Assembly (NCBI RefSeq): GCF_007018965.1
Contig: NZ_VJYZ01000011.1
Span: 1 to 37,527 of the forward strand
DNA from: Paracoccus marinus
GTDB taxonomy: Bacteria; Pseudomonadota; Alphaproteobacteria; Rhodobacterales; Rhodobacteraceae
DNA length: 37,527 nt
Direction of reading: 5' to 3'
The notes under the pieces are model-generated. The model saw only the letters and a list, made by a program, of their open reading frames with translations. It was not told the DNA's origin and ran no database searches. Positions 1 through 37,527 of this stretch are shown one piece after another. The position numbers were made by a program, and so were the translations under genes. Position 1 is the stretch's first letter. Each line of letters opens with the position of its first letter.

Positions 1-61
1 ACGCTGGTCTCCATTGCAGATACCAGCTTGAATCACGATCACCGCGCCCGGTGAACCCCTT

Positions 62-92
62 TTGTCAACACGCCCTAGACGACTGGTCTATT
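62..92 (+). promoter_or_regulatory. Promoter and palindromic operator of the tetR-ohr-reductase operon
   Basis: A TTGTCA hexamer at 62-67 and TCTATT at 87-92 form a plausible sigma70-type promoter, though the 19-base spacer is long. The perfect inverted repeat TAGAC-GACTG-GTCTA lies at 76-90, inside the spacer and overlapping the -10 region. This is where an autorepressor of the TetR family would bind. The half-site resembles, from memory, operators of NemR-type regulators. The palindrome sits 20 bases before the ATG at 111, which argues that the GTG at 51 is not the real start. Confidence 0.5.
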
Positions 93-110
93 AACGCCTA
101 TATCCCTTGT

Positions 111-752
111 ATGACACTGACATCCAAAGCTGAAGCCACACGGCAGAATCTTCTCGACACCGGCTACAGGCTTGTCCTGAGCAAGGGCTTTTCCGCACTC
201 GGTCTTCAGGAAATCCTGAAGGGGTCTGGTGTGCCAAAAGGCTCGTTCTATCACTACTTCGCGTCCAAGGAGGCGTTCGGTTGCGCGCTTTTGGACGACT
301 ACGTTACAGAGTACGGCGACCGGCTTGACCAGTTGCTTGCCATTGAAGCCGAAAATGGACGTCAGCGGCTGCTACGCTACTGGCAAGCGTGGCTCGATCC
401 AGATGCGGGAGAGACCGCAGGGCGCGGATGGGCGGAAGACTGCCTTGCCGTCAAGCTGTCGGCCGAGGTTGCCGACCTGTCTGAAGCCATGCGGATGGTC
501 CTCAGCGATGGCATCGAACGAGTGTTGCATCGCATCACCACTCTGATCGTCGAGGCGCGGGACGATGGTTCGCTTCCACCTGGACCGGAACCAGAGGCTT
601 TGGCGCAGGTTCTTTACCAGATGTGGCTTGGTGCCGCGCTGCTTGCCAAGCTGACCCGTAGCCACATGCCGATGGAGCGGGCCATGGTCGCCACGAAACA
701 GCTTCTGGCTTGTCCGGCAGATCCTACTTTGCAGACGAAAGGAACGGCATAA
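111..752 (+). CDS. TetR/AcrR-family transcriptional repressor, NemR/AcuR-like
   Basis: The 213-residue protein has an N-terminal TetR helix-turn-helix at about residues 5-55, including GVPKGSFYHYFASKEAF, and a helical ligand-binding C-terminal domain. Its length is normal for the family. A cysteine at residue 111, in EDCLAVKLSAEVADLSE, lies in the region where NemR-type repressors carry a redox- and electrophile-sensing cysteine; that parallel is inference. I chose the ATG at 111 over the GTG at 51 because the family fold begins right after it and the longer form would read through the operator. Its stop overlaps the start of the next gene by one base (TAATG), so it is cotranscribed with a peroxidase and a reductase. 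The likely role is an autorepressed switch responding to reactive electrophiles or peroxides. Confidence 0.85.
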   Translation: MTLTSKAEATRQNLLDTGYRLVLSKGFSALGLQEILKGSGVPKGSFYHYFASKEAFGCALLDDYVTEYGDRLDQLLAIEAENGRQRLLRYWQAWLDPDAGETAGRGWAEDCLAVKLSAEVADLSEAMRMVLSDGIERVLHRITTLIVEARDDGSLPPGPEPEALAQVLYQMWLGAALLAKLTRSHMPMERAMVATKQLLACPADPTLQTKGTA

Positions 753-1162
753 TGAAGATTTTCTACAAAACACGCGCCACGGCCATCGGTGGCCGCTCGG
801 GCCACACGGCGCTGGATGACGGCAGCCTTGCGCTCGACCTGACGGCGCCGAACTCCGGCAAGCCGGGCGCGAACCCGGAACAGCTCTTCGCCATGGGGTA
901 TGCTGCCTGTTTTGACAGCGCATTGCACCATGTCGCCCAGGTTCGAAAACTGGCACTGAGCGGCAGCAAAACATCAGCCGAAGTCGGTATCGGCCAACTG
1001 CCGGATGGCGGGTTCAAGCTGGACATCGACATCCATGTTAAACTCTCCGGTCTGGATGAGGCCACGGCGCGCGACCTGGTCGAGGCGACGCATCAGGTCT
1101 GCCCCTATTCCAATGCGACACGTAATAACATCGATGTGCGCCTGCACGTCACCACTGTGTAA
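752..1162 (+). CDS. ohr: Organic hydroperoxide resistance protein, Ohr/OsmC family
   Basis: The 136-residue protein is the usual Ohr size. These thiol peroxidases reduce organic and fatty-acid hydroperoxides in the cytoplasm. Both redox cysteines are present: C53 in GYAACFDSAL is the peroxidatic one and C117 in VCPYSNATRNN the resolving one. The conserved R15 and E43 (NPEQLF) are in their expected places. The start is the ATG at 752, which overlaps the repressor's stop codon and follows an AAAGGA ribosome binding site at 738-743; a longer upstream reading would run into the repressor gene. Many ohr genes are controlled by the MarR-type OhrR, whereas here the partner is a TetR-type repressor, which is less usual. 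Confidence 0.92.
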   Translation: MKIFYKTRATAIGGRSGHTALDDGSLALDLTAPNSGKPGANPEQLFAMGYAACFDSALHHVAQVRKLALSGSKTSAEVGIGQLPDGGFKLDIDIHVKLSGLDEATARDLVEATHQVCPYSNATRNNIDVRLHVTTV

Positions 1163-1171
1163 TGAAACATC

Positions 1172-2149
1172 ATGCGCGGTAACATTCACACCACGTTTGG
1201 CGAACCGGCCGACGTCCTGATCGTGTCGGACAGCGCCATCCCGCAGCCCGGTCCCGGTCAGGTACGCATCAGGACCATCCTGTCGCCGATCCACAATCAC
1301 GACCTCTGGACGGTGCGTGGCAGCTATGGCTACAAGCCCGAGCTGCCTGCCATCGGCGGCTCGGAAGCGGTCGGCACCATCGACGCCCTGGGCGCGGATG
1401 TGACGGGCGTGACAGTTGGGCAGCGGGTCGCGGTCGCGGGCGTTCATGGCGCTTGGGCGGAGTATTTTGTGGCACCTGCCACCGCACTGGTTCCTGTCCC
1501 GGACGCCATTTCAGACGAAGCGGCTGCGCAGCTTATCGCCATGCCGTTCAGCGCAATCTCGTTGCTGGAATTTCTTGACGTCAAAAGCGGGGACTGGGTG
1601 ATCCAGAACACCGCAAATGGCGCGGTTGGCAAGATTCTGGCAAGGTTGGCCACGGCGCGCGGTGTGCATGTCGTCAACCTTGTGCGCCGCGATGCCGGGG
1701 TCGACGAACTTTCCGCAGTTGGAATCGGCAATGCTGTCTCAACAGCGACCGAGGGCTGGCAGGACCGCGTGCGGGCGATCACCGGCGGTGCATCCATTCG
1801 CGCGGCGGTGGATTCCATCGGCGGCACGGCCAGCAAAGACCTGCTGTCGCTTCTTGGTGAAAACGGGCTGCTGGTGTCCTTCGGCACGATGAACGGGGAA
1901 CCGATGCAGATCGCCTCGGGCGACCTGATCTTCAAGCAGGCTGTGGTGAAGGGATTTTGGGGCTCCAAGGTCAGCGAGGCCATGCCGACCGACACGAAAA
2001 TCCGTCTGATCGGCGAGCTGCTACGCCTTGTCGCCACAGGCGAACTGGACCTGCCGGTCGAGGCGGTGTTTGCGTTTGAGCAAATCACCGATGCCGTCAA
2101 GGCCTCCCTTGCGCCGGGCAAGAAGGGCAAAGTGCTGCTGAGGCCGTGA
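1172..2149 (+). CDS. NAD(P)H-dependent quinone or 2-enoyl reductase, zinc-free MDR superfamily
   Basis: The 325-residue protein has the medium-chain dehydrogenase/reductase layout: a GroES-like N-terminal domain (about 1-120) and a Rossmann domain holding the nucleotide-binding loop NTANGAVGKILARLA near residue 150. The catalytic and structural zinc cysteines of alcohol dehydrogenases are absent. This points to the quinone oxidoreductase/2-enoyl reductase branch, which reduces quinones or activated double bonds with NADPH. It begins nine bases after the ohr stop and is the last gene of the operon. With its neighbours it suggests detoxification of reactive carbonyls or quinones. The exact substrate cannot be read from sequence. 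Confidence 0.82.
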   Translation: MRGNIHTTFGEPADVLIVSDSAIPQPGPGQVRIRTILSPIHNHDLWTVRGSYGYKPELPAIGGSEAVGTIDALGADVTGVTVGQRVAVAGVHGAWAEYFVAPATALVPVPDAISDEAAAQLIAMPFSAISLLEFLDVKSGDWVIQNTANGAVGKILARLATARGVHVVNLVRRDAGVDELSAVGIGNAVSTATEGWQDRVRAITGGASIRAAVDSIGGTASKDLLSLLGENGLLVSFGTMNGEPMQIASGDLIFKQAVVKGFWGSKVSEAMPTDTKIRLIGELLRLVATGELDLPVEAVFAFEQITDAVKASLAPGKKGKVLLRP

Positions 2150-2254
2150 ACTGCGGTGACGCTCAGCCACCCAATTGGACAAGGTCTGACATGTCTTTCT
2201 GGTTGCTGTCGCATTTAGGCCTGTGAGCTGATGGTGCCCCACGCCAGTAACTCA

Positions 2255-2290
2255 GCTACCATCCTTGTCGACACTGACAAGGATGGTAGC
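2255..2290. repeat. Perfect 15-bp inverted repeat with 6-base loop
   Basis: GCTACCATCCTTGTC at 2255-2269 is mirrored exactly at 2276-2290 around the loop GACACT. No T-run follows on either strand, so it is not a classical intrinsic terminator. It could still end transcription from the stress operon, or it could be a regulator site or the relic of a mobile element end. Confidence 0.75.
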
Positions 2291-2581
2291 CTGCGTTCGT
2301 GGGCAAACGCATGTCGCGTATGAGAGATGCCAGAGGCGATCATTCGGTCTGCAACGGCTAAAGACATGCAGCAGGCCCGCACCGATAACCTGACGATACA
2401 TCCCGTTTTGGTCGCAACATCGGCTATGCCACTGATAAAGCCCAAGAAGACATCGAGAGCTGTCATGCGCTGCCTATGATCCGGATGCGACAGAACCGTA
2501 ATAATTTCTTCGGCTTAATCGACATCGCCTGCTTCAGCTTCAGACGTTGCCATTTGTCAACATTGCCTAAGGGTTCTCGTC

Positions 2582-2609
2582 TTGCTATCATCTGTGCATA
2601 AAGTAAAAT
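2582..2609 (+). promoter_or_regulatory. Candidate sigma70-type promoter for the RTX-Hint gene
   Basis: TTGCTA (2582-2587) and TAAAAT (2604-2609) are separated by 16 bases, in an AT-rich patch that stands out from its surroundings. It lies about 80 bases before the RTX start. The match is by eye only. Confidence 0.35.
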
Positions 2610-2687
2610 GACGCTTTCGCCTCTGTTGTCCGCCCTGCAGCATACGCTCTGGGAGCCGGGGGCGGTGACCTGTTCGAAGGGGAAGAC

Positions 2688-5015
2688 ATGGCTGTCAGGC
2701 AGTACACGATGATCAACCTCGGCACACTCGCCGACATGGATCCTAATGAAACGAACCGGACGCCGGAAAACTACGCCACGGTCTTGGGCGGGAAGACCTT
2801 CGGCTCGACGGATTCGCCCCTGTTCGCCAGCAGCACGCGGATTTCGTTGAACGACGTCAACGACAACGGCCTCATCGGGTTCAACCACGACAACAGCACC
2901 GACCGGATCAGCTACCGGATCGGCGACACGGTCTACTCCACCAGGCTTGATACCGGGCTGCGAGTGACGGCCGAGGTCACGCAGCGGATCGAGGGGGGCG
3001 GCACCCGGACCATCACGACCACGCTGCGGGTGTTTCAGGACACCGACGGGCGGGTCTTCATTGCGCCACCGTCCTCCACCAACCCGATCGGCAACGAGAC
3101 GCAGTTGTCGGCCTATCCGATCGTCAGCGTGCAGATTCCGACGAACGCGACCTACGACACCGGGCCATTTGAGGGACTGAATACCAACCGCTCGGTGCTC
3201 AACTTCAAGGACGGCTACATCGATGGCACCGAGGGTGATGACACCATCGACGCAAGCTACGTGGACCCGTCAGGCGACCGGGTGGACAACAACGACGCCC
3301 TGCTGCCGGGGGCGGACCCCAACGACGATTTCATCCGTGCGGGTGCCGGCAACGACCTCGTCTATGCCGGCGACGGTAAGGACGTCGTGTGGGGACGCGA
3401 GGGCAACGACGTCATCTACGGCTACCGGCGGGACGGCGGGGACGACGGCGCAAACGACACGCTCGATGGCGGTGCGGGCGATGACAAGCTGTACGGCGGA
3501 CGCGGGAACGACTCGCTCATCGGCGGGACCGGGAGGGACGAGCTTTATGGCGGCCCCGGGAACGATGTGCTGGATGGCGGCGACGACAACGATCGGCTCG
3601 AGGGTGGCGACGGGGCCGACCTGATCGTCGTCGGCCGCGGCGATACGGCGCTGGGTGGGAACGATGCGGACGTCTTCCGCGTCGATCCCGTGCAGACGGG
3701 CACCGGCGCGGCCACCATCACCGGCGGCGAGGGCGTGACCGCGGGCGGGACCGATGTCGACCGGATCGATGCGAAGGTGATCACCTCGGGCGTCACCGTC
3801 AACTACACCGGCAGCGAGGCCGGCACGCTGTCCGGCGGCGGCGGGAACTACGGGTTCTCCGAGATCGAGCGGGTGACCACCGGGGCGGGGAACGACGTGG
3901 TCAACGCCGCGGAGGTGACGGCGGGCGGCATCAACGTCGACACCGGGGCCGGCGACGACACCATCGTCGGCGGGGCCGGCGCGGACACGATCCTGGCCGG
4001 GGCCGGGGGCGACCGGGTCGATGCCGGCAGGGGCAACGACCAGATCGACCTCGGCGCGGGCGACAACGCGACCGACACGCTGGTGATCCGCAACAACGGC
4101 GGCACCGACACGGTGACGGGGTTTGCGGGCCCGGTGACCAGCCCCACCGGCGTCGTCACCTCCGAGGACAAGCTCGACGTCAGCGGGATGGTGGACCGGG
4201 ACGGCAATCCCGTGGACGTGGCCGATTTCCTCGGCGCGCGGGCGACCGGGACGATCACGCCGCTGAGCGACGCGGGCGGCACGGTCATCGGCTCGGTCCT
4301 GACCTTCCCGGACGGGACGGCCGTGCAGCTGCGCGGCGTCCTTCCCAGCCAGCTCGACAGCTGGCAAGAGCTGAACGCCCTCGGCATCCCCTGCTTTGCC
4401 GCCGGCACGATGATCGAGACGGCCGACGGCCCCCGCGCCGTCGAGACGCTGGCCGAGGGCGACTTGGTCCGCACGCTCGACCACGGGCTGCAGCCGGTGC
4501 GCTGGATCGGCGCGCGGCGGCTCTCGGCGGCCGAGCTTGCGGCGGCCGAGAAGCTGCGGCCGATCCGCATCCGGGCCGGGGCGCTGGGGCCCGAAACGCC
4601 GCGCGCCGATCTGCTCGTCTCGCCGCAGCACCGGGTGCTGGTCCGCTCGCGCATCGCGCAGCGGATGTTCGGGACCGACGAGGTTCTGTTGGCCGCGCGG
4701 CAGCTCTGCCAGCTGGCCGGCATCGACATCGCCGAGGATCTGGCGGCGGTCGAGTACGTCCACATCCTCTTCGACCGGCACGAGGTGGTGATCGCGAACG
4801 GGGCTGCGACCGAGAGCCTCTACACCGGGCCCGAGGCGCTGAAGTCGATCGGCCCGGCCGCGCGGGCCGAGATCCTGGCGCTGTTCCCTGAGCTCGCCAC
4901 GCGCGACTACACCCCGCCGGCCGGCCGCACCCTCGCCTCGGGGCGGATGGCCCGCAAGCTGGCGGTGCGGCATGCACAGAACGGCAGGCCGCTGGTCGAG
5001 GCGCGGGTCGGGTAG
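2688..5015 (+). CDS. RTX calcium-binding repeat protein with C-terminal Hint (Hedgehog/intein) domain
   Basis: The 775-residue protein has no Sec signal peptide. The N-terminal ~180 residues form a domain I do not recognise. From about residue 190 come glycine/aspartate-rich RTX nonapeptides of the GGxGNDxLxG type in two blocks (about 215-325 and 395-460), which bind calcium outside the cell. Residues ~569-715 form a Hint domain: it opens with C569 in CFAAGTMIET, carries the SPQH block with H648, and closes with HEVVIANG at ~698. Such Hint_2 proteins are frequent in Rhodobacterales. By family, RTX proteins leave the cell by type I secretion, and Hint domains can rearrange the peptide bond before their first cysteine, so self-cleavage near residue 568 is possible; this is inference. 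A good ribosome binding site (AAGGGGAAG) precedes the ATG. No secretion genes are nearby. Confidence 0.85.
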   Translation: MAVRQYTMINLGTLADMDPNETNRTPENYATVLGGKTFGSTDSPLFASSTRISLNDVNDNGLIGFNHDNSTDRISYRIGDTVYSTRLDTGLRVTAEVTQRIEGGGTRTITTTLRVFQDTDGRVFIAPPSSTNPIGNETQLSAYPIVSVQIPTNATYDTGPFEGLNTNRSVLNFKDGYIDGTEGDDTIDASYVDPSGDRVDNNDALLPGADPNDDFIRAGAGNDLVYAGDGKDVVWGREGNDVIYGYRRDGGDDGANDTLDGGAGDDKLYGGRGNDSLIGGTGRDELYGGPGNDVLDGGDDNDRLEGGDGADLIVVGRGDTALGGNDADVFRVDPVQTGTGAATITGGEGVTAGGTDVDRIDAKVITSGVTVNYTGSEAGTLSGGGGNYGFSEIERVTTGAGNDVVNAAEVTAGGINVDTGAGDDTIVGGAGADTILAGAGGDRVDAGRGNDQIDLGAGDNATDTLVIRNNGGTDTVTGFAGPVTSPTGVVTSEDKLDVSGMVDRDGNPVDVADFLGARATGTITPLSDAGGTVIGSVLTFPDGTAVQLRGVLPSQLDSWQELNALGIPCFAAGTMIETADGPRAVETLAEGDLVRTLDHGLQPVRWIGARRLSAAELAAAEKLRPIRIRAGALGPETPRADLLVSPQHRVLVRSRIAQRMFGTDEVLLAARQLCQLAGIDIAEDLAAVEYVHILFDRHEVVIANGAATESLYTGPEALKSIGPAARAEILALFPELATRDYTPPAGRTLASGRMARKLAVRHAQNGRPLVEARVG

Positions 5016-5046
5016 GTCTGGAGTGCCCCCGGCTTAGGGTCAGGAC

Positions 5047-5145
5047 TCACAACCAGAACATGACGGTTGCGGCGATGCAGATGGCGGAGAGGAAGAGCTC
5101 GCCGCATCTGTCATAGCGGGTCGCGATGCGGCGCCAGTCAGCTTG
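5047..5145 (-). pseudogene. IS5-family transposase remnant, C-terminal tail
   Basis: The minus strand encodes about 30 residues including DWRRIATRYDRC and FLSAICIAATVMFWL, followed by a stop. This matches the C-terminus of IS5-group transposases as I remember them. Upstream of about 5145 the similarity ends and the frame is lost, so the catalytic part is gone. The AGGGTCAGGACTC stretch just beyond the stop (5035-5047) may be what is left of the element's terminal repeat. It marks an old insertion next to the severed riboswitch. Confidence 0.7.
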
Positions 5146-5242
5146 TGCTCCGGCACCGCGAGTTTGGCACATCGTGACGTCCCCCGGGGGGGAGCGGTAT
5201 TCAACCGATCCGTGGACATCATCCCTGCGCCGTGCGACTGTG

Positions 5243-5373
5243 CCCCGGATGGTGTTCGGCCCTTTGGGCCGGCTGAAAAGGGAACGCGGTGCGTCGTCAG
5301 ACAAATCCGCGGCTGCCCCGCAACTGTAAGCGGCGAGCGAAACCGGAGACGCCACTGGGCACCGAGCCCGGGA
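5243..5373 (+). ncRNA. Cobalamin riboswitch, 3' part removed by the IS3 element
   Basis: The plus strand shows the hallmark order of the B12 aptamer. A P3-like hairpin (GGCCCTTTGGGCC) leads into GAAAAGGGAACGCGG, then AATCCGCGG, then CTGCCCCGCAACTGTAAGCG, then GCCACTGG and CCGGGA. In intact examples CGGGA continues into AGGC and ends in a B12 box. Here the sequence stops at 5373, and the next base is the first of the IS3 terminal repeat. The closing P1 strand and expression platform are therefore missing and the gene it controlled is not in this window. The start coordinate is approximate. The nearby TGACCTGCC resembles a B12 box but belongs to the IS end. Confidence 0.8.
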
Positions 5374-5397
5374 TGACCTGCCACTGAACCTTCATCC
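5374..5397 (+). repeat. IS3 left terminal inverted repeat
   Basis: It begins TGACCTGCCACTG and ends near TTCATCC, matching the complement of 6623-6647 at about 18 of 24 positions. It touches the severed riboswitch directly. Confidence 0.8.
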
Positions 5398-6321
5398 AGT
5401 GGCGACATGAGCCCGGTGATCGTCTACGCCCTTTGGCGCTGGTTGAGCAATCGCCCGTCGCGCGGAGCCTTCATCTCGCGCAGCGGCGCGGGCGATTGCG
5501 GGGTGCAGGTTCGCGGCGAAGCCCACGGGGGTCTGGTAGCCCAGGGCCGAGTGGGGCCTTTCGGTGTTATAATCTGAGACCCAAGCGGCGATCAGGTCAC
5601 GGGCATGGACGAGGTTGCGGAACAGGGTCTCGTTCAGAAATTCGTCCCGCATCCTGCCGTTGAAGCTCTCGACAAAGCCGTTCTGCATCGGCTTGCCCGG
5701 CGCGATGTAATGCCATTCGATCTTGTGTTCGGCGCACCACTTCAGGATCGCGTTCGAGGTCAGCTCTGTCCCGTTGTCGCTGACAATCATTCCAGGCCTG
5801 CCGCGGCGTTCGATCAGCGCCGTGAGTTCCCGGGCAACACGGCGGCCCGAGATCGATGTGTCCGGGATCGCCGCCAGACATTCGCGGGTGACGTCGTCGA
5901 CCACGTTCAGCACCCGGAAGCGCCGCCCGCAGGCGAACTGATCATGGACAAAATCCAGCGACCAACGCGCATTGGCCTGCGCTTCGACCAGGATCGGCGC
6001 CCTTGTCCCGAGGGCCTTGCGGCGCGCTTTGCGTTTGCGCACCGTCAGGCCCTCCTCTCGGTAGAGCCGGTAGATGCGATTGATCCCCGACGCCTCGCCT
6101 TCCCGCCTGAGCAGCACGAACAGCCGACGGTAGCCGAACCGTCGCCGCTCGTTGGCCAGGTCCCGCAACCGTCCGCGCAGCGCCGTGTCCGGCGCTCGCT
6201 GGGACTGATAGCGCACCATCGTCCGGTCCGCCCCGGCAATCTGGCACGCCCGCCGTTCCGACAGCCCGAGATGGGCCTTCAGATGCGCGACCGCCTCGCG
6301 CTTCACGGCGGGCGTCACCAC
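5392..6321 (-). CDS. IS3-family transposase OrfB, DDE integrase domain
   Basis: This is the catalytic half of the transposase, about 309 residues from the frameshift point. It has an HTH_21-like segment (LANERRRFGYRRLFVLLRRE) and then an rve integrase core. The three acidic residues are visible in SLDFVHDQ, IVSDNGTEL and FVESFNGR. The next residues, HSALGYQTPVGFA, are the usual IS3 ending. It is made as an OrfAB fusion by -1 frameshifting at the A AAA AAG heptamer (6327-6321), rather than from a start of its own. The stop at 5392-5394 lies within 20 bases of the element's end. Confidence 0.9.
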   Translation of the reverse strand: MVTPAVKREAVAHLKAHLGLSERRACQIAGADRTMVRYQSQRAPDTALRGRLRDLANERRRFGYRRLFVLLRREGEASGINRIYRLYREEGLTVRKRKARRKALGTRAPILVEAQANARWSLDFVHDQFACGRRFRVLNVVDDVTRECLAAIPDTSISGRRVARELTALIERRGRPGMIVSDNGTELTSNAILKWCAEHKIEWHYIAPGKPMQNGFVESFNGRMRDEFLNETLFRNLVHARDLIAAWVSDYNTERPHSALGYQTPVGFAANLHPAIARAAARDEGSARRAIAQPAPKGVDDHRAHVATG

Positions 6322-6581
6322 TTTTTTGACAGCAGTTCCTTCATCGCCGCCATGTCCAGCATCTGGTCGGCCAGCAATCGCTTCAGCCTGGCGTTCTCGT
6401 CTTCGAGCGCCTTCAGCCGCTTCGCCTCCGACACCGTCATCCCGCCGAACTTCGCTTTCCAGGCGTAAAACGTGCCTTCCGACATGCCGTGCTTGCGGCA
6501 CAGATCGGCACACTTCGCGCCAGCATCATGCTCCTGCAGGATGCCGATGATCTGCTCCTCGGTCCGTCGTGCCTTCTTCAT
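6315..6581 (-). CDS. IS3-family transposase OrfA, HTH protein
   Basis: The 88-residue protein starts MKKARRTEEQIIGILQEHD. It has the HTH_Tnp_1 domain (ADLCRKHGMSEGTFYAWKAKFGG) and a leucine-rich coiled coil (LKALEDENARLKRLLADQ), the standard OrfA architecture for binding the terminal repeats and multimerising. I chose the ATG at 6581 because the domain begins immediately after it. It ends LLSKKW at a TGA just past the A AAA AAG slippery heptamer, which shifts ribosomes into OrfB. Confidence 0.9.
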   Translation of the reverse strand: MKKARRTEEQIIGILQEHDAGAKCADLCRKHGMSEGTFYAWKAKFGGMTVSEAKRLKALEDENARLKRLLADQMLDMAAMKELLSKKW

Positions 6582-6622
6582 CTTCGTCCGTCCTCTCGCT
6601 GGGCCGGACTCTAGTCGCAAAT

Positions 6623-6647
6623 GGAGGAAGAATCCCGTGGCAGGTCA
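6623..6647 (-). repeat. IS3 right terminal inverted repeat
   Basis: Read on the minus strand it starts TGACCTGCCACGGG. Its first three bases (6647-6645) also supply the in-frame TGA stop of the truncated ParB-like gene. Confidence 0.8.
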
Positions 6648-7139
6648 CTTGAGGATAGCGACCGTCTCATCGCAGATCCCGTTCAGCATGCGGACCTTAC
6701 GGCGGACGCTCTGGGGGTTGATGTCCAGCGCCTTGGCGATCTTCTCTTCCGGAACGCCACGCTCGATGGCGCGCCGGATCATCTTGTGCTCCTGGACCGG
6801 CGACAACCGACTGATCCGCTTGTTGTAGGTGAAGGCTTCGTCGTCGGTGGAGACCAGGCACTCGACCTGTTCGATGCCGAGGTCTTTCAGCACCTCGATG
6901 CGAACATGCCCGTCCAGCAGAAGGAAGGTGCCCGGATTTGCGGGATCGCGGGCAACCACGGGCGGTTCGACGAGACCGACCTCTCGGATCGAGGCGGTGA
7001 TCTGCTGGTATTTCTTGCTGGATTTCGTGGCCGTCCGAAGCACCCGCACCGGCAGAAGGGCGTCCACGGCCAGGGTCACGCAGTCGTCTTCAAAGGCATG
7101 GGCGACGACATCGGAAAGGCGGCGATCCTTCCGTGTCAT
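6645..7139 (-). pseudogene. Second ParB/RepB-like protein, 3'-truncated by the IS3 element
   Basis: The remaining 164 residues hold a ParB N-terminal (ParB/Srx) domain at about 20-90, with the box LLLDGHVRIEVLKDLG and NKRISRLSPVQEHKMI. An HTH follows at about 125-150 (VPEEKIAKALDINPQSVRRK). The frame ends ILK at the exact IS boundary, and its stop is the TGA of the IS terminus. Relatives I remember continue for well over a hundred more residues with a RepB-type C-terminal domain, so this copy has probably lost that part. The start ATG overlaps the stop of the preceding ParB-like gene by four bases (7136-7139), indicating translational coupling. It may still make a stable N-terminal fragment. 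Confidence 0.8.
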
Positions 7140-8044
7140 GGATCCGTCCTCGCATGTTCCTCCAGATAGGTGGGCATCACCTCGAGGCTTTCGGCACGCA
7201 GCAGGGTGAGGAAGTTCTCGTCGCTCCGCAGCGAGCGGAACGCCTCCGTGACGAACAGAAGCCGACCTTGGGTCAGCTCCGCCTTCTTGATCATCAGCTT
7301 CTGGCGATCGGCTTCCTGACGATAGGCGCGCACGAGTGCATCGCTGGTCAGCGGACGCCCGGTGCGGTTCACCTTGCGGCCGAAGGGCGTTTCATCAACG
7401 CGCCGCCCATGGCGCTGGCGTCGTTCGAGCAGGCGCCGCACGGCCGCGAACTTCTTCCCGCGCAGCTTCTTCTCCGTATAGGCGTCCATTAGCGCGCGCT
7501 GGGCACCTTCGTCATCCGCTCTGGAGATTTCGATCGCGAGGTTCAGCGGCATGAGGCCGGTCTCGACCGCAGACACGAGCCGCTGCTCACCTCGCTCCAG
7601 AAGCCCAGCGATCATGTTGACGTATTCGGGGCTGACCCCGATCTTGTCGGCGATCTCGCGGTCGTTGTAGCCGCGCTTCCGGAGGGTGCCGATTTCCTGC
7701 ATCAGATCGATCGCGCGATGCTGGCGCCTGGCGCAATTCTCGACGAGGCTCATGACCAGGCAGTCGCTCTCGTCGGCATCGATCACGATGGCGGGGATGG
7801 CGTCCTGCTTCAGTTCGATGAAGGCTTCGAGCCGCCCCTGACCACAGACGAGGTCGTATTCTGCTGGCTCTGTGTCCGCGCGCCGGGTCACGGTGATTGG
7901 GCGCTTGAGGCCGATCCGCGCGATGCTCTCGACCATTTCCTCGAACGTTCGCCGGTTGCGCACACGCGGATTGAGGATCCGGATCCTGTCGGTCGGGATG
8001 AGGGTCACATGCTTGTGGTCATCGGTCGGGATGTCTTCGGGCAT
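7136..8044 (-). CDS. ParB/RepB-like protein of the recombinase cassette
   Basis: The 302-residue protein has a ParB/Srx N-terminal domain at about 10-100. It carries NPRVRNRRTFEEMVESIARIG, the nucleotide-binding-like box CGQGRLEAFIEL (a variant of the ParB GERRxRA motif) and the second box VENCARRQHRAIDL. A central HTH follows (NDREIADKIGVSPEYVNMIAGL), then a RepB-like C-terminal domain. Plasmid RepB/ParB proteins bind centromere sites and segregate DNA with ParA/RepA, yet no ParA/RepA gene is present here, so a partition role is doubtful. The start ATG at 8044 overlaps the recombinase stop (TGATG) and is preceded by GGAGGTGG within the recombinase gene, so the two proteins are coupled. The proposed function, such as helping the recombinase assemble on DNA, is inference. 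Confidence 0.8.
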   Translation of the reverse strand: MPEDIPTDDHKHVTLIPTDRIRILNPRVRNRRTFEEMVESIARIGLKRPITVTRRADTEPAEYDLVCGQGRLEAFIELKQDAIPAIVIDADESDCLVMSLVENCARRQHRAIDLMQEIGTLRKRGYNDREIADKIGVSPEYVNMIAGLLERGEQRLVSAVETGLMPLNLAIEISRADDEGAQRALMDAYTEKKLRGKKFAAVRRLLERRQRHGRRVDETPFGRKVNRTGRPLTSDALVRAYRQEADRQKLMIKKAELTQGRLLFVTEAFRSLRSDENFLTLLRAESLEVMPTYLEEHARTDP

Positions 8045-9618
8045 CAGGCCACCTCCGAGAATCTGGCCCTGCCGGCCATTGAAAAGAAGAAGTCGAGCGT
8101 GTCGAAACGATAGGCATCGAGAGACAGGCCGTTCTGCTCGGCCAGCCGAAGTCGATCGGCGGTCATGTCGATGCTTGGGAGGACGTAATAGTCGCGCGGC
8201 GCCGCGTTCAGCTCGTCCATGCGTATGGCGATGGTGATGTCCGGCAAGAGCCCCGTGTCGAGGCGGATGCGCCAGCGCAGCGAGCCTGCCGAGGTCTCGA
8301 AGCATCGCGACAGCACGACCGATACCGTGAATTCGCCGTTGACGGTCAGAAGCTCGGTCCGGGGATCCTGAACGGCACTGCCACCGACGTTTTCGATCCC
8401 GGCGATGACACTCGCCACGACCTGCGGATGGGCCTCGCGGAGCTTGCGGTTGATCTCGATGTATCGGTAGTCACGGTCGGGCTGATATCCGACCATCTCA
8501 TAGGCGCGCAGCAGGCTGCCGAACCGGGACCGGAACGCGCTCGATGATGGCGTGTCCTCGTGTTCGTCGATGACCAGTCCGGAAAGGAAGCCCTTGCTGG
8601 CAAGCAGGGCCCGGAGTGCGTCCAGCAGATCCTGGTCGGAAAGATGGCGGCTGCGTGCATCGACGATTTCCCGGGCGCGTAGGAACAGCGCCTCATCGAC
8701 GATGGCCGGATAGGCGCCCTCGGCGCGGATCCACATCTCGCGCGGGTTCACCACCCGGCGCTGTTTCAGCTTGAAGGAGATCTTGTTGAAGACGTTGTTG
8801 CCGATGTATTTCTCGTTGGTCAGCACCTGATGGACCGTCGCTCGCGTCCACGGCCGTTCGAGATCGGTGCGCAGCCCTTCGGCGTTCAGGACGTCCGCGA
8901 TCTCTCGCTCGGATCGGCCGTCCTCGACGAACATGCGATACATGCGCCGGACGACTTCCTGTTCGTCCTCGGGACCGGGGATGAGAACGACCCTGTCGGT
9001 CTGAAGGCTCTTCTGCTCGCCGCGCGACAGCTCGCCCTTGGGATTGCCGTGCTCGTCGATCAGCACCCGGCGCAGCCCGTATCCGGGCGCGCCGCCCTGA
9101 CGGAAGCCGAGTTCGACGAGGCGGCACTGGCCCGCGAAGACCTTCACCGAGAGTTCGCGGCTGTATTCGCCCGCCATGACCCGCTTCACGGTCTTCAGCA
9201 GGTTCGAGCCGATGCTGCCGTCATTCTCGAACTGCTCGCCGCAGTAGTGGACACGGATCCCGGCGCGCGAGCAGACATGCTCATGGTAGGCGCCTTCGTC
9301 AGCATCCTGAAACCGGCCCCAGCGGCTGACGTCATAGACGAGGATCGCCTTGAAATCCGCTTGCCCGGATTCGACCTCTGCCATCAGGCTCTGCAGCGCC
9401 TCGCGGCCGTCGAGACGGAGACCGCTCCGGCCGGAATCCTCGAAGACACGCAGGATCTCAAGACCGCGATCCGATGCATATTTGCGGATGACGTCGAGCT
9501 GGTTCTCGGTCGAGTATTTCTGATGGTCGGTCGACATCCGGACATAGGCGACCGCAGGCACATCCATCTCGGGCGGGCCGTCGCTCCTATCCGAATTGGT
9601 CGTCCATCGACCGCCCAC
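8044..9618 (-). CDS. Large serine recombinase with an unusual C-terminal region
   Basis: The protein is about 524 residues. A resolvase/invertase catalytic domain (first ~150) carries YVRMSTDHQ with the nucleophilic serine, and DVSRWGRFQDADE with conserved catalytic-domain residues. A Recombinase domain follows at about 190-310 (GYGLRR, WTRATVHQVLTNEKYIGNNVFNK). Unlike phage-type large serine integrases, it has no CxxC zinc ribbon. Instead about residues 325-385 read LLDALRALLASKGFLSG then SAFRSRFGSLLRAYEMVGY, resembling the HNH-associated homing-endonuclease repeat. The C-terminal ~120 residues are unfamiliar. I prefer the GTG at 9618 because GAGGAG stands eight bases upstream; an ATG at 9567 fits family length equally well. 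It is the first gene of a coupled three-gene minus-strand operon. Confidence 0.85.
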   Translation of the reverse strand: MGGRWTTNSDRSDGPPEMDVPAVAYVRMSTDHQKYSTENQLDVIRKYASDRGLEILRVFEDSGRSGLRLDGREALQSLMAEVESGQADFKAILVYDVSRWGRFQDADEGAYHEHVCSRAGIRVHYCGEQFENDGSIGSNLLKTVKRVMAGEYSRELSVKVFAGQCRLVELGFRQGGAPGYGLRRVLIDEHGNPKGELSRGEQKSLQTDRVVLIPGPEDEQEVVRRMYRMFVEDGRSEREIADVLNAEGLRTDLERPWTRATVHQVLTNEKYIGNNVFNKISFKLKQRRVVNPREMWIRAEGAYPAIVDEALFLRAREIVDARSRHLSDQDLLDALRALLASKGFLSGLVIDEHEDTPSSSAFRSRFGSLLRAYEMVGYQPDRDYRYIEINRKLREAHPQVVASVIAGIENVGGSAVQDPRTELLTVNGEFTVSVVLSRCFETSAGSLRWRIRLDTGLLPDITIAIRMDELNAAPRDYYVLPSIDMTADRLRLAEQNGLSLDAYRFDTLDFFFSMAGRARFSEVA

Positions 9619-9711
9619 GCACACATCTCCTCGTCATTCCAGGCAAATTCGTCCAATCCGCGTGAAGCTGCGGCTGAATCCCCTCGTCCATGTAAAGCGA
9701 GGGAGGCCGGA
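9619..9711. promoter_or_regulatory. Divergent control region between recombinase and HTH gene
   Basis: These 93 bases must hold the promoters for both directions. CCCTCG at 9681-9686 is mirrored by CGAGGG at 9698-9703 around an 11-base centre. The right arm overlaps the GGGAGG ribosome binding site of the plus-strand gene, so a bound protein or hairpin could block its translation or transcription. No convincing -35/-10 pair is visible by eye. Confidence 0.4.
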
Positions 9712-10146
9712 ATGTCGTTTCCGAAAAAGGGCAAGTTCTTTCCGACAGAAAACGGATATACTGGGAATGGTCGGCACAAGCCGGACAACTGGTTCGCCGA
9801 TGAGATCGCATCAGCCCTGAGGCGATCTCTCGGAGACAGCCGGGCGGGAGCGAAGATCGTCGCCTCCTGGACCGGAGCCAACGAGAAGACGGTGAAGAAC
9901 TGGTTCGCCGGCAGATACGGCCCGAGCGGAGAGCATCTGATCGCTCTGGCGCGACACTCCGACGAGGTGCTGGGGGTGTTCCTCGCAATGGCCGGGCGTG
10001 AGGAGCTGATGGTGGCCATGAAGCTCGCGGCCGCAGAGCAGGCGATCGAGGAGCTACTGGTGGCGGTCCGCCGACTGACGGTCGACGATGAACCCGACGA
10101 CGCCGAAGCATCGCCCGACGGGGCGGATTTTACCGTCCGCCAATGA
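9712..10146 (+). CDS. Small helix-turn-helix protein linked to the recombinase cassette
   Basis: The 144-residue protein starts MSFPKKGKFFPTENGYTG after a GGGAGG ribosome binding site. Residues ~25-80 form an XRE-like helix-turn-helix (IVASWTGANEKTVKNWFAGRYGPSGEHLIALARHSD). A helical segment (MKLAAAEQAIEELLVAVRRL) follows, and then an acidic tail (DDEPDDAEASPD). It is divergent from the recombinase and separated by only ~90 bases, so it is a natural candidate for the cassette's regulator. I remember near-identical proteins in other alphaproteobacteria but know of no assigned function. No enzyme motif is visible. Confidence 0.7.
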   Translation: MSFPKKGKFFPTENGYTGNGRHKPDNWFADEIASALRRSLGDSRAGAKIVASWTGANEKTVKNWFAGRYGPSGEHLIALARHSDEVLGVFLAMAGREELMVAMKLAAAEQAIEELLVAVRRLTVDDEPDDAEASPDGADFTVRQ

Positions 10147-10165
10147 CGCGCAGGATTTCGCGACG

Positions 10166-10194
10166 CTCCCGTGCTATCTGATATGGCACGGGAG
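10166..10194. terminator. Hairpin terminator after the HTH gene
   Basis: CTCCCGTGC (10166-10174) pairs perfectly with GCACGGGAG (10186-10194) around an 11-base loop, 20 bases after the HTH gene's stop. There is no long T-run, only a short GAGAGTT tail, so termination would be weak or factor-assisted. Confidence 0.5.
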
Positions 10195-10464
10195 AGAGTT
10201 GGGTGCCTGAGTCAGCCGCTCCGCCACTTGCCTAGATTTATCGTTGTTTATCAGCCTCTTGCGGGACTGATCGTCAAACCGCTTCGGCGGGTTTGACAGT
10301 TGCAGTTTCGTCGGGTGCTTTCCCGAGCGCAAGCATTCTGGGCCGTAGCTGGAAAAGCGGTTGTGCCCCGCGTTGAAGCGGCTCCGCGAAGCCGTCGCGG
10401 CGTCGTAGCTGCGCACCGCGGCGGGCGCAGTGCTGCGGTTGAACAGGCGGGGCCAGGGGCGCAT
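10174..10464 (-). pseudogene. Possible relic of a lambda-type phage portal gene, N-terminal part
   Basis: A minus-strand ATG at 10464 follows a GGAG site and opens a frame starting MRPWPRLFNRSTAP, then AAVRSYDAATASR. The R-x-Y-D-A-A pattern after a basic LF segment recalls the start of lambda-family portal proteins. Similarity fades within ~40 residues, and the frame then runs through low-complexity sequence to 10174. There is no other phage gene nearby. This is a weak resemblance and may be chance. Confidence 0.2.
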
Positions 10465-10695
10465 TCTGCCTGTCTCCTGGCTTACGGGGTACCGGCCTCG
10501 CGCCGTGCGAGCAGACGTTCGACGGATGGCATCCCATGTCAGCGGGATAAATGCTTCGCTCACCAGCTATGCGAGCCGCAGCTGTAGCCCGATACGGCGC
10601 TTTGCCGGTCCGCGTTCGATGGAGCGGCACGCGGTACGTCGGTGCCTTGGTCACACGTGCGCCTGCTGACCGCGCCGCGCGTGGTTCTCACCGAC
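10195..10695. other. Relic stretch without a confident gene
   Basis: About 500 bases lie between the HTH gene's terminator and the dppF stop. They contain a tetraloop hairpin (10273-10297), a portal-like minus-strand relic, and a GCCAGGAGACAGGC sequence on the minus strand near 10470-10485 that looks like a B12 box without its riboswitch core. I see no intact gene, tRNA or IS end. It may mark the right edge of the accessory region. Confidence 0.5.
10273..10297. repeat. Tetraloop hairpin
   Basis: GTCAAACC (10273-10280) pairs with GGTTTGAC (10290-10297), with an inner GC-TTCG-GC. A TTCG tetraloop on such a stem is very stable RNA. No T-run follows. It could be a terminator or RNA-stability element of a gene that is now lost. 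Confidence 0.55.
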
Positions 10696-11538
10696 TTACC
10701 CCGCCGCGCGCTCCAGCCGCCGGCGCTCGACCCTTGCGCGGATCGCGTCCAGGTCCGCCTCGGGCGTCGCCGCGAACAGCTTTTGCGTGTAGTCGTGCTG
10801 CGGGGCCGAGAACAGCGCGTCGCGCGTGCCTTCCTCGACCACGGTGCCGTTCCACAGGACCATCACCCGGTCCGCGAGGTAGCGCACCACGCTCAGGTCG
10901 TGGCTGATGAAGACGTAGGTCAGGCCGAACTCGTCCTGCAGGTCCTTCAGCAGGTTCAGCACCTGCGCCTGAACCGACAGGTCCAGCGCGCTGACCGGCT
11001 CGTCCAGGACCAGCAACGCGGGGTTCAGCATCAGCGCGCGGGCGATGGCGATCCGCTGGCGCTGCCCGCCCGAGAACATGTGCGGAAAGCGGTTGTAGTG
11101 TTCCGGCTTCAGCCCGACCCGTTCCAGCATGGCCATCGCGCGGCGGCGGCGGTCGGCGGCGGGGACGCCGCCGCGCAGGCGCAGCGGCTCGGTCAGGACC
11201 TGGCCCACCTTCTGGCGCGGGTTCAGGCTGCCGTAGGGGTTCTGGAACACGATCTGCACGGCCGAGCGCATGTCGCGCGTCAGGCCGCCCCTGGCGATGT
11301 CCACGGGCTTGCCCTCGATCCGCAGCTCGCCGCTGGTCGCGGGGTCGATCAGGGTGATGATCCGCGCCAGGGTGGACTTGCCGCAGCCGCTTTCGCCGAC
11401 CACGGCCAGCGTCTTGCCGCGTTCGACGGCGAAGTCGATGCCCTTGAGCGCCCGCACGGTCTTGGCCTTGCCGAACAGGCCGCCGCCCGTGACGTAGTCG
11501 CGGGTGATGCCGCGGCCTTCGACGACGTAATCGGTCAT
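10696..11538 (-). CDS. dppF: Dipeptide/oligopeptide ABC transporter ATP-binding protein
   Basis: The 280-residue protein hydrolyses ATP for peptide import together with its DppD-like partner. Walker A is GESGCGKST at 48-55, the Q-loop is [13 protein letters not shown], the signature is [15 protein letters not shown], Walker B is [12 protein letters not shown], and the switch histidine is in FISHDL. The C-terminal oligopeptide extension is short, so the protein is shorter than the ~330 residues of Escherichia coli DppF. The start ATG at 11538 overlaps the stop of the upstream ATPase gene (ATGA), and it is the last gene of the operon. Confidence 0.9.
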
Positions 11539-12407
11539 CGTGCGCCCTCCATATCGGCGGCCATCAGTTCGTCCACGGTCGGCAGCCGGTCGCCGGTGGC
11601 GTTTTCGGGCAGCGCGGCCAGCAGGGCGCGCGTGTAGGCGGTGGCGGGGCGTTCGAACAGGGTCAGCACGTCGGCTTCTTCCATCTTGCGGCCGCGGTAT
11701 TGCACCACGACCCGGTCGGCGGTCTCGGCGACGACGCCCATGTCGTGGGTGATGAGGATCAGCCCCATCCCGCGTTCGGCCTGCAACTTCATCAGCAGGT
11801 CCAGGATCTGTTTCTGGATCGTCACGTCCAGCGCGGTCGTCGGTTCGTCGGCGATCAGCAGGCGCGGCTCGCAGGCGATGGCCATCGCGATCATCACCCG
11901 CTGGCACTGGCCGCCCGACATCTGGTGGGGATAGCTCGCAAGCCGGCTTTCCGGTTCGGGGATGCCGACTTGGGTCAACAGTTCCACCGCCCGGGCCCGC
12001 GCCGCCCGGCCCTTGAGGCCGAGATGCTGGCGCAGCACCTCCTCGATCTGGAAGCCGACGTTGAAGCTGGGGTTCAGCGACGCCATCGGTTCCTGGAAGA
12101 TCATGGCGATGTCGCGGCCGATGATCGTGCGACGCTCGGCCGGAGTCATCGCCAGCAGGTCGCGCCCGTCGAAGATCATGGCGTCGGCGGTGACGGTGGC
12201 GGAATCCGGCAGCAGGCCCATGACGGCCAGCATCGACACCGACTTGCCCGAGCCGCTTTCGCCGACGATGGCCAGCACCTCGCGCGCCGACACCTGCACG
12301 TCGATGCCGTCCACGGCAAGGAACGGACCGGCGGCCGTGTCGAACGCCACCCGCAGGTTGCGGATGTCGAGCAGCGGGCCGGCCGAGTTCGTGGAAAAAA
12401 CCGCCAT
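11535..12407 (-). CDS. dppD: Dipeptide/oligopeptide ABC transporter ATP-binding protein
   Basis: This 290-residue ATPase pairs with the DppF-like subunit. Walker A is GESGSGKS at 49-56, the Q-loop is [13 protein letters not shown], and Walker B is [12 protein letters not shown]. The signature reads [16 protein letters not shown], where the usual SGGQRQR has a cysteine in place of the first arginine, a mild oddity. The oligopeptide_HPY-type C-terminus ends [16 protein letters not shown]. The start ATG at 12407 lies two bases after the permease stop, and the ribosome binding site GCGGAG lies inside the permease gene. Confidence 0.9.
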
Positions 12408-12409
12408 CG

Positions 12410-13321
12410 TCAGCTCCGCTTCAGCTTGGGATCGAGCGCGTCGCGCAGCCCGTCGCCCATCAGGTTGATCGCCAGCACCGTCAGCAGGATGGCAAGGCCG
12501 GGCAGCGTCACCACCCACCAGGCGCGCAGGATGAACTCGCGCGCTTCGGCCAGCATGGTGCCCCATTCGGGCGTGGGCGGCTGCGCCCCCATGCCAAGGA
12601 ACCCGAGCGCCGCGGCATCGAGGATGGCGTTGGAAAAGCTCATGGTGCCCTGCACGATCAGGGGGGCAAGGCAGTTGGGCAGGATTGTGCGGAACATCAG
12701 CCACATGGAACCGGCGCCCGCGACCCGCGCCGCGACGACGTATTCGCGATTCCTCTCGGCCAGTACGGCGGCCCGCGTCAGGCGCGCGAAGTGCGGCTGC
12801 AGCACCAGGGCGATGGCGATCATCGCGTTCGTCAGGCCCGGGCCCAGCACCGCCACCAGCACCAGCGCCAGCAGCAGTGACGGGAAGGCCAGGATGATGT
12901 CCATCAGACGCATCGCCACGGCATCGACCCAGCCGCCGAAGAACCCGGCGAGAAGCCCGGTGACGACGCCGAAGACCATCGCAATGCCCACGACGACGAC
13001 GCCGATGAAGAGCGAGAACCGGGCCCCGTAAAGCAGCCGCGACAGCATGTCGCGCCCGACGGCGTCGGTGCCCAGCAGATAGTCGGCGCGGCCGCCCTCG
13101 GCCCAGGAAGGGGGCAGCAGGATCGCGTCGCGGTGCTGCGTGGCCGGGTTGTCCGGCGCGATCACCGGGGCCAGCAGCGCCAGCGCCACCAGCAGCAGGA
13201 ACACGATCAGCCCCAGCACGGCGCCGCGGTTGGTGGAAAAGTAGAACCAGAACTCGCGCAGGCTCTGGCGCCAGCCGCCGCTGTTGGGTGCGTCGGCTTC
13301 GATATCGACGGAATCGGTCAT
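12410..13321 (-). CDS. dppC: Dipeptide/oligopeptide ABC transporter permease, second subunit
   Basis: The 303-residue inner-membrane protein has a cytoplasmic N-terminus and a first transmembrane helix at about 34-55 ([20 protein letters not shown]). The BPD_transp_1 core of five more helices follows. The EAA loop that docks onto the ATPase reads [32 protein letters not shown] before the core is the DppC/OppC hallmark. It starts ten bases after the dppB stop. Confidence 0.92.
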
Positions 13322-13331
13322 GACGGGCCTC

Positions 13332-14339
13332 TCAGCGATGCCGGATGCGGGGGTTGATCAGCCCGTAAAGCAGATCGACCAGCAGGTTGACGACCATGAC
13401 GATCAGCGCGATCAGCAGCAGCCCGCCCTGCACCACGGGATAGTCGCGGCGCGAGATGGACTCGACCATCCACTTGCCGATGCCCGGCCAGCTGAAGATC
13501 GTCTCGGTCAGGATGGCGCCTGCCATCAGCACGCCGATCTGCAGGCCGATGGTGGTCACGACCGGGATCAGCGCATTGCGCAGCGCGTGCAGCCCGACCA
13601 CCCGGCGCGGGGCCAGGCCCTTGGCGCGGGCGGTGCGGACGTAATCCTCCCCCAGCACTTCCAGCATGGCGCTGCGGGTCTGACGGGCGATCACGGCCAG
13701 CGGGATCGTGGCCAGCACGATCGTCGGCAGGATCAGGTGGCTCGCGGCCGAGGCGAAGGCGCCGTCCTGCCCCGACAGCAGGCTGTCGATCAGCATGAAG
13801 CCTGTCACGGGCGGGAAGAAGTACAGCAGCGAGATGCGCCCCGACACGGGCGTCCAGCCGAGGATGCCGGAAAAGAAGATGATGAGCAGCAGCCCCCACC
13901 AGAAGATCGGCATCGAATAGCCGACCAGCGCCGTGCCCATGGTCAGCTGGTCGAACCAGCTGCCGCGCTTGATCGCGGCCAGGACGCCCGCGGGCACCCC
14001 GATCAGCGCGGCCAGCAGTATCGCGCACAGCGCCAGCTCGACGGTGGCGGGGAACAGGGCCAGAAACTCGGTCAGGACCGGCTTCTTGGTCACCAGCGAG
14101 GTGCCGAGATCGCCGTGCAGCAGCCGCCAGACATATTCAAGATACTGCGCCGGCAGCGACCGGTCGAAACCCAGCTGCTCGCTGACCTGGGCGTAGCGTT
14201 CGGGCGACATGCCACGCTCGCCCGCCATCAGCAGGACCGGGTCGCCGGGCAGGACCCTGACGAAGCCGAAGGCCACGATGGTGATGCCGATCAGCGTCGG
14301 TACGAGATAGGCGATACGCCCGAGGATAAAACGGATCAT
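13332..14339 (-). CDS. dppB: Dipeptide/oligopeptide ABC transporter permease, first subunit
   Basis: The 335-residue inner-membrane protein begins with a membrane helix (FILGRIAYLVPTLIGITIVAF) followed by the DppB/OppB motif RVLPGDPVLLMAG. The permease core comes next, with the EAA loop EDYVRTARAKGLAPRRVVGLHALRNA. Its length and order are normal for the family. It is separated from dppA by 57 bases that hold a strong hairpin, so its expression may be lower than that of the binding protein. Confidence 0.92.
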   Translation of the reverse strand: MIRFILGRIAYLVPTLIGITIVAFGFVRVLPGDPVLLMAGERGMSPERYAQVSEQLGFDRSLPAQYLEYVWRLLHGDLGTSLVTKKPVLTEFLALFPATVELALCAILLAALIGVPAGVLAAIKRGSWFDQLTMGTALVGYSMPIFWWGLLLIIFFSGILGWTPVSGRISLLYFFPPVTGFMLIDSLLSGQDGAFASAASHLILPTIVLATIPLAVIARQTRSAMLEVLGEDYVRTARAKGLAPRRVVGLHALRNALIPVVTTIGLQIGVLMAGAILTETIFSWPGIGKWMVESISRRDYPVVQGGLLLIALIVMVVNLLVDLLYGLINPRIRHR

Positions 14340-14351
14340 GGGATATGCGAG

Positions 14352-14379
14352 GGCCGCGCCGGACGAACCGGGCGCGGCC
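14352..14379 (-). repeat. Hairpin between dppA and dppB
   Basis: GGCCGCGCC (14352-14360) pairs with GGCGCGGCC (14371-14379) around a 10-base loop in the dppA-dppB gap. There is no T-run. Its position after the binding-protein gene fits an RNA element that stabilises dppA mRNA or attenuates the downstream genes. Confidence 0.65.
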
Positions 14380-14396
14380 GCAAGCCTTTCGGTGGT

Positions 14397-16007
14397 TTAT
14401 TCGGCGACGTCGACGGTGTCGAACTTGTGGGTGCCGAGCGGGCTCATGACATAGCCGGTGACCTTCTTGGACATCGGCATGACGACGGTCGAGTGCGCCA
14501 GCGTGGCCCACGGCGCCTGATCCTTGAAGATCACCTGCGCCTGCTCGTACAGCTTGGTGCGCTCGGCGGGGTCCGAGGCCTGCTTGGCCTGTTCCAGCAG
14601 CCCGCTGAACTCCTCGTTGCACCAGAAGGCGCGGTTCGCGCCGCCTTCCTTGGCCCCGGCGCAGCTCAGCAGCACCGACAGGAAGTTGTCGGGGTCACCG
14701 TTGTCGCCGGTCCAGCCGAGGATCACCGCACCGTCGCGGTTCGGCTCCATCGACTTCTTGAGGTATTCGCCCCACTCGTAGCTGACGATCTCGACGTTGA
14801 CGCCGACCTTGCTCAGGTCCTCCTGCATCATCTCGGCGACGCGGCGGGCGTTGGGCATGTAGGGGCGCTGGACGGGCATCGCCCAGATCTTCATCGACAG
14901 GTCGGTGACGCCCGCGGCCTCCAGCGCGGCCTTTGCGGCCTCGGGGTCGTAGGTCTCGTCCGTCACGGCGTCGTTGTAGGACCACATGGTCGGCGGGATC
15001 GGGTTCTTGGCGACCTCGCCCATGCCCTGGAACACGGCGTCGACGATCGCCTGCTTGTTCACGGCCATGTTCAGGGCCTTGCGGACCTCGGGCTTGTCGA
15101 ACGGCGCCACTTCGGTGTTGTAGGCGACGTAGGCGACGTTCAGACCCGGCTGTTCCATCACCGTCAGGTTCTGGTCGGCCTTCAGCGCCTCGATGTCGGC
15201 GGGCGCGGGGTAGGGCATGATGTGGCATTCGCCGGCCTGCAGCTTCTGCAGGCGCACGGCGGCGTCGGTCGTGATCGCGAACACCAGGTCATCGACCTTG
15301 GCCGGCGTGCCCCAGTAATCCGGGTTCTTCGAGAACCGGATCACGGCGTCCTTCTGGTAGGCCACGAACTTGAACGGGCCGGTGCCGATCGGGGCGCTGT
15401 TCAGGTTTTCCTTGGTGCCGGCCTTGTCGAGCTGGTCGGCGTATTCCTTGGACTGGATCGAGGCGAAGTCCATGGCGAGGTTCGCGAGGAACGGCGCGTT
15501 CGGCGCGTTCAGCGTGAACTTGACGGTCAGGTCGTCCACCTTCTCGATCGACTTGATCGACGAGGCCATTTCCATCGAGTTGTAGTATTCGAAGGTCAGG
15601 CCCGGAATGTACTGGTTCCAGGGGTCGTTCGCGTCGCCCTGGCGCATGAACGAGAAAAGGACGTCGTCCGCGTTCAGCTCGCGCGTGGGGGTGAAGTAGT
15701 CGGTGGTGTGGAACTTCACGCCCGGACGCAGCTTGAACGTATAGGTCAGCCCGTCATCCGAGATCTCATAGCTTTCGGCGAGCGCCGGCTGCACCTCGGT
15801 GCTGCCGTCCTTGAACTCGACCAGGCGGTTGAAGACCGGGCGCGAGCTGGCGTCGAAGGTGGTGCCGGCGGTGTAGGCGGCCGGGTCGAAGCCCTCGGGC
15901 GAGCCTTCCGAGCAGTAGATCAGCGTCTTGGCGGCGGCCGGGGCGGCGAACGCGGCGGCGCTGGCGATCGCGATGAGCGAGGTTGTGACAAAAGCGGACA
16001 GTTTCAA
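14397..16007 (-). CDS. dppA: Periplasmic dipeptide/oligopeptide-binding protein
   Basis: The 536-residue solute-binding protein is of family 5 (SBP_bac_5). A Sec signal peptide (first ~26 residues, MKLSAFVTTSLIAIASAAAF then an APAAA cleavage region) has no lipobox. Mature-protein hallmarks are SEGSPEGFDPAAYTAG, ESYEISDDGLTYTFKLRPGV and GTGPFKFVAYQKD, typical of DppA. It captures short peptides, and in some species haem or delta-aminolevulinate, for the DppBCDF pump. The start codon is TTG (16007-16005): no ATG precedes the signal peptide and GGGAGG stands seven bases upstream. Confidence 0.92.
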   Translation of the reverse strand: MKLSAFVTTSLIAIASAAAFAAPAAAKTLIYCSEGSPEGFDPAAYTAGTTFDASSRPVFNRLVEFKDGSTEVQPALAESYEISDDGLTYTFKLRPGVKFHTTDYFTPTRELNADDVLFSFMRQGDANDPWNQYIPGLTFEYYNSMEMASSIKSIEKVDDLTVKFTLNAPNAPFLANLAMDFASIQSKEYADQLDKAGTKENLNSAPIGTGPFKFVAYQKDAVIRFSKNPDYWGTPAKVDDLVFAITTDAAVRLQKLQAGECHIMPYPAPADIEALKADQNLTVMEQPGLNVAYVAYNTEVAPFDKPEVRKALNMAVNKQAIVDAVFQGMGEVAKNPIPPTMWSYNDAVTDETYDPEAAKAALEAAGVTDLSMKIWAMPVQRPYMPNARRVAEMMQEDLSKVGVNVEIVSYEWGEYLKKSMEPNRDGAVILGWTGDNGDPDNFLSVLLSCAGAKEGGANRAFWCNEEFSGLLEQAKQASDPAERTKLYEQAQVIFKDQAPWATLAHSTVVMPMSKKVTGYVMSPLGTHKFDTVDVAE

Positions 16008-16014
16008 TGCAGGT

Positions 16015-16046
16015 CCTCCCTGGAACTGGGCCGGGGCTACCCGGCC
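16015..16046 (-). promoter_or_regulatory. dppA leader: ribosome binding site and adjacent hairpin
   Basis: The Shine-Dalgarno GGGAGG (16020-16015) serves the TTG start of dppA. Just upstream a 7-bp stem (GGCCGGG at 16029-16035 with CCCGGCC at 16040-16046) closes a 4-base loop. The hairpin ends about nine bases before the Shine-Dalgarno. It may be the end of the lysR transcript or a leader structure for dppA. Confidence 0.45.
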
Positions 16047-16181
16047 TGAACGCCCTGCGCGTTCTATGCGGCAGGTTCGTTGACGGATTGGTGTGCCGAT
16101 CTACCGCCGATTCGTTTCAAAGCACAACCATCTTGTCGCGGATTCGGGCAGGGCGTCGATCGGTCTCGTCTTTCGGCCGCC

Positions 16182-17195
16182 TTAGCCCGGGTTCGCCACC
16201 ATGCTGCGCGACGCGTGCGACAGCGCCGTGCGCAGGGTGCGGGCGGCCGGGGTCAGCTCGCGGTCGCGCAGCGTGACGATGCCATAGGGCGACACGCGCA
16301 GGTCGGGGGCAAGCGGCAGGCGCAGGATCGGCAGGCCGCCCCCCTCGCCGCTGGCGAAGAAGTCGGCGGCGGCGGCTGACATGGTGCCGACCGCGTTCGT
16401 CCGGGTCACGAAGGCCAGCGTCAGCATCATCGACATCGTGCTGACGACGCGCGCGGGCAGGCCGACCCGGTGGTGCAGAAGATACTGTTCAACCGTGTTC
16501 CGCAGCAGTCCGCCGCGCGGCTGCATGACCCAGTCGAACCGCAGGGTGTCCGACAGCGTGGGCGGCCGGCGGCGGTCCAGCTGGTGGCCGCGGCGCACGA
16601 TAAGGGCCAGGGGCTCGGTCCCGATCGGCTCGATCGCGAGGCGGCCGGCATCGGCGCCGTCGGGGATGCGGCCGATATAGAACTCCAGCCGGCCCGACAG
16701 CAGATGCGCCACCATGCCGTCGCTGGCATCCACCGTGATCTCGGGGACGATGCCGGGGTGGATCAGCCGCAGGTTCTGCAAAACCGGCAGCACCAGTTCC
16801 AGCGACGGACCCGAGACAGATCCGAACGCCACCGCGCCGACGCGCCCGCCGTCGAGATCGGCCACGGCCCGCGCGGCCTCGTCGATTTCGCCAAGGATGC
16901 GGTGGGCGCTGTCGGCAAGGCGGCGGCCCGGCCCGGTCAGGCGGACACCGCGGGGCAGCCGTTCGGTCAGCGCGACGCCCGCCGCCGCCTCAAGCTGCGC
17001 CAGCATCCGCGAGGCGGCAGGCTGGGTCATGTTCAGGGACTGCGCGGCGGCTGCGACCTGCCCGGTGCGGTCGATGGCGGCAAGCAAGGCCAGCTGGCGC
17101 AGCTTCAACCCGCGGGCGAGAAGGCCCGTCTCACCCGGTCGCCGGCGGTCCGGGGGCGTGGGCGCGGCGGCGCCACGATATTCCGTTTCGGCCAT
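16182..17195 (-). CDS. LysR-family regulator, GbpR-like
   Basis: The 337-residue protein has a winged helix-turn-helix at about 28-88 ([30 protein letters not shown]) and a periplasmic-binding-like co-inducer domain. About 28 residues precede the HTH, longer than usual, so a later start is possible, but no better start with a ribosome binding site is clear. It is divergent from a chvE-type operon, as a GbpR-like regulator would be expected next to the galactose-binding protein gene it controls. That makes a sugar-responsive activator/repressor of the plus-strand operon its likeliest job. It also lies 174 bases upstream of dppA on the same strand and could be cotranscribed with it. Confidence 0.85.
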
Positions 17196-17389
17196 GTCGC
17201 ACGCTCAAAATCACATTTGACCGGTATAACATCGCGGTCCTACACACGGCCAGCGACATTCGTCGTGGACGCGGTCCCGGACGCGCGTCCGTCATGGGGG
17301 GAAGGTCAGCGACACGCCTCAACCGCCGGCGCGCGCCCTTTGCGGCCGCCCGCACCGCGTGCCGCGCCAGCAAGGGGAAGGGACTACGC
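17196..17389. promoter_or_regulatory. Divergent lysR-chvE control region
   Basis: The 194 bases must carry promoters in both directions and the regulator site. An AT-richer core lies at 17205-17232. TTGACC (17217-17222) with TACACA (17241-17246) is a weak candidate promoter for chvE, with an 18-base spacer. A perfect 12-base palindrome, GGACGCGCGTCC (17279-17290), lies in the presumed chvE leader, preceded by a direct copy of GGACGCG at 17267. The chvE ribosome binding site is the purine run AAGGGGAAGGGA just before 17390. Confidence 0.4.
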
Positions 17390-18460
17390 ATGCTCAGGAC
17401 ATTCAGGAAGATCGCGCTTGCCGGGGTCAGCGCCGCGGCGCTGATGCTGCCCGGCGCCGTGTCGGCGGCAGAAGGGCTGGTGGGCATCGCCATGCCGACC
17501 AAGACGTCGGCGCGCTGGATCGACGACGGCAACAACATGGTCAAGCAGTTCGAGGCGGCGGGCTACACCACCGATCTGCAATACGCCGACGACGACATCC
17601 CGAACCAGCTGGCCCAGATCGAGAACATGATCACCAAGGGCGTGAACGTGCTGGTGATCGCGGCCATCGACGGCACTACGCTGTCGAACGCGCTGGAAAA
17701 CGCCAAGGCGGCCGACATCAAGGTCATCGCCTACGACCGCCTGATCCGCGACACCGACGCGGTCGACTATTACGCGACCTTCGACAACTTCAAGGTCGGG
17801 GTCGAGCAGGCCGGCTCGCTGGTCAAGGGCCTGAAGGAACGCTTCCCCGACCAGAAGCCGTGGAACGTCGAGCTGTTCGGCGGCAGCCCGGACGACAACA
17901 ACGCCTTCTTCTTCTACGACGGGGCGATGTCGGTCATCCAGCCGCTGATCGACGACGGCTCGATCGCGGTCGTGTCCGGCCAGATGGGCATGGACAAGGT
18001 CGGCACGCTGCGCTGGGATCCGGCGACCGCGCAGGCGCGGATGGATAACCTTCTGAGCGCCAACTACACCGACAAGCAGGTCCACGGGGTGCTGTCGCCC
18101 TATGACGGGCTGTCGATCGGGATCCTGTCCTCGCTCAAGGGCGTGGGCTACGGCTCGGGCGACATGAAGATGCCGATCGTGACCGGGCAGGACGCCGAGG
18201 TGCCGTCGGTCAAGTCGATGCTGGCCGACGAACAGTACGCGACGATCTTCAAGGACACCCGCGAACTGGCCAAGGTCACCGTCGGCATGGTCAACGACAT
18301 GCTCGAAGGCAAGGAACCGCAGGTCAACGACACCGAGACCTACAACAACGGCGTCAAGGTGATCCCGTCCTACCTGCTGCAGCCGGTGGCCGTGGACAAG
18401 TCGAACTGGGAACAGATCCTGGTCGGCTCGGGCTACTACACCAAAGACCAGGTCGAGTAA
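17390..18460 (+). CDS. chvE: ChvE-type periplasmic aldose-binding protein
   Basis: The 356-residue protein begins with a Sec signal peptide ([20 protein letters not shown], cleavage near VSAAEG). The mature part is a Peripla_BP_4 fold nearly colinear with Agrobacterium ChvE as I remember it: [52 protein letters not shown] and [18 protein letters not shown]. ChvE binds galactose, arabinose, glucose and other aldoses for import, and in Agrobacterium it also feeds chemotaxis and virulence sensing. The start at 17390 is set by the signal peptide and the upstream purine run. It is the first gene of the 17-kb operon. Confidence 0.93.
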
Positions 18461-18473
18461 CTGCGGCCGATGC

Positions 18474-18503
18474 CGGGGCGGCGGCCATCCTGCCGCCGCC
18501 CCG
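18474..18503 (+). repeat. GC-rich hairpin between chvE and gguA
   Basis: CGGGGCGGCGG (18474-18484) pairs perfectly with CCGCCGCCCCG (18493-18503) around an 8-base loop. No T-run follows. It sits right after the binding-protein gene, where such structures often protect the upstream mRNA and lower expression of the ATPase and permease. Confidence 0.7.
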
Positions 18504-18541
18504 CACATCCATCATCCGAGATCGAAAAAGGGGGGCGGGCC

Positions 18542-20089
18542 GTGGACACGATCCTTGAAATGCGCGGGATCACCAAGACCTTCCCGGGCGTCCGCGCGCT
18601 GGACGACGTGAACCTGGCCGTGCGCCGCGGCGAGATCCGGGCGCTGGTGGGCGAGAACGGCGCCGGCAAGTCCACCCTGATGAAGGTCCTGTCGGGCGTC
18701 TATCCGCATGGCAGCTACGACGGCGAGATCCTGTTCGACGGCGAACCCGTGAAGTTCGGCGGCATCACCGACAGCGAACGGCGCGGCATCGTCATCATTC
18801 ACCAGGAACTCGCGCTGGTCCCGCAGATGTCGATCGCCGAGAACATCTTTCTGGGCAACGAGGTCGCGACCCGCGGCGTGATCGACCGCAACGCCACCAA
18901 CGACCGCACCGCCGCGCTGCTGGCCAAGGTCGGCCTGCGCGAAAGCCCCGAGGCGAAGGTCGGCGACCTTGGCATGGGCAAGCAGCAGCTGGTCGAGATC
19001 GCCAAGGCGCTGAGCAAGCGGGTGCGGCTTCTGATCCTCGACGAGCCGACGAGCAGCCTGAACGAACGCGAAAGCGACGCGCTGCTGGCGCTGCTGGACG
19101 AATTGCGCGCGCAGGGGATCACCGCGATCCTCATCAGCCATAAGCTGAACGAGATTTCCAAGATCGCCGACAGCATCACCGTGCTGCGCGACGGCGCGAC
19201 GGTCGCCCACCACGACGCGATGGTGTCCGAGGAACAGATCGTGCGCGAGATGGTCGGCCGCTCGATGGAGAACCGCTATCCCGACCGCGCGCCGAAGATC
19301 GGCGAGGTCGTGATGCAGGTCCGCGACTGGACGGTGGCCGACCCGCTGCGCCCCGAACGCCACGCGGTCGACCACGTCAGCTTCGATCTGCGCCGGGGCG
19401 AGGTGCTGGGCTTTGCGGGCCTGATGGGCGCGGGCCGGACCGAGCTGGCGATGAGCCTGTTCGGGCAAAGCTTCGGTCGCCGGCTGTCGGGCACGGCCAG
19501 CATCGACGGCCGGCCCGCCGACCTGTCCACCGTGCCGCGCGCCATCGCCGCCGGGCTGGCCTATGTGACCGAGGACCGCAAGTCGCTGGGCCTGGTGCTG
19601 GAAGACAACGTGCGCCGCAACATCCCGCTGGCGAACCTGCCGGGGATCGCGCAGGGCGGCGTCATCGACCGCATGCGCGAGCGCCGCGTGGCCGAGGATT
19701 ACCGCCGCCGCGTCAACATCAAGACCCCCTCGATCGAGGCGCGGACCGTGAACCTGTCGGGCGGCAACCAGCAGAAGGTCGTGCTGTCCAAGTGGCTGTT
19801 CGCCGGCCCCGAGATCCTGATCCTCGACGAACCCACGCGCGGCATCGACGTGGGCGCGAAATACGAGATCTACACCATCATCCGCGACCTCGCCGCGGCC
19901 GGAAAGGCGATCATCGTGATCTCGTCCGAGATGCCCGAGCTTCTGGGCATCACCGACCGGATCTGCGTGATGAACGAGGGCCGGCTGGTCGGCGAGATGG
20001 CGACATCGGACGCGAGCCAGGAACGCATCATGGAAATGATCCTGCGTGCCGCGCGCAAGCTTGAAAGGGCAGAACATGGCGCAGCCTGA
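18542..20089 (+). CDS. gguA: Sugar ABC transporter ATPase GguA
   Basis: The 515-residue protein has two ABC domains in tandem, as in the CUT2 sugar importers. Domain 1 has Walker [10 protein letters not shown] (37-45), Q-loop [10 protein letters not shown] and Walker [13 protein letters not shown]. Domain 2 has a degenerate Walker A ([10 protein letters not shown]), the signature [15 protein letters not shown] and Walker [13 protein letters not shown], the usual asymmetric arrangement. I chose the GTG at 18542 because a purine-rich AAGGGGGGCGGG precedes it and the family's N-terminus begins there. It powers uptake of the sugars bound by ChvE through GguB. Confidence 0.92.
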
Positions 20090-21278
20090 CATTCCGGCGG
20101 CATCCGCCACGGCCGGACCGCCCGCGAGCGCGGGCTTCCTGCGCCGCAACATCCGTCAGTACGGGATCCTGTTCGCGCTGGTCGTGATCATGATCTTCTT
20201 CCAGGTCGTCACGGACGGCACCCTGTTCCGGCCGGTGAACCTGACCAACCTCGCGCTGCAGAACAGCCACATCGTCATCATGGCGGTGGGGATGCTGCTG
20301 GTGATCGTGTCGGGCCACATCGACCTGTCGGTGGGATCGGTCGCGGCCTTTGTCGGCGCGGTGGTGGCGCTGCTGATCGTCGAGATGGACCTGAACTTCG
20401 CGCTGGCGGCGCTGATCGGGATCGCGCTCGGCGGCGCGATCGGGGCGGCGCAGGGCTACTGGATCGCCTACTGGAAGATCCCCTCGTTCATCGTGACGCT
20501 GGCGGGGATGCTGGTGTTTCGCGGTCTGACGCTGTGGGTCCTGAAAGGGCAATCGATCGGGCCGTTCCCCAGGGACTTCCAGGCGATCGCGTCGGGGTTC
20601 ATCCCGGACCTTCTGGGCACCGGCAAGCCCAACATGTTCTCGCTGGCGCTCGGCGCGGCGGTTGCCGTGTTGATCCTGTGGCTCGCGGTCCGCACCCGCC
20701 AGCGCCAGGCGGCGGCCGGAATCGTCGAGGAGCCGTTTGCGTTCTTCGCCGCCAAGAACGCCTTCATCTTCGTCGCGCTGGTCTGGATGAGCTGGCTCAT
20801 GGCCAACTTCCGCGGCCTGCCCAATGTCTTCATCGTCATGGCGATCCTGATCGCGCTCTATTCATTCCTGTCCGAGCGGACGGTGACGGGGCGGCGCATC
20901 TATGCGATCGGCGGCAACGTCAAGGCGGCGACCCTGTCGGGGATCAACTCGCCGCGGCTGGTGTTCCTGACCTTCGTCAACATGGGGATGCTGGCGGCGC
21001 TCGCGGGCATCGTCGTGGCGGCGCGTCTGAACTCGGCCACGCCCAAGGCGGGCGTCAACTTCGAGCTGGACACCATCGCCGCGGTCTTCATCGGCGGCGC
21101 GTCGATGGCGGGGGGCGTGGGCACCGTCGTCGGCGCGGTCATCGGCGCCTTCATCATGGGCGTGATGAACAACGGCATGTCGCTGATGGGGATCGGGATC
21201 GACTTCCAGCAGATCATCAAGGGCCTCGTCCTTCTGGCGGCCGTCATCTTCGACGTCTCGAACAAGAACCGGGGCTGA
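20076..21278 (+). CDS. gguB: Sugar ABC transporter permease GguB
   Basis: The 400-residue inner-membrane protein of the BPD_transp_2 family has multiple hydrophobic helices. Landmark segments are [39 protein letters not shown], and the C-terminal [20 protein letters not shown]. Length matches GguB (~400), longer than the ~330 of RbsC-type permeases, because of an insertion in the middle. The ATG at 20076 overlaps the gguA stop by 14 bases and has an AAAGGGC site inside gguA. It forms the pore for ChvE-bound sugars. Confidence 0.92.
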
Positions 21279-21289
21279 AAGGGCGCGCC

Positions 21290-22288
21290 ATGCTGCTGTC
21301 GCAGATGACCACACATGACGGCCGCCGCGCGGTCGTCGTGCGAAACGGCACCGAAGCGCACGAGGTCGAGGGCGTGGCCACGACCCGCGAACTGGCGCTG
21401 GCCTGCATCGAGGCGGGGCAGGGGCTCGCCGCCCATCTTCAGGCGCGCAGGCCCGGACCCGCCGTGGATCTCGCCGCCGCGCTGGCCGAGGGGCGGGTGC
21501 TGCCCCCCATCGACCACCCCGATCCCGCGCATCTTCTGGTGACGGGCACGGGGCTGACGCATCTCGGGTCCGCCGCGACCCGCGACGCCATGCACCGCGA
21601 GGGCGGCAAGGCCGACACGCCGGACACCGATTCAATGCGGATGTTCCGCATGGGGGTCGAGGGCGGGCGCCCCGCCGACGGCGCCGTGGGGGTGCAGCCC
21701 GAATGGTTCTACAAGGGCAACGGCGACATCGTGGCCGCGCCCGGCGCCGCGCTGAACGCGCCCGCCTTCGCCCAGGACGGCGGCGAGGAGCCCGAGATCG
21801 CCGGGATCTACGTCATCGGCGCCGACGGCACGCCCTTCCGCTTCGGCTTCGCGCTGGCGAACGAGTTCTCGGACCATGTGATGGAACGGGTGAACTATCT
21901 CTACCTCGCCCATTCCAAGCTGCGGCAGGCAAGCTTCGGGCCCGAGCTGCTGGTGGGCCCGCTGCCGCGCGACGTGCGCGGCACCTCGCGCATCCGCCGC
22001 GCGGGCGAGGTCATCTTCGAACAGCCATTCCTTTCGGGCGAGGACAACATGTCGCACACCATCGCGAACCTGGAACACCACCACTTCAAGTACGACCTGT
22101 TCCGCCGCCCAGGCGACGTGCATGTCCACATGTTCGGCACCGCCACCCTGTCGTTTGCCGCCGGTCTCAGCTGCCAGTCGGGCGACGTGTTCGAGATCGA
22201 GGCGCCGGGCTTCGGCCTGCCGCTGACGAACCCGCTGCGGACGGCCGACCCGGCAACGTTGCTGCCCGCGCGGGCGAGGGCGCTCTGA
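21290..22288 (+). CDS. gguC: GguC/AraD1-type 2-keto-3-deoxy-L-arabinonate dehydratase
   Basis: The 332-residue protein has a fumarylacetoacetase-like C-terminal fold. The metal-ligand pattern is visible as EEPEIAGIYVIG and FALANEFSDHVMER, followed by the GTSRIRR and FGTATLSFA segments. GguC was first named as the third gene of the chvE-gguAB operon. Relatives are now often called AraD1 and thought to dehydrate 2-keto-3-deoxy-L-arabinonate to 2-oxoglutarate semialdehyde; I rely on memory for that. The next genes supply an arabinonate dehydratase and a semialdehyde dehydrogenase, which fits this role. It begins 11 bases after the gguB stop, and its own stop overlaps the next ATG (TGATG). Confidence 0.85.
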   Translation: MLLSQMTTHDGRRAVVVRNGTEAHEVEGVATTRELALACIEAGQGLAAHLQARRPGPAVDLAAALAEGRVLPPIDHPDPAHLLVTGTGLTHLGSAATRDAMHREGGKADTPDTDSMRMFRMGVEGGRPADGAVGVQPEWFYKGNGDIVAAPGAALNAPAFAQDGGEEPEIAGIYVIGADGTPFRFGFALANEFSDHVMERVNYLYLAHSKLRQASFGPELLVGPLPRDVRGTSRIRRAGEVIFEQPFLSGEDNMSHTIANLEHHHFKYDLFRRPGDVHVHMFGTATLSFAAGLSCQSGDVFEIEAPGFGLPLTNPLRTADPATLLPARARAL

Positions 22289-24030
22289 TGGCGTTCACCC
22301 CCGCACCCTGGCCGCGTCGCCTGCGTTCGCAGGAATGGTACGGCGGCACCTCGCGCGACGCGATCTATCACCGGGGCTGGCTGAAGAACCAGGGCTACCC
22401 GCACGACCTGTTCGACGGCCGTCCCGTGATCGGCATCATGAACACGTGGTCCGACCTGACCCCCTGCAACGGCCACCTGCGCGAGCTTGCGGAAAAGGTG
22501 AAGGCCGGGGTGTGGGAAGCAGGCGGCTTCCCGGTCGAGGTGCCCGTGTTCTCGGCCAGCGAAAGCACCTTCCGTCCCACGGCGATGATGTTCCGCAACC
22601 TCGCCGCGATGGCGGTCGAGGAGGCGATGCGCGGCCAGCCCATCGACGGCGCGGTGCTGATGGTCGGCTGCGACAAGACCACGCCCAGCCTTCTGATGGG
22701 TGCCGCGTCCACCGACATCCCCTCGATCGTCGTCACCGGGGGGCCGATGCTCAACGGCTGGTTCCGGGGCGAACGGGTAGGGTCGGGCACGCATCTGTGG
22801 AAGTTCTCGGAAGCCGTGAAGGCGGGCGAGATGACGCAGGACGAGTTCCTTGAGGCCGAGGCGTCGATGAGCCGGTCCACCGGCACCTGCAACACCATGG
22901 GAACCGCCAGCACCATGGCCAGCATGGCCGAGGCGCTGGGGATGGCGCTTTCGGGCAACGCCGCGATCCCGGCGGTGGACTCGCGCCGCCGCACGATGGC
23001 GCAGATGACGGGCCGGCGGATCGTCCAGATGGTCAAGGACGACCTGAAACCGTCCGACATCATGACCCGCGCCGCGTTCGAGAACGCGATCCGCTGCAAC
23101 GGCGCCATCGGCGGATCGACCAACGCGGTGATCCACCTGCTGGCGATGGCAGGGCGCGTGGGCGTGGACCTGACGCTGGACGACTGGGACCGGCTGGGGC
23201 GCGACGTGCCGACGATCGTGAACCTGATGCCGTCGGGCAAGTACCTGATGGAGGAGTTCTTCTACGCCGGCGGCCTGCCCGTGGTCCTCAGGCGGCTGGG
23301 CGAGGGGGGGCTGCTGAATCGCGACGCCCTGACGGTCAGCGGCCAGACCGCGTGGGAACAGGTGAAGGACGCGCGGAACTGGAACGAGGACGTGATCCTG
23401 CCGGTCGAACGCGCGCTGACCGCGCATGGCGGGATCGTCGTCCTGCGCGGCAATCTCGCGCCTGACGGGGCGGTGCTGAAACCCTCGGCCGCCAGCCCCC
23501 ACCTGATGAAACATCGCGGCCGCGCCGTCGTGTTCGAGGACATCGACGACTACAAGGCACGCATCAACGACGAGGCGCTGGATATCGACGAGGACTGCGT
23601 GATGGTCCTCAAGAACTGCGGTCCGCGCGGCTATCCGGGAATGCCCGAGGTCGGCAACATGGGCCTGCCGCCCAAGGTGCTGCGGAAAGGGATCACCGAC
23701 ATGGTGCGGATATCGGACGCGCGCATGTCGGGGACGGCTTATGGCACGGTGCTGTTGCACACCTCGCCCGAGGCGGCGGCGGGCGGCCCGCTGGCCATCG
23801 TCCGCACCGGCGACATGATCGAGATCGACGTGGACGCGCGCCGCGTGCATCTGGACGTGCCCGAGGCCGAGATCGCAGCGCGGCTGGCGGCGTGGAAAAC
23901 CTCGGTGCCGCAGCCGAAAGGGGGCTACGCCCGCATCTTCCACGACCACGTGCAGGGCGCGGACAAGGGCGCGGACTTCGACTTTCTGGTCGGCTGCCGG
24001 GGCGCGGAGGTTGGCCGTGACAGCCACTGA
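22288..24030 (+). CDS. IlvD/EDD-family L-arabinonate (and D-galactonate) dehydratase
   Basis: The 580-residue iron-sulfur dehydratase turns a sugar acid into its 2-keto-3-deoxy form. The three cluster cysteines are C60 (DLTPCNGH), C128 (GCDKTTPS) and C201 (TGTCNTMGTAST). Opening residues RSQEWYGGTSRDA and total length agree with rhizobial L-arabinonate dehydratase, which from memory also accepts D-galactonate and D-fuconate. In this operon it would serve both the arabinose and galactose branches, as no separate DgoD is present. It lies between gguC and a sugar dehydrogenase, with overlaps at both ends. Confidence 0.9.
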   Translation: MAFTPAPWPRRLRSQEWYGGTSRDAIYHRGWLKNQGYPHDLFDGRPVIGIMNTWSDLTPCNGHLRELAEKVKAGVWEAGGFPVEVPVFSASESTFRPTAMMFRNLAAMAVEEAMRGQPIDGAVLMVGCDKTTPSLLMGAASTDIPSIVVTGGPMLNGWFRGERVGSGTHLWKFSEAVKAGEMTQDEFLEAEASMSRSTGTCNTMGTASTMASMAEALGMALSGNAAIPAVDSRRRTMAQMTGRRIVQMVKDDLKPSDIMTRAAFENAIRCNGAIGGSTNAVIHLLAMAGRVGVDLTLDDWDRLGRDVPTIVNLMPSGKYLMEEFFYAGGLPVVLRRLGEGGLLNRDALTVSGQTAWEQVKDARNWNEDVILPVERALTAHGGIVVLRGNLAPDGAVLKPSAASPHLMKHRGRAVVFEDIDDYKARINDEALDIDEDCVMVLKNCGPRGYPGMPEVGNMGLPPKVLRKGITDMVRISDARMSGTAYGTVLLHTSPEAAAGGPLAIVRTGDMIEIDVDARRVHLDVPEAEIAARLAAWKTSVPQPKGGYARIFHDHVQGADKGADFDFLVGCRGAEVGRDSH

Positions 24031-24982
24031 CGTGACAGCCACAACAGCCGCAGGCTTGACGCAGATCGCGATCGTGGGACTGGGCAAGATCGCCGTGGAC
24101 CAGCACGTGCCCTCGATCGCCCGCAGCCCCGCGTTCCACCTTGCCGCGACGGTCAGCCGCAACGCCCACGCCGAAGGGGTGGATGCGTTCGAGGACCTGT
24201 CCGCGATGCTCGCCGCCCGCCCCGGCATCACCGCCATCGCGCTGTGCGTGCCGCCGCAGGTCCGCTTCGCCCTTGCGCGCGAGGCGCTGCTGGCGGGGCG
24301 CGACGTGCTGCTGGAAAAGCCGCCCGGCGCGTCGCTGGCCGAGGTCGCGATCCTGTCGGAACTGGCTGCCGCTTACGGCCGCGTCCTGTACGCGACCTGG
24401 CATTCGCGCCACGCGGCAGGGGTCGGACCCGCGCGCGACTGGCTTGCGGACCGCCGCATCACGGGCGCGCGCATCGTCTGGCGCGAGGATGTGCGGCGCT
24501 GGCATCCGGGACAGGACTGGATCTGGCAGGCGGGCGGCCTTGGCGTCTTCGACCCCGGCATCAATGCGCTGTCGGTCCTGACCGAGATCCTGCCCGACGC
24601 CGTGCGGCTGCGCGGCGCTGAACTGGCGTTCCCGTCGAACCGCGACACGCCGATCGCCGCCCGGCTTGATCTCGTCACCGCCTCAGGCGCGGGGATCGAC
24701 ACCGACTTCGACTGGCGACAGACCGGCCCGCAGACCTGGGACATCACGATCGAAACCGACGACGGCACGCTGGAACTGACCGGCGGCGGGGCGCAGGTGC
24801 GTGCGGGGGGCGAGGTTCTGTCCAGCGCCGAGACGCTCGCCAGCGAATACGACGGCATCTACGCCCGCTTCGCCGACCTGATCGCCAGCCGCCGCGCCGA
24901 CGTGGACATGCGCCCGCAGGTGCTGGTCGCCGACGCCTTCATGCTGGGCCGCCGCGTCGTGACCGACGCATTCGAGGATTGA
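24017..24982 (+). CDS. Gfo/Idh/MocA sugar dehydrogenase, D-galactose/L-arabinose 1-dehydrogenase type
   Basis: The 321-residue NAD(P)-dependent dehydrogenase has a Rossmann motif IAIVGLGKIAVDQH at ~17-30 and the catalytic-lysine segment LLEKPPGASL. It also has a substrate-site stretch, WQAGGLGVFDPGINALS, typical of galactose and arabinose 1-dehydrogenases. These oxidise aldoses at C1 to lactones, the first step of oxidative pentose and galactose breakdown. I chose GTG 24017 because GGAGG ends six bases upstream. It overlaps the dehydratase stop by 14 bases. A GTG at 24032 is a possible alternative start. Confidence 0.85.
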   Translation: MTATDVTATTAAGLTQIAIVGLGKIAVDQHVPSIARSPAFHLAATVSRNAHAEGVDAFEDLSAMLAARPGITAIALCVPPQVRFALAREALLAGRDVLLEKPPGASLAEVAILSELAAAYGRVLYATWHSRHAAGVGPARDWLADRRITGARIVWREDVRRWHPGQDWIWQAGGLGVFDPGINALSVLTEILPDAVRLRGAELAFPSNRDTPIAARLDLVTASGAGIDTDFDWRQTGPQTWDITIETDDGTLELTGGGAQVRAGGEVLSSAETLASEYDGIYARFADLIASRRADVDMRPQVLVADAFMLGRRVVTDAFED

Positions 24983-24984
24983 CG

Positions 24985-26505
24985 ATGACACTGACCGGAC
25001 TGCACCTGATCGCGAGCGAATGGGTGGAAGGGGGCGAAAGCTTCGCCGCCGTGACGATGGGCGACGCCGCGCCGCTGACGGTGCAGAGCGCCGGTTCCGC
25101 CGAGGTGCGGCGCGCCGCGCAAGCGGCCGAAGCTGCCTTTGCGGATTTCGCCGCCACCTCGCGCGCCGACCGCGCCGCCTTCCTGCGCGCCATCGCCGAA
25201 GGGATCGACGCGCGCCGCGACGCGATCGTCCCCCGCGCCGTGGCCGAGTCCGGCCTGCCCGAGGCGCGGCTGGTGGGCGAGACCGGGCGCACCACCGGCC
25301 AGCTGCGGCTCTTCGCTGACCATATCGAGGCGGGGCGCCATCTCGACCTGCGCCACGACCCGGCGCTGCCGGACCGCAAGCCCGCGCCGCGCCCGGACCT
25401 GCGGCTGGTGCAGCGCCCGCTTGGGCCTGTTGCGGTGTTCGGCGCGTCGAACTTCCCGCTCGCCTTCTCGACCGCGGGCGGCGACACGGCGTCGGCGCTG
25501 GCGGCGGGCTGCCCGGTCATCGTCAAGGGCCACCCGGCCCATCCCGGCACGTCCGAGCTGGTCGCGGGCGCGATCCTGGACGCGATCCGCGCGACCGGCA
25601 TGCCGCCCGGCGTGTTCGCGCTGTTGCAGGGCGACAGCAACGACCTGGGTCACGCCGTGGTGCGCCATCCGCTCATCAAGGCGGTGGGTTTCACCGGCAG
25701 TTTCGGCGCGGGGCGGGCGCTCTTCGACCTGTGCGCCGCGCGGCCCGAGCCGATCCCGTTCTTTGGCGAGCTTGGGGCGGTGAACCCCGTCTTCGTCCTG
25801 CCCGCAGCCGCCGCCGCGCGCGGGGGCGCGATCGGCGCGGGCTGGGCCGCGTCGCTGACCATGGGGGTGGGCCAGTTCTGCACCAACCCCGGCGTCGCCT
25901 TCGCGATCGACGGCGCGGGCGTGGAGGCGCTCGCCTCGGCCGCCGCCGACGGCGTCTCCCAGACCGCGCCGCAGCCGATGCTGACCCACGGGATCGCTGG
26001 CGCCTACCGCGCGGGCATCGCCGCCGCGGCCGCCGCGCCGGGTGTTGCGACCCTCGCCCGCGGCCCCGAAGGCGACGACCGTCACGGCACGCCCGCGCTG
26101 TTTCAGGCCGACCGCGCCGCGTGGGAGGCGACGCCCGCGCTGCGGCACGAGAACTTCGGCCCCTCCGGCGTCCTCGTCCGGCTGGCGGATTTCGACGCCA
26201 TGCTGGCCGAGGCGCAGGGCCTGGACGGGCAGCTGACCTGCACGATCCAGATGGACGACGCCGACGCGGATCTTGCCCGCCGCCTGCTGCCGGTCCTCGA
26301 ACGCAAGGCGGGGCGCATCCTCTTCAACGGCTTCCCGACCGGGGTCGAGGTCGCCGACGCGATGGTCCACGGCGGCCCCTATCCCGCCAGCACCAACTTC
26401 GGCGCGACCTCGGTCGGGACGCTCGCGATCCGCCGATTCCTGCGGCCGGTGTGTTTTCAGGACATGCCGGCGGCGCTGCTGCCGGACGACCTGGCGGGGG
26501 CATGA
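24985..26505 (+). CDS. 2-oxoglutarate semialdehyde (2,5-dioxovalerate) dehydrogenase
   Basis: This 506-residue aldehyde dehydrogenase has general base E262 ([10 protein letters not shown]) and nucleophile C299 ([10 protein letters not shown]), 37 residues apart as expected. The cofactor-site segment [20 protein letters not shown] is of the FNFPLAF type seen in ketoglutarate-semialdehyde dehydrogenases. It would carry out the last step of the L-arabinose route, giving 2-oxoglutarate for the TCA cycle. The start is the ATG at 24985, with GAGGA six bases upstream, two bases after the preceding stop. Its own stop overlaps dgoK by three bases. Confidence 0.87.
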
Positions 26506-27425
26506 CGATGAACGCGCGGCTGGAAGGTCTCGACTGGATCGCCGCCGACTGGGGCACGACCCGGCTGCGGGTCTGGGCGATGGGCGCGGACGGCCGGGTG
26601 CTGGCCCGTGCCGGGTCGGATCGCGGGATGGGGCAGCTGGACCGGGCGGGATACGGGCCTGCGCTTCTGGACCTCGTCGGGCCTTGGCTGGGGGATCGCC
26701 CCGATCCCGTGCCGGTGCTGGTCTGCGGCATGGCCGGGGCGCGCAGCGGCTGGGCCGAGGCCGCGTATCGCGCGGTCCCCTGCGCGCCGCTCGATCCCGC
26801 AAGCGCCACACGGCCCGACGGCGCGGACCCGCGCCTGTCGGTCCTGATCCTGCCGGGGCTCAGCCAGTCCGCGCCGCCCGACGTCATGCGCGGCGAGGAA
26901 ACCCAGCTCGCCGGGCTGATCGCCGCGCGCCCCGGCTGGAACGGCGTCGCCTGCTTGCCCGGCACCCACAGCAAATGGGCGCGAATCGAAGACGGCCGCG
27001 TCACCGCATTCCGCACCTTCATGACCGGCGAGCTTTACGCGCTGCTGGCAGGCCAGTCGGTCCTGCGCCTGTCGGTGATGGACGCGGAACCCGACCTGCC
27101 GGCCTTCGACACGGCGGCGGCCAGCGGGGCCGGTCTCGCCGATCTTTTTTCCGTGCGCGCCGCCGGGCTTCTGGGCGACGTGCCTGCGGCTGCGGCGGCC
27201 GGGCGTTTGTCGGGCCTGCTGGTCGGGGCCGAGATCGCGGCGGCCGAGGCATTCCGTGCAGGCGCGCCGCTTGCGCTGGTTGGCGCGCCCGCGCTGACCT
27301 CGCTTTACGCCCGCGCGCTGGCTGCGTGGGACGCGGGCGATCCGCCCCTTATATTCGACGGCAGCGAGATGGCGCTGGCCGGGCTGACCGCGGCGCGCGC
27401 CGCCCTGACGAAGGTTCCCGCATGA
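26502..27425 (+). CDS. dgoK: 2-keto-3-deoxygalactonate kinase
   Basis: The 307-residue protein has the DgoK family N-terminus [17 protein letters not shown], a phosphate-binding loop of the actin-like sugar kinases. It also has the conserved [20 protein letters not shown] and [11 protein letters not shown] segments. It phosphorylates 2-keto-3-deoxy-D-galactonate with ATP, a De Ley-Doudoroff step specific to galactose. The ATG at 26502 overlaps the aldehyde dehydrogenase stop (ATGA); an ATG two codons later is also possible. The gene is coupled to dgoA in the same way. Confidence 0.92.
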
Positions 27426-28036
27426 CCGACCACCTGCCCCTGATCGCGATCTTGCGCGGCTTGACCCCGCGCGACGCCGCGCCCGTGGCCGAGGCGCTGA
27501 TCGGCGCGGGCATCACCATGATCGAGGTGCCGCTGAACTCTCCCGATCCGCTGGACAGTATCGCGGCCATCGCCCGGCTCGCGGGCGACAATGCCGTGGT
27601 GGGCGCGGGGACGGTGCTGACGGCGGCGCAGGTGGGGCAGGTGCAGGACGCGGGCGGCACCCTGATCGTGTCGCCGAACGCGGACCCCGCCGTGATCGCC
27701 GAAACTCGTGCGCGCGGGATGCAAAGCTGTCCCGGCGTCTTTACCGCGACGGAATGTTTTGCGGCGCTTGCCGCGGGCGCGGACGTGCTGAAGCTGTTTC
27801 CCGCCGACCGCGCGGGGACCGGGATGCTCAAGGCGCTGCTGGCCGTGCTGCCGCAGGGCCAGCCGGTCTATGCGGTGGGCGGCGTGGATGCGGGCAACTT
27901 CGCCGAGTGGCGTCGGGCGGGCGCGTCCGGCTTTGGCATCGGCAGCGCGCTTTACCGCCCCGGCGACGTGGCGGCGACGGTGGGGATGCGCGCGCGCGAG
28001 ATGGTCGCGGCGTGGCACGCGGGTGACGTCGCATGA
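27422..28036 (+). CDS. dgoA: 2-keto-3-deoxy-6-phosphogalactonate aldolase
   Basis: The 204-residue class I aldolase is of the KDPG/KDPGal family. The Schiff-base lysine is K124 in [10 protein letters not shown], the catalytic glutamate is E35 in MIEVPLNSP, and the substrate-binding arginine is in AILRGL (R12). It splits the phosphorylated keto acid into pyruvate and glyceraldehyde 3-phosphate, completing the galactose branch. Start and stop codons overlap those of both neighbours through ATGA. Confidence 0.92.
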
Positions 28037-28878
28037 CCGGCGCCCGCGTCTTCGACCCGCGCGCCTGCGAACTGGGCGAGGGGGCCTTCTGGCACCCCGC
28101 GCGCGGGCAGGTCTTCTGGTTCGACATTGCGGCAAGCCGCCTGATGTCCACGGACGGGGCGGCATGGGATTTCGACCGCACTGTCACCGCCTGCGGCTGG
28201 ATCGACCGCGACCGGCTGCTGGTCGCGTCGGACACGGCGCTGATCGACTTTGACCTGCGCGACGGAACCCGCCGCGACGTCTGCCCGGTCGAGGCGGACA
28301 GGCCGGAAAACCGCAGCAACGACGGCCGCGCCGATCCGATGGGCGGGTTCTGGATCGGCACCATGGCGCGCGAAAAGACAAAGAATGCAGGCGCGATCTA
28401 TCGCCTGCATCGCGGCGAGTTGCGGGTGATCCGCGCGGGCGTCACGATCCCGAACTCGATCTGCTTCGCCCCTGACGGCCGGCGCGGCTATTTCTCGGAC
28501 ACCAGCGAACAGCGGGTCTGGACGGTCGCGCTGGACGCGGATGGCTGGCCCGAGGGCGAGCCGAGGGTTTTCATCGACCTGTCGGGCGAGGGGCTGGACC
28601 CGGACGGCGCCGTGACGGATGCCGAGGGGCTGATTTGGATCGCCCAGTGGGGCGCGGGCCGCGTCGCCTGCCACGCGCCGGACGGCAGTTTCCTGCGCTC
28701 TTTCGACGTGCCCGCCACGAACCCGACCTGTCCGGCCTTCATCGGCGAAGGGCTGGACCGGCTGATCGTCACGACCGCGCGCGAGGACCTCGCACCGCCC
28801 ACCGACGACGATGGCCGCACCTTCGTGATCGACGCGCCGGGCGCGGTCGGCCGCGCCGAGCCAAGGGTCGTGCTGTGA
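28033..28878 (+). CDS. SMP-30/gluconolactonase-family sugar lactonase
   Basis: The 281-residue six-bladed propeller enzyme has the metal-binding glutamate in LGEGAFWHP (E16). The conserved [19 protein letters not shown] holds the metal asparagine and catalytic aspartate region, and a later SDTSEQRVW segment is also present. It would open the galactono- and arabinono-lactones made by the 1-dehydrogenase, as arabinolactonases and galactonolactonases of this family do. It is coupled through ATGA to dgoA and GTGA to the epimerase gene. Confidence 0.9.
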
Positions 28879-29987
28879 CCGCCGCGCGCGCGCCCCAGGC
28901 CTTCGATCCGGGCGCGCGCGCGGTGTTCGGCACCACCGCCGACGGGCGGCGGGTGGACCGCGTGGCGATCGCGGGCCACGGCCTGTCGGTCGGGCTGATC
29001 ACCTGTGGGGCTACGATCCAGGACGTGCGTCTGGCGGGTTATCCGCAGCCTCTGGTGCTGGGCTACCCCACGTTCCCGCCCTACCTGGTCGAGGGCAAGT
29101 CCTGCGGGGCGATCGTGGGCCGCTTCGCCAACCGGATCGGCGGCGCCTCAGCCTTTATCGGTGGGGCGCAGCGGCGGCTGGACGCGAACTTCCTGGGCCG
29201 CCACACGCTGCACGGCGGCAGCGACGGCACCGGGGTGCGGCTGTGGCGGCTGGTGGACGCGGGCCCGGATCATGCCACCATGGCCGACACGCTGCCCGAC
29301 GGCCACATGGGCTTTCCCGGCCAGCTGGAGGTCGCGGTCACCTATCGCATCGTGCCCGGCCCGGCGCTTGAGATCGGGATCACCGCCACCACCGACGCCG
29401 AGACGGTCTGCAACTTCGCGACCCACGGCTACTGGAACCTCGACGGGCGCGAGGACATTTCCGCGCATGTCTTCCAGTGCGACGCGCCGTGGTTCGCGCC
29501 GGTGGATGACGAGCTGATCCCGACCGGCGATCCAGGTCCGGTCAGCGGCACCCGCCACGACTGGCGGCAGGGCGCACGGATGGCGGATCGCCTTCATGCC
29601 GGGCTGATCGACGTGAGCCTGCATCTGTCGGACCGGCGCGCGGCCGTGCCCCGGCCCGTGGCGCGGCTTTCGGCATCGGATGGGCCGACGCTGACGGTCG
29701 AGACGACCGAGCCCGCGATCCAGGTCTATGCGGGCGCGCATCTGAACGGCGGCGCGCCGGGCCTCACGGGCCAGCCCTACGCACGTTTCGCGGGCCTTGC
29801 GCTGGAACCGCAGGTCGGCCCCGACGCGCCCAACCGGCCGGGCTATCCCGACCCGGTCCTGCGCGTGGGCGAGACCTACCGCCAGGTCACCCGTTTCCGT
29901 TTCACGCCCGGCGAGGAGGCCGGGCTGAAAGCCCCCGCGCGGGGGCAGGCCGGGGCGCCCAGCCCCATGGAGGAGGACAAAGGATGA
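28875..29987 (+). CDS. Aldose 1-epimerase (mutarotase)
   Basis: The 370-residue GalM-family enzyme has the two catalytic histidines in TLHGGSDG and ATHGYWNL, and the glutamate base in GLALEPQVGPDAPN. GRFANRIGGA is the GalM hallmark after the first strands. It interconverts alpha and beta anomers, feeding the anomer preferred by the 1-dehydrogenase and linking furanose and pyranose forms. The start codon is GTG at 28875, overlapping the lactonase stop. The last ~25 residues (KAPARGQAGAPSPMEEDKG) extend past the usual end and may be a by-product of the overlap with the next gene. Confidence 0.9.
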   Translation: MTAARAPQAFDPGARAVFGTTADGRRVDRVAIAGHGLSVGLITCGATIQDVRLAGYPQPLVLGYPTFPPYLVEGKSCGAIVGRFANRIGGASAFIGGAQRRLDANFLGRHTLHGGSDGTGVRLWRLVDAGPDHATMADTLPDGHMGFPGQLEVAVTYRIVPGPALEIGITATTDAETVCNFATHGYWNLDGREDISAHVFQCDAPWFAPVDDELIPTGDPGPVSGTRHDWRQGARMADRLHAGLIDVSLHLSDRRAAVPRPVARLSASDGPTLTVETTEPAIQVYAGAHLNGGAPGLTGQPYARFAGLALEPQVGPDAPNRPGYPDPVLRVGETYRQVTRFRFTPGEEAGLKAPARGQAGAPSPMEEDKG

Positions 29988-30934
29988 AACTGTTCGCAGC
30001 GGCCCTGCTGGCCACCACCGCGCTTGGCGGCGGGGCGGCGCTGGCCCAGACCGTCGGCTTCGCCCAGATCGGATCGGAATCCGGCTGGCGCGCGGCCGAG
30101 ACCACCGTGACGCGGGAAGAGGCCGAAAAGCGCGGCATCGACCTGAAATTCGCCGACGCCCAGCAAAAACAGGAAAACCAGATCAAGGCGGTCCGGGGCT
30201 TCATCGCGCAAGGCGTGGACGCGATCCTGCTTGCCCCGGTCGTCGCCACCGGGTGGGACGAAGTCCTGAAGGAAGCGCAGGAGGCCGAGATCCCGGTCGT
30301 ACTGCTGGACCGGCAGGTGGATTCGCCCGACACGATGTACCTGACCGCCGTGGGCTCCGACCTCGTCCACGAAGGCAAGGTCGCGGGCGAGTGGCTGGCA
30401 ACGGACGTGGGTGACCAGCCCTGCAACGTGGTCGAGCTGCAAGGCACCACCGGCTCGTCCCCCGCGATCAAGCGCAAGCAGGGCTTCGAGGAAGGGATCG
30501 CCGGGCACGACAACATAAAGATCGTGCGCAGTCAGACGGGCGATTTCACCCGCGCCAAGGGCAAGGAGGTGATGGAAAGCTTCCTCAAGGCCGAGGACGG
30601 CGGCAAGAACATCTGCGCGCTCTACGCCCACAACGACGACATGGCGGTGGGCGCGATCCAGGCGATCAAGGAAGCGGGGCTGAAGCCCGGCACCGACATC
30701 AAGGTCGTCTCGATCGACGCCGTGCCCGACATCTTCCAGGCGATGGTCGCGGGCGAGGCGAACGCCACGGTCGAGCTGACGCCCAACATGGCCGCGCCCG
30801 CCTTCGACGCGCTCGACGCCTACTGGAAGAACAAGACCGAGCCCGCGAAGTTCATCCAGACGGAGTCGAAACTGTACACGCAGGCGGACGATCCGCAGGC
30901 GGTCTACGACAGCAAGAAGGACCTTGGCTACTGA
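29984..30934 (+). CDS. ytfQ: YtfQ-type periplasmic sugar-binding protein
   Basis: The 316-residue protein has a Sec signal peptide (MKLFAAALLATTALGGGAAL, cleavage near ALAQT) and a Peripla_BP_4 fold. The opening VGFAQIGSESGWRAAET, then AQQKQENQIKAVRGFIAQGVDAI and LDRQVDSPD, match galactofuranose-binding YtfQ as remembered. It hands its sugar to the YtfR-YtfT-YjfF pump encoded next. The ATG overlaps the epimerase stop and has AGGAGG upstream. It is the second binding protein of the operon. Confidence 0.9.
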   Translation: MKLFAAALLATTALGGGAALAQTVGFAQIGSESGWRAAETTVTREEAEKRGIDLKFADAQQKQENQIKAVRGFIAQGVDAILLAPVVATGWDEVLKEAQEAEIPVVLLDRQVDSPDTMYLTAVGSDLVHEGKVAGEWLATDVGDQPCNVVELQGTTGSSPAIKRKQGFEEGIAGHDNIKIVRSQTGDFTRAKGKEVMESFLKAEDGGKNICALYAHNDDMAVGAIQAIKEAGLKPGTDIKVVSIDAVPDIFQAMVAGEANATVELTPNMAAPAFDALDAYWKNKTEPAKFIQTESKLYTQADDPQAVYDSKKDLGY

Positions 30935-30946
30935 GCTTCGCTGGAA

Positions 30947-30974
30947 CCGGGGCGGCCTTCGCGGGCCGTTCCGG
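30947..30974 (+). repeat. Hairpin between ytfQ and ytfR
   Basis: CCGGGGCGGCC (30947-30957) pairs with GGCCGTTCCGG (30964-30974) over 11 bp, with two G-U pairs and the 6-base loop TTCGCG. There is no T-run. It occupies the only sizeable gap in the second half of the operon, again right after a binding-protein gene. Confidence 0.65.
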
Positions 30975-31007
30975 CACCGGCGCACTGGGCGCGAAAGGGA
31001 CGCGGCA

Positions 31008-32537
31008 ATGACCCGACTGATCGAGGCACGCGGCCTCACCAAGCTGTTCCCCGGCACGCGGGCGCTCGACGGCGTGGATTTCGACCTGGAACGGGGCGAG
31101 GTGCACGCGCTGCTGGGCGAGAACGGGGCGGGCAAGTCCACGCTCATCAAGTGCCTGACCGGCGCCTATCGCCGCGACGGCGGCACCGTGGCGCTCGACG
31201 GCGCGGCGATCGACCCGCGCACCACGGCCGACGCGCAGCGGCTGGGGATCGGGACGGTTTACCAAGAGGTGAACCTGCTGCCGAACCTGACCGTGGCTGA
31301 GAACCTGATGCTGGGCCGCCAGCCGGTGCGCGGCGGCATGATCCGGGGCCGCGCGCAGTCGCGGGCGGCAAGAGACGTGTTGTCCGCCTATGGGCTGTCG
31401 ATCGACGTGACCCGGCCGCTTGCCGCCTATTCCGTGGCGGTCCAGCAGATCGTCGCCATCGCGCGCGCGGTCGCCCTGTCGGGCAAGGTCCTGATCCTCG
31501 ACGAGCCGACCGCGAGCCTTGATGCGCGCGAGGTCGCGGGGCTGTTCCGCATCATCCGCGACCTGAAAGACCGGGGGCTCGCGGTCGTCTTCATCTCGCA
31601 TTTCCTTGATCAGGTCTATGCGATCGCGGACCGGGTCACCGTCCTGCGGAACGGGCGCAATGCCGGCGGCGGGCGCACGGCTGACCTCGACCGGCTGGCG
31701 CTCGTCCAGATGATGCTGGGGCATGAACTGCACGCGGTCGAGGGGACGCGGGCGCGGCCCGTGGCTCCCGACGCGCCGGTTGCCGCCGCGTTCAACGGTT
31801 TCGGCAAGCGGGGCGCGGTCGAGCTGTTCTCGCTGACCGTGCGCCGGGGCGAGGCGGTGGGGCTTGCGGGCCTCTTGGGGTCCGGGCGCACCGAGACGGC
31901 CGAGACGATCTTCGGCATCACCCCGCACGACAGCGGCACCGCGCAAGCCGCGGGCCGCCCCGCGTCGCTGCGCAACCCGCGCGAGGCGATCCGTGCAGGC
32001 TTCGGCTTCTGCCCCGAGGACCGCAAGACCGACGGCATCGTGGGCGAGCTGACGGTGCGCGAGAACATCCTGCTGGCGCTGCAGGCCGGCCGCGGCTGGT
32101 CGCGCCCGGTCGCGCGCGCGGAACAGGGCCGCATCGCCGCCGACTACATCCGCCGCCTCGACATCCGCACGCCGTCCGCCGAAAAGCCGGTGGGGCAGCT
32201 GTCGGGCGGGAACCAGCAAAAGGTGATCCTCGCCCGCTGGCTGCTGATGAACCCCGACTTCCTGATCCTCGACGAGCCCACGCGCGGCATCGACGTGGGC
32301 GCGCATGCCGAGATCATCCGCGTGATCGAGGAGCTGTGCGCGCAGGGCATGTCGCTGCTGGTGATCTCGTCCGAGCTGGAGGAGCTTTCGACCTACGCCC
32401 ACCGGGTCATCGTGCTGCGCGACCGCGCGCAGGTCGCCGAACTGGTGGGCGAGGACGTGGCCGCCGAGCGCATTGTGCAGGCCATCGCTGCGACACCCGC
32501 GCCGGCCCCCGGCCATGCCACCGCGGGCGCCGCGTGA
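31008..32537 (+). CDS. ytfR: YtfR-type sugar ABC transporter ATPase
   Basis: The 509-residue protein has two ABC domains. Domain 1 has Walker [10 protein letters not shown] (37-45), YQEVNLLPNLTV and Walker B LILDEPTASLD. Domain 2 has the degenerate Walker A GLLGSGRTET, the signature [17 protein letters not shown] and Walker [12 protein letters not shown]. The start ATG at 31008 has GAAAGGGA upstream. The upstream reading to 30924 would run back into ytfQ and is not needed. It energises the second sugar importer. Confidence 0.92.
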   Translation: MTRLIEARGLTKLFPGTRALDGVDFDLERGEVHALLGENGAGKSTLIKCLTGAYRRDGGTVALDGAAIDPRTTADAQRLGIGTVYQEVNLLPNLTVAENLMLGRQPVRGGMIRGRAQSRAARDVLSAYGLSIDVTRPLAAYSVAVQQIVAIARAVALSGKVLILDEPTASLDAREVAGLFRIIRDLKDRGLAVVFISHFLDQVYAIADRVTVLRNGRNAGGGRTADLDRLALVQMMLGHELHAVEGTRARPVAPDAPVAAAFNGFGKRGAVELFSLTVRRGEAVGLAGLLGSGRTETAETIFGITPHDSGTAQAAGRPASLRNPREAIRAGFGFCPEDRKTDGIVGELTVRENILLALQAGRGWSRPVARAEQGRIAADYIRRLDIRTPSAEKPVGQLSGGNQQKVILARWLLMNPDFLILDEPTRGIDVGAHAEIIRVIEELCAQGMSLLVISSELEELSTYAHRVIVLRDRAQVAELVGEDVAAERIVQAIAATPAPAPGHATAGAA

Positions 32538-33550
32538 TGGGGCAGCTTTTCGCCCGGATCGCGCCGATGCTGGCGACGCTTGTCGTGCTGGTGATCGCCA
32601 TCACGGTGCTGATGCCGGGCTTTCTGGACATCTCGATCGCCAACGGCCGCCTTTACGGCAGCCCGATCGACGTGCTGAACCGGGGCGCGCCAGTGGCGCT
32701 GCTGGCCATCGGGATGACGCTGGTGATCGCGACGGGCGGCATCGACCTGAGCGTGGGCGCGGTCATGGCCATCGCGGGTGCCGTGGCCGCCCGCGCCATC
32801 ACGGACGGCTATGGCCTGCCCGCCGCGCTGGGCATGTCGCTGGCGACGGGCCTGGCCTGCGGGTTGTGGAACGGGTTCCTGGTCGCGGTGCTGCGGATCC
32901 AGCCCATCGTCGCCACGCTGATCCTGATGGTCGCGGGGCGCGGCATCGCGCAGCTGGTGACGGAAGGGGCGATCCTGACCTTCAACCACCCGGGCCTTGC
33001 CTTTCTCGGGTCCGGCGCAATCGGCGCGCTGCCGGTTCCGATCCTGATCTGGATCGCCGCCGCGATCCTCGCGGGCCTCGTCGTCCGCCGCACCGCGCTG
33101 GGCTTCATGATCGAGGCGGTGGGCGTCAACCCCCGCGCCTCGTTCCGGGCCGGCGTCAACACCCGCGCGCTGCTGGTCGCGGTCTATGTCGTGTCCGGCC
33201 TTTGCGCCGCCGTCGCGGGCGTGATCGTCGCGGCCGACATCCGCGGGGCCGACGCCAACAACGCCGGGCTGTGGCTTGAACTCGACGCGATCCTTGCGGT
33301 GGTGATCGGGGGCAACTCGCTGCTTGGCGGGCGGTTTTCCATCCTCGCCTCGCTGATCGGGGCGATGGTCACGCAGACGGTAAACACGGGCATCCTGCTC
33401 GCGGGCTTTCCGCCCGAATACAACCTGCTCATCAAGGCGTGGATAGTGCTTGTGATCCTGCTGATCCAGTCGCCGCGCCTGGGGCTTGCCCGACGCATCG
33501 GCGCGCGCGTCGGGGCGCGGGGCCGGAACTCCGCCGGGACCTCGCCATGA
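32537..33550 (+). CDS. ytfT: YtfT-type sugar ABC transporter permease
   Basis: The 337-residue BPD_transp_2 permease has many hydrophobic helices. Landmarks are GMTLVIATGGIDLSVGAVMA, IQPIVATLILMVAGRGIAQL, VNPRASFRAGVN and AVVIGGNSLLGGRFS. The ATG at 32537 overlaps the ytfR stop (TGATG). It forms one half of a heteromeric membrane channel with the YjfF-like permease encoded next. Confidence 0.9.
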   Translation: MGQLFARIAPMLATLVVLVIAITVLMPGFLDISIANGRLYGSPIDVLNRGAPVALLAIGMTLVIATGGIDLSVGAVMAIAGAVAARAITDGYGLPAALGMSLATGLACGLWNGFLVAVLRIQPIVATLILMVAGRGIAQLVTEGAILTFNHPGLAFLGSGAIGALPVPILIWIAAAILAGLVVRRTALGFMIEAVGVNPRASFRAGVNTRALLVAVYVVSGLCAAVAGVIVAADIRGADANNAGLWLELDAILAVVIGGNSLLGGRFSILASLIGAMVTQTVNTGILLAGFPPEYNLLIKAWIVLVILLIQSPRLGLARRIGARVGARGRNSAGTSP

Positions 33551-34512
33551 GCGCGCGGTTCCTGCCGCTCCTCGCGACCTGCGCGATCTTCGTCGCGGCG
33601 TACGCGCTGGCGTGGATGCAGTATCCCAACATCCTGTCAACGCGGGTGATCGGCAACCTGCTGACCGACAACGCCTATCTCGGCATCGCGGCGGTGGGGA
33701 TGACGATCGTGATCCTGTCGGGGGGGATCGACCTCAGCATCGGGTCGGTGATCGCGTTTTCGGGCGTGTTCATTGCCGTCATGCTGCGCGACACCGGGTT
33801 GCACCCGCTTGCGGTCTTTGCGCTGCTGCTGGTGCTGACGACGGCGTTCGGGCTGTGCATGGGGGCGCTGATCCACGCGTTGGAGATGCCCGCCTTCATC
33901 GTCACGCTGGCGGGCATGTTCATGGCGCGCGGCCTCGCCTACGTCCTGTCGATCGACTCCGTCCCTATCGACCACCCGTTCTTCGACGCGCTGTCGTCCA
34001 GCTATTACCTGCTGCCCGGCAAGGGGCGCTTCACGCTGATCGCCGGGGTCATGCTGCTGGTCGTGCTGGCGGGCAGCCTGCTGATCCACCGCACGCCCTT
34101 CGGCACAAGGGTCCTGGCGATCGGGGGCGATGCGCGAACCGCCGGGCTGCTGGGGGTCCCGGTCGGGCGCACCATCGTCGCGGTCTACGGGATCTCGGGC
34201 TTCTGCGCGGGGTTGGCCGGGATCGTCTTTGCGATCTACACCTCGGCCGGGTACTCGCTGGCGACCGTGGGGACCGAGCTTGACGCCATCGCCGCCGTCG
34301 TCATCGGCGGGACGCTGCTGTCAGGCGGGTCGGGGACGGTGCCGGGGACGCTGGTGGGGGTGCTGATCATGGGGCTGATCCAGACCTACATCGTGTTCGA
34401 CGGCACGCTGTCGAGCTGGTGGACGAGGATCGTGATCGGCGCGCTGCTGTTCGCGTTCATCGTGCTGCAAAAGGGCCTGCTGCGAATCGCCGAGGGCGGC
34501 GCACGGGGCTGA
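33547..34512 (+). CDS. yjfF: YjfF-type sugar ABC transporter permease
   Basis: The 321-residue BPD_transp_2 permease contains [56 protein letters not shown] and AVVIGGTLLSGGSGT. The DSVPIDHPFF insertion after the fourth helix is, from memory, typical of YjfF. It pairs with YtfT. Its ATG overlaps the ytfT stop (ATGA), and it is the last gene of the operon. Confidence 0.9.
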   Translation: MSARFLPLLATCAIFVAAYALAWMQYPNILSTRVIGNLLTDNAYLGIAAVGMTIVILSGGIDLSIGSVIAFSGVFIAVMLRDTGLHPLAVFALLLVLTTAFGLCMGALIHALEMPAFIVTLAGMFMARGLAYVLSIDSVPIDHPFFDALSSSYYLLPGKGRFTLIAGVMLLVVLAGSLLIHRTPFGTRVLAIGGDARTAGLLGVPVGRTIVAVYGISGFCAGLAGIVFAIYTSAGYSLATVGTELDAIAAVVIGGTLLSGGSGTVPGTLVGVLIMGLIQTYIVFDGTLSSWWTRIVIGALLFAFIVLQKGLLRIAEGGARG

Positions 34513-34536
34513 GCGGGGGCGCAGTTGCCGCTTTTC
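34512..34536 (+). terminator. Probable intrinsic terminator of the sugar operon
   Basis: AGCGG-type bases at 34512-34520 fold with GCCGCT at 34527-34532, with a small bulge, and TTTC follows. It directly abuts the last stop codon of the operon. The stem is imperfect and the T-run short. Confidence 0.4.
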
Positions 34537-34654
34537 CATGTAGCAGCCTAACTAGCGGGCATGTGATGATGCGGGCGAAAGCATCTCTGCAACGCCTTGT
34601 TCTGGTGACATAAAAGCCAAACCGCATGTCGGTTCTCCGACCTCAGAAAACGAC

Positions 34655-34688
34655 GACGCAGCGTCAGCCGGGATCATGACGCTACGTC
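34655..34688. promoter_or_regulatory. Pair of similar palindromes upstream of the lipase gene
   Basis: GACGCAGCGTC (34655-34665) and GACGCTACGTC (34678-34688) are two related 11-base palindromes whose starts are 23 bases apart, close to two helical turns. The spacing and symmetry suggest a dimeric regulator bound on one face. They lie about 70 bases before the lipase start, in a 240-base gap otherwise without genes. Confidence 0.4.
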
Positions 34689-34755
34689 CATCACCGCGGA
34701 CCCGCCGTCCTGCCGCCTGATGGTCGTCGGAGGAACTTTGGGGAGGGTTCGCGCC

Positions 34756-36627
34756 ATGGGTGCGTTCGACTACAAGAATTACACGATTGACCAGTCGGTG
34801 GCGCTTGCGGAGCTTTCGTTCCGGCTGGCGTCGCAGTCGGTGCTTCAGACGAAGATCGCGGGCGTCACCATCGATCAGGCGCTGACCGGGGCGCAGGGGA
34901 CGCTCGGCGTCGGCGCGATTTCCGGTGGGCCGATGCCGCTGGACCTGCCGGAGGGGTGGCGCGATCTCAGCGCGGCGACCATCGGGCTGCAGGGGGCGCG
35001 GATCGACGAGTCAGGCTTCATCAAGATGGAAAGCCCGATCACCGGCTGGGCCGACGGCGGGCCGCAGGTCAAGGTCTATGGTGAATACGGCGCGGACGGG
35101 TCGCTCGACCGGGTCTGCATCAGCTTCGTGGCCACCAACAACCTGATCGACGTTGCGGATTACTTCGCGATGAACAACGACGTGCTGACCGCCTGCATGG
35201 TGCCGCTGCTGGATGCGCTTGCCGCCTACATGACCTCGCAGGGGCTCTCGGGTGACGACGTGCTGGTCACCGGCTACAGCCTGGGCGGCGGCCTGACGAA
35301 CCTGATGGCGCGCGGGGCAGATACGCTCGCGGGCGGGTTCTACGCCGACGCGGACTTCGTCGGGCACGAAGCGCCGGTGGTGGTCACCGACGGCAGCGTC
35401 CTGAACATCGGCTACGAAAACGACGTCGTCCACCGCCTGACCGGCGAGGCGAGAAGCTTCGACGAGGCGGTTGATCAGGCCGGTCCGGGGCTGTCGAACC
35501 CCGACGGCGACTACCACGGCTCGAACGACAACATGGTCATATTCGACGGCAACTACGCCGGGGCGGGCTTGTCGCTGGCCGTGGACAGCCTGTTGAACCC
35601 GTTCGGCTGGTGGGCCCATGTCGGCGCGGTGCTGAGCGACGCGGTCGCGCGGATCGGCAACTCCGCGTTTTACGACCTGACCAACGAGGACAGCGCGATC
35701 GTCGTGTCGAACTTGGGCGCCGACCTGCGCGGCACCGTCTGGGTCGAGGATAAATCGGCGCCGACCTCGAACCACTACGGCGATCCCGGCTTCATCGTGG
35801 GGACCAGCTTCGCGGACCGGCTGCGCGACGGGCAGGCCAACGACTACCTCGACGGCGGCGCGGGCAGCGATGTGATCCGCACCGGGTCGGGCATGAACGT
35901 GGTCGAGGGCGGGTCGGGCAACGACACCCTGCGCGTCCTGACGACCGCCGCCGGCGCGTCCGCGTACCGGCTGGCCGACGGCACGCTGGTGGTGGCGACC
36001 GCGGACGGGCTGACGCTCGCGCGCGGGATCGAGGATGTGGAGCTGTCGCATTACGGCCCCTTGGGCGTGGTCGAACACGTCACCGACTACTCGATCCAGG
36101 GCGACCGGCTCGAAGACGACCACTGGTCGGCGTTCGAGCTGGGCGACCGCGACATCCGCTTCGGCCGCGCGGTCGAGGGCGGCGCGAACGCCGACACGCT
36201 GTCGGGGCGCGCGGTGTTCGGGCAGGGCGGCAACGACCGGGTGTCGGGCACGACGGCCAACGACCTGCTGCATGGCGGGCGCGGGCAGGACGTGCTGACG
36301 GCGGGCGCGGGCGGTGACCGCCTCTACGGCGCCGAGGACGCGGACCGGCTGGTCGCCGGGACGGGCGGCACCCTGAACGGCGGGCACGGCAATGACGTGT
36401 TCGTGTTCACCCCGCAGGCCACCGGCACGGTCACGGTCGAGGACTTCAACCTTGCCGCGCACGAGGCCGACCGGATCTCGCTGACGCAGTTCCGCGACTT
36501 CGCGGGCGTGATGGCGGCGGCGCGGCAGGTGGGCGACGCGGTCGATATCCGTGCGGGCGGCCTGACGATCCACATCGAGGATACCCGCCTGTCGGACCTG
36601 TCGGCGGACGATTTCCTGTTCGTCTGA
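34756..36627 (+). CDS. Secreted family I.3-type lipase with RTX repeats
   Basis: The 623-residue protein has an alpha/beta-hydrolase half (about 1-370) resembling Pseudomonas family I.3 lipases and polyurethanases: TGYSLGGGLTN, VLNIGYENDVVHRLTG, FYDLTNEDSAIVVSNLG. The triad reads S175 (GYSLGG), D223 (YEND) and H288 (WWAH). The S-D spacing of 48 equals that of the Pseudomonas enzyme as remembered (207/255), and the D-H spacing is 65 against 58. RTX repeats follow (GGAGSDVIRTGSG, GGSGNDTL, GGRGQDVL, GGHGNDVFVF). The C-terminus SADDFLFV has the acidic-hydrophobic ending used by type I secretion. There is no Sec signal. The start ATG at 34756 follows GGGAGGG; an in-frame ATG at 34720 is less likely. 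Confidence 0.88.
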   Translation: MGAFDYKNYTIDQSVALAELSFRLASQSVLQTKIAGVTIDQALTGAQGTLGVGAISGGPMPLDLPEGWRDLSAATIGLQGARIDESGFIKMESPITGWADGGPQVKVYGEYGADGSLDRVCISFVATNNLIDVADYFAMNNDVLTACMVPLLDALAAYMTSQGLSGDDVLVTGYSLGGGLTNLMARGADTLAGGFYADADFVGHEAPVVVTDGSVLNIGYENDVVHRLTGEARSFDEAVDQAGPGLSNPDGDYHGSNDNMVIFDGNYAGAGLSLAVDSLLNPFGWWAHVGAVLSDAVARIGNSAFYDLTNEDSAIVVSNLGADLRGTVWVEDKSAPTSNHYGDPGFIVGTSFADRLRDGQANDYLDGGAGSDVIRTGSGMNVVEGGSGNDTLRVLTTAAGASAYRLADGTLVVATADGLTLARGIEDVELSHYGPLGVVEHVTDYSIQGDRLEDDHWSAFELGDRDIRFGRAVEGGANADTLSGRAVFGQGGNDRVSGTTANDLLHGGRGQDVLTAGAGGDRLYGAEDADRLVAGTGGTLNGGHGNDVFVFTPQATGTVTVEDFNLAAHEADRISLTQFRDFAGVMAAARQVGDAVDIRAGGLTIHIEDTRLSDLSADDFLFV

Positions 36628-36650
36628 CGGGCTGACGGTTGAAAGACCGG

Positions 36651-36680
36651 CGGCGGCTCGCGCGCGCGGGCCGCCGTTTC
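36651..36680 (+). terminator. Hairpin terminator between convergent genes
   Basis: CGGCGGCTCGC (36651-36661) pairs with GCGGGCCGCCG (36666-36676), one G-U pair included, around a 4-base loop. TTTC follows on the plus strand, and a GAAAG run lies on the other side for minus-strand reading. It lies in the 51-base gap between the lipase and the convergent oxidoreductase and may serve both. Confidence 0.6.
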
Positions 36681-37527
36681 ATCTGATCGCCGCCTTCTCC
36701 AGCCCGAGGAACCCGGCCAGCTCGCGCGCCGCAGCCCCACCCGCGCGGTTCGCGCCGATGGTGGACGCGGACGGCCCGTAGCCGACCAGGTGGACGCGCG
36801 GGTCCTTCGCAACCCGGGTCGCAAGCCGTCCATCCATCACGATCCCGCCGCCGTCCTCGCGCAGCTGCAACGGCGCGAGATGGTCGAGCGAGCTGCGAAA
36901 GCCCGTGCACCACAGGATCACGTCGGCGCGCGTCTCGGACCCGTCGGGCCAGCGCACGCCGGTCTCGGTCAGCGCCTCGAACATCGGCTTGCGGTCCAGG
37001 ACGCCGCGGTCGCGCATGGCGCGGATCGCGGGCGTCAGGGGCAGGCCGGTGACCGACACGATCGAGGCGGGCGGCAGGCCGCGCCGGACCCGGTCCTCGA
37101 CCAGCGCCACGGCGGCGCGGCCGTCATCCGCCGTGAAGGGCGCGTCGCGGAACACCGGAGCGGTCCGCGTGACCCAGGTGGTGCGGGTCACGCGCGAAAT
37201 CTCGTCCAGAAGCTGGATGGCCGAGATGCCTGCGCCCACGACGATGACGTGCTGCCCCGCGAACGCGGCGGCGGTCCGGTAGTCCTTGGTGTGAAGCTGC
37301 GCGCCACGGAACAGGTCGCGGCCGGGGTAGTCGGGGATGAAGGGCGTTTCCCAGGTGCCGGTTGCGTTGATGATCCCGCGGGCGGAGAAGACCGCGCGGT
37401 CGGTTTCCACCCGCAGCCTTTCGCCCCGGTCGCAGACGACAGTGACCTTGACCGTAAGCGCCACGGCGCTCTCCTCCTGCCGCTGCTGATCTGATCGGTC
37501 CATTCTCCGCGGGTGGGCATGGGGCGG
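36679..37527 (-). CDS. Flavin-containing monooxygenase-like NAD(P)/FAD oxidoreductase, partial (5' end outside window)
   Basis: About 283 residues are visible, and the frame stays open to the window edge, so the true start lies beyond 37527. Seen motifs are the ATG-type sequence IINATGTWETPFIPDYPG, the FMO-like FRGAQLHTKDYR, and a second Rossmann loop VIVVGAGISAIQLLDEIS for NADPH. The C-terminal DVILWCTGFRSSLDHL and VHLVGYGPSASTIGANRAG segments contact FAD. The N-terminal FAD-binding GxGxxG is missing because it is off the window. Relatives oxygenate soft nucleophiles or carry out Baeyer-Villiger chemistry; the substrate here is unknown. Confidence 0.8.
   Translation of the reverse strand, partial: PPHAHPRRMDRSDQQRQEESAVALTVKVTVVCDRGERLRVETDRAVFSARGIINATGTWETPFIPDYPGRDLFRGAQLHTKDYRTAAAFAGQHVIVVGAGISAIQLLDEISRVTRTTWVTRTAPVFRDAPFTADDGRAAVALVEDRVRRGLPPASIVSVTGLPLTPAIRAMRDRGVLDRKPMFEALTETGVRWPDGSETRADVILWCTGFRSSLDHLAPLQLREDGGGIVMDGRLATRVAKDPRVHLVGYGPSASTIGANRAGGAAARELAGFLGLEKAAIR

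Follow-up and report, generated by a model that had tools for sequence, protein, structure and literature searches.

A recombinase–ParB gene set from prophages, islands and plasmids, its damaged copy in Paracoccus marinus, and the conserved RNA found with many of its relatives

What is a large serine recombinase doing in one operon with two ParB-like proteins when no ParA lies beside them? The question comes from a stretch of Paracoccus marinus DNA of 37,527 nucleotides (contig NZ_VJYZ01000011.1 of assembly GCF_007018965.1), which we call the window. A reading made from the sequence alone had described three coupled minus-strand genes with a divergent HTH gene, and had read them as a self-contained module in which ParB-like clamps might load or regulate the recombinase, defend a locus or move the cassette. 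We compared the locus with its relatives, and we found that the window holds a damaged copy and that many intact copies carry a structured RNA.

The genes and the truncated ParB2

The coordinates of the gene set are confirmed (Table 1), as are both overlaps (TGATG between recombinase and ParB1, ATGA between ParB1 and ParB2). The order HTH <- | -> recombinase-ParB1-ParB2 is conserved in relatives. The HTH start lies 87 bp from the start given for the recombinase; the latter is uncertain, and the 526 aa are counted from a GTG.

Table 1. Features at the window locus, with positions counted from the first letter of the window.
Feature	Position	Strand	Remarks
IS3-family element cutting ParB2	5374..6647	-	matching 11-bp tips
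ParB2, truncated, first 164 of ~305 aa	6645..7139	-	homology to relatives ends at 6648
ParB1, 302 aa, ParB_N + RepB	7136..8044	-	TGATG overlap with recombinase stop
Large serine recombinase, 526 aa from GTG	8044..9624	-	Resolvase + Recombinase domains
Candidate operator CTTGCCCTTTTTCGGAAACGACATTCC (minus strand) over HTH start codons	9709..9735	-	16-locus alignment and locus scan
HTH-type protein gene, 144 aa	9712..10146	+	divergent from operon; match in 31/40 relatives; phrog_23106 E 6e-7
Hairpin CTCCCGTGC...GCACGGGAG 3' of HTH stop, likely HTH-gene terminator	10166..10195	+	sequence reading
Likely carrier-island end TGGCGGAG	10219..10226	-	as tRNA-Ser 3' end (reverse complement); 80 bp past HTH stop

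Gene set and order thus stood, and what did not stand was the treatment of ParB2 as a normal gene. In relatives ParB2 is about 305 aa long and reads on for about 140 aa beyond the window copy, and DNA homology to six close relatives stops at 6648-6649, at the edge of the IS3 element. We found one copy of this element in the genome and saw no target duplication at it. We searched the rest of the assembly for the missing part of ParB2, and this genome for the RNA that follows ParB2 elsewhere, and found neither. The IS3 damage accounts for the lack of the RNA in the window, where a reader of the sequence could not have seen it. This copy is a damaged version of a gene set that many alphaproteobacteria carry on prophages, plasmids and genomic islands, and it is probably inactive because half of ParB2 and the RNA are missing.

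Recombinase. This is a large integrase-type enzyme and not a small resolvase. It shares with the large serine integrases (phiC31, Bxb1 and SPbeta types) the Resolvase (E 4e-21) and Recombinase (E 5e-26) domains of Pfam and the catalytic motifs, which include the catalytic serine motif and are invariant across 18 sequences. It also matches solved integrases and phrog_95 (integrase). Its closest NCBIfam match is CcrB, at 63.6 bits, which falls far below that model's cut-off of 900. Unlike the large serine integrases, it has no Pfam match at E <= 1 to a zinc-ribbon or coiled-coil C-terminal domain. Its C-terminal ~200 aa are unassigned; the structure model is weak (pLDDT 68.5), with no clear structural match for the C-terminal part.

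ParB-like proteins. Both have a RepB domain (5e-34 in ParB1, 1.5e-13 in ParB2) and a ParB_N domain (3e-9 in ParB1; a weak 0.038, under the cut-off, in ParB2), which they share with repABC and parABS systems. Unlike those systems, the module has no ParA/RepA or RepC, and its operon also holds a recombinase, with an RNA in many copies. The alignments show GQGR and EN..R in ParB1 and DGHxR in ParB2, which we take to be variants of the ParB nucleotide boxes.

HTH protein. It has no Pfam match above cut-off. The stretch over its start codons is nearly invariant among the 16 loci aligned, silent positions included. PADLOC models gave no match for this protein or the recombinase, and only weak matches, named methyltransferase or CARF, for the ParB-like proteins.

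Similar neighborhoods had been mentioned for other alphaproteobacteria, and they do recur: tblastn matched recombinase, ParB1 and ParB2 together in 37 of 40 loci (the HTH gene in 31). The linkage of these three genes spans Alphaproteobacteria to Acidobacteria. The recurring genes of the unit are HTH, recombinase, ParB1 and ParB2; we saw no ParA/RepA as a fifth, and none is listed in nine annotated plasmid stretches with the module, from PLSDB gene tables that are incomplete. The earlier reading of a self-contained module without ParA is supported, and the checks proposed along with it did not overturn it. The database name "plasmid partitioning protein RepB C-terminal domain" invites another explanation, in which these are ordinary plasmid partition genes beside an unrelated resolvase; the linkage across such distant hosts with no ParA seen contradicts it, and we consider it very improbable.

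Our literature searches turned up no description of this gene set. The recombinase has matches in 113 records among phage reference genomes and ParB1 in six, and in both cases only MT837206 reaches 80% cover; the RNA was not found there.

A conserved RNA directly after ParB2

In 53 of the 58 loci that could be tested, ParB2 is immediately followed by a conserved RNA of about 110 nt that is predicted to fold, at a median distance of 24 bp from the end of the ParB2 match. It lies on the ParB2 strand, often with a terminator-like hairpin next. In an alignment of 50 sequences, 97.9% of the cells in the structure are paired, compared with 93.0 +/- 0.3 in shuffled alignments and 28.6-47.4% when the structure is slid along the alignment. 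Covariation is strong, with 66 double-change cells (12.7 +/- 3.0 in shuffles) and ten pairs with double changes, in a test that leans towards the structure because the structure was drawn partly from covariation in the same alignment. For further pair types there is no excess over shuffled alignments (28 vs 26.1; 93/500 shuffles). The strand is indicated by alifold energies of -34.65 vs -21.21 on the reverse, or -72.75 vs -65.15 with RIBOSUM scoring (like settings), and by 101 G-U cells vs 10 A-C cells. There is also a predicted pseudoknot, and there are invariant stretches.

Two other explanations of this stretch were rejected. It is not coding, as stops occur in 15-25 of 50 rows in each frame and the length varies by single bases, and it is not a riboswitch of the next gene, as the downstream genes vary between loci. 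Of the loci scanned with ARAGORN, none had a tRNA within its module. Rfam 15, at gathering score, gave no match in nine loci, in six of which the RNA is intact (L004, L007 from Paracoccus solventivorans DSM 6637, L008, L016, L038 and L044).

Identity of the RNA is above that of the protein encoded beside it, for example 93.9% vs 45.6% for ParB2 in L060, and 93.0% vs 43.3% in L059. The RNA and the proteins also occur together. Among 289 alphaproteobacterial genomes, ParB1 is present in 16 (the window's own included), the RNA in 12 and both in eight, where 0.7 would be expected (hypergeometric 5e-9, with genomes treated as independent).

The RNA is not present in every module. It is in place for 49 of 72 full-length ParB2 genes, in counts that include non-independent near-copies (for example, L051 and L105 from one record). 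The 23 without an intact RNA include acidobacterial loci (L029-L033, L035, L036) and plasmid loci from Agrobacterium/Rhizobium (L045-L047), which implies that some versions do without the RNA or have a replacement for it. On the ParB1 tree its presence is scattered, with 13 changes compared with a shuffled mean of 18.8. Five RNAs stand without ParB2 (L079, L088, L095, L107 and L109), and these are either relics or an RNA with a separate role.

Its place on the same strand directly after ParB2, the hairpin that often follows and its absence from 23 of 72 modules would all suit an RNA that acts solely in regulation or processing at the 3' end of the operon and is not involved in DNA recombination. 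The RNA is far more conserved than the neighboring genes, and this, together with the predicted pseudoknot and the invariant stretches, argues against so limited a role, which we judge a minority possibility of perhaps one chance in four.

Carriers, ends and integrases

The suggestion that the recombinase moves the cassette is disfavored. Six prophage records among 20 virus records (G313, G289, G293, G296, G297 and G302) have the RNA within 2.4 kb of one end and a different large serine recombinase (LSR) within 5.5 kb of the opposite end. A tyrosine integrase is found in two of 17 virus records (G298 and G300). Flanks and end sequences are not common to all modules, and across 24 loci no GGCACGCC-type motif on the left was consistent as a shared module end. 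The module also occurs on plasmids, phage tail genes lie near some copies (read by eye), and Tn7-like genes lie directly beside L047 and L052.

There are cases that count the other way. Seven virus records have one PF07508 protein each, scoring like the module's own recombinase (a tyrosine integrase is present as well in one of the seven). A tRNA-Ser-type end lies 80-2102 bp from the module in 12 of 30 loci, with left ends picked by eye. In L012, a small island, a tRNA-Ser-like end stands opposite an intact tRNA-Ser, and no other integrase was confirmed there: a broken frame beside the tRNA-Ser, considered as a tyrosine-integrase remnant, gave only a sub-threshold match to DUF6538 (E 0.032) when its pieces were scanned separately. 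The idea that the recombinase itself uses the tRNA-Ser-like end TGGCGGAG as its attachment site is disfavored, less strongly so given L012.

These cases bear on a second explanation, that the module integrates and excises its carriers, with the recombinase acting as integrase and the ParB-like proteins (and the RNA) setting direction. The CcrB and phrog_95 matches, the tRNA-Ser-type ends, L012 and the seven virus records all favor it, and there is a precedent in the ssrA islands of Dehalococcoides, where such a role has been proposed for a module with dsiB/dsiA, a ParBc protein and a tRNA-like RNA (PMC3146451). Both modules group a CcrB-like large serine recombinase, a ParB-domain protein and a structured RNA. 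The Dehalococcoides module has one ParB and, along with Mom and other genes, a small recombinase as its second, with the tRNA-like RNA inside mom and a recombinase gene that overlaps attL (PMC3146451). The module here differs in having two RepB-type ParBs and, after ParB2, an RNA that is not a tRNA; several of its carriers also have other integrases. Given the second LSR at the opposite end of six records, the tyrosine integrases in two, the lack of flanks or ends common to all modules and the copies on plasmids or beside Tn7-like genes, we find integration of the carriers rather unlikely, about as unlikely as a purely regulatory RNA. A survey of Paracoccus prophages (PMC6536676) describes serine recombinases without known sites.

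Still less probable, and in our view quite unlikely, is a stand-alone transposon mobilized by its own recombinase. Similar units do occur in unrelated contexts, and in several pairs homology stops on the 3' side of the HTH gene and close to the terminator-like hairpin, but no common left-side motif was found.

The module could also stabilize plasmids or plasmid-like prophages, with the recombinase resolving multimers and the ParB pair holding or spreading DNA without ParA. The RepB/ParB domains fit this. So do the ParB1 relatives on 215 plasmid records (47 covering at least 80% of its length), and the ParD/ParE genes beside the module in L106, with a ParD/ParE-like region near several chromosomal copies (by eye). 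We nevertheless doubt it, since the module is often found at prophage ends and within integrated islands as well, no ParA/RepA is listed in the nine plasmid stretches, and the recombinase is of the integrase type.

For several of its carriers the recombinase is apparently not the integrase, a further difference from the large serine integrases, and the module is apparently cargo located at their ends. Ends of prophages and islands often hold accessory and antiviral genes. The families listed for flank proteins include WYL (5), AbiEii (3), HNH_2 (3), Mrr (2), DNA methylase (2), TniB (2) and TniQ (2), small raw counts from a scan of 111 of 199 proteins, none above 900 aa and with six near-copies dropped. 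From this context it is possible that the module defends a locus, as had also been proposed.

A possible role for the RNA

Serine recombinases are, to our knowledge, treated as protein-only enzymes. A structured RNA that is linked to a recombinase operon in many alphaproteobacteria, and that changes more slowly than proteins about 45% alike, suggests that the RNA may join in or control site-specific recombination. Our best-supported, though tentative, reading of the gene set, to which we give a probability of roughly 0.37, is that of cargo encoding an RNA-dependent recombinase complex, which two ParB-like proteins would load on DNA and which would act against rival mobile DNA.

The steps we propose are as follows. 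Acting through the invariant stretch that covers its start, the HTH protein would repress the divergent promoters. The operon transcript would contain the RNA as its 3' portion; after processing, the RNA would be bound by the recombinase or a ParB-like protein, whose activity it would gate. The ParB-like proteins would be CTP-type clamps that load the recombinase on DNA, and the target of the complex would be incoming or competing DNA. A more specific form, which we hold to be doubtful, has the recombinase as a ribonucleoprotein with the RNA as scaffold, switch or guide and two ParA-free ParB clamps, put to immune-like use between prophages, islands and plasmids.

In IS607-type elements with TnpB and omega RNA, a serine recombinase likewise belongs to a mobile unit whose 3' side holds a structured RNA. 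The module here is unlike them in that its recurring genes include no TnpB-like gene and its recombinase is of another type.

If an RNA-dependent complex of this kind is real, it would be the first RNA-dependent serine recombinase, as far as we know. The RNA is a family that can be searched with a covariance model and has no Rfam match, and ParA-free ParB proteins gain a setting in which a role for them can be tested. The unit lies near prophage and island ends, a frequent place of accessory and antiviral genes, and is therefore suited to phage and plasmid interference screens.

Conservation of the gene set and the damaged copy in the window

Recombinase, ParB1 and ParB2 were all matched in 37 of the 40 genome loci found by ParB1, and the divergent HTH gene in 31 (L-numbers denote loci with the module or parts of it, G-numbers genome or virus records). 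Flanking genes vary between loci, near-copies aside. The sequence-only reading had suggested that this may be a self-contained module of ParB-like clamps and recombinase; what it observed is borne out in part and its interpretation has partial support, since the linkage is kept but the window copy is crippled. In five acidobacterial loci (L029, L030, L031, L033, L036) another small gene lies upstream of the recombinase on the operon strand; by eye its product is Cys-rich and zinc-finger-like. Across 16 loci the HTH gene hardly varies in its first stretch, silent positions included, and we take that stretch for a likely operator.

When we re-checked the window gene coordinates, the positions first assigned were borne out. 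Pfam finds Resolvase and Recombinase domains in the recombinase, ParB_N and RepB in ParB1, and a RepB start with weak ParB_N in ParB2; no Pfam family was over cut-off for the HTH protein. CcrB is the nearest NCBIfam model for the recombinase, with a score far under the model cut-off, and the catalytic motifs are invariant across 18 aligned relatives. Best PHROGs matches of ParB1 and ParB2 are families of unknown function. Window ParB1 and the ParB2 of L005 share 21% identity over 122 columns, by which we take the two proteins to be distant paralogues.

The genes lie where they had been placed, but ParB2 is broken, with 164 residues in the window vs about 305 in relatives. DNA homology with six close relatives ends at 6648-6649, where the window's ParB2 stops, and an IS3-family element adjoins. 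Its tips match over 11 bp (17/40 overall), no target duplication was seen at its ends, and one copy was found in the window's genome. A relative's C-terminal half of ParB2, used as query, had no match in the 3.13-Mb assembly; the missing half could in principle fall in an assembly gap (38 contigs). The window copy is a crippled family member; what deserves attention is the intact family together with its RNA. Beside these genes we noted a cobalamin riboswitch, which looks interrupted because its 3' part extends into the IS3 element.

Features of the window
Feature	Position	Strand	Remark
RTX/Hint protein	2688-5015	+	775 aa; RTX repeats and Hint domain
Cobalamin riboswitch	5233-5447	+	Rfam RF00174, 68 bits
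IS3-family element	5374-6647		two transposase frames; starts where ParB2 homology ends
ParB2	6645-7139	-	
ParB1	7136-8044	-	
Recombinase	8044-9624	-	
HTH gene	9712-10146	+	
tRNA-Ser-type edge	10219-10226		

Two records have unexpected labels. On the ParB1 tree L027, which comes from an Acidobacteriaceae MAG contig, clusters with a Hyphomicrobiales copy, through either transfer or a binning error. The mainly proteobacterial module is also present on NZ_CP110863.1 (L053), a 13-kb linear record under the name Lactiplantibacillus plantarum that is likely contamination or mislabelled.

A conserved RNA after ParB2

In an alignment of 16 loci, the region 3' of ParB2 holds a stretch conserved above the genes. 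Rfam gave no match in nine loci (RNA intact in six). A profile search placed the RNA in 61/96 loci, and a later tally gave 62 full-length and 4 truncated instances. ParB2 directly precedes 53 of the 58 full-length RNAs with upstream sequence sufficient for judgement (5/58 lack it), and the other 4 have too little such sequence. Conversely, 72 full-length ParB2 genes come with 250 bp or more of downstream sequence; 49 are followed by the RNA and 23 are not. Among the 23, a truncated form occurs in L051 and L105 (one record) and a decayed form in L011. RNA identity is decoupled from ParB2 identity.

Among 289 alphaproteobacterial genomes, ParB1 occurs in 16 (E <= 1e-40), the window's own being one of these, and the RNA in 12. 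They occur together in 8 genomes vs 0.7 by chance (P 5e-9, kinship uncorrected). Where the RNA is present and ParB1 gave no match, in four genomes, ParB2 precedes the RNA (L058, L061, L062, L063).

The predicted structure has six helices (50 aligned sequences), including a pair that together make a predicted H-type pseudoknot, and 97.9% of cells are paired. Cells with double changes number 66, where shuffles give 12.7; further pair types are no more numerous than in shuffles. Exchanges include GC to AU at columns 37-72 (11 rows), CG to GC (6 rows) and to UA (5) at 51-60, and CG to GC at 12-30 (7 rows). The given strand folds better than its reverse, with 101 G-U cells vs 10 A-C cells. More hairpins follow the core, and by inspection many of 45 tails hold a strong G+C-rich terminator-like hairpin.

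L079 and L095 (~440-610) show an internal-deletion form: the HTH start stretch is about 20 bp from the RNA, the three operon genes are gone and the RNA is kept; the L095 form adjoins phage tail genes. RNAs with no ParB2 found upstream occur in L107 (P. versutus pTAV1, 12001-12133), L109 (a Roseomonas marmotae plasmid, 10001-10117) and L088, and are either relics or stand-alone RNAs.

Carrier ends and integrases

In the pairs of related units L010/L034 and L015/L016 the flanks are unlike, and common sequence runs on the left as far as an abrupt boundary, TGGCGGAG, identical to the 3' end of tRNA-Ser. This edge lies 80-2102 bp beyond the HTH gene in 12/30 loci, the window among them, and was found in L051 and L085 too. 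G034 and G236 have intact tRNA-Ser genes with the same downstream DNA as the edge. L012, a small tRNA-Ser island, has both ends present (repeat at 5127, tRNA-Ser at 10667-10756), and the broken frames next to its tRNA-Ser give at most a sub-threshold match to DUF6538, a domain with which certain tyrosine integrases begin. Two more tRNA-Ser-like ends in the window's genome lack the module and adjoin other genes (L097, G000:C20:83281; L104, C13:12716).

The RNA is at most 2.4 kb from one end in six of 20 RNA-bearing virus records (G313, G289, G293, G296, G297, G302), and the same six have another serine integrase at most 5.5 kb from the opposite end. These opposite-end large serine recombinases (LSRs) score 48-66 bits, compared with 82-94 bits reached in other records by the enzyme of the module itself. 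A tyrosine integrase occurs in 2/17 virus records (G298, G300). By eye, phage tail genes adjoin the RNA in several virus records, and two plasmid copies of the module directly adjoin Tn7-like genes. Given these other integrases and Tn7-like neighbours, the recombinase is apparently not the mover of several carriers. The suggestion that it moves the cassette is disfavoured, although an LSR like the module's own is the sole LSR in seven virus records, G300 included.

Neighbouring genes and a proposed role

We scanned 111 of 199 flank proteins with Pfam; raw counts were WYL 5, AbiEii 3, HNH_2 3, Mrr 2, DNA methylases 2, TniB 2 and TniQ 2, and PADLOC gave a similar result. These raw counts fit an accessory or defence neighbourhood. 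Hotspots of antiviral genes are known from prophages and satellites (PMC9122126).

Most economically, we believe, the module can be read as a self-contained unit in which the RNA would work with the recombinase. The RNA would be co-transcribed with the operon, probably processed, and would act together with the recombinase, and the ParB-like pair may spread on or hold DNA. The role may be competition between mobile elements, because the module's position and neighbours point there. The nearest described arrangement comes from the ssrA islands of Dehalococcoides, whose module combines a CcrB-like recombinase with a ParBc protein and a tRNA-like RNA (PMC3146451). That module has other genes, another RNA and a different relation to its carrier than ours, and it shows that the combination is not unique.

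ParD/ParE-type toxin-antitoxin genes adjoin the module in L106 (7476-8046, annotated) and, by eye, such genes lie next to the HTH gene in L004, L012, L013 and L043.
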